From an uncultured Anaerobiospirillum sp. (GTDB lineage Bacteria; Pseudomonadota; Gammaproteobacteria; Enterobacterales; Succinivibrionaceae), in the NCBI GenBank assembly GCA_944389785.1, contig CALXNP010000013.1, positions 1-38,752 on the forward strand: a stretch of 38,752 nucleotides of DNA, written 5' to 3'. A program made the position numbers and the translations under genes. Below, one piece after another: positions 1 through 38,752 of this stretch (positions are counted from its first letter, which is position 1; each line of letters opens with the position of its first letter). Below the pieces are notes generated by a model. That model had not been told where the DNA came from. It saw only the letters and a list, made by a program, of their open reading frames with translations, and did not search any database.

Positions 1-31
1 AAAGAGCAGCTAAAGCCGCTAAGGGCTTAGC

Positions 32-84
32 TTTAACTCAACTTTTAACTATTATTTAAGTTGGAAAGTTGAGTTAAAATTTTA
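32..84 (+). terminator. Terminator of a gene upstream of the window
   Basis: A perfect 14-bp inverted repeat (32-45 with 65-78) encloses a 19-base loop and is followed by a T-rich run. A smaller GC-rich hairpin (9-17 with 24-31) lies just before it. Together they look like an intrinsic terminator for a gene ending at or before the window edge, and they insulate the ATPase gene that follows. Confidence 0.6.
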
Positions 85-121
85 ATTTTAAAAGTTTGTG
101 TATGCTCAGTTTGGAGTTTTT

Positions 122-1135
122 ATGAAGAAAAAGCATATTTTAGGTCTAATTAAAAATCATAGTAATCATAATGAAGAGGCTTTTAGACAAGATGCTTATG
201 CTATTGCCAAGGACTTTGATGCTATAGGTGATCATGAATTATCACAATACATTATGTCTTTACTTTCTGATCACACACAAGAAGGCTTAACTATAGATAA
301 AGGTAAAACTTTTAGTTTTGAAAAATTAAATGGCAGTGAAAAGGATTTATATCTGCCAAGCTGCATACATCAAGATTTACTTAATGCTATAGATGCTATT
401 AAATCAAATATTGGAGTAAATAAATTTTTGTTTGAAGGTTTGCCAGGTACAGGAAAATCAGCTAGTGTTAAGTATTTAGCAAGTAAATTAAATAAAGATA
501 TATATAAGCTTTATTGTCCTTATCTAGTAAATTCTAATGATGAGATTACAATACAAAACATTACCAAAGTTTTTTATGAAATTAATAGTTTACCTGCTTT
601 AGACAATATTATTATACTTTTTGATGAGATTGATGCTTTAGTAAGGGATGAAGCTGATGATAAAAATAAATTACAGCAGGATAAGGATAATTCTTCAAAA
701 ATGCTAATATCTACTTTATTAAATTGTATTGATAATCTAGATAGTAAAGTAATTAGTGTGGCTACTACAAATTTATTTAAAAGTTTTAATCGAGCTACAC
801 TTGCTCGTTTTGATGCTGTAATTAATTTTGATAGATATACAAGAGAGGATTTATTAATTATAGCAAGTTCCATGCTTGAGAGTTTTTTAGAGAAATTTCC
901 TCAATTAAATAAAAATATAGATTTATTTAAAAAAATTATTAATCTTTATACAGATATTCCTTATGCTAATGATTTAAAGAGTATTATTAAAAGCTCTATT
1001 GCTTTTAGTGATAAAAATGATAGTAATGATTATTTAAGACGCATTTATAAAACAGTAACTAATAGCGATAAGATACAAGAAAGTGTATTAAAAGAGCAAA
1101 AATTTACTCAAGCTCAAATACAAATACTTCTTTAA
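122..1135 (+). CDS. AAA+ ATPase, FtsH/CDC48-like core, of the type linked to S8 peptidases
   Basis: A 337-residue AAA+ ATPase. The ATG at 122 is preferred over an in-frame GTG at 98 because GGAG lies 5 bases before it. Visible motifs: Walker A GLPGTGKS (106-113), Walker B ILFDEIDA with D168 and E169, sensor-1 asparagine N217 in VATTN, and arginine-finger candidates R224 and R229 in ATLARFD. The first 50 residues (LIKNHSN...EEAFRQDAYAIAKD...LSQYI) form a small helical domain. I recall this N-terminal domain plus AAA core from bacterial ATPases encoded beside subtilisin-like (S8) proteases. No protease gene follows; 645 noncoding bases separate it from rsmH. The gene has its own terminators on both sides and is very AT-rich. 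The ATPase call is firm, but its substrate and role are unknown. Confidence 0.8.
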   Translation: MKKKHILGLIKNHSNHNEEAFRQDAYAIAKDFDAIGDHELSQYIMSLLSDHTQEGLTIDKGKTFSFEKLNGSEKDLYLPSCIHQDLLNAIDAIKSNIGVNKFLFEGLPGTGKSASVKYLASKLNKDIYKLYCPYLVNSNDEITIQNITKVFYEINSLPALDNIIILFDEIDALVRDEADDKNKLQQDKDNSSKMLISTLLNCIDNLDSKVISVATTNLFKSFNRATLARFDAVINFDRYTREDLLIIASSMLESFLEKFPQLNKNIDLFKKIINLYTDIPYANDLKSIIKSSIAFSDKNDSNDYLRRIYKTVTNSDKIQESVLKEQKFTQAQIQILL

Positions 1136-1780
1136 AAATATTAACTATTAATTAAATGATAGATATTAGGAGCATTGATGTTTAGTGTTTTGCTTGCCTT
1201 ACAAGCATCCATGCTCACTAATATTAGTTTTTGCATAATTATTTGATTAAAATGCTAAAAGTTTTAAAAAGAGTAAAAGTTTTTAAGTTTTTTATTAAAA
1301 ATACGTATAGTTTTATTGAGATAAGATAAGAAAATTTTTTAAATTTAAAGTAAAAATTTGTATGATTAAGAAAAATATTATGCTTTTATATAGTTGATAT
1401 AACAAAGATCTTTATAATTTTTTTATTTTCTGCATTATATATTGAAATATATCTTCCTAGCACAAAAATCATTTGGAAAATAGTTATAATTGTTATAAAA
1501 TTTGTGCAAAGTGGTAAGTAATAAAAACAAAATCAGTCTTACTGTCTTGAGTTTAACCTTAAAAATTATTTGAGCTATTGCTTAGCAGCAATAAATTGTC
1601 AGCAACAGTCATAAAGATCTTATTATGCTAAGTTAGAGCTTATTTTTAATAAAAGCTTAGAAGGTAAGTTTATTTAGATAAATTACCTTAGCTGATAATG
1701 ACACTTACAGATGAGCGTGTTTTTATAGACATAGCATCTTAATTATTCTTGTTCGTTTTTGTAAAATTTAGGCGTAAATT
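1136..1780. other. 645-base noncoding stretch before the dcw cluster
   Basis: No convincing gene on either strand; the longest plus-strand reading frame with a start that I tried (from 1252) has 25 codons. mraZ, which normally opens the cluster, is missing, and I see no MraZ-type TGGG repeats near rsmH. The stretch holds a large terminator-like hairpin (1163-1232) and two hairpins near the rsmH side: AGCTT...AAGCT at about 1637-1657, and a 12-bp stem with one bulge and a 4-base loop at 1661-1689. The last two could lie in the leader of the dcw transcript. No clear -35/-10 pair is seen. Confidence 0.6.
1163..1232 (+). terminator. Long imperfect hairpin with T-run after the ATPase gene
   Basis: Arms 1163-1180 and 1206-1224 pair over 17 bases with one mismatch and one bulge. 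The loop is 25 bases and contains a second possible stem (GCTTG with CAAGC). TTTTT follows at 1228-1232. It is placed and shaped like a terminator for the ATPase gene, though it is larger than most, so another structured RNA or a small repeat element is possible. Confidence 0.5.
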
Positions 1781-2731
1781 ATGACATTTGCTCACAAGTC
1801 AGTTTTACTCAATGAATGTATTGAGGCTTTGAGTATCAAAAAAGATGGTATTTATTTAGATGCTACTTTTGGTAGAGGTGGTCATTCTTTACAGATCTTA
1901 CAAAGACTTGGTGAAAATGGTCGTCTATATGCTGTAGATAGAGATCTTGAGGCTATTGCAGCTGCTAAGACTATTACAGATCCTAGATTTACAATAGTAC
2001 ATGGTGTTTTTTCTAATTTAAAGCAAATTTGTGATGAGCTTAATATCTTAGGTAAGGTTGATGGTTTATTGATGGATATTGGTGTCTCATCACCACAATT
2101 AGATGATGCTAGTCGTGGTTTTTCATTTATGCAAGATGGGCCACTTGATATGCGCATGGATAAAAGCGCAAGCATTGATGCAAATTATATTGTTAATAAT
2201 TATGCTAAAGCAGATTTAGTACGTATTTTTAAAGATTATGGTGAAGAAAAATTTGCAGCAAATGTAGCAAATGCTATTATCAAGCAAAGACAGCTAGAAC
2301 CTATTGATACTACAGCAAAGTTATGTAGTTTAATCGATAAGGCAGTACCATCTTTTAAAAACTCACATAAACATAAAGCAACACGTGTATTTCAAGCTTT
2401 ACGCATTGAAGTAAATTCAGAACTTAAGGAGCTAGAGTTGGCACTTGAGGCTAGTATTGATATTTTAGCTCCAAATGGCGTATTAGCTATAATAAGCTTT
2501 CATTCTCTTGAAGATAGAATAGTTAAAAGATTTTTACAACAACACTCAAGTCTACCACAAATTCCTGCATCTATTCCGCTTACCCAAGCAGAACTTATGC
2601 AGCGCTACAGCAGTAGTATTTTATTTACTAATGTTCAAAAACCGATTAAAGCAGGTGCTGATGAACTGCAAGCTAATGCAAGAGCTCGTTCAGCTACTTT
2701 ACGTGTAGCAAGACGTGCTAAAAGGGATTGA
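1781..2731 (+). CDS. rsmH: 16S rRNA (cytosine(1402)-N(4))-methyltransferase
   Basis: 316 residues (E. coli RsmH/MraW is 313). It uses SAM to methylate N4 of C1402 in the 16S rRNA of the small subunit. Seen: the SAM-binding loop LDATFGRGGHS near residue 26, MDIGVSSPQLDDASRGFSF near residue 105, and the C-terminal ISFHSLEDRIVKRF segment, all typical of the family. AGG lies 8 bases before the ATG. It is the first gene of the dcw cluster here because mraZ is absent. Its stop lies just before the start of ftsL, with the ftsL ribosome binding site inside its last codons, so the two are probably translated together. Confidence 0.97.
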   Translation: MTFAHKSVLLNECIEALSIKKDGIYLDATFGRGGHSLQILQRLGENGRLYAVDRDLEAIAAAKTITDPRFTIVHGVFSNLKQICDELNILGKVDGLLMDIGVSSPQLDDASRGFSFMQDGPLDMRMDKSASIDANYIVNNYAKADLVRIFKDYGEEKFAANVANAIIKQRQLEPIDTTAKLCSLIDKAVPSFKNSHKHKATRVFQALRIEVNSELKELELALEASIDILAPNGVLAIISFHSLEDRIVKRFLQQHSSLPQIPASIPLTQAELMQRYSSSILFTNVQKPIKAGADELQANARARSATLRVARRAKRD

Positions 2732-2733
2732 TC

Positions 2734-3231
2734 ATGAGTGCTTTAAAACAAAAAACAGATGAATCTTTTGAAGCAGAAAAACTTAATAATACAGCTACAG
2801 ATGACAGCAAAGCTAAGAATGAAGTAGAGCTTAAAAAGGTTCGCAGCAATATTGAGATTATGGACCCTATTTATCAAAAAGAGGTGTTCTATAGTACTCC
2901 TATTGTAAAAAATAAGGATTTTAATCATAGAGATTCTTTATTTCGGATAATCTTAGCTGATATTGGCAATAATTTTTACACTTATATGCTTGGTATAGTA
3001 CTTTGTGTTTTAGCTTTGTTTAAGGTAGATCAGGTACAAGATACACGTTATATGATAGCTAAGCTAAATGAAGTTACTATTCAAAATGAAAACTTAAATA
3101 AAACTTGGCTTAATTTATTGGCAAAACGCCAAAATCTCTCAGAGCATTCAAAAATTAGAGCAGATGCATATAATAAGCTTAAGATGCATGCTCCAAAGAC
3201 TGAAGCTGAGAAGGTAATTTATATTGATTAA
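2734..3231 (+). CDS. ftsL: Cell division protein FtsL
   Basis: 165 residues, longer than E. coli FtsL (121). FtsL is a bitopic inner-membrane protein that joins FtsB and FtsQ and activates FtsW/FtsI. Seen: a long charged cytoplasmic N-terminus (about 75 residues), one membrane helix (YTYMLGIVLCVLALF), and a periplasmic coiled coil with the family pattern LNKTWLNLL...RADAYNKLKMHAP. The ATG at 2734 is preferred over a TTG at 2728 because AAGGGA lies about 7 bases before it. The extra N-terminal length is unusual, and I cannot assign it a function. Sequence conservation in this family is weak, but position and topology are decisive. Confidence 0.92.
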   Translation: MSALKQKTDESFEAEKLNNTATDDSKAKNEVELKKVRSNIEIMDPIYQKEVFYSTPIVKNKDFNHRDSLFRIILADIGNNFYTYMLGIVLCVLALFKVDQVQDTRYMIAKLNEVTIQNENLNKTWLNLLAKRQNLSEHSKIRADAYNKLKMHAPKTEAEKVIYID

Positions 3232-3245
3232 GTATCAAGACTACT

Positions 3246-4928
3246 ATGTTAAATAACTCATCAAAAGAAGTTTATAAGTTATCATTGTTTAGAATGATAA
3301 TGGTTTGGCTAGTTTTTTTATTAGCCTTTGTTTTTCTAACCACAAGACTTTTATATATTCAAATTATTCATCCTGAGCGTCTTATTAAAGAAGGTAATTC
3401 ACGTATTGTACGTTCATACTCTTTTGAGCCAGCAAGAGGGTTAATTACAGATAGACGTGGTAAGATTTTAGCTATTTCTGTGCCTGTTAAAAGTATTTAT
3501 GCAGATGCAAAGATTTTAAATGAAAAGAAAGTTATTCTAGATGAGCAGTTATTACGCACTATAGCTGATATCTTGCAAATAGATGTAAAAGAGTTATTTG
3601 ATAAAATAAAAGATCCAAGCCGACGTCATGTTAAGCTTAAACAATATTTAAGCTTAGAAAGAGCTAATGAGCTTAAAGCTTTAAATGTGAATGGTCTTAT
3701 TTTTAATGATAACTATCAGCGCTTTTATCCAACAGGTGAGGTTAATGCTCAATTAGTAGGCATTTTAAATGCAGAAGGTAATGGTGTTTATGGTATTGAG
3801 CAAAGTTTTAATGGCTATTTATCTGCTATCTCAAGTAAATCTCTAGCAAAAAAGGATTTAAATGGACATATTATTGAGAATATAGGAGTTATTCAAGAAG
3901 GAAAAGCTGGTGGTAATTTAATGCTTTCAGTAGACGATAGATTACAAGCTTTTGCTTACAATGCTCTTAAAACCACTATAGAAAAAAGTGAGGCAGATAG
4001 TGGTAATGTGGTGCTTATAGATGTTAAAACTGGCGAAGTTTTAGCTATGGTTAATGCTCCATCTTTTGATCCAAATGATCGTTCTGTTTTTAAATCACAA
4101 AATGCTGTAAATAGAGCTGTAGCTGATATTTTTGAGCCTGGTTCAACTGTTAAGCCAATAGTAGCTTTAAGCGCATTAGATGCAGGCTTAGTAAGTTGGA
4201 ATGAAGTTTTTGATACAAGACCATATGTAATAGATGGCAAACTTGTTAAAGATAGTCATTATATGAATCAAGGCAGTTTGCGTGATATCTTAAAATATTC
4301 ATCTAATACTGGCATGGCTCATATTGCTCAAAGAGTGGGACATACAACAATTTTAAATATGTTATATCGCTTTGGTTTTGGGCAAAAGACTAATTTAGGT
4401 TTAACAGCAGAAAGTCGTGGTACTTTAAATGCTAATCGTAAGTTTTGGGCAGAAATTGATAAAGCTACTTTAGGTTATGGTTATGGTATAGCTATTACCT
4501 CCTTACAATTAGCCTCTGCTTATGCCACATTAGCTAATTATGGCAGCAGAGTAAATACTTCAATTTTAAGAACACATAAGCAAGAAATTGGGGTACAGGT
4601 GGCTAATATAAATGAAGTAAGGCGTATGCATCAGGCTTTAGAGACTGTTGTTTCTGAAGGTACAGGTGGCAAAGCTGCTATTAATCGCTATAGAATTGCA
4701 GGTAAAACAGGTACTGCTCGTATAGCAGGTGTTGGTGGTTATGAAGATAAATATATTGCAACTTTTGCAGGTTTTGCTCCAATTTCAAATCCACGTTTTG
4801 CTTTAGTTGTAGTAATAAATAATCCTAAAAAAGGCTCTTACTATGGTGGATCTGTTTCAGGACCAATTTTCCAAGCTGTAATGACACATGCTTTACAACT
4901 ATATAATGTAGAGCCTGATAAAGAATAG
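3246..4928 (+). CDS. ftsI: Septal peptidoglycan transpeptidase FtsI (PBP3)
   Basis: 560 residues (E. coli 588). A class B penicillin-binding protein that cross-links septal peptidoglycan together with FtsW. Seen: one N-terminal membrane anchor (about residues 17-41), the pedestal domain with FEPARGLITDRRG, then the transpeptidase domain with all three active-site boxes: SxxK at S300/K303 (EPGSTVKP), SxN at S352-S353-N354 (KYSSNTG) and KTG at K487 (KTGTAR). The catalytic serine is S300. It starts 14 bases after ftsL with only a weak ribosome binding site, so translation may depend on ftsL. Confidence 0.97.
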   Translation: MLNNSSKEVYKLSLFRMIMVWLVFLLAFVFLTTRLLYIQIIHPERLIKEGNSRIVRSYSFEPARGLITDRRGKILAISVPVKSIYADAKILNEKKVILDEQLLRTIADILQIDVKELFDKIKDPSRRHVKLKQYLSLERANELKALNVNGLIFNDNYQRFYPTGEVNAQLVGILNAEGNGVYGIEQSFNGYLSAISSKSLAKKDLNGHIIENIGVIQEGKAGGNLMLSVDDRLQAFAYNALKTTIEKSEADSGNVVLIDVKTGEVLAMVNAPSFDPNDRSVFKSQNAVNRAVADIFEPGSTVKPIVALSALDAGLVSWNEVFDTRPYVIDGKLVKDSHYMNQGSLRDILKYSSNTGMAHIAQRVGHTTILNMLYRFGFGQKTNLGLTAESRGTLNANRKFWAEIDKATLGYGYGIAITSLQLASAYATLANYGSRVNTSILRTHKQEIGVQVANINEVRRMHQALETVVSEGTGGKAAINRYRIAGKTGTARIAGVGGYEDKYIATFAGFAPISNPRFALVVVINNPKKGSYYGGSVSGPIFQAVMTHALQLYNVEPDKE

Positions 4929-4942
4929 TTTTTGAGGTAAGT

Positions 4943-6454
4943 ATGATTGAAAATAGCTTAGCTAGTATTTGTCAATATTTTAATAAAGAAATAAAAGAAA
5001 ACTATGCTGATATTATTATTAATAATATAGAACAAGATTCACGTTTAGTTGATGAGCATTGTATTTTTTTTGCAAAGGTTGGACATAACGTTGATGGGCG
5101 TGATTTTATACAAGAAGCTATAGCTAAAGGTGCTAAAGCCATTGTAGTAACACAAGAACATAGTTTAACTCAAGAACAGCAACAGCAATTATCAGTACCT
5201 GTATTAGTTCTTGATGAAGGTAAAAGCATGGGAAGTTTTGCTAATTGGTTCTATCATTATCCAAGTGCAGACTTAACTATTATTGGTGTTACAGGTACTA
5301 ATGGTAAAACTACTTGTACCCACATCATAGCAAGTTTACTTACTAGTATGGGTTATAAATGTGGTGTAATTGGTACTGTAGGTTGTGGTTTTTTAGGCAA
5401 TTTAACAAAAAGTAAAAATACTACTTTAGATGAGCTTTTAGTTCAAAAACAATTAAGAGCATTAGCTGATGATAATGCAACACATGTGGCAATGGAAGTG
5501 TCTTCAATTGGAGTATGTGAGCACAGAATAGATTATGTTGAATTTAATATAGCTGCCTTTAGCAATTTAAGCCGTGATCATCTTGATTATCATCAAACTA
5601 TGGAAAATTATGCTCAGGCTAAATTTAATTTTTTAGAAAAAATAAAAGACTCTAGTAATGTAGTAATTAATATTCATGATGTTAAAGGACGAGATTTTGC
5701 TTCACGTTTAAATAAAGCTTTTTTAGTAGGTTATGTGCAGGATAAAGAAAATATTAGTGTGTCATCTGGCAATTGCTTACTTATTAATAAACTTAGCTAT
5801 TCAAATGAAGGTATAGTTTTAAATTTAGAATGTAATACTAAAAAGTATAATTGTGTTTTACCTTTATTAGGCGAATTTAATGCTCAAAACTTTATTTTAG
5901 CTTTAGGCGTAATGTTTAAATTAGGTTTTGATCTTGAAGAAATATTAACTCATGTTAAAAATATCAAGCCAGTTGCAGGTCGTATGGAGTTAATTGTTAA
6001 AGAAAATATGCCAAGCTTTGTTATTGATTATGCACATACACCAGATGGTTTAGAAAAGGCTTTGAGTGCTTGTAAAGAGCATTTTGCAGATAGTGATATA
6101 TATTGCATTATAGGCTGCGGTGGTGATAGGGATGCAGGCAAAAGACCTATTATGGCTCAAAAAGCATGTGTATATGCAGATTATGTCATATTTACTGATG
6201 ATAATCCTCGTAGTGAAAAACCTCAAAAAATTATTGAAGATATGCTGATGGGAGTAAAAAATAGTACTGATAATTTTACAGTAGAGCATGATAGACACAA
6301 AGCTATTGAACTTGCCTTTAGTTTAGCAAAAGCTAACGACTGTATCTTAGTTGCAGGTAAAGGACATGAGGATTATCAGATTGTTAAGAATAAAACTATA
6401 CATTTTAGTGATAGGCAAGAGGTTTTAAATATTTTAGGGTTAAATAATGCTTAA
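4943..6454 (+). CDS. murE: UDP-MurNAc-L-Ala-D-Glu:meso-diaminopimelate ligase
   Basis: 503 residues (E. coli 495). A cytoplasmic ATP-dependent ligase that adds the third amino acid of the stem peptide. Seen: the ATP loop GVTGTNGKTT at 115-124, the central ligase domain (EVSSIGVCEHRID, SNLSRDHLDYH), and the C-terminal DDNPR box at 419-423. DNPR marks enzymes that choose meso-diaminopimelate rather than lysine, so the wall should be of the Gram-negative direct type. GAGG precedes the ATG. The gene ends 8 bases inside murF, so the two are translationally coupled. Confidence 0.97.
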   Translation: MIENSLASICQYFNKEIKENYADIIINNIEQDSRLVDEHCIFFAKVGHNVDGRDFIQEAIAKGAKAIVVTQEHSLTQEQQQQLSVPVLVLDEGKSMGSFANWFYHYPSADLTIIGVTGTNGKTTCTHIIASLLTSMGYKCGVIGTVGCGFLGNLTKSKNTTLDELLVQKQLRALADDNATHVAMEVSSIGVCEHRIDYVEFNIAAFSNLSRDHLDYHQTMENYAQAKFNFLEKIKDSSNVVINIHDVKGRDFASRLNKAFLVGYVQDKENISVSSGNCLLINKLSYSNEGIVLNLECNTKKYNCVLPLLGEFNAQNFILALGVMFKLGFDLEEILTHVKNIKPVAGRMELIVKENMPSFVIDYAHTPDGLEKALSACKEHFADSDIYCIIGCGGDRDAGKRPIMAQKACVYADYVIFTDDNPRSEKPQKIIEDMLMGVKNSTDNFTVEHDRHKAIELAFSLAKANDCILVAGKGHEDYQIVKNKTIHFSDRQEVLNILGLNNA

Positions 6455-7808
6455 GTTTAATTTATCTCATTTAGCAGCACTTGCAGATGCACAATTAATC
6501 GGCTCTGATTTAACTATTGAAAAAGTTTCAAGTAATTCTAAAGATTGTGCTTTAGCTTTATTTGTAGCTTTAAAAGGTGAGCGTTTTGATGGTCATGATT
6601 TTATAGATCAGGCAATTGAGGCAGGTGCTATAGCTATAGTAAGTCAAAAAAAGTTAGATAATTGTAAGGTTCCTTATATTTTATGTAAAGATAGTCTGCG
6701 TGCTTATGGTTTATGTGGTCTGCTTGTACGTCAATCTTACACTGGAAATTTATGTTCAATTACAGGTTCTTGTGGCAAAACTACTGTAAAAGAGATGACA
6801 GCTGCTATTTTAAGCACACAAGGAAAGACATTATATACACAAGCTAATTTTAATAATGATGTTGGTGTGCCTTTAACATTGTTGCGCCTTGATAACAGCT
6901 ATAAATATGCAGTTATTGAACAGGGTGCAAGTCATATGCATGATATTGCAAGAACTTGTGAATTTACTCAATCAAAGCTTGCTTTAATTAATAATGTAGG
7001 CATAGCACATGTTGAGGGCTTCGGCTCTAAATTTAATGTCTATAAGGGTAAAAGTGAAATTTTAGACGCTGTTTTTAAAAATGATGGTATTGGTATAGTA
7101 CCTGCAGATAGTGAATATTTTAATAATTGGCAGCAAGATTATGCTAAAGAATTTAAAGCAGGAAAACTATTAAGTTTTGGTTATGCACAAAATGCTGATA
7201 TAAAGTTAAGCAATGTTACAGCTAATGCTCAAACTTTAAGTTTTGATCTATCTTATTTAGAAAAAAGTGTGCATATACAACTTGATACCTTAGGTAAACA
7301 TAATGCTTTAAATGCAGCAGCAGCTGCTGCTCTAGCTTTGCAGCAAGGTTTTAGTTTAGAGCAGATTAAAGAGGGACTTGAGCATAATTATAAAGGTATT
7401 GGACAAAGACTAAATATAGTAAGAACTAAGCCTTTTATTTTAATTGATGATGCTTATAATGCTAGTTTTAATGCTGTAGAGGCAGCTATTGAAACTTTAT
7501 CTAGTTTTAATGGTTTTAAAGTGTTAATTTTTGCAGATATGCTAGAGTTAGGCTCTGAAGCTGTTGAAAGCCATAAAGCAATAGGCAAGCTATGCGATAA
7601 TAATATAGATTTATTGTTATGTTATGGCCCTTTAAGTATTTATGCACAACAAAGTACACAAGTTGCATCAAAGCATTTTAACTTAAAAGCAGATCTTTTA
7701 AAATATGTGCACGATTTAGTTCTAACACATCAAAATGTAGTTATCTTAGTTAAAGGTTCACACTCTATGGGTTTAACTGAGGTAGTTACTTATTTACAAA
7801 ATATTTAG
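6447..7808 (+). CDS. murF: UDP-MurNAc-tripeptide:D-Ala-D-Ala ligase
   Basis: 453 residues (E. coli 452). Adds D-Ala-D-Ala to complete the UDP-MurNAc-pentapeptide in the cytoplasm. Seen: the ATP loop TGSCGKTT at 106-113, [24 protein letters not shown], and the C-terminal [18 protein letters not shown] box. It overlaps murE by 8 bases and has AGGG upstream inside murE. Its dipeptide substrate is made by a D-Ala-D-Ala ligase, whose gene (ddl) is not in this cluster and must lie elsewhere. Confidence 0.97.
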
Positions 7809-7816
7809 GTTTTACC

Positions 7817-8899
7817 ATGATTGTTTTAATCTCAGAATACTTAACACAATATGCAGATTTTATGCGTGTGTTTAGTTATTTAACTTTTAGAGCCTGTATG
7901 GCTTTACTTACTGCTTTAGCCATATCCTTATACTTTGGACCTCGTATGATCAAATTTTTACAATTACTGCATTTTGGTCAAGTAATTAGAAAAGATGGTC
8001 CAGACAGTCATTTTAAAAAGCAAGGTACTCCAACTATGGGTGGTATTTTAATTAATACAACTATAGTTGTGACTATGCTTTTATGGTGTCGTCTTGATAA
8101 TATTTATGTTTGGTATACTATTGCTACTATAGTGATTTATGGAGCTATAGGCTTTGCTGATGATTATTTAAAAATAGTAAGACATAATCCTCAAGGCTTA
8201 AGAGCTAAGTATAAATATTTTTGGCAATCAGCAGCTGCTTTAGCTTTAGGTTGCTGTATGTATGGTTTTGCTACTACCCCTCAAGAAACTATGTTAGTAG
8301 TGCCATTTTTTAAAGAGTTTATGCCTGAACTTGGTTTTTTAATTATTCCTTTAGCTTATTTTGTAATTACAGGTTCATCTAATGCTGTAAATTTAACAGA
8401 TGGTTTAGATGGTCTTGCTATCATTATTACAATTACTGTGGCTACAGGTTTGGGTATTATTGCTTTTGCTACATCTAATGTAAATTTTGCTCAATATTTA
8501 TATATTCCATATTTACCAAAAGCAAGTGAATTAGTTATGGCTTGTACTGCTATTATTGGTGCAGGACTTGGATTTTTATGGTTTAATACTTACCCAGCTG
8601 AAGTATTTATGGGTGATGTTGGCTCTTTAGCTTTAGGTGCTCTATTAGGTATTATTGCTCTGTTAATTAGAGAAGAGATACTTCTATTTATAATGGGTGG
8701 TATTTTTGTACTTGAGACTATTTCAGTAATTTTACAAGTAGGCTCTTATAAGATGCGTGGACGCAGAATTTTTCGTATGGCTCCAATACATCATCATTTT
8801 GAAAAGGGTGGATGGCCAGAACCACGTGTTATTGTAAGATTTTGGATTATCACTATAGTTTTAGTCTTATTTGGTTTAGTTACTTTAAAGCTAAGATAG
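7817..8899 (+). CDS. mraY: Phospho-MurNAc-pentapeptide transferase (lipid I synthase)
   Basis: 360 residues, the same length as E. coli MraY. It transfers phospho-MurNAc-pentapeptide to undecaprenyl phosphate on the inner face of the membrane, making lipid I. About ten hydrophobic helices are visible. The catalytic acidic residues fall at the E. coli positions: D115 and D116 (FADDYLK) and D267 (MGDVGS). Also seen are [10 protein letters not shown] and the [14 protein letters not shown] loop near the C-terminus. AGG precedes the ATG, partly inside the murF stop region. Confidence 0.97.
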
Positions 8900-8908
8900 G
8901 TATTGGCT

Positions 8909-10234
8909 ATGAACAAAGAATTAAATGGCAAAAAAATAGCTGTAATAGGTTTAGGTGTATCTAATATTTCAGTAATACCTTATTTGCTAGGGCATAATTT
9001 AGCAAAGCTTAGTGTATTTGATACTAGAGTAAATCCACCATTTGTAGAACAATTACCAAGAGGTATTGACTTGCGTTTAGGTGAGTTAAGCTTTGAGGTA
9101 TTAAAAGATTACGACATGTTGGTTGTAAGTCCTGGTCTTAGCATTAATAAAGGAGCAATTTTACAAGCTCGCAAGCATGGTGTACAAGTAGTTGGAGATA
9201 TTGAGCTTTTTGCTAAAGAAGTTAAGGGTAAAGTTATTGGTATTACTGGATCAAATGGCAAATCTACAGTTACAGCTTTAGTAGGCTATATGGCATATAA
9301 AGCAGGTTTAAATGTAGAAGTAGGTGCAAATTTTGGTAATAGCGTTTTTGATATTTTAGATGATAGTGTAGATTTATATGTACTTGAGCTGTCATCTTTT
9401 GAGCTTGAAACCACTTCATCTTTATATTTAGATGCTGCTGTAATTTTAAATGTTTCAGAAGATCATTTAGATAGATATGATGGTAGTTTAGATCTTTATT
9501 CTCAGGCAAAGGCTCGAATCTTTAAAAATTGTAAATATAGAATCTGTAATCGAGATGATGTTAGAACTTTTTATCAAGGTCAATGCTGTGATTTAAATTT
9601 TGGTCTTGATGATAAGAACTATGGCTTAATCCATGAGGATGATACTGTATATTTAGCTAAGAATGGTAAAAAAGTTTTTGATACTAGTAAACTTTTAATT
9701 CAAGGTACACATAATTATTTAAATGCATTAGCTGCTATGGCTTTGTGTGATTGTGTAGGTATCAGTGAAGAGGCTCAAATTAAAGGTTTAGTATCTTTTA
9801 ATGGTTTAGCTCATCGTTGTCAAATGATTAAAAAGATAAAAGGCATTAGTTTTATTAATGACTCAAAAGCTACTAATGTCGCTTCAACAGAAGCTGCTAT
9901 TTGTGGTCTTAAAGATAGCTACAAAAAAGGTATTATTTTATTAGCAGGTGGTCTTGGCAAAGGACAGGATTTTACTCCTTTGAAGAAATATTTAGGCAAG
10001 GAAGTAAGTTTTATGTTCTGTTTTGGCAAAGATGGTAAAGAATTGCACGAATTAAATCAAGACAAGAGTGCATTAGTGTTAAACTTACGTCAAGCTTTAA
10101 ATGAAGCCTATAAAATTGCTAAAGAAGGACAAGTTATTTTATTATCACCAGCATGTGCTTCTTTTGATCAATTTAAAGGTTATGAAGAGCGTGGTCGTGT
10201 TTTTGTAAGTTTAGTAAATTGCTTGGAAGGTTAA
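8909..10234 (+). CDS. murD: UDP-MurNAc-L-Ala:D-glutamate ligase
   Basis: 441 residues (E. coli 438). Adds D-glutamate as the second stem-peptide residue. Seen: an N-terminal nucleotide-binding fold (KIAVIGLGVSN), the ATP loop TGSNGKST at 113-120, LELSSFELETT, LNVSEDHLDRYD, INDSKATN and LSPACASFDQFKGYEERG. The ATG at 8909 is preferred over a TTG at 8903 because AGG ends 8 bases before it, whereas the TTG would sit only 2 bases after it. It follows mraY directly; a 65-base gap to ftsW follows. Confidence 0.96.
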   Translation: MNKELNGKKIAVIGLGVSNISVIPYLLGHNLAKLSVFDTRVNPPFVEQLPRGIDLRLGELSFEVLKDYDMLVVSPGLSINKGAILQARKHGVQVVGDIELFAKEVKGKVIGITGSNGKSTVTALVGYMAYKAGLNVEVGANFGNSVFDILDDSVDLYVLELSSFELETTSSLYLDAAVILNVSEDHLDRYDGSLDLYSQAKARIFKNCKYRICNRDDVRTFYQGQCCDLNFGLDDKNYGLIHEDDTVYLAKNGKKVFDTSKLLIQGTHNYLNALAAMALCDCVGISEEAQIKGLVSFNGLAHRCQMIKKIKGISFINDSKATNVASTEAAICGLKDSYKKGIILLAGGLGKGQDFTPLKKYLGKEVSFMFCFGKDGKELHELNQDKSALVLNLRQALNEAYKIAKEGQVILLSPACASFDQFKGYEERGRVFVSLVNCLEG

Positions 10235-10299
10235 GTATTAATTAGCCTGCTCAACAATATATTTATAACTTAGCAATTAAATTTATACAAAAATAAAAA

Positions 10300-11454
10300 A
10301 TGTTTAATAGAATAAGGCGATATTTATTTACTCCATCTTATGGTTTTGATAGAAGTATTGTATTGGCTACTTTTATTTTATTGATAGTAAGTTTAGTACT
10401 TATTACTTCATCATCAATTATGGAGTCATATACAGAATTTAATGATGAGTTTTTTTATGCTAAAAGACAATTTTTAAATATTGTTGTTGCCTTATTCTTA
10501 GGGGTAATTACATTATCAATACCTACATCATTTTATAAAAATTATAATGTGCATTTATTACTTTTTGCTTTATTTTTAATTTTTTTAGTTCTAGTGATAG
10601 GTATTGAGGTTAATAATGCCAAGCGCTGGATTAAAATAGGTCCTGTAAATATACAGCCTGCTGAAGTATTAAAATTATTTTGGATCTTATATTTTTCTTC
10701 ATATGTGTGCAGAAGAATATATGAGGTGCGTTATCAAAAAAAAGGTTTTTTAAAACCATTTATTTTTATTGTATTAATGGCTTTTGCCTTACTATTACAA
10801 CCTGATTATGGCTCTACTTTTGTAATTACTGTAACTACTTTTGCTATGTTATTTGTAGCAGGAGCAGGTTTGCTTAAATACTTGATTACATTTGTTGCAG
10901 TTGCTATTGTCGGTGCTTTATTAATAGTAGTTGCACCTTATCGTGTTAATCGTGTGATGTCATTTTTAGATCCATGGCAAGATCAATTTGGTGATAGTTA
11001 TCAGCTAACACAATCATTGATGGCTTTTGGACGTGGTGGTATCTTTGGTGAAGGTCTTGGTAATTCTATTCAAAAATTAGGTTATCTACCAGAGGCTCAC
11101 AATGACTTTATTTCGTCTATTTTAGCTGAAGAAATGGGTTTTGTTGGGGTCATGTGTGTAGTTATACTAGAGTTTTTTTTAGTATATAAAGCAGTAAGCT
11201 TATCATTTAAAATTTTACGCCAAAATATTAATTATCAAGCTTTAGTATCTTTTGGTATAGGAGCTTGGTTTTTTTGTCAAACTATAATCAACATTGGTAT
11301 GGCTTCAGGTGCTCTGCCAACTAAAGGTTTAACTTTACCCTTAGTTAGTTATGGCGGCTCATCATTAATTATGAGTATTTGTGCTGTAGCTATTTTATTA
11401 CGTATTGATTATGAGTGGCGTAACCGTATCTTTGGAATTGAAGATGACAGCTAA
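10300..11454 (+). CDS. ftsW: Septal peptidoglycan polymerase FtsW (SEDS family)
   Basis: 384 residues (E. coli 414). A multi-pass inner-membrane glycosyltransferase that polymerises lipid II at the septum with FtsI. Seen: about ten membrane helices, AKRWIKIGPVNIQPAE, the LLQPDYGST segment carrying the conserved acidic residue of SEDS enzymes, GEGLGNSIQKLGYLPEAHNDF, and KGLTLPLVSYGGSS. The cytoplasmic N-terminus is shorter than in E. coli. No clear ribosome binding site precedes the ATG; the 65 bases before it are A/T-rich. It overlaps murG by 11 bases. Confidence 0.95.
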   Translation: MFNRIRRYLFTPSYGFDRSIVLATFILLIVSLVLITSSSIMESYTEFNDEFFYAKRQFLNIVVALFLGVITLSIPTSFYKNYNVHLLLFALFLIFLVLVIGIEVNNAKRWIKIGPVNIQPAEVLKLFWILYFSSYVCRRIYEVRYQKKGFLKPFIFIVLMAFALLLQPDYGSTFVITVTTFAMLFVAGAGLLKYLITFVAVAIVGALLIVVAPYRVNRVMSFLDPWQDQFGDSYQLTQSLMAFGRGGIFGEGLGNSIQKLGYLPEAHNDFISSILAEEMGFVGVMCVVILEFFLVYKAVSLSFKILRQNINYQALVSFGIGAWFFCQTIINIGMASGALPTKGLTLPLVSYGGSSLIMSICAVAILLRIDYEWRNRIFGIEDDS

Positions 11455-12508
11455 AAATATTTTAATTATGGCAGGTGGCACTGGTGGTCATATTTTTCCT
11501 GCTTTAGCTATTGCTAAACAATTAAAGCAAGAAGGACATAACATATTATGGTTAGGTACTTATGGTAGATTAGATGAAGTTTTAGTACCAAAACATGGTT
11601 TTGATATAGCCTTTATTGATGTTAAAGGTATAAGAGGCAATGGTTTAAAACGCAAGTTAATTGCTCCTTTTATGATAACTAAAGCTCTTTTGCAATCTTT
11701 AAAAATTATCAATAAATTTAAGCCAGATGTAGTTGTTGGTATGGGTGGCTATGCTTCAGGCCCAGGTGGACTTGCTGCTTTTTTAAAGGGTATTCCTCTT
11801 ATTTTACATGAGCAAAATGCAACTGCAGGACTTACTAACAGACTATTATTTAAACTTGCTTCAAAGGTTTTATTAGGCTTTGAGGGAGCTTTTAGTGGTA
11901 ATAAGGTTAGTGTTGTAGGTAATCCTGTACGTGCTGAAATTATTGCACTAAATGGCAGACCTTGTACTGCTACGCAAGAAAGTAAATTAAAAATTTTAAT
12001 TGTAGGTGGTTCACTTGGAGCAGTGGCCTTAAATGAAAAAATACCTGCTACTTTAACTAAATTTGCAGATAAAATTGAAGTTTTACATCAATGCGGTAAG
12101 GGTAATAGCCAAAAGGTTAGTGCTCTATACAAGGATGCTCAATTTAAGGTGCAAGTTAGTGATTTTATTGATGATATGGCTAAAGCTTATAGTGAAACAC
12201 ATCTTGTTATTTGCCGTGCTGGAGCTTTGACAGTAAGTGAAACTATTTGTGCTAATGTGCCAGCTATTTTTATTCCACTACCAAGTGCAGTTGATGACCA
12301 TCAAACTAAAAATGCTAAATTTGCTGTAGATAGAGGTGGAGCTTTGTTGATTGCTCAAAAAGATCTATCAGGTAATTATTTATATGAGGCAATTGATGAT
12401 TTGCTTGAGCATAGAGAAAAACTCTGTGCTATGCAAAAAAGCATGCATGATATGGCTAAGATTGATTCAACTAGCACAGTTGTAGATATAATCAAGAGTT
12501 ATTTTTAA
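11444..12508 (+). CDS. murG: Lipid II synthase: UDP-GlcNAc transferase MurG
   Basis: 354 residues (E. coli 355). Adds GlcNAc to lipid I to form lipid II on the inner face of the membrane. Seen: the glycine loop MAGGTGGHIFPALA at the N-terminus, GMGGYASGPGG, HEQNATAGLTNR, the second-domain GGSLGA loop, and ICRAGALTVSE with the IPLPSAVDDHQTKNA sugar-nucleotide region. The ATG at 11444 gives the family N-terminus (MTAKNILIMAGG) and has GGA about 8 bases upstream; earlier in-frame starts lie within ftsW and lack support. It overlaps ftsW by 11 bases and abuts murC. Confidence 0.96.
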   Translation: MTAKNILIMAGGTGGHIFPALAIAKQLKQEGHNILWLGTYGRLDEVLVPKHGFDIAFIDVKGIRGNGLKRKLIAPFMITKALLQSLKIINKFKPDVVVGMGGYASGPGGLAAFLKGIPLILHEQNATAGLTNRLLFKLASKVLLGFEGAFSGNKVSVVGNPVRAEIIALNGRPCTATQESKLKILIVGGSLGAVALNEKIPATLTKFADKIEVLHQCGKGNSQKVSALYKDAQFKVQVSDFIDDMAKAYSETHLVICRAGALTVSETICANVPAIFIPLPSAVDDHQTKNAKFAVDRGGALLIAQKDLSGNYLYEAIDDLLEHREKLCAMQKSMHDMAKIDSTSTVVDIIKSYF

Positions 12509-13948
12509 ATGGAAAATCAAGTATATAAAAATAAAACTATACCACATATGCATAAGGTGCGTTCTATTCATTTTGTAGGCATAGGCGGTGCCGGTATGTG
12601 TGGTATTGCTGAGGTTTTAGCTAACGAAGGCTATAAAGTTACAGGCTCTGATATTAAAGCAAGTAAGGTTACAAAAAGATTACAGTCTTTAGGTATTGAA
12701 GTTTTTATTGGTCATAATAAAGATAATGTTAAAGACTCAAGTGTAGTAGTAGTATCATCAGCTATCGATACTAAAAATTGTGAAATACAAGAGGCTAAGC
12801 TTAGACGTATTCCTGTAGTAAGACGAGCTGAAATGTTAGGCGAGCTGATGCGTTATCGCTATGGTATAGCTGTTGCTGGAACTCATGGTAAAACAACAAC
12901 AACAAGTTTAATTGCTTCAATTTTTGCTAAAGCTAATAAAGATCCTACTTTTATTATAGGTGGTTTACTCAATAGTGCAGGTACTAATGCAAAGCTAGGT
13001 TCATCATCATATCTAATTGCAGAAGCAGATGAGTCAGATGCTTCATTTTTGCATTTACAGCCTATGATGACAGTGGTAACTAATATAGATGCAGATCATT
13101 TAGATACTTATCAAGGTGATTTTAGTAAACTTGAAGATACATTTATTGAGTTTTTACATAATCTGCCCTTTTATGGTGTAGCTGTAGTTTGCTTAGACTG
13201 CCCTGTAATAGAAAAAATCTTACCACGTATTAGCAGAACTGTTATTACTTATGGTACTAACCCTAAGGCCGATTTTGTTGTTTATGATTACAAGCCTCAT
13301 GAAAATAACTCAAGTTTTAAAGTTAAAACAAAAAAGGGGCAGATTTTAGATGTTAAGTTATCTCTTCTTGGTTTGCATATGGCTAAAAATGCCACAGCAG
13401 CTATAGCTTGTGCTTTAGAAGAAGGTATTGATACTAAGTATATTCTTGAAGCTTTAGCAAGTTTTGAAGGTGTCGGACGACGCTTTACTAGTTATGGTAG
13501 ATTTTTATGCAATCAAAAATCTATTTCAATAGTAGATGATTATGGACATCATCCATCAGAAATTAAAGCTACTATTGAAGCTATACGTCAAGCTTGGCCA
13601 CAAAGACGTATTGTTATGATTTTTCAACCTCATCGTTACAGCAGAACACGTGATCTTTATGAGGATTTTGTACATGTACTACAACAAGTTGATGTTCTAC
13701 TTCTGCTTGAGGTGTATAGTGCAGGTGAAGATCCTATTGTAGGTATTGATTCTAAGCACTTATGTCATTCTATTCGTACCTTAGGTAAAATAGAGCCTCA
13801 CTATGTAGCTTCAACATCTGAAGTACAAAAATTATTAGAGCAGCTTGTTTTAGATAATGATATTGTTTTAACTCAAGGTGCTGGTGATGTAGTAAATATA
13901 GCAAAAGATCTATCTTTAAATTTAATTAAAGACGGTAATTTTATTTAA
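12509..13948 (+). CDS. murC: UDP-N-acetylmuramate:L-alanine ligase
   Basis: 479 residues (E. coli 491). Adds the first stem-peptide residue, L-alanine. Seen: [17 protein letters not shown] for UDP-MurNAc binding, the ATP loop GTHGKTTT at 124-131, [24 protein letters not shown], and the C-terminal [13 protein letters not shown] and [11 protein letters not shown] boxes. The ATG touches the stop codon of murG. A second in-frame ATG at 12548 is possible but would trim a plausible N-terminus. ftsQ follows after 32 bases; the usual ddlB gene between them is missing. Confidence 0.97.
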
Positions 13949-13980
13949 ATTGAGACTTAAAATTAATTAAAGGTTAAGTT

Positions 13981-14742
13981 ATGAATAAAGCTTTTGTGAG
14001 ACGCTCAAGTATTGGTATATCACGAGGTAGGTATCTATTATCCGCTTTATTCTTACTTATAGTTATCATTTTAAGTTTTAGTTTATATGATTATTTTAAA
14101 GATCAAATAGTAAAAGATAGTAGCTTTCCTACTCGTGCTGTACAGATCAAAGGTAAATTAGTACATGTAACTAAAAAAGAAATAGCAGATGTGATAGGAT
14201 TATTAGCAGGTAATGAAAATATCGCTACTTTAGATTTAAATAAAGTTCACAATGCACTGTTGCAAATAGCTTGGGTTGATAAGGTTTTTGTACAAAAACA
14301 ATTACCTGACACTATAGTTGTAACAGTAAAAGAGCATGTAGCTTCTGCTTTATGGTGTAATGATGGTTTGTATGACGCAACAGCAAAGCAGGTCTTTTAT
14401 CCTAATATGAACAACTTTAAGCAATCATTAGTGCGTTTATCTGCTACACATGATGATCTAGCACCTGAGGTGTATAATCATGCAGTAAGCTTTTTACCTT
14501 TATTACGAAGTGCTAATTTGCAAATGATAGCTTTAGAACTAGATAGTATTAGAACTTTACGCTTAACTTTAAGTAATAAAGTAGTAATAGTTCTTGGTCG
14601 TGATGATGACAATGGTCTAGTGTTAAGACGCTTAAATAATTTTTTAGCTGTGTATAAAGCAGGTAAATTTAATTTTGATAATGTAAATTATGTTGATTTA
14701 CGTTACGATGTTGGCTTTGCCGTAGGTATGCACACTAAATAG
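13981..14742 (+). CDS. ftsQ: Cell division protein FtsQ
   Basis: 253 residues (E. coli 276). A bitopic divisome protein that binds FtsB/FtsL. Seen: a short basic cytoplasmic N-terminus, one membrane helix near residues 19-40 (LLSALFLLIVIILSFSLYDY), then a POTRA domain starting FPTRAVQIKGKLVHV with IATLDLNKV and AWVDKVFVQKQLPDTI, and the FtsQ domain (LWCNDGLYDATAKQVFYP, NYVDLRYDVGFAV). AAAGG lies upstream of the ATG. It sits in the classic place before ftsA. Confidence 0.95.
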   Translation: MNKAFVRRSSIGISRGRYLLSALFLLIVIILSFSLYDYFKDQIVKDSSFPTRAVQIKGKLVHVTKKEIADVIGLLAGNENIATLDLNKVHNALLQIAWVDKVFVQKQLPDTIVVTVKEHVASALWCNDGLYDATAKQVFYPNMNNFKQSLVRLSATHDDLAPEVYNHAVSFLPLLRSANLQMIALELDSIRTLRLTLSNKVVIVLGRDDDNGLVLRRLNNFLAVYKAGKFNFDNVNYVDLRYDVGFAVGMHTK

Positions 14743-14774
14743 TTATACCAAATTTGGAGCTGTTTTTATTTTAT

Positions 14775-16118
14775 ATGTTAATGTCTATTAAAAAAACTCA
14801 AAATGTCAGCAGTAAAAAAGATAATAGCAATTTAATTGTTGCTATTGATATGGGTACATCTCGTTTGCGTATTTTAGCTGCAAATGTTAGTGCAGAAGGC
14901 CATGTTAATGTTATTGGTTTTTTAGAAGGTCCTTCAGCTGGTATCTCAAATGGTGCTGTTTCTGATCTATCATTATTATCTAATGCTCTAACAACTTTAG
15001 TGCAAAACTTTGAAACAGAGTTTAACATTAACTTAGAGAGGCTAGTTATAGGCATAGCAGGACGTCATATAGAATCACGAAATGAGCACGGTACAACAAC
15101 AGTTTTATCTCGCACAGTTACAGCTTTAGATAGAGATAAGGCTATTGAAAGTGCTAAATCTGTGCGTTTAACTGAAGGCTCACACATTATTCATGTTATA
15201 CCTCAAAATTATGAGATAGATAGCTCAACTGACATCTCAAATCCTATAGGTTTATATGCTATGCGTCTAGATGTACGTGTGCATTTAATTAGCTGTAATC
15301 GTGATCAAGAAAATAATTTTCGATCATCGATTGATAGATTATCACCTAATTGTAAAGTAGATAGTGTTATTTACAATGGTCTTGCAGCATCGCATGCTGT
15401 ATTAACAGAGTCTGAAAAAGAAATAGGTGTATGCTTAGTTGATATTGGTGCAGGTACTATTAATGTTGCTGTTTATGATAATAAGCAACTTATTATTACC
15501 TTTGGTATCAATCGAGGAGGGGATGCTATTACTCGTGCTATTGCCTCATTTTATGGTATACCTCTTAATATTGCAGAACAATTAAAAATAGCATATGGTA
15601 CAGCTCATACTGATTTGCTTACTGAAGAAGAGCGTAATATGCAAGTTAGTGTACCTGTTAATACAGGTGATGGTACACAAGAAACTTATACTATAAGTGT
15701 TTTGCAATTAGCTTCTACTATTTCATATGTATTGTTAGATTTAATGCGCTCAATATCCGATAGAATAGAGCATATTAGTCGAGAAATGAATAAGGGCTTT
15801 TTATTAGGTGCAGGATTTGTGCTTACAGGTGGTGTAGCACAAACAAGAGGTATAGATATTGTAGCTTCACATTATTTAGTACCAAATAACTATAAAAATG
15901 ACGGCACTATACGTCCTGTAAAGGTTAAAATTGGAGTACCACGCTCTACTAGTGGTTCTGATATGGTTAATACTCCTGATAAGGCTGTAATAGTAGGTTT
16001 GGCACGTTTTGCTAATCAAGAATACTGCCAAGAAAAAGAAAGTTTAATTGGCGATGATAGCAATAAAGTTAAAAGTGTTGTCAGAAAAATTAAAGATTGG
16101 TTCTCAAAAGAGTTTTAA
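14775..16118 (+). CDS. ftsA: Cell division protein FtsA
   Basis: About 447 residues (E. coli 420). An actin-like ATPase that tethers FtsZ to the membrane. Seen: LIVAIDMGTSRLRIL (phosphate 1), the 1C domain with VIGIAGRHIESRNEHG, VDIGAGTINVAVYD (phosphate 2), LLGAGFVLTGGVAQTRGID, and a C-terminal amphipathic helix (SVVRKIKDWFSKEF) that matches the membrane-targeting tail. The start is uncertain. Candidates are ATG 14775 or ATG 14781; the only ribosome binding site, GGAG at 14756-14759, is 15 or 21 bases away, and an in-frame TTG at 14754 overlaps it. Confidence 0.95.
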   Translation: MLMSIKKTQNVSSKKDNSNLIVAIDMGTSRLRILAANVSAEGHVNVIGFLEGPSAGISNGAVSDLSLLSNALTTLVQNFETEFNINLERLVIGIAGRHIESRNEHGTTTVLSRTVTALDRDKAIESAKSVRLTEGSHIIHVIPQNYEIDSSTDISNPIGLYAMRLDVRVHLISCNRDQENNFRSSIDRLSPNCKVDSVIYNGLAASHAVLTESEKEIGVCLVDIGAGTINVAVYDNKQLIITFGINRGGDAITRAIASFYGIPLNIAEQLKIAYGTAHTDLLTEEERNMQVSVPVNTGDGTQETYTISVLQLASTISYVLLDLMRSISDRIEHISREMNKGFLLGAGFVLTGGVAQTRGIDIVASHYLVPNNYKNDGTIRPVKVKIGVPRSTSGSDMVNTPDKAVIVGLARFANQEYCQEKESLIGDDSNKVKSVVRKIKDWFSKEF

Positions 16119-16159
16119 TTGTTATTTATGCGACATTAATAGCTTTATTTTAAAAGCGC

Positions 16160-16178
16160 ATATGATATATAATCATAT
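16160..16178 (+). promoter_or_regulatory. Dyad containing a TATAAT box before ftsZ
   Basis: Seven-base arms ATATGAT and ATCATAT flank a 5-base centre, about 34 bases before the ftsZ start. A perfect TATAAT (16168-16173) lies inside it. The best -35 with 17-base spacing is TTATTT (16145-16150), which is weak. It may be an ftsZ-proximal promoter whose -10 is covered by a dimeric regulator. This is seen as sequence only; function is inferred. Confidence 0.45.
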
Positions 16179-16211
16179 ACAATTCTCAAATGTAATAAGC
16201 GAGTTATAAAG

Positions 16212-17579
16212 ATGAGTGATTATCATGTTGAACCGGTAGCTAGTTCCGATATTACTAGCACAAATCAAAAAACAGACAATGGTCTTGTACCAAATAATTG
16301 CCGTATTAGAGTTGTCGGTGTTGGTGGCGGCGGTGGTAATGCTTTACAACACATGATTAATCAAAGTCTTCAAGGTGTTGAATTTATCGCTGTTAATACA
16401 GACTCTCAAGCATTATCTAAATCAACTGCTGACTTAAAGATTCAAATTGGTGCTAAGCTTACTAATGGTTTAGGTGCAGGTTGTGATCCAAACAAAGGCA
16501 GACGTGCTGCTGAAGAGAGTATGGATATCATTAAAGAGTGCCTAAAGAATACTGATCTTGTCTTTATTACTGCTGGTATGGGTGGTGGTACTGGTACTGG
16601 TGCAACACCTGTAATTGCTGAAATTGCTAAAGAAGCTACTATTAACAAAGAAAAAGATGACAAGGCTTTAATTGTAGCTGTAGTAACTAAGCCATTTAAA
16701 TTTGAAGGCAAGCGCCATATGGTAAATGCTGAGGCTGGTATTACTGAGTTATCTAAGCATGTTGACTCTTTAATTGTTATTGATAATGATAAGCTTTTGA
16801 AGAACTTAGGTGCTAATGTTTCAATTATTAATGCCTTTAATGAAGCAAATGATGTATTGTTAAATGCTGTTAAGGGTATTACTAATGCTATTACCTTACC
16901 TGCTTATATTAATGTTGATTTTAATGACGTTAAGGCTATTATGCGCGGTAAGGGTCACGCTATGATTGGTACTGGTATGGGGCAAGGTGCTAATTTCGTG
17001 GAAGATGCTGTACAAAGAGCTATTCACTCTCCACTTATTGAGCAAGTTGATATTAAGTCAGCATCAGGTCTTTTGGTTCATACTATTGTTAATCCAAACT
17101 TCCCAATTAATAAGTGGGAGGAGATTAATACTGAAGTTCAAAGCTATGCCGATGAAAATGCTGATTGTAAGGTTGGTTTATACTTTGATGAGAGCTTTAG
17201 TGAAGATCAAATTGCTGTTACTGTATTGATTACAGGTATTTCAGCATCTGATGCTCCAAATGCAGAAAGCCCAGCAGCTGTTGCTCGTGCTAAAGCTTCA
17301 ATTCGTCGTAATGAAGCCATTTCCAATGCTCACCAAGCTCAAGGCGGCTTTTTCAAGTTTTCTCAGCAAGGCGGCACTGCTATGCGTGACAACTTCATTC
17401 AAAACAATGATGGCCGTCAGTATGGTCTAGGTGAATCTATTGCTCCAACACAAGTATTTGATGGGGTAAATAAGGTAACTGATCCAATGGAATTACCTAT
17501 GGGTCGTGATAGTATGGGTGCACCTGATACTAATGAATTATGGGAAGTTCCACCTATTTTAAGAAATAAAGCAGATTAA
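16212..17579 (+). CDS. ftsZ: Cell division GTPase FtsZ
   Basis: 455 residues (E. coli 383). The tubulin-like GTPase that forms the Z-ring. Seen: VVGVGGGGGNAL, VNTDSQAL, the tubulin signature GGGTGTG at 124-130, FNEANDVL with the T7-loop region, and the C-terminal binding peptide LWEVPPILRNKAD, which matches the site for FtsA/ZipA. The extra length lies mainly in the Gln/Gly/Asn-rich linker after about residue 335. Codons are richer in G/C than in the neighbouring mur genes, as expected for strong expression. A gap of 93 bases with a possible own promoter separates it from ftsA, and a strong terminator follows. Confidence 0.98.
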   Translation: MSDYHVEPVASSDITSTNQKTDNGLVPNNCRIRVVGVGGGGGNALQHMINQSLQGVEFIAVNTDSQALSKSTADLKIQIGAKLTNGLGAGCDPNKGRRAAEESMDIIKECLKNTDLVFITAGMGGGTGTGATPVIAEIAKEATINKEKDDKALIVAVVTKPFKFEGKRHMVNAEAGITELSKHVDSLIVIDNDKLLKNLGANVSIINAFNEANDVLLNAVKGITNAITLPAYINVDFNDVKAIMRGKGHAMIGTGMGQGANFVEDAVQRAIHSPLIEQVDIKSASGLLVHTIVNPNFPINKWEEINTEVQSYADENADCKVGLYFDESFSEDQIAVTVLITGISASDAPNAESPAAVARAKASIRRNEAISNAHQAQGGFFKFSQQGGTAMRDNFIQNNDGRQYGLGESIAPTQVFDGVNKVTDPMELPMGRDSMGAPDTNELWEVPPILRNKAD

Positions 17580-17617
17580 CAAATAGTTATTTGTTATAAC
17601 TTTGCTTATCCTTACTT

Positions 17618-17656
17618 AAAACTTACCATCTGAAAATTGCAGATGGTAAGTTTTTT
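17618..17656 (+). terminator. Intrinsic terminator after ftsZ
   Basis: A perfect 13-bp stem (17620-17632 with 17640-17652), a 7-base loop and six T residues ending at 17656. It closes the dcw operon and separates lpxC transcription. AAAA lies before the stem, so it could also act on the other strand. Confidence 0.9.
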
Positions 17657-17753
17657 CATATATAAATAGCAAAAATGTGTGTAAGTTATTTATTATAAGT
17701 AGTAGACGATTTTAATATTAGCAAGCAAGCTGCTTTAAAGATGTAGCTTAGTT

Positions 17754-17776
17754 GTAAAGTATTACTTTACTTTTTT
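17754..17776 (+). terminator. Short hairpin with T-run upstream of lpxC
   Basis: A 7-bp stem GTAAAGT/ACTTTAC with a 3-base loop, followed directly by six T residues. Only two of the pairs are G-C, so it would be a weak terminator. It could back up the ftsZ terminator or end a small RNA made from 17657-17776. Confidence 0.4.
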
Positions 17777-17822
17777 ATGATTATTCCTGTGCTTAAGTGA
17801 GATAAAATTATATTTTTTTCAT

Positions 17823-17864
17823 TTGATCTTGATCAAAGTTTATAAACGTGATAACTTCAATAAT
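17823..17864 (+). promoter_or_regulatory. FNR-type box and -10 for the lpxC-ampD-acnB transcript
   Basis: TTGAT-CTTG-ATCAA at 17823-17836 is an exact match to the FNR/ANR consensus TTGAT-N4-ATCAA, and the flanking bases extend the symmetry (TTTGATC/GATCAAA). AATAAT at 17859-17864 (5 of 6 to TATAAT) would put the start near 17871 and the box centre about 41.5 bases upstream, the standard position for FNR activation. This suggests that oxygen controls the operon. Confidence 0.6.
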
Positions 17865-17937
17865 ATATATCTAAATTTCTAATATTAGCATTTAGACTAT
17901 AAGTAGAGATTAACTGTGTTATTAAAGGATGATGTCA

Positions 17938-18876
17938 ATGATAAGACAACGTACACTAAAGAGTGTTGTTACCACTACAGGTATTGGTCTGCACTCAGGT
18001 AAAAAAGTTCAGGTGACTTTTAAACCTGCTCCTGCTAATACAGGTATTATCTATACTAGAACAGATTTAAATCCGCCTGTTAGCATCAAATGTGAGCCAA
18101 ATAGCGTAAGAGATACTCAGCTTTGCACCGCCTTAGTTAATTTAGATGGTGTTAGGATCTCAACAGTTGAGCATTTAACAGCAGCTTTATGTGCTTTGGG
18201 TATTGATAATTTATATGTTGATGTAAATGCACCAGAGCTTCCTGTTATGGATGGCAGTTCACAGCCATTTATATATTTGTTTGAATCAACAGGTGTTGAG
18301 CTTTTAAATGAGCCTAAGAAGTTTTTGCTAGTGAAAAGACCTGTAAGAGTAGCAGATGAAGATAAGTATGCTTCTTTAGTACCTAATAATGGTGGTTTTT
18401 CTCTAGATTTAACTATTGATTTTGATCACCCTGCAATGGAAAAAGAGCTGCAGCATTTTAGTTTAAAATTTTCAGGTAAATCTTTTGTTAATGAATTAGC
18501 AAGAGCTCGTACTTTCTGTTTTATGCGTGATGTTGAGTATATGCATGCTAATAATTTAGCTTTAGGTGGCTCACTTGAAAATGCTGTAGTGCTTGATGAT
18601 TATAGAGTTGTAAATCCAGATGGATTACGTTATGCCAATGAGTTTGTAAAGCATAAAATGCTTGATGCTGTAGGTGATCTCTATATGCAGGGACTTAGTA
18701 TTTTAGGTGATTTTAAAGCTTATAAGACAGGTCATAAATTAAATAATATGCTATTACGTGCTTTATTATCTGATAGTGCTAATTATGAGATTGTTACTTT
18801 AGGTGACAGCAGTGAACATGCTATAGATTATCTTGATAATTATGAAGTAGCTAGTGTAGGCATATTATGCAAATAA
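17938..18876 (+). CDS. lpxC: UDP-3-O-acyl-N-acetylglucosamine deacetylase
   Basis: 312 residues (E. coli 305). A zinc deacetylase that performs the committed step of lipid A synthesis in the cytoplasm. Seen: [20 protein letters not shown] at the N-terminus, H79 in [10 protein letters not shown] at the same number as the E. coli zinc ligand, LARARTFCF, and the [11 protein letters not shown] segment carrying the other zinc ligands. Three ATGs are in frame (17929, 17932, 17938). The last fits the family N-terminus and leaves 8 bases after AAGGA. It shows the outer membrane is of the LPS type. It overlaps ampD by 10 bases. Confidence 0.97.
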
Positions 18877-19403
18877 AAGCAGGGTGGCTTGATGAAGCTC
18901 GTCAAGTCCCTACTAAAAATTTTAATCAAAGACCAAAAGGCTTTGATATTTCCTTGATAGTTATACATTGTATATCCCTGCCTCCTGACGTTTTTAATAC
19001 CCCTTATGTAGATGACTTATTTACTTTTACCTTAGATAAAAATAAGCATCCTTATTTTGAAAATATTTATAACTTAGAGCTCTCAACTCATCTTTTTATC
19101 AAAAGAGATGGTCTTATCACTCAATATGTTTCTTTTTTAGATAGAGCCTATCATGCAGGAGTTTCAAATTATCAAGGTCGTGAGCGCTGTAATGATTTTT
19201 CAATAGGTATAGAACTTGAAGGCAGTGTCACTCAGGCTTATACAGACATTCAATATCACAAACTTAAAGCTGTCATTGAGCTTTTACAAAAAACTTATAT
19301 AGATATTAAAGATAATATAGCAACACATAGTCAAATTGCACCAGGACGCAAAAATGATCCTGGTCCTTATTTTGATTTTAATAGAATTTTTAACAAGGAG
19401 TAA
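18867..19403 (+). CDS. ampD: 1,6-anhydro-N-acetylmuramyl-L-alanine amidase AmpD
   Basis: 178 residues (E. coli 183). A cytoplasmic zinc amidase that splits the peptide from anhydro-muropeptides during wall recycling; it controls ampC induction where AmpR is present. The zinc ligands fall at the E. coli positions H34, H154 and D164. Also seen: [26 protein letters not shown] and IGIELEGS. It begins inside lpxC and ends 4 bases before acnB, so it sits in one transcript with both. Being next to lpxC rather than ampE is not the E. coli arrangement. Confidence 0.96.
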
Positions 19404-19407
19404 ACAA

Positions 19408-21966
19408 ATGCATTATACCCAATTGCAAGACTATTATGATATGGTATCTGATAGACAAAAATTAGGTATAGATCCATTACCTTTAAATGCGGCTCAGGCT
19501 GCTATTGTCTGTGAGCTGTTAGAGCAAGAGCAGGATACAAGTGATAATACTTTATTAAATTTACTCTCAAATAGAGTATTACCAGGTGTAGATGAAGCAG
19601 CTTTAGTAAAAGCACAATTTTTAGAAGCAATAACAAAGGGTACAAAAAGCAGTAAATTTATTAGTAAAGAGCAGGCTGTAGCTTTACTTGGCAATATGAA
19701 AGGTGGCTATAATGTTAAGCCTTTAATTGATTTACTAGAAGATGAGACTTTATCCTCTTATGCTGTTAAAGCATTAGAAGATACTATCATGGTTTATGAT
19801 GCTTTTAATGATGTTAAAGCTTTATGTGATAAAGGTGTAGCAAGTGCTAAAGACTTGATGCAAAGATGGGCTGATGCTACTTGGTTTACTAAAAAAGCAA
19901 AATTACCAAATGCTATTAAGCTAACAGCTTTTAAAGTAACTGGTGAGCAAACTACAGATGATCTTTCTCCTGCTACTGATGCTTGGTCACGTCCTGATAT
20001 TCCATTACATGCTTTGGCTATGTTTAAAAATAGTCGAGATGGCTTAAAAGCAGATGTAGAAGGTGTCAAAGGTCCTATTAGTTTAATAGAGAGCTTAAAA
20101 CAAAAAGGAAATCCTTTAGTTTATGTGGGTGATGTAGTAGGCACAGGCTCATCACGTAAAAGTGCTACTAACTCATTACTTTGGCATATGGGTAATGATA
20201 TTGATGGAGTACCAAATAAAAGATCAGGTGGTTATGTTTTAGGCGGTAAAATTGCTCCAATTTTTTATAATACTTTAGAAGATAGCGGTGCTTTACCTAT
20301 TGAGCTTGATGTTAGTGCTATTAATATGGGTGATGAAATAGTACTTAAGGTCTATGATGGTGTAGTTGAAAATGCTCAAGGTAAAGTTATTGCAGACTTT
20401 AAACTTAAAACAGATACTTTACTAGACGAAGTTCAAGCTGGTGGTCGTATTGCTTTAATTATAGGCAGAGATTTAACTAATAAAGCAAGAGAATACCTAG
20501 GATTAGGAGTTAGTGAAGCTTTTGTACCTGCTAAGCAGGCTGCACCTTGTTCAAAAGGCTTTACTCGTGCACAAAAAATTGTAGGTAAAGCTTGTGGTTT
20601 AGATGGAGTTCGTCCAGGTCAATATGTTGAGGTTAAGGTTACAACTGTAGGCTCACAAGATACTACAGGTCCGATGACTAGAGATGAACTTAAAGATTTA
20701 GCTTGCTTAAAATTTAGCTCTGATTTAGTAATGCAGTCATTTTGTCATACTGCAGCTTACCCAAAGAGTGTAGATATTAAGACACATCAAACTTTACCTC
20801 AATTTATTGAAAGTCGTGGTGGTGTAGCTTTAAAAGTTGGTGATGGTGTAATTCATAGCTGGTTAAATCGTATGGCTTTACCTGATACTGTTGGTACAGG
20901 TGGTGATTCTCATACTAGATTACCAATAGGTATTTCTTTTGCTGCAGGTTCTGGTCTTGTCGCTTTTGCTGCAGCTACTGGCATGATGCCACTTGATATG
21001 CCAGAGTCTGTTTTAGTTAGATTTAAAGGCAAGATGCAAGAAGGTATTACTTTACGTGATTTAGTACATGCCATACCTTATTTTGCAATAAAACAAGGTT
21101 TACTTACCGTTGAGAAAAAAGGTAAGAAGAATATTTTCTCAGGTCGTATTTTAGAAATAGAAGGACTTGAAGATCTTGAAGTAGAGCATGCTTTTGAGCT
21201 TGCTGATGCTTCAGCAGAGCGTTCAGCTGCAGCTTGTGCTATTGCTTTAAATGAAGATAAAGTAATTAAGTACTTAAAATCAAATGCTAAGCTTTTACGT
21301 CAAATGGCCAAAGATGGTTATCAAGATCAGCAAGCTTTACTCAAACGTGCAGCTGCTATGGAGGAGTTTATTGCAAATCCTAAACTTATTAAAGCAGATA
21401 GTGATTGTGAGTATGCTGCTGTTATTGAAATTAATTTAGATGAAATTAAAGAACCAATTGTATGTGTACCAAATGATCCTGATGATGTACACTTATTAAG
21501 TGAGTATAGTAATACTAAGATAGATGAAGTCTTTATTGGTTCTTGTATGACTAATATCGGTCACTATAGAGCAGCTTCTATGATTTTACAAGATAGTGAT
21601 CAAGTGCCTGTACGTTTATGGCTTGCTCCACCTACACGTTTAGATAAGGATGAGCTTATAAAAGAGGGAGTTTATTCCATTTTTGGTAAGAGTGGTGCTC
21701 GTATTGAAATGCCAGGCTGCTCATTATGTATGGGCAATCAAGCAAGAGTTAAGGATAATGCTACAGTAGTATCAACCTCAACTAGAAACTTCCCAAATCG
21801 CTTAGGAAAGGGTGCTAATGTATTTTTAGCTAGTGCTGAGCTAAGTGCAGTATGTGCAAAACTTGGCCGTTTCCCTAGTGTGGAAGAATATAGAGCAATG
21901 GTAAAAATTTTAAGTGGAAATGAGAAGTATGTCTACTCATTATTAGATTTTTCACAACAAGAGTAA
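19408..21966 (+). CDS. acnB: Aconitate hydratase B
   Basis: 852 residues (E. coli 865). Converts citrate to isocitrate by way of cis-aconitate with a 4Fe-4S cluster. The B-type order is visible: an N-terminal HEAT-like helical domain, then the swivel domain ([14 protein letters not shown]), then the catalytic domains. Cluster cysteines are C713 (GSCMTNIGH) and C771 and C774 ([10 protein letters not shown]). The ATG at 19408 has AAGGAG 7 bases upstream, inside the end of ampD; longer in-frame starts lie within ampD and read an unlikely hydrophobic stretch. Expression is probably coupled to lpxC-ampD. mdh follows after 76 bases. Confidence 0.97.
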
Positions 21967-22042
21967 TAATTGATGTAAAATAGTTACTCAAAAGGATTTT
22001 TACAATTATTTATATATCTTAAGTTTATAATAGGAGTTAAAC

Positions 22043-23002
22043 ATGAAAGTTGCAGTTTTAGGCGCAGCAGGTGGTATCGGTCAACCTTTATCAATGATTT
22101 TAAAGAATCAATTACCAGCAGGCTCAAGCCTAAGCTTATACGACGTAGCACCATTTACTCCTGGTGTTGCAAAGGATTTAAGTCACATTCCAACTGATGT
22201 ATGTGTTGCAGGTTACTGTGGTGATGATTTATCTAAGGCTTTAGAAGGTGCAGATGTTGTTGTAATTCCAGCAGGTGTTGCTCGTAAGCCAGGTATGACT
22301 CGTGATGATCTATTTAATGTAAATGCAAGCATTGTTGCAAACTTAGTTAGAAATTGTGCTAAGGTATGTCCTAAGGCATGTATCTGCATTATTACCAACC
22401 CTGTAAACTCAACTGTACCATTAGCAGCTGAAGTATTAAAGTCTGAGGGTGTATATGATAAGCACCGTTTATTTGGTGTAACCGCTCTTGATGTATTACG
22501 TTCAGAGACTTTCTTAGGTGAAGAATTAGGTCAATCAAAGCTAGCAACACAAGTTCCTGTAATTGGTGGTCACTCAGGTACTACTATTCTACCTTTATTA
22601 TCACAAGTTGTTGGTGCAGAGTGCATTAGTGCAGATCGTGTAAAAGAGTTAACAACACGTATTCAAAATGCTGGTACTGAAGTTGTTGAGGCTAAGGCTG
22701 GTGCAGGTTCTGCAACCTTATCAATGGCAGCTGCTGGTGCTCGTTTTGCTCTTAAGGTTGTTAAGGGCTTAGCAGGTGAGCCAGGTGTATATGAGTATGG
22801 CTTCACTGAAGGTGGTTCAGAGTATACTTCATTCTTTGCTCAAAAATTAGTATTTGGTAAGAATGGTTGGGAAAAGGTATGCCCAATTGGCACTTTATCA
22901 GCTTATGAGCAAGAGTGCTTAAATGCCTTAATCCCAGAGTTAAATGGCAACATCAAGAAGGGTGTTGACTTTGCAGCTAAGTGGATTGCAGAAAATAAGT
23001 AA
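22043..23002 (+). CDS. mdh: NAD-dependent malate dehydrogenase
   Basis: 319 residues (E. coli 312). Interconverts malate and oxaloacetate with NAD(H); in a fermentative succinate producer it would run toward malate. Seen: the Rossmann loop [31 protein letters not shown], the substrate-binding mobile loop with [32 protein letters not shown], and the catalytic histidine H177 ([13 protein letters not shown]), at the E. coli number. AGGAG precedes the ATG. Codon use suggests high expression. A strong terminator follows, so it ends the acnB-mdh region, either co-transcribed or from its own unseen promoter. Confidence 0.98.
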
Positions 23003-23034
23003 TAATTACTTATTTACTTAATTAATTTTTAAAT

Positions 23035-23075
23035 AAGATCCTCAAAGGCTATGCTTTTGGGGATCTTGTATTTTT
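23035..23075 (+). terminator. Intrinsic terminator after mdh
   Basis: A long stem of about 15 pairs with two G-U pairs (AAGATCC... with ...GGATCTT) and a 3-base loop, followed by GTATTTTT. It ends the mdh transcript 33 bases after the stop codon. Confidence 0.85.
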
Positions 23076-23210
23076 ATTTGCAGGGGTTATTGTTATATTT
23101 TGCACTAAAAAAGTGCTTAAATATAGTTTAACTGCTTATATTTAAGCTTATCTAAACAATTTTTAAGTATCTGTAAATAAAAATACAAAAAAAATTTAAA
23201 TTTTGAGCTT

Positions 23211-23235
23211 TAAAATTGAAATTATTTGTCGATAA
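23211..23235 (+). promoter_or_regulatory. Possible sigma-28 (flagellar) promoter for the motX-like gene
   Basis: GTCGATAA (23228-23235) matches 7 of 8 bases of the FliA -10 GCCGATAA and would give a leader of about 30 bases. TAAAATTG (23211-23218) resembles the -35 TAAAGTTT, but the gap is two bases shorter than usual (TAAA-N13 instead of N15). It fits the flagellar identity of the gene and remains unproven. Confidence 0.35.
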
Positions 23236-23274
23236 ATAATTGAGATTTTAAGTAAGTATTTAAGGAGAGGCACG

Positions 23275-23994
23275 ATGATACGTACTAAGATGTTTTGTCT
23301 TGCCATGTCTTTTAGTGCTATGTGCTTTAGTGCACAGGCATTTGCAGTATCTAATTACGATTTATATACTGATGCAAGAGCTAGAGCTGCTAAAGAAGCT
23401 TTAGAGTACTCTTTAGATCAGTATGAAAGTGAGACAGATATTGTGGAGATGTATACCTCAACTCAATTAAATGATTTTGTTGAACAAGGTATTCATCTTG
23501 AGATTGTGGAGAAAAGAGACAGTTGTCAATTTACTCCTGATATCGAAGATAGGGCACGTATTGTAGGCATGCCAGTTTTTGAGTTTGTTTTTGCAGATAT
23601 GCTCATTAATGGCAAATGTGTAAAGCAAGATGTAGAGCTTGGTCTTGATTATTTTAATAGAGCTTTAAAACAAGGCTATGCTCCTGCACTTGAGCGAATG
23701 TCTTTTTATTATGAAAAGGGCTATTATGTTGGTAAGGATTTAAATAAATCTGAACTATACATGAAAACAGCAGCTTCACTTGGCTCTATTAGTGCAAGAT
23801 TAGGCTGGGCTGATATGTTAATACGTGGCTATGGCAATCCAAGCATGTATGAAGAAGCTTACAGCTGGTTGCATCATTCTTATTACAGTGATTTGTACCG
23901 TAAAGAAAAAAGCGATTATATTAAGTCAAAACTTGAAGAAATGATGCCAGAAAATATAGTTGTACGAGCCATGGTACAAGATCATACCTTATAA
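23275..23994 (+). CDS. motX: MotX-like polar flagellar motor protein with Sel1 repeats
   Basis: 239 residues with an N-terminal signal peptide ending near residue 24 (CFSAQAFA), so it is periplasmic. From about residue 60 it resembles Vibrio MotX as I recall it: TSTQLNDFVEQGIHL, KRDSCQF with a conserved cysteine, FADMLINGKCV with the second cysteine, LGLDYFNRALKQGYAPALE, a second Sel1 repeat KSELYMKTAASLG, and YEEAYSWL. MotX forms part of the T-ring needed to hold sodium-driven PomA/PomB stators. GGAG lies before the ATG. It stands alone between terminators, as motX often does, with no other flagellar gene in the window. A different Sel1 protein is the alternative. Confidence 0.75.
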   Translation: MIRTKMFCLAMSFSAMCFSAQAFAVSNYDLYTDARARAAKEALEYSLDQYESETDIVEMYTSTQLNDFVEQGIHLEIVEKRDSCQFTPDIEDRARIVGMPVFEFVFADMLINGKCVKQDVELGLDYFNRALKQGYAPALERMSFYYEKGYYVGKDLNKSELYMKTAASLGSISARLGWADMLIRGYGNPSMYEEAYSWLHHSYYSDLYRKEKSDYIKSKLEEMMPENIVVRAMVQDHTL

Positions 23995-24012
23995 AATTTG
24001 TCCAATAAACTA

Positions 24013-24052
24013 ACATCTCCACCTAGAATTTTTTAAGTGGAGATGGTTTTTT
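24013..24052 (+). terminator. Intrinsic terminator after the motX-like gene
   Basis: A 9-bp GC-containing stem CATCTCCAC/GTGGAGATG (24014-24022 with 24037-24045), a 14-base loop, then GTTTTTT. It makes the motX-like gene a single-gene transcript. Confidence 0.85.
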
Positions 24053-24167
24053 ATAGGCTTATAACAATCGCTTTGTTCTATTGATTTTCTATGTATTCAA
24101 TGCTAGATTAAATAAATTTAGCAAAGAATCTATAATGTATTCTTGCATAATAACTTTTATACGGTAA

Positions 24168-24181
24168 TGTTATTAATAACA
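24168..24181. promoter_or_regulatory. 14-bp perfect palindrome upstream of the DUF805 gene
   Basis: TGTTATTAATAACA is perfectly self-complementary and lies about 115 bases before the DUF805 start. It could be an operator for a dimeric regulator. The region is AT-rich, so chance cannot be excluded. Confidence 0.3.
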
Positions 24182-24294
24182 GTGTTTTGTTTCCCGTATT
24201 TAAATTAGATTAGTAAATTTAAGAATTTGCTATCTTAAAAAGTTTATTCTTTAATTAGCCATTTTCAATGTAATTATTTTAGCAGGATAAAAGT

Positions 24295-24759
24295 ATGTTG
24301 TTATTTAAGGCCTTAGCTAGAGGGCTGCTAGAGACCTTTAATTTTAAAAATCATTTAAGCCGTATCGATTTTATTATAAATTGTTTAGCTATTATTGCTT
24401 TGATGTCTGCTTGTTATTACATACATAATGTATATATTTTGCATTTTAATATTTTTCTAGCTGCATCTATTGTATTGTTTTTATGGTTTATAAGTTTAGC
24501 TATAAGACGTTTACATGATCTTAAAATGTCTGCTTGGTGGTTACTATTTCCACTTGTTGTAGGTGGAGGTTTTTATCTTGTAGCAATGATAGTACAATCA
24601 TTTTTATCTTCTAATTTAGGTTTTATGTATATTTTGGCAGGTTTTGTTCAAATTGGCGTGGTAGTTATTATGCTTATTATCCTATTGCAGGCAAAACCTA
24701 ATGTTGATGAATATGATAGTGATAAAAAAGCTATTATAGATAAGTCTAATAAAGATTAG
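24295..24759 (+). CDS. DUF805 small inner-membrane protein (YhaH-like)
   Basis: 154 residues. Seen: an N-terminal amphipathic part with FNFKNHLSRIDF, then four hydrophobic helices with the family signature IRRLHDLKMSAWW between the second and third, and a charged C-terminus with PNVDEYD. This matches the DUF805 family of inner-membrane proteins, whose biochemical role is unknown to me. AGGA lies about 8 bases before the ATG. It stands alone between the motX-like gene and ffh, about 240 bases after the motX terminator. No terminator is evident before ffh. Confidence 0.85.
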   Translation: MLLFKALARGLLETFNFKNHLSRIDFIINCLAIIALMSACYYIHNVYILHFNIFLAASIVLFLWFISLAIRRLHDLKMSAWWLLFPLVVGGGFYLVAMIVQSFLSSNLGFMYILAGFVQIGVVVIMLIILLQAKPNVDEYDSDKKAIIDKSNKD

Positions 24760-24866
24760 TAGTTTTTTAAAGCTCGTTGCATTATGCTAGATTTAGCAAG
24801 AGCTATTTACATGATATTATATATTAATTAAAGCAAAACTAATTTTGGCAAAAAAAGAGAAGCTAA

Positions 24867-26261
24867 ATGTTTGATAATTTAACAGAGCGTTTAAATCGCA
24901 CCTTAAAAAATATCAGTGGTAAGGGTCGTATTACCGAAGATAATATTAAAGATACTATGCGTGAGGTTAGAACAGCTTTATTAGAAGCTGATGTTGCCCT
25001 AAGTGTAGTAAAAACTTTTTGTAATAATGTTAAAGAAAAAGCTTTAGGTCAAGAAGTAAGCTTAAGTTTAAGTCCAGGTCAAGAGTTTATTAAGATAGTA
25101 CATCAAGAATTGATTACTACTATGGGCTCTACTAATAGTGAGCTAAATTTGGCCCATCAACCTCCTGCTATTATTTTATTAGCAGGTTTGCAAGGTGCTG
25201 GTAAAACTACTAGTGCAGCAAAACTTGCTTTGTATATTAAAGAGCGTTTACACAAAAGTGTAATGTTAGCTTCTGTTGATACTTATCGTCCTGCTGCTAT
25301 TGAGCAGTTAAATACTTTAGCTAAAAGTATAGATACAGAATATTATCCATCAGATGCAAGTAAAGATCCTCTTACTTTAGCACAAGAAGCTATAGATGCA
25401 GCTAAACGTAAAATTATAGACGTTTTAATTATAGATACAGCAGGTCGTTTAGCTGTAGATGAGCAAATGATGAATGAGGTCAAAGCCTTACACAAATTAA
25501 GTGATCCAATCGAGACCTTATTTGTTGTTGATGCTATGACAGGTCAAGATGCTGCAAATACTGCAAAGGCTTTTAATGATGCTTTAGATTTAACAGGTGT
25601 TATTTTAACTAAAGCAGATGGTGATGCTCGTGGTGGTGCTGCTTTATCTGTACGTCAAATTACAGGCAAACCTATTAAATTTATTGGTATGGGCGAGAAG
25701 ATAGAGGCTTTAGAGCCATTCTTCCCTGATAGAATTGCTTCACGTATTTTAGATATGGGTGATCTCTTATCTTTAATTGAGCAATTGCAAAGAAATACTG
25801 ATATTGATAAAGCCAAAAATATGGCAGACAAAATCAAAAAAGGTCAAGGTTTTACCTTAGAAGATTTTGCTGAGCAATTGGGGCAAATGAAAAAAATGGG
25901 TGGCATGAGCTCATTACTAGATAAATTACCTGGTATGGGGCAAATGTCAGAGAAGATTAAAGATGCTGTTAATGATAAGCAATTTTCCCATTTAGAAGCA
26001 ATTATTTTATCTATGACCCCAAAGGAGAGACGCAATCCTGATATTATCAAAGGTTCACGTAAAAAACGTATTGCACAAGGTGCTGGTGTTCAGATTCAAG
26101 AGGTAAATCAGTTATTGCGTCAATTTGATGCCATGCAGAAAATGATGAAAAAAGCCAAAGGTGGCGGTATGCGCAAAATGATGAATAGTATGCGTGGTAT
26201 GATGGGACAAATGGGAATGGGTGGTATGAATCCATTTGGCAATAATTTATTTAAAAAATAA
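24867..26261 (+). CDS. ffh: Signal recognition particle protein Ffh (SRP54)
   Basis: 464 residues (E. coli 453). The GTPase that, with 4.5S RNA, carries nascent membrane proteins to FtsY. Seen: the helical N domain (RLNRTLKNISGKGRI), the P-loop GLQGAGKTT at 107-115, DTYRPAAIEQL, IIDTAGRLAVDEQMM, ILTKADGDARGG, and the methionine-rich M domain with MTPKERRNPDIIKGSRKKRI for RNA binding and a C-terminal Met/Gly tail. AGAG precedes the ATG. It lies upstream of the rpsP operon, as in E. coli, but is separated by a terminator. Confidence 0.98.
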   Translation: MFDNLTERLNRTLKNISGKGRITEDNIKDTMREVRTALLEADVALSVVKTFCNNVKEKALGQEVSLSLSPGQEFIKIVHQELITTMGSTNSELNLAHQPPAIILLAGLQGAGKTTSAAKLALYIKERLHKSVMLASVDTYRPAAIEQLNTLAKSIDTEYYPSDASKDPLTLAQEAIDAAKRKIIDVLIIDTAGRLAVDEQMMNEVKALHKLSDPIETLFVVDAMTGQDAANTAKAFNDALDLTGVILTKADGDARGGAALSVRQITGKPIKFIGMGEKIEALEPFFPDRIASRILDMGDLLSLIEQLQRNTDIDKAKNMADKIKKGQGFTLEDFAEQLGQMKKMGGMSSLLDKLPGMGQMSEKIKDAVNDKQFSHLEAIILSMTPKERRNPDIIKGSRKKRIAQGAGVQIQEVNQLLRQFDAMQKMMKKAKGGGMRKMMNSMRGMMGQMGMGGMNPFGNNLFKK

Positions 26262-26269
26262 TATTATAG

Positions 26270-26308
26270 ACTGCTAAAGAAACTAAAGCTTTAGCAGTTT
26301 ATTTAATT
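26270..26308 (+). terminator. Terminator after ffh
   Basis: A perfect 10-bp stem ACTGCTAAAG/CTTTAGCAGT (26270-26279 with 26289-26298) with a 9-base loop, followed by TTTATTTAATTT. The T-run is interrupted, so efficiency may be moderate. Confidence 0.75.
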
Positions 26309-26434
26309 TACAAAGATTAAGTTTATATCTATTTTATAGCTTGTTTTGCTAAATTTATCTTCTTATAACAATTAGTTAAAAATAATAAAGATACATTATA
26401 TTATATATAGCTGTGAATAAATATTAAAAATGAC

Positions 26435-26462
26435 TTGATTTTTTGCCAAAATAGGGTAAAAT
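26435..26462 (+). promoter_or_regulatory. Promoter candidate for the rpsP operon
   Basis: TTGATT and TAAAAT are spaced 16 bases apart. The start would fall near 26469, giving a leader of about 68 bases that includes a hairpin. It is the best sigma-70 match seen between ffh and rpsP. Confidence 0.5.
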
Positions 26463-26487
26463 TTTCCAACTGTATTTTTTATAAACT

Positions 26488-26513
26488 GATAAGCCCTTTT
26501 TATGGGTTTTATC
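26488..26513 (+). promoter_or_regulatory. Hairpin in the rpsP leader
   Basis: GATAAGCCC pairs with GGGTTTTATC (one bulge, one G-U) around a 7-base loop, 23 bases before the rpsP start. It is not followed by a strong T-run, so it looks more like a leader structure than a terminator. A role in control of S16 is a guess. Confidence 0.35.
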
Positions 26514-26536
26514 CTTAATTTATAGGTATTAGCGAA

Positions 26537-26890
26537 ATGGTAGTCATTCGTTTACGTCGTGTAGGCGCTAAGAAGCGTCCTTTCTATCACGTTGTTGTTG
26601 CTGATTCACGTTTTGCAGCAACTGGTCGTTTTATTGAGCAAGTTGGTTTCTTTAACCCAATTGCTGTAGGTAAAGAAGTACGTTTACGTCTTGATATTGA
26701 GCGCGTAAATCACTGGATCTCATGTGGTGCACAACCATCAGATCGTGTAAAGCGTTTAATTAAAGAAAATGAGATGGGACCTGAGGCTGTTGCTCAATAT
26801 AAGGCTGAGAAGCATGCAGCAGCAGTTGCTCGTCGTCAAGCTAAGGCAGAAGCTGAAGCAGCAGCGAAGGCAGCAGAGGCTCAAGCATAA
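26537..26890 (+). CDS. rpsP: 30S ribosomal protein S16
   Basis: 117 residues, longer than E. coli S16 (82). Binds 16S rRNA early in 30S assembly. Seen: [39 protein letters not shown] and the [21 protein letters not shown] core. The extra length is an Ala/Glu/Lys-rich C-terminal tail ([15 protein letters not shown]), common in longer S16 forms. It opens the conserved rpsP-rimM-trmD-rplS operon, and its codon choice is that of a highly expressed gene. Confidence 0.98.
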
Positions 26891-26900
26891 TCTCTAGCAT

Positions 26901-27428
26901 ATGCTAAGAGATAATCCACGCCCTATGGGCAGACTTGGTTCTACCTATGGGATTAAGGGCTACTTAAAAGTTCAGTCCTTTACTGAGCAGCCTGAAAACC
27001 TTTTTGACTACTCGCCATGGTTTATTCGCCGGCGTGGAGAAGAATGGCGTGAGGTTCAGGTCGAAGCTTGGAAGCCACATGCAGGTGGTTTTATAGTGAA
27101 GCTTGCAGTGGTTGGCAACCGTGAGGAAGCATGTGCTTATACAGGTTGCGATATTGGGATCAGGCGCTCAAGCCTGCCCCCTGCACCAGATGGTGAATTT
27201 TACTTGTGTGATTTAGAAGGTTGCCAAGTAATCGGTCTAGATGGTGTTGATCTTGGTATTGTATCAAGAGTTATGGATCAAGGAGCTGCTCCTTTGTTGG
27301 TTGTATCTCCCTCTGACCAAACAAAAGGTAAGATTGAAAGATTAATACCTTTTGTTAAAGGCCCTATTGTTACTGCAGTTGATCTCAATGCAGGCAAAAT
27401 ATGGGTTGAGTGGGGTGAAGATTACTAA
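26901..27428 (+). CDS. rimM: Ribosome maturation factor RimM
   Basis: 175 residues (E. coli 182). Binds S19 and helps mature the 16S rRNA head domain. Seen: GRLGSTYGIKGYLKV, LFDYSPWFIRRRGEEW, EAWKPHAGGFIVKL, and the PRC-barrel part FYLCDLEGCQVIGLDGVDLG with RLIPFVKGPIV. It starts 10 bases after rpsP; an in-frame ATG at 26925 is an alternative start. GC content here is about 50-55% in 27001-27180, against about 32% in sampled neighbours, and leucine codons other than TTA are frequent. Its last base is shared with the trmD start (TAATG). Confidence 0.96.
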   Translation: MLRDNPRPMGRLGSTYGIKGYLKVQSFTEQPENLFDYSPWFIRRRGEEWREVQVEAWKPHAGGFIVKLAVVGNREEACAYTGCDIGIRRSSLPPAPDGEFYLCDLEGCQVIGLDGVDLGIVSRVMDQGAAPLLVVSPSDQTKGKIERLIPFVKGPIVTAVDLNAGKIWVEWGEDY

Positions 27429-28207
27429 TGTATTTTGGTGTAGTCTCACTCTTTCCTCAGATGTTTGAGGCTGTAACTAATTATGGTGTAACAAGACGTG
27501 CACATGAGCGGGGCCTAATTAAGGTCAATTGTTTCAATCCACGTGATTACGCCTATGATAAGTTCAAGACTGTAGATGATAAGCCTTATGGCGGCGGTCC
27601 TGGTATGCTTATGAAAGTTCAGCCATTATGTGATGCTATTAATGCAGCACGTAAGGATGCACCTGAAGGAACTAAAGTCGTATGCATGTCTCCTCAAGGC
27701 ATTGCCCTCGATCACTCATTGGTCGCTAGATTCCATGATTGGGGCTCTATAATCTTAGTAGCAGGTCGCTATGAGGGTATTGATGAGCGCGTCCTTCAGA
27801 AAGAAGTCGATCTGGAGGTTTCAATCGGTGACTACGTGTTATCAGGGGGTGAGCTTCCTGCAATGTGTGTTATCGATGCTGTTTCGCGATTAGTACCAGG
27901 AGTTCTTGGTGATATTCGCAATGCAGAAGAAGATTCTTTTGCAAAAGGGTTATTACATTATCCGCAATACACTAGACCTGAGATAGTTAATCAGCAAAGT
28001 GTACCAAAGATAATATTAAGTGGTAATCACGCACAGATTGAACAATGGCGATTGCAGCAATCATTAATTAGGACTTATGAAAGACGTCCAGACTTGCTAA
28101 AATCGCGAGGTATCAATAAACTTGAATATAAACTTTTAAAAGAATATTTACAAAGTAAAAATATTCAAGATGTTGATAAGATTTTAATGACATACTTAGG
28201 TAGGTAG
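27428..28207 (+). CDS. trmD: tRNA (guanine(37)-N(1))-methyltransferase
   Basis: 259 residues (E. coli 255). A SPOUT-class SAM enzyme that methylates G37 of tRNAs and so prevents frameshifting. Seen: [38 protein letters not shown], the knot region [13 protein letters not shown] and [16 protein letters not shown], and YPQYTRPE. The first two thirds (to about 27950) share the high GC and mixed leucine codons of rimM; the last third returns to AT-rich, TTA-dominated codons. Translation is coupled to rimM by the overlapping stop/start. Confidence 0.97.
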
Positions 28208-28211
28208 AAAA

Positions 28212-28562
28212 ATGGCAAGCCATCCAATTATTGATCAACTTGAAAAAGAGCAGATCCGCACAGATATTCCAGAGTTTAATCCTGGTGATACCGTTCGTGT
28301 TGAAGTACGTGTTGTTGAAGGTGATAAGAGCCGTTTACAGGCTTTTGAGGGTAACGTTATTGCTAAGCGCAATCGTGGCTTAAACTCATCATTTACTGTA
28401 CGTAAGATTTCATCAGGTGAAGGTGTTGAGCGTGTTTTCCAAACTAACTCACCATTAATCGCTTCTGTTAAAGTAACACGTCGTGGTGATGTTCGTCGTG
28501 CTAAGCTTTACTACCTACGTCAACGTTCAGGTAAGGCTGCACGTATTCGCGAAAAGGTTTAA
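28212..28562 (+). CDS. rplS: 50S ribosomal protein L19
   Basis: 116 residues (E. coli 115). A 50S protein located at the interface with the 30S subunit. Seen: [55 protein letters not shown] and [24 protein letters not shown] lies upstream of the ATG inside the trmD end. It is the last gene of the rpsP operon and is followed by a strong terminator. Confidence 0.98.
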
Positions 28563-28572
28563 TAATTTATCT

Positions 28573-28602
28573 AAAAAAGGCGACCAAGTGGTCGCTTTTT
28601 TT
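28573..28602 (+). terminator. Intrinsic terminator of the rpsP-rplS operon
   Basis: A GCGACC/GGTCGC stem with a 4-base loop, extended by an A-run on the left and seven T residues on the right, so it could work in both directions. It is a textbook intrinsic terminator. Confidence 0.95.
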
Positions 28603-28827
28603 ACTTTATAATAAAAGTATTTTCAATTAAGATATTATTTATTCTTTGTTATTTCTATCATTTTTATTTTTTGTATTTTGGGATTTTTATAAAGTATTTA
28701 TAAGTTTTATATTTGATTAATTTATAGTTAATTTGTGCGTTTATATTAGGATTGCTTTGGTTAACAATATGTTAGTGTTTAGAAGAAGCTTGAAGTATTT
28801 AAGTATGGTTTAGTTATGCCAAAAAGT

Positions 28828-28876
28828 AAAAAAGCCATTATTTATATATAAGATACTCATACATAAATAATAGCTT

Positions 28877-28877
<1 letters not shown>
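28828..28877 (-). terminator. Terminator of the initiator tRNA gene (minus strand)
   Basis: Read on the minus strand, a 15-bp stem (28863-28877 with 28831-28845, one G-U pair) encloses a 17-base loop and is followed by a T-run. It begins right at the CCA end of the tRNA. Confidence 0.75.
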
Positions 28878-28953
<76 letters not shown>

Positions 28954-28965
28954 ACAACGTGTATA

Positions 28966-28994
28966 ATATTATTATGTTTTTTGAACTATGTCAA
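28966..28994 (-). promoter_or_regulatory. Promoter of the initiator tRNA gene
   Basis: On the minus strand, TTGACA (28994-28989) and TAATAT (28971-28966) are separated by exactly 17 bases. The start would lie a few bases before the mature 5' end at 28953. It is the clearest sigma-70 promoter in the window. Confidence 0.8.
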
Positions 28995-29092
28995 GTATTT
29001 TTTTATAATTTTTTGACAAATAAAAAATAAGTGATATTTATCAATGAGTTAATGATAGGGTAGTTAACTAACTATTAAATTAACTTTTAACC

Positions 29093-29128
29093 CTCCTATA
29101 ACAATTTTAGTTTTGATATAGGAGTTTT
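29093..29128 (-). terminator. Possible terminator of the CBM48 gene
   Basis: An 8-bp stem CTCCTATA/TATAGGAG (29093-29100 with 29117-29124) and a 16-base loop begin 13 bases past the stop codon on the minus strand. The following T-tract is poor on that strand; on the plus strand TTTT follows the stem. Confidence 0.4.
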
Positions 29129-29136
29129 AGGTTTAG

Positions 29137-29451
29137 TTAAATACAAGTAAAGATAGAGTTATTGCCACCATAGTTATTGTCTATATAGCCATCAGCTTTA
29201 GGATCATTATCATAGCAACAATTACCATCTTCAAAAGTTAATTTATATTTAAATTGATATTGTGATTGTTGATATCTATCAACAGTAATAGAACCTCTAA
29301 AGGTGCCATTTTTTTGTGGTTTTAAAGCTACAGGTTCCCAACCATTATGTTCACATATTACTTCAATTTGTTTAGCACATTTAGCATTTTCTTTTGTAAT
29401 ATAAAAAGCTACAGTCATTCTATTATTTCTAGTGCGTTTAGAAATACTCAT
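29137..29451 (-). CDS. Small stand-alone CBM48 (isoamylase N-terminal, glycogen-binding-like) protein
   Basis: 104 residues, almost all of it one early-set/CBM48 beta-sandwich: VAFYITKENAKCAKQIEVIC, then NGWEPVALKPQKNGTFRGS, YQFKYKLTFEDGN, the DNDPKADGY turn and NNYGGNNSIF. This is the fold found at the N-terminus of glycogen-branching enzymes and in AMPK beta. Stand-alone versions of about 100 residues occur in gammaproteobacteria, and their role is not established as far as I know. GGAGG lies about 9 bases before the ATG. A dense set of dyads lies upstream. No glycogen enzyme is encoded nearby, so a link to glycogen is an inference. Confidence 0.75.
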   Translation of the reverse strand: MSISKRTRNNRMTVAFYITKENAKCAKQIEVICEHNGWEPVALKPQKNGTFRGSITVDRYQQSQYQFKYKLTFEDGNCCYDNDPKADGYIDNNYGGNNSIFTCI

Positions 29452-29494
29452 AAAATTAAGCCTCCACTTGATTTTGAGTATATGTTTGCGCTTT

Positions 29495-29553
29495 ATTATA
29501 ATTTGCGCATAGATATTTTATATAATATTGATCTATGTGTGCAGGCCTGCACA
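29495..29553 (-). promoter_or_regulatory. Promoter/operator region of the CBM48 gene with a GC-rich palindrome
   Basis: A perfect 16-bp palindrome TGTGCAGGCCTGCACA (29538-29553) stands out in AT-rich DNA. Beside it, CATAGAT/ATCTATG arms (29508-29514 and 29531-29537) form a second dyad. On the minus strand a TATAAT (29500-29495) flanked by GCGCAAA repeats would give a leader of about 37 bases; its -35 is poor. The palindrome centre would lie near -57, a common activator position. Confidence 0.5.
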
Positions 29554-29655
29554 TCAGATTTTCTAACATTATAGATAGTTTTATAAAAAAAATGAATGGC
29601 TATTTACGCAACTTTGGCACAAAGTGCGCTAAGTATTGATTATTATTTAGTAAAA

Positions 29656-30360
29656 TTATGCGCAATTTTTTATTTTTTGGCATAAATGCACAATAAAAGC
29701 CCTGCGCATGTAAAATCCTCTAGGTCTTGTATAGGCAAGTTTGCCATTGGCATCTAGATATTGAGTTAAAGCAGAACCATTAGCAGCTTTTGGGCGCATC
29801 TGTATAATAGTGCCAATAGTGGCATTGATAGCATTACATTGTCCTGTGCAGATATAATGCATTAGCTCATCATAATCTTGCTTGATAATAGCAAGCTGTT
29901 TATGATTAGGAGTAAATATAAAATAAGCTTTGATAATCTTATTTCCAATATATTCATGTTTCTTACCACTTATCAAAACAAAAAGAATCTTTTTAATCTT
30001 GCGATATAGTACAGATTGATAAAAGTCCATATGCTCAAGAGCAAATAGTTTACAAGAGCAAATAAATGGTGATTCAAGAGGATTTAAATTTTCATCAGTA
30101 CTTACTGTTTTTAGCTCCAAGTCAAGATTAGAAAAATCAACATCAGCTTTATTATTGCCATCTGCTCCTAAATATATTTCTAACATCTGCCCAAGATAGC
30201 CTTTAATTTTAGTATTATTGCTATCTAATTTTATATTTAATATTTGAGCTAAGGATGATACGCTCATACCTAATAAATTATCTAATCTTTGATATAACTC
30301 ATCATAATTTAAAGGTAAAGAATTTTTAAAGTCTGTAGTTAGGTGATGTTTTAAATTCAT
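29656..30360 (-). CDS. mutH: DNA mismatch repair endonuclease MutH
   Basis: 234 residues from the ATG at 30360 (E. coli 229). Nicks the unmethylated strand at hemimethylated GATC after activation by MutL. Seen: GYLGQMLEIYLGAD, the catalytic triad D75, E82 and K84 (VDFSNLDLELKTV), LESPFICSC, ADGNN-type turns, QMRPKAANGSALTQY and RPRGFYMRR. A GTG at 30399 would add 13 residues; neither start has a clear ribosome binding site. A perfect palindrome GTATTAATTAATAC (30371-30384) lies just upstream of the ATG. MutH implies a Dam-directed repair system. It is divergent from rppH. Confidence 0.95.
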   Translation of the reverse strand: MNLKHHLTTDFKNSLPLNYDELYQRLDNLLGMSVSSLAQILNIKLDSNNTKIKGYLGQMLEIYLGADGNNKADVDFSNLDLELKTVSTDENLNPLESPFICSCKLFALEHMDFYQSVLYRKIKKILFVLISGKKHEYIGNKIIKAYFIFTPNHKQLAIIKQDYDELMHYICTGQCNAINATIGTIIQMRPKAANGSALTQYLDANGKLAYTRPRGFYMRRAFIVHLCQKIKNCA

Positions 30361-30399
30361 AAGTATTTTTGTATTAATTAATACTTTTAGTATCAACAC

Positions 30400-31034
30400 T
30401 AAAAATAATATTAAAGATTAGTTTTGATATTTAATTTTAGTTTAATATCACTCATAACTTGATTTTATACCAGTAAAAAATAAAAGAGCAAATAAAAAAG
30501 AATAGATAAAGGAAATAAAAGCATAAAAAGTGGTGTGTGCGTAAAAAGATTTAATGATTTTAACATAGTACTCTAGCATTAATTTTTTTGTGAACTTGTG
30601 CAGATTTATCTAAAGGTTATAAATATTTTTATTAAATATGGGGCTATATTTGTTATAGTTATACTTGTTATAGAAATATAATATATTAAAAAATTTAAGA
30701 AATTTATATAAAGAGGTTTAGAAGCTCTTAGTAAAAAAGTTAAAGCTAATTGCTCTATATTTTAAGATAGAGTCTTAAGTATTGATAAAATTTTGATCAA
30801 GTAAATGTGCAATACATAAGTAAAAATATGGGGTGTATGTGGTAATATAAAAAGATAATCTTTAAGAGAATTTAAGTCTTTTAGGCTTAGATATTAATCT
30901 ATTAGACTGAAAATTTGTTAGTAGTTAAGATTATTTAGCTTTAGCTTGAAGATTTTCACTTCTTTAAGCAGAAGTGAAGTAGATATTTGCATTTAAAGTT
31001 TGGTAAATTATTTTGTAAATTAGGCAGGGTGACT
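30400..31034. other. Divergent noncoding region between mutH and rppH
   Basis: 635 bases, very AT-rich, with no gene that I can support. It contains a direct repeat TTGTTATAG (30650-30658, 30665-30673), a hairpin CTCTAT/ATAGAG (30753-30772), a near-perfect 19-bp dyad with TTGAT and ATCAA arms nine bases apart (30782-30800), a nested hairpin AGTCT..TAGAT-ATTA-ATCTA..AGACT (30875-30908), and a 9-bp hairpin TTCACTTCT/AGAAGTGAA (30955-30978) in the likely rppH leader. No convincing -35/-10 pair stands out. Confidence 0.5.
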
Positions 31035-31523
31035 GTGATTGATCACGATGGCTATAGAGCTAATGTAGGTATTGTTATTTGTAACACAAAAGGTCAAGTT
31101 TTGTGGGCTAAGCGTATATATCAAAACTCTTGGCAATTTCCACAAGGAGGCTTTGATAGTACCGATTTTTCTGCTGTTACAGCCATGTATCGTGAGCTAT
31201 ATGAAGAGCTAGGTCTTGAAAAAAAAGATGTAATTCTATTGGCAGAATCAAGTAAATGGTATAAATATAAATTACCTAAACGAATGATTAGATGGCAAGA
31301 CAACGTAGTATGTCTAGGTCAAAAACAAAAATGGTTTTTACTTTTGATAAATGATGATAATCAAAAGAAAATAGAATTTAATTTACAAGGACATCCTGAG
31401 TTTGATGCTTATCGCTTTGTCAGCTATTGGTATCCTGTAAGACAAGTGGTGTCTTTTAAGCGCGATGTGTATCGCAGTGTTTTAACAGAGTTTGCCCCTT
31501 ATGCTCTATTTAATAGGGAGTAA
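31035..31523 (+). CDS. rppH: RNA pyrophosphohydrolase RppH
   Basis: 162 residues (E. coli 176). Removes pyrophosphate from mRNA 5' ends and so triggers RNase E decay. The GTG at 31035 is chosen because it gives the family N-terminus ([17 protein letters not shown]) and has AGGG 5 bases upstream. Seen: WQFPQGG, the Nudix helix with R53, E54, E57 and E58, [19 protein letters not shown] and [19 protein letters not shown]. Oddity: the stretch between GG and the helix has one extra residue ([11 protein letters not shown], where E. coli has GGINPGESAE), and the first conserved Glu of the Nudix box is Asp. It heads the rppH-ptsP-thyA run, as in E. coli. Confidence 0.95.
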
Positions 31524-31568
31524 GTAGGTTTTACATGTAGTTTTTTAAACATTGTAAGGTTTTTCATC

Positions 31569-33833
31569 ATGGTAGACGAGAGACAGACACAAGTTTTACT
31601 TTCATTAAGAAAGATAACAGAGGATATTGCTAAACTAAAGAATCAAACAGAGATTGTTGATTTTTTGGTTAAAAGTATTAGGCAATGTACAAGAGCTGAT
31701 TGTTGTTCTTTATATCTGTGTGATGAGCAGCATAAGCGTTATCGTCTAGTTGCAACTGATGGCCTTTTACAAGCTGCAGTGGGTAAAGCAAGCCTTGGTT
31801 TAAATGAAGGTTTAGTTGGTGTAGTTGGTCAAAAGAAAGAAATTTTAGATTTAGCCAATGCCCCTTCACATCCTAATTTTAAATATTTGCCAGATGTAGG
31901 TGAAGATGAGTATCATTCTTTTTTAGGTGTACCAATTTTAAATACAGGTAAGCTTTTAGGTGTTCTAGTCGTACAAAGTAAAGAGCAAAAGATGTTTGGG
32001 CAGATTGAAGAATCCTTTATGGTGACAATTTGTGCTCAAGTAGCTAAGGTTTTAGCAGAATCTCATAATAAAACTGACAATAGCATTAGTACAGTTATAG
32101 GTTTAAGTGGTACAGGTGGTATTGCTATAGGTAAGGCCATGGTTTGGCAGCCTGCTGTATTAATTGATAAAGTTAAAATTATTCATTGTGATGATCCATC
32201 ATTGCAAAAAGAGCTATTTTTACAAACTTTATTTCAATTGCAGATTGAAATGGATAAGACAGCTCTTAAAATGCGTGAAAATGAGAGTGAGCAAGCTGTT
32301 AATGGCTTTTTAAGCGGTTATGGCTCTATGCTTGATGATTCTAGTTTTTCAGATGAAGTTGTAGCTTATATTTTAAAAGATGGACTTTTAGCTTCATCAG
32401 CTATTAAACGTGTATATGAGCATCGTTATAATGAAGCCTTAAGTTTAGGTAAGAAAGAAGAAAGTATTGAAATACGTGATTTTGCTCAGGTGTTGTTATC
32501 ACGTTTGCTGCATGCTTCAACTAAAGAATTTGATAATGTCAGCAATGTAATTTTAGTAGTTAAAACTTTATCTACTACTATAGTAGCAGATCTTCCTAAA
32601 GAAAAAATTTCAGGCTTTGTTATTACTGATAGTGATAGCTCAAGCAGCAATGCTATGATTTTAGCTAAAGATTTAGGTATTCCTGTAGTAGCAGGAGCTT
32701 CGCTTAATATCAATACTATTGATGGTAGAAATTTAGTTATTAATGGTAAGAGTGCTGTAATTTTAATAGATCCGCCATCATCTGTTTTAGATGAGTTTTC
32801 TCAATTAATTAATCAAACAAAAGAACAACATGATCTCTATTCAAAAGAAATCTGCAAACCAACTATAACTTTAGATGATAAACGTATTACTTTTAAATTA
32901 AATGCAGGTTTAAATTCAAAAAGTGATGATGAAATTGAAAATGAAGTAGATGGTGTAGGATTATATAGAACTGAAATTGCTTTTATGTTAACCCAAAGTT
33001 TTCCTTTGGAGCAAGAGCAGTATGAGTGGTATAGCTCATTATTAGCAAAATTTAGGCATAAAAAAGTATGTATGCGCACTTTAGATATAGGCTCAGATAA
33101 AGGACTTAGCTATTTTGTTAACAAAGAGCAAAATCCAGCTTTAGGTTTGCGTGGTGTACGTGTAACTTTAGATCAGCCTCAAATTTTAAATACACAGCTT
33201 AAGGCTATGCTGCGTGCTAATCAAGATTATGGCAATCTTGAAATAATGTTACCTATGGTGTCTTCTTTAAAAGAGGTTATTTCTGTTAAAAATACTTTAA
33301 AGCAAATGGCTTTAGAAATTGAAGAAAGTACACATAAAACTGTAAAAATGCCTTCTTTTGGAGTAACGATTGAAGTACCAAGTATTGCTTATGTTATAGA
33401 TGATCTGCAAGAGCATGTTGATTTTTTCTCAATTGGCAGTAATGATCTAGTACAATACTTACTTGCAGTTGATAGAAATAACCCATTAGTAAATAGATTT
33501 TATAATCCATTTAATAGTGCGGTTGTACGCTCACTTGCTTATTTTAAACAAAAGTGTGATAGCTTTAATAAGCCAATATCAATTTGTGGTGAGCTTGCTG
33601 GTAATCCTATGGGACTATTGTTATTACTTTCTTTAGGTTTTGATAATTTATCTATGAATTATTCAGAGCTAGCAAGAGCTAAGTATATAACAAGAAGAGT
33701 AAGCGTTGAGCAATTGCGTAAACTTGGACAAGAAGCTTTAAAATTAAGCAGTTCAACACAAATTAAAGCTTTGTATTTAGATTATGCTCAAGCTAATGGT
33801 TTGGCAAAAGTGATTGATGTTAAAGCTCATTGA
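31569..33833 (+). CDS. ptsP: Nitrogen-PTS Enzyme I (PtsP) lacking the phosphorylated histidine
   Basis: 754 residues (E. coli 748). EI-Ntr normally takes phosphate from PEP and passes it to NPr and PtsN. Domains: GAF sensor (about 10-165), PEP-utilising HPr-binding and phospho-His domains (about 170-400), and a TIM barrel (about 425-735). The barrel keeps [55 protein letters not shown] and C673 (ICGELAGN). At the active site, however, where E. coli reads NSHAAIL, this protein reads SSNAMIL: residue 361 is Asn (codon AAT at 32649-32651), and the usual GEMAGD ends in Asn (N679). Without His it should not carry phosphate. It overlaps the thyA leader; the usual lgt gene between them is absent. 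Confidence 0.93.
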
Positions 33834-33850
33834 TAATTAAGAGGTTTGCT

Positions 33851-34645
33851 TTGAGAGTATATTTAGATTTAATGCAGAAGATCTTAGATGAGGGTATCGA
33901 TAGAGAAGATAGAACAGGTACTGGCACTAGATCTATTTTTGGTACACAAATGCGTTTTGACTTAAATGCAGGTTTTCCTTTGCTTACAACTAAAAAAGTG
34001 CATTTAAAATCAATTATTCATGAGCTTTTATGGTTTTTAAGTGGCGATACTAATATTAAATATCTAAAAGATAATGGTGTTAGTATTTGGGATGAATGGG
34101 CTGATGAAAATGGAGATTTAGGTCCTGTATATGGCAAGCAATGGCGTTCTTGGCAATGTTATGATGGACGTGTTGTTGATCAAATTCAAAATGCCATTGA
34201 CGCTATTAAACACAATCCTAATTCAAGACGCATTATTGTGAATGCTTGGAATGTAGCTGATGTAGATAAGATGGCTCTGCCTCCATGTCATGCTTTATTT
34301 CAATTTTATGTAGCTAATAATAAATTATCTTGCTTACTCTATCAAAGAAGCTGTGATTTCTTTTTAGGTGTACCTTTTAATATAGCAAGCTATTCTTTAT
34401 TAACTATGATGATGGCTAAAGAATGTGATTTAGGTTTAGGTGATTTTGTGTGGACTGGTGGTGATACTCATTTGTACCATAATCATTTTGAGCAGGCAAA
34501 ACTTCAGTTATCACGCGAGGTTAGACCTTTACCTACTATGAAAATCTTAAGAAAAGCTAAAAGTTTATTTGATTATAAGTATGAGGATTTTGAGCTTGAA
34601 AATTATAATCCTCATCCTGTTATTAAAGCAAAGGTTGCAGTTTAA
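33851..34645 (+). CDS. thyA: Thymidylate synthase
   Basis: 264 residues, exactly the E. coli length. Methylates dUMP to dTMP with methylene-tetrahydrofolate. The TTG at 33851 is chosen as start because it aligns with the E. coli start ([15 protein letters not shown]) and has GAGG 6 bases upstream; longer starts overlap ptsP. Seen: [44 protein letters not shown], the catalytic C146 ([12 protein letters not shown]), [18 protein letters not shown] and [15 protein letters not shown]. The rare TTG start may limit translation. It touches sdhE directly. Confidence 0.97.
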
Positions 34646-34921
34646 ATGAGTGATACACAAATCAATTGGGGTAAGATTAAATGGCAATCACGCCGTGGTA
34701 TGCGTGAGCTTGATTTAATGCTTTTACCTTTTGTTGAGCATGATTTGCCTAAAATGGATGCTAATGTTATTGATGATTATATGGATCTGTTGAATTTAAG
34801 TGATCTTGAGCTATTTAGGCTTCTGCATGGTACTGCACATACAGATAATATAAAGCATCAAAAATTAATAGATATAATTGTTGCCTGTCATGAAACAAGA
34901 AAAGGCGTTGAAGGTGTTTAA
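34646..34921 (+). CDS. sdhE: FAD assembly factor SdhE
   Basis: 91 residues (E. coli 88). A cytoplasmic chaperone that helps attach FAD covalently to the flavoprotein subunit of succinate dehydrogenase or fumarate reductase. Seen: the signature SRRGMRELDLMLLPFVEHDL with RGxRE, then a helical remainder (LSDLELFRLLHGTA). Its ATG touches the thyA stop, and its last base is the first base of srmB, so it is a translationally coupled middle gene. In a succinate-forming organism fumarate reductase is the likely client, but no sdh or frd gene is in the window. Confidence 0.93.
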   Translation: MSDTQINWGKIKWQSRRGMRELDLMLLPFVEHDLPKMDANVIDDYMDLLNLSDLELFRLLHGTAHTDNIKHQKLIDIIVACHETRKGVEGV

Positions 34922-36273
34922 TGCTATTTGAAGATTTAGATTTACCAGAGCAAATTTGTAAGGCTTGTTATGAGCAAGGCTGGGATAATCCAAGTCCTAT
35001 ACAAGCAATTGTAATACCACAAGCTTTAGCAGGTAAGGATATTTTAGGTGCAGCTCCTACAGGTACTGGCAAAAGTGGTGCTTTTTTATTGCCAGCTATA
35101 GCTCGTTTAAGTCTTGATAAAAAAGATTTAAATACAGTAAGAATGATAGTGCTTGAGCCAACACGTGAACTTGCTCTGCAAGTTGAGAGTGTAGCTAAAA
35201 AGCTGTGTGCTGATTTAAATATTAGTGTAAGCTCCATTACAGGTGGAGCTACTCGCGATGATCAAAGAGAAAAACTTGGTAATATAGTTATAGCTACAGT
35301 TGGACGCTTACTTGAATTTTTAAAAAAACAATGGTTAAGTGTTGATGATATTGAAATCTTAGTTATAGATGAAGCTGACAGAATGCTTGATATGGGCTTT
35401 CGTGATGATGTGGCTAAGATTACAAGACAATTGAGCTATCGCTATCAAACTATGCTCTTTAGTGCAACTTTAGATACTTATGCTATAGATGAATTTGCAA
35501 GCTTAGTTCTAAATGATCCTTTTGAAGTAAGATTAGGCAGTGGTGATAGTGACGATGAAAAGCTACCTGAGCTATTAAGTTCACGTGCTTATTATGCTGC
35601 TAATGAATTACAAAAGCTTAAAATTTTGTCACATTTATTGACTACCAATCAAGAAAAAAGCATTGTTTTTGTTAGAACTAAAGATAAAGTTGCAGAGCTT
35701 GCTGCAAAAATTAGATTTTTGAAACGAGAAGTATCAACTTTACAAGGTGATAATGCTCAATCTTTACGAAATGCAGCCATGCGTCGTTTTATTGATAGTA
35801 AGGATGGTATCTTAATTGCAACAGATGTGGCAGCTCGTGGCCTTGATGTTAAAGATGTAGTTTTTGTCTATAATTTTGATTTACCTCACAATAGTACTAT
35901 CTATATTCATCGAGCAGGACGTACTGCACGTGCTTCACAAAAAGGTACAGTAGTATCATTAGTACTAAAAGAGGATATTCTTTATTTAGAGCGTATAGAA
36001 CGCTATACTAAAAAAGAAATTCAAAGACGTGCTATAAAGAATTTATGTGCAGCTTTTCCTCTTGATGATAGTAAAAAAACAAATGTCATCAAAAAAGAAA
36101 CTCGTGCTTCGTTAGGAGGTAAGGGTGGCTTTGACAGAAAGAAAAAGAATAAAGATGAAAAAGCTACACGAAAAAAAGATAGGCACAGAGATAGAAAGAA
36201 TATAGGTAAGCCAGACTTTGCAGAAAAAAGAAGAAAAAAAATGCAAAGACAGCAATTAGCTAGCAAGGAGTAA
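34921..36273 (+). CDS. srmB: DEAD-box RNA helicase SrmB
   Basis: 450 residues (E. coli 444). An ATP-dependent RNA helicase; SrmB acts early in 50S assembly. Seen: the Q-motif region (GWDNPSPIQAIVIPQAL), Walker A APTGTGKS, PTRELALQV, DEADRMLDMGF, FSATL, SIVFVRTKD, ATDVAARGLD and HRAGRTARA. The basic tail with KDRHRDRKNIGKPDFAEKRR matches the SrmB C-terminal extension, which separates it from RhlE, RhlB and DeaD. The P-loop ends in Ser rather than the usual Thr. It starts on the last base of sdhE, and nagA follows 3 bases after its end. Confidence 0.93.
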   Translation: MLFEDLDLPEQICKACYEQGWDNPSPIQAIVIPQALAGKDILGAAPTGTGKSGAFLLPAIARLSLDKKDLNTVRMIVLEPTRELALQVESVAKKLCADLNISVSSITGGATRDDQREKLGNIVIATVGRLLEFLKKQWLSVDDIEILVIDEADRMLDMGFRDDVAKITRQLSYRYQTMLFSATLDTYAIDEFASLVLNDPFEVRLGSGDSDDEKLPELLSSRAYYAANELQKLKILSHLLTTNQEKSIVFVRTKDKVAELAAKIRFLKREVSTLQGDNAQSLRNAAMRRFIDSKDGILIATDVAARGLDVKDVVFVYNFDLPHNSTIYIHRAGRTARASQKGTVVSLVLKEDILYLERIERYTKKEIQRRAIKNLCAAFPLDDSKKTNVIKKETRASLGGKGGFDRKKKNKDEKATRKKDRHRDRKNIGKPDFAEKRRKKMQRQQLASKE

Positions 36274-36276
36274 GTT

Positions 36277-37443
36277 ATGGCTGGTACAATTTTAAGAAAT
36301 GCTAAATTGCATTTAACCTCTGAGGAGTTTGAAGGTGCAGATAGTCTTGCAGTGCAAAACCATCGTATTATACCTTTAGATCCAAAGTTATTAGAAGATG
36401 GTACTTTAGAAGAAATTAATTTAAATGGTTTACATGTAGCACCAGGCTTAATTGATCTATTAGTTAATGGCTGTGCTGGTGTTAGTTTTGCCAACTCTTT
36501 AAATATGGATGCTTTAGAAAGAATGCGTCGTTGGCAGACTAAGCATGGTACATTAACTTTTGTTCCAACTTTAATTTCAGGACCACGTGAAACTATGACT
36601 AGAGCTTTAGCTTTAGCTCAGAAGTTTATGCAAAAGCATCCTGGTGTATGTCCAGGTATTCATTTAGAAGGTCCTTTTATTAATCCAGAACGTAAAGGTT
36701 TTCATCCTACTGGCTATATTAGAACAATGACAGATGCTGATATTAGTTATATTAAAGAATTTGCAGATTCTATTGCTTATATGACTATAGCTCCTGAAAT
36801 TGTTAAAAGTAAGCAAATTACTGAGTTATTACAAAATAAGATTAAGCTATCTTTAGGACATACCAATTGTACTTATACTGATGCTCAAAATGCTTTTAGA
36901 CTAGGTGTTGGAGCTGTTACTCATATTTATAATGGCATGCGTCCAACTACAGGTAGAGAGCCAGGTTTAATTGGTGCTGCTATTGCTAATAATAATGTTT
37001 ATGTAGGTTTAATTGCAGATGGACGTCATGTACATACTTCTATTATTAAAACCTTACGTAAACTTATGGTAGATCGTTTATTTATAGTTTCAGATGCTCA
37101 ATCAGTAGCAGGAGCTTCTGAGGCTATGAATACCTTTACTATATCAGGTACAGAAGTTTTTGTTGATCAAAATCGTGGACTTATTGACTCAAAAGGTGCC
37201 TTAGTTGGTACTAATATTTGTCTAATGGATAGTGTCCGCTTCTTAGTTAAAACTTGTGGTTTTACTATTGACGAAGCTTTAAAATGTGCAAGTTTAAACC
37301 CAGCTAAAGTTTTAGGCATTGATTCAGAATATGGACGTATTGAAGGTGGCTTTATGGCTGATCTTATTATCTTTGATGATGATTTTAGAATACGCTATAT
37401 TATTCAAAATGGTTTCCTAAAAACTAGTGCTGAGTTACTATAA
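36277..37443 (+). CDS. nagA: N-acetylglucosamine-6-phosphate deacetylase
   Basis: 388 residues (E. coli 382). Removes acetate from GlcNAc-6-P in amino sugar catabolism and wall recycling. Seen: LHVAPGLIDLLVNGCAGV, the metal-binding Glu in GIHLEGPFINPERKG, the His ligands in LGHTNCTY and THIYNGMRP, TTGREPGL, DGRHVH and the catalytic D273 (IVSDAQSVAGA), at the E. coli number. Only the GlcNAc-6-P step is encoded here; nagB and a transporter are not in the window. The stop overlaps the start of the following regulator by one base, so the two are coupled. Confidence 0.95.
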   Translation: MAGTILRNAKLHLTSEEFEGADSLAVQNHRIIPLDPKLLEDGTLEEINLNGLHVAPGLIDLLVNGCAGVSFANSLNMDALERMRRWQTKHGTLTFVPTLISGPRETMTRALALAQKFMQKHPGVCPGIHLEGPFINPERKGFHPTGYIRTMTDADISYIKEFADSIAYMTIAPEIVKSKQITELLQNKIKLSLGHTNCTYTDAQNAFRLGVGAVTHIYNGMRPTTGREPGLIGAAIANNNVYVGLIADGRHVHTSIIKTLRKLMVDRLFIVSDAQSVAGASEAMNTFTISGTEVFVDQNRGLIDSKGALVGTNICLMDSVRFLVKTCGFTIDEALKCASLNPAKVLGIDSEYGRIEGGFMADLIIFDDDFRIRYIIQNGFLKTSAELL

Positions 37444-38363
37444 TGGCTAATTTATTAGATAGAATCTTTGCATATAAAAATGATCTATCCAAATCTGAGC
37501 GCAAAGTTGCCTCAGCTATTTTGTCGCAGCCTAAGCTTGCAGTACAAGAAACTATAGCACAGTTAGCTAAGCGAGCTAACGTTTCAGAGCCTACAGTTTG
37601 TAGGTTCTGTAAACATTTCGATGCTAAAGGTTTTCCTGAATTTAAAGTAGCTTTAAGCAATGATTTAAATCAAGAGCGTCATCAAGTTGTAGATAATATT
37701 AAAATAGGTGATAGTGTTGAGGATATTGTTGTTAAAGTTATAGATAGCAATATTAGTGCTTTAAATGATTTATCACGCAATATAGATAGCTCAGTGTTAG
37801 CTCGTTGCATTGATATAGTGTCACAAGCTAGGCGCATAGTGATTTTATCACAGGGTTTATCTAATACTATAGCTTATGATTTACACTCACGCTTAGCTAT
37901 TTTAGGTATAGCTAGTGAAATTTATCATGATCCTTGTGCAATGCTGCTTGCTACTACATCATTACGTCAAGGTGAATTAGCTATTGCTATTTCAGCTACT
38001 GGTTATAATAAAGATGTAATTGAAGCAACTCTTAATGCTAAGTTATCAGGTTCTAGTGTTATTGCACTATGTCCATTAGATAGTCCTTTATCTAAAGAGT
38101 GTATTTTAACTTTAAAAACTCCTATAGTAGATGATCACCAACAAGATAATTTAATGGTGTTTCGTATGGTTATGCAAACTATTATGCATATTGTGATTTG
38201 TGGAGTAATGTTAAGACGCTCTGATACTATACATGAGCTTAAAGATAGGTTATTTAGCGCAAGACAAAGATCTTTACTTAATCAAGAGGAAAAAAGTAAG
38301 GATATATCAAAAAGTAATGATCTAAAGCCTAATACACCTATAACATCAATTAATTGGCCTTAA
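37443..38363 (+). CDS. hexR: HexR-like transcription regulator (RpiR family, HTH plus SIS)
   Basis: 306 residues (E. coli HexR 289). Seen: an N-terminal RpiR helix-turn-helix (LSKSERKVASAILSQP, then NVSEPTVCRFCKHFDAKGFP), very close to HexR, followed by a SIS sugar-phosphate-binding domain (about 115-255) with LSQGLSNTIAYDL and ISATGYNKDVIEA. HexR binds the sugar acid phosphate KDPG in proteobacteria. The first SIS loop differs from the GLGSS of E. coli HexR, so the ligand may be different. It is translationally coupled to nagA, which suggests control of amino sugar genes. The C-terminal 25 residues are polar and low-complexity. The HexR name is less certain than the family. Confidence 0.8.
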   Translation: MANLLDRIFAYKNDLSKSERKVASAILSQPKLAVQETIAQLAKRANVSEPTVCRFCKHFDAKGFPEFKVALSNDLNQERHQVVDNIKIGDSVEDIVVKVIDSNISALNDLSRNIDSSVLARCIDIVSQARRIVILSQGLSNTIAYDLHSRLAILGIASEIYHDPCAMLLATTSLRQGELAIAISATGYNKDVIEATLNAKLSGSSVIALCPLDSPLSKECILTLKTPIVDDHQQDNLMVFRMVMQTIMHIVICGVMLRRSDTIHELKDRLFSARQRSLLNQEEKSKDISKSNDLKPNTPITSINWP

Positions 38364-38752
38364 TTTGCTTTTATATAAAGTAGTTCTTAGATCAAATATA
38401 GTAAGTAGTATACAGTAAAGATATATAACAAAGTTAATAATCAAATTTGAAAGATAAAAGAAGTATAATCTATGAAGTTTAGTATTTTTAATAAATATAG
38501 AGAGTATAGCTAGAGTTTTATATATCAAAGGTGGGGATTGTGATTTACATAGCTATATAAAAGGTGAGAAGTTTAATTTAATAAATTAACATAAGATCCT
38601 AATTATCAGTGTTAAAGGCACGGATAGCCAAGGAAAGTTAGTTAAAAATATAACCGAAACTCGGCAATTAAAGTTATTTTAATCATGACTACTCCTATTA
38701 TTTATTTGATTGTTTTGTTGATGGGAGTATTCTTTAAATTCTATCAAGCTTT
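38364..38752. other. 389 AT-rich bases after the hexR-like gene, with no supported gene
   Basis: No reading frame here looks like a complete gene. Two neighbouring plus-strand open stretches without good starts read as protein-like: one ending at about 38588 (YIKGGDCDLHSYIKGEKF) and one at about 38593-38680 (SVKGTDSQGKLVKNITETR). They may be the remains of a decayed gene or chance. A 9-bp inverted repeat (TACTCC.. and ..GGGAGTA) lies near the end of the window at about 38690-38732. No clear terminator for the hexR-like gene is seen. Confidence 0.4.

Follow-up and report, generated by a model that had tools for sequence, protein, structure and literature searches.

The window, the whole 38,752-nucleotide stretch of DNA analyzed here, is contig C13 of a 2.2-Mb draft genome in 130 contigs (99.3% complete, 0.02% contamination). 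On its forward strand lies ptsP (31569 to 33833), an unbroken frame of 754 codons that codes for EI-Ntr, in which the open frame, profile matches, and predicted fold delineate a GAF domain, an EI N-terminal part (EIN), and a PEP-binding barrel, without the phospho-histidine. The gene overlaps by 4 bases a thyA-like ORF directly downstream (33830 to 34645, forward strand); lgt, which sits between ptsP and thyA in E. coli, is absent from between them in the window. Directly upstream, on the same strand, is an rppH-like Nudix ORF (30987 to 31523), both neighbors having been named by reading their sequences alone. With the neighbor identified in this way, the adjacency matches the rppH-ptsP order described as the usual arrangement (PMC13104625). 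No second intact ptsP was found in the genome, where no other place matches PtsP over its full length.

The PtsP protein of the window scores 676 bits against the NCBIfam equivalog PRK11061 (cut-off 583), and four Pfam domains lie above their cut-offs, all on the forward strand: GAF (PF01590, 59.7 bits; residues 28 to 161, positions 31650 to 32051); PEP-utilisers_N, which is part of the EI N-terminal domain (PF05524, 42.9 bits; residues 178 to 287, 32100 to 32429); PEP-utilizers, the mobile phospho-His domain, here devoid of its His (PF00391, 36.6 bits; residues 326 to 394, 32544 to 32750); and PEP-utilizers_C, the PEP-binding barrel (PF02896, 295.7 bits; residues 430 to 711, 32856 to 33701). 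The predicted structure (pLDDT 82) matches EI (2hwg; Z 39.7), while its PEP domain matches 2xz7 (Z 39.5, rmsd 1.9) and its GAF domain matches the PtsP GAF structure 3trc (Z 28.3).

The codon at 32649 to 32651 (forward strand) is AAT; in an alignment to E. coli EI (2hwg), the resulting N361 falls on the phospho-His. We compared this site across a family of 57 genomes, probably Succinivibrionaceae, in which the window's genome is the sole member of its genus and the nearest PtsP is 57 to 58% identical. Among the 52 aligned PtsP proteins of the family, 46 have His in this column; the exceptions are the Asn of the window's genome, Ile in G020, G022, G023, and G024, and Leu in G025. For an independent set, contigs of named genomes were scanned; a single-protein query gave no PtsP match, and an alignment-based query gave 80 PtsP proteins, none from a sister species. 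Most of these come from gamma- and alphaproteobacteria and a few from other groups, among them one spirochaete; 79 lie outside the family, and the remaining one (L159, RUG14131) is identical in DNA to G053. All 80 have His at this site. The phospho-His is otherwise invariant outside the family, and N361 is no chance reading; the Asn that a sequence-only reading of this DNA had placed at the phospho-His site is thereby confirmed by the codon, the E. coli EI alignment, and both sets of homologs. That reading had also proposed aligning the motif in related genomes and named His in close relatives as a refutation; the relatives compared, in which His predominates, are 50 to 58% identical and too distant to refute the claim.

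The PEP-binding site, by comparison, is complete: R467, R503, E602, N625, D626, R636, and C673 are all present and are invariant in the 42 aligned family proteins used for conserved-site counts. The open frame, the GAF domain, the barrel residues, and C673 are thus retained as first claimed. The supposed second catalytic loss, N679 (codon 33603 to 33605, forward strand), did not hold up, as its column is variable in the same 42 proteins (S 21, D 15, N 3, and E, M, and V one each). The loop around N361 (SSSSN) is serine-rich and has one residue more than its counterparts; such loops vary across the relatives, which makes the altered surroundings weak as evidence. An origin of the odd loop in a one-residue insertion or a pair of frameshifts was likewise rejected, since the frame is open and the loops of relatives vary.

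The other end of the relay, whose change escaped the sequence-only reading, shows a comparable replacement. The sole ptsN of the genome lies on contig C27 (L056) in the order rpoN-hpf-ptsN-rapZ, and the phospho-His position of its product is I66, encoded by ATA (C27, 10161 to 10163, complement strand), in the motif GLAMPIAL, as against GIAIPHGK in E. coli. The His is kept in E. coli and in all 47 other aligned PtsN proteins of the family. ATA matches neither His codon at any of its three bases, and a sequencing error or one recent mutation therefore does not account for it. No second intact ptsN was found in the genome, where the other three PTS_EIIA_2 matches sit in open frames of about 620 to 640 aa. 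The protein scores 49 bits against TIGR01419 (cut-off 138.7), a threshold below which three His-bearing relatives in the family also fall (57 to 62 bits); the confidence of its predicted structure is moderate (pLDDT 69), and no argument is built on it.

In gammaproteobacteria, npr (ptsO) usually lies downstream of rapZ; no HPr-like ORF was found in that position in this genome or at the family rpoN loci read (L056, L063-L108, L121). Of the components that the sequence-only reading had singled out for a search, ptsN is at the rpoN locus in a His-less form and npr was not found there, while HPr and EI are encoded elsewhere: three HPr proteins and two EI proteins (C32, C34) have their His intact. 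Any of these three HPr proteins could be the carrier for the PtsN relay. With these His-bearing proteins, it appears that a sugar PTS can function even though the PTS-Ntr is phosphate-blind at both of its ends.

On the evidence of alignments and trees, the phospho-His of PtsP is lost at least twice in the family, once to Asn in the window's genome and separately to Ile or Leu in the genera g6 and g8. A PtsP tree computed from the columns outside the phospho-His region gives two state changes, and a single clade of His-less forms is rejected by the AU test (delta lnL 99.5, p-AU 8e-9). The His-less proteins of g8 and g6 score 765 and 786 bits against the PtsP equivalog (cut-off 583), so that annotation pipelines would call them active. 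For the His-less g8 pair G023/G024, dN is 0.002, dS is 0.39, and dN/dS is 0.004, compared to 0.017 to 0.071 in His-bearing pairs; this ratio comes from one close pair, as dS is saturated in most g8 pairs. Between the ptsP genes of G022 and G023, 66% of four-fold sites and 5% of residues differ, and across the g8 pairs other than G023/G024 four-fold site divergence is 60 to 66% against protein identities of 83 to 95%, which backs the ratio. The His-less PtsP of g8 is under strong purifying selection, and by this reading of the sequences its gene is kept for a purpose other than phosphotransfer by way of that His. PtsN retains its His in both g6 and g8; g8, where selection was measured, and the window's genome may therefore differ in function. 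The loss can also lead to loss of the gene: in G056 (genus g14; L132, G056:C35, 1237 to 3835, reverse strand), a ptsP with Ile at the phospho-His site is split over three frames and is likely a pseudogene, and no ptsP was found in the three genomes of g10 (G027-G029).

With its nearest PtsP at the above distance, the window's genome was assessed by relative tests, the dN/dS estimate being that of g8. The root-to-tip distance of its PtsP is 1.74, in the middle of the family range, and the protein deviates at 5 of about 157 conserved columns, within the range of His-bearing relatives. Its EIN is no more diverged than its EIC (ratio 0.82 versus 0.83). PtsN ranks 19th of 39 in root-to-tip distance, next to a RapZ rank of 19 of 35, and deviates at 3 of 17 conserved sites, again within the range of His-bearing relatives. 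Both proteins evolve at ordinary rates, with no excess of conserved-site losses and no look of decay; the early decay that had been entertained for ptsP finds no support in these tests, although decay may have set in recently.

Taking these findings together, we consider it fairly likely that the species represented by the window has a phosphate-free nitrogen PTS, in which PtsP is a pseudo-phosphotransferase and PtsN stays fixed in the unphosphorylated state. We favor this reading because both ends of the relay (N361 of PtsP and I66 of PtsN) are changed in one genome while the rest of each protein is intact. With Asn in place of the acceptor His, PtsP would take no phosphate from PEP; its retained barrel residues predict PEP binding, and its GAF domain is likely to bind a ligand. 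The sequence-only reading had suggested a pseudo-enzyme that retains its PEP site and GAF domain but passes no phosphate to NPr, and this fits all these data. PtsP is most likely a ligand-responsive scaffold, governed by the GAF domain, perhaps by PEP occupancy, and by protein contacts, rather than a kinase. PtsN, with Ile for its acceptor His, would escape phosphorylation and remain fixed in the form that elsewhere binds potassium transporters and other partners. The output of the system would then be constitutive binding by PtsN together with a ligand-sensing PtsP scaffold, acting through protein contacts. This is favored because unphosphorylated PtsN has published partners and PtsP a published contact with SpoT: PtsN of E. 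coli, when free of phosphate, binds TrkA, YcgO, and KdpD (PMC13104625); in Ralstonia the unphosphorylated form binds SpoT, whereas in Caulobacter only the phosphorylated form does (PMC4848567); and Caulobacter PtsP is reported to act outside phosphotransfer by contacting SpoT (PMC13104625). Candidate targets in the window's genome are a TrkA-like protein (466 aa) and two RelA/SpoT proteins; KdpD was dropped as a target, being absent from this genome. More tentatively, and with somewhat less than even confidence, we propose that Succinivibrionaceae have repeatedly turned PtsP into a sensor or scaffold that does not phosphorylate, and that here the whole relay signals solely by ligand binding and protein contact, with PtsN permanently unphosphorylated and competent to bind its targets.

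An alternative is that the pathway is decaying: phosphate flow became useless, perhaps on takeover by other EI or HPr proteins or on loss of npr, the acceptor His residues drifted, and the genes are now being lost. The damage to both relay ends in one genome would fit such a course, as would the lack of npr at the rpoN loci read in the family and the g6/g8/g10/g14 group, which includes both the broken His-less ptsP of G056 and g10 without ptsP. We nevertheless regard decay as unlikely, in that the frames and PEP site are intact, rates are ordinary, and conserved-site losses in PtsP and PtsN are few; further, the three base changes from His to ATA in ptsN imply elapsed time without other visible damage, and the His-less PtsP of g8 is under strong purifying selection. 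It is also conceivable that phosphotransfer by PtsP continues through a different residue or mechanism, such as a neighboring Ser in SSSSN or transient hydrolysis of PEP, given the fully conserved PEP site and the serine-rich loop. This is highly improbable: EI, PPDK, and PEP synthase all use His as the phosphate acceptor at the equivalent spot, the g6 and g8 proteins have Ile or Leu without Ser enrichment, and the PtsN end of the window's genome is itself unphosphorylatable.

That one or both codons were misread or misassembled is the most improbable explanation of all. The genome is a draft in 130 contigs, and CAT to AAT in ptsP is a single base; against this stand the independent three-base change in ptsN on another contig, the high completeness and low contamination of the assembly, the normal synteny at both loci, and the fact that five further genomes, their ptsP frames intact, have the same PtsP site replaced. 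The sequence-only reading had also thought error unlikely, and this judgment survives on the strength of the ptsN codon and the selected His-less PtsP clade, but not for the reason it drew from N679. Therefore, with the His lost from both PtsP and PtsN and the remainder of each intact, and with a separate branch keeping a His-less PtsP under selection, the relay proteins of this bacterium probably work without passing phosphate, the reading that we prefer.

The PTS is defined by phosphohistidine transfer. The system described here resembles the PTS-Ntr of E. coli and other Proteobacteria (PtsP-NPr [PtsO]-PtsN) in its GAF-EIN-EIC order, PEP-site residues, PtsP equivalog score, and rppH-ptsP and rpoN-hpf-ptsN-rapZ gene orders, but differs from it in the want of a phospho-His in PtsP and PtsN and of npr beside rapZ. 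The laboratory dead mutants E. coli EI H189Q (PDB 2l5h) and Caulobacter EIIA-Ntr H66A (PMC4848567) carry replacements of the same residue and retain the fold; in contrast, the replacements here are natural and lie at both ends of one relay. The His-less PtsP proteins of g6 and g8 are similarly intact with the phospho-His replaced, yet they have Ile or Leu rather than Asn, a PtsN with its His, and an EI and EIIA-Glc pair with intact His. A 2026 review of the PTS-Ntr has phosphorylation occur on the conserved His "in all cases" (PMC13104625), and our literature search, which covered open-licence papers, turned up no description of a natural loss of the phospho-His from PtsP or PtsN. A natural, selected His-less PtsP and an acceptor-less PtsN would separate the phosphate-carrying roles of these proteins from their binding roles, and these species are a natural setting in which to test the phosphate-independent PtsP roles hinted at by Caulobacter SpoT. 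They also caution that the equivalog label "phosphoenolpyruvate--protein phosphotransferase" can mislead with regard to activity, as His-less forms too score above its cut-off.

Other PTS proteins in the family show comparable losses. In the window's genome (L061, G000:C14) and in 20 family genomes (L223-L242), an EI-like gene (1181 to 2845, reverse strand, in the former) adjoins an EIIA-Glc-like gene (649 to 1194, reverse strand). In all 21 genomes, Ser-Ser replaces the catalytic Asn-Asp of the EI-like protein, whose catalytic Cys is missing, and the EIIA-Glc-like protein has lost both functional His residues. The pair looks like a maintained pseudo-ptsI-crr system, alike to the PtsP of the window in that catalytic or phospho-acceptor residues are lost and the gene is conserved; unlike that PtsP, the EI-like protein keeps a His in the loop and has lost the PEP-site N-D pair and Cys. 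PTS proteins thus seem to turn non-phosphorylating repeatedly in this family. Finally, beside an EI gene in G020 (L133, G020:C21, 5187 to 5450, reverse strand), we observed an HPr-like protein with EGLVTRK in place of GLHxRP, which seems to be without its phospho-His.
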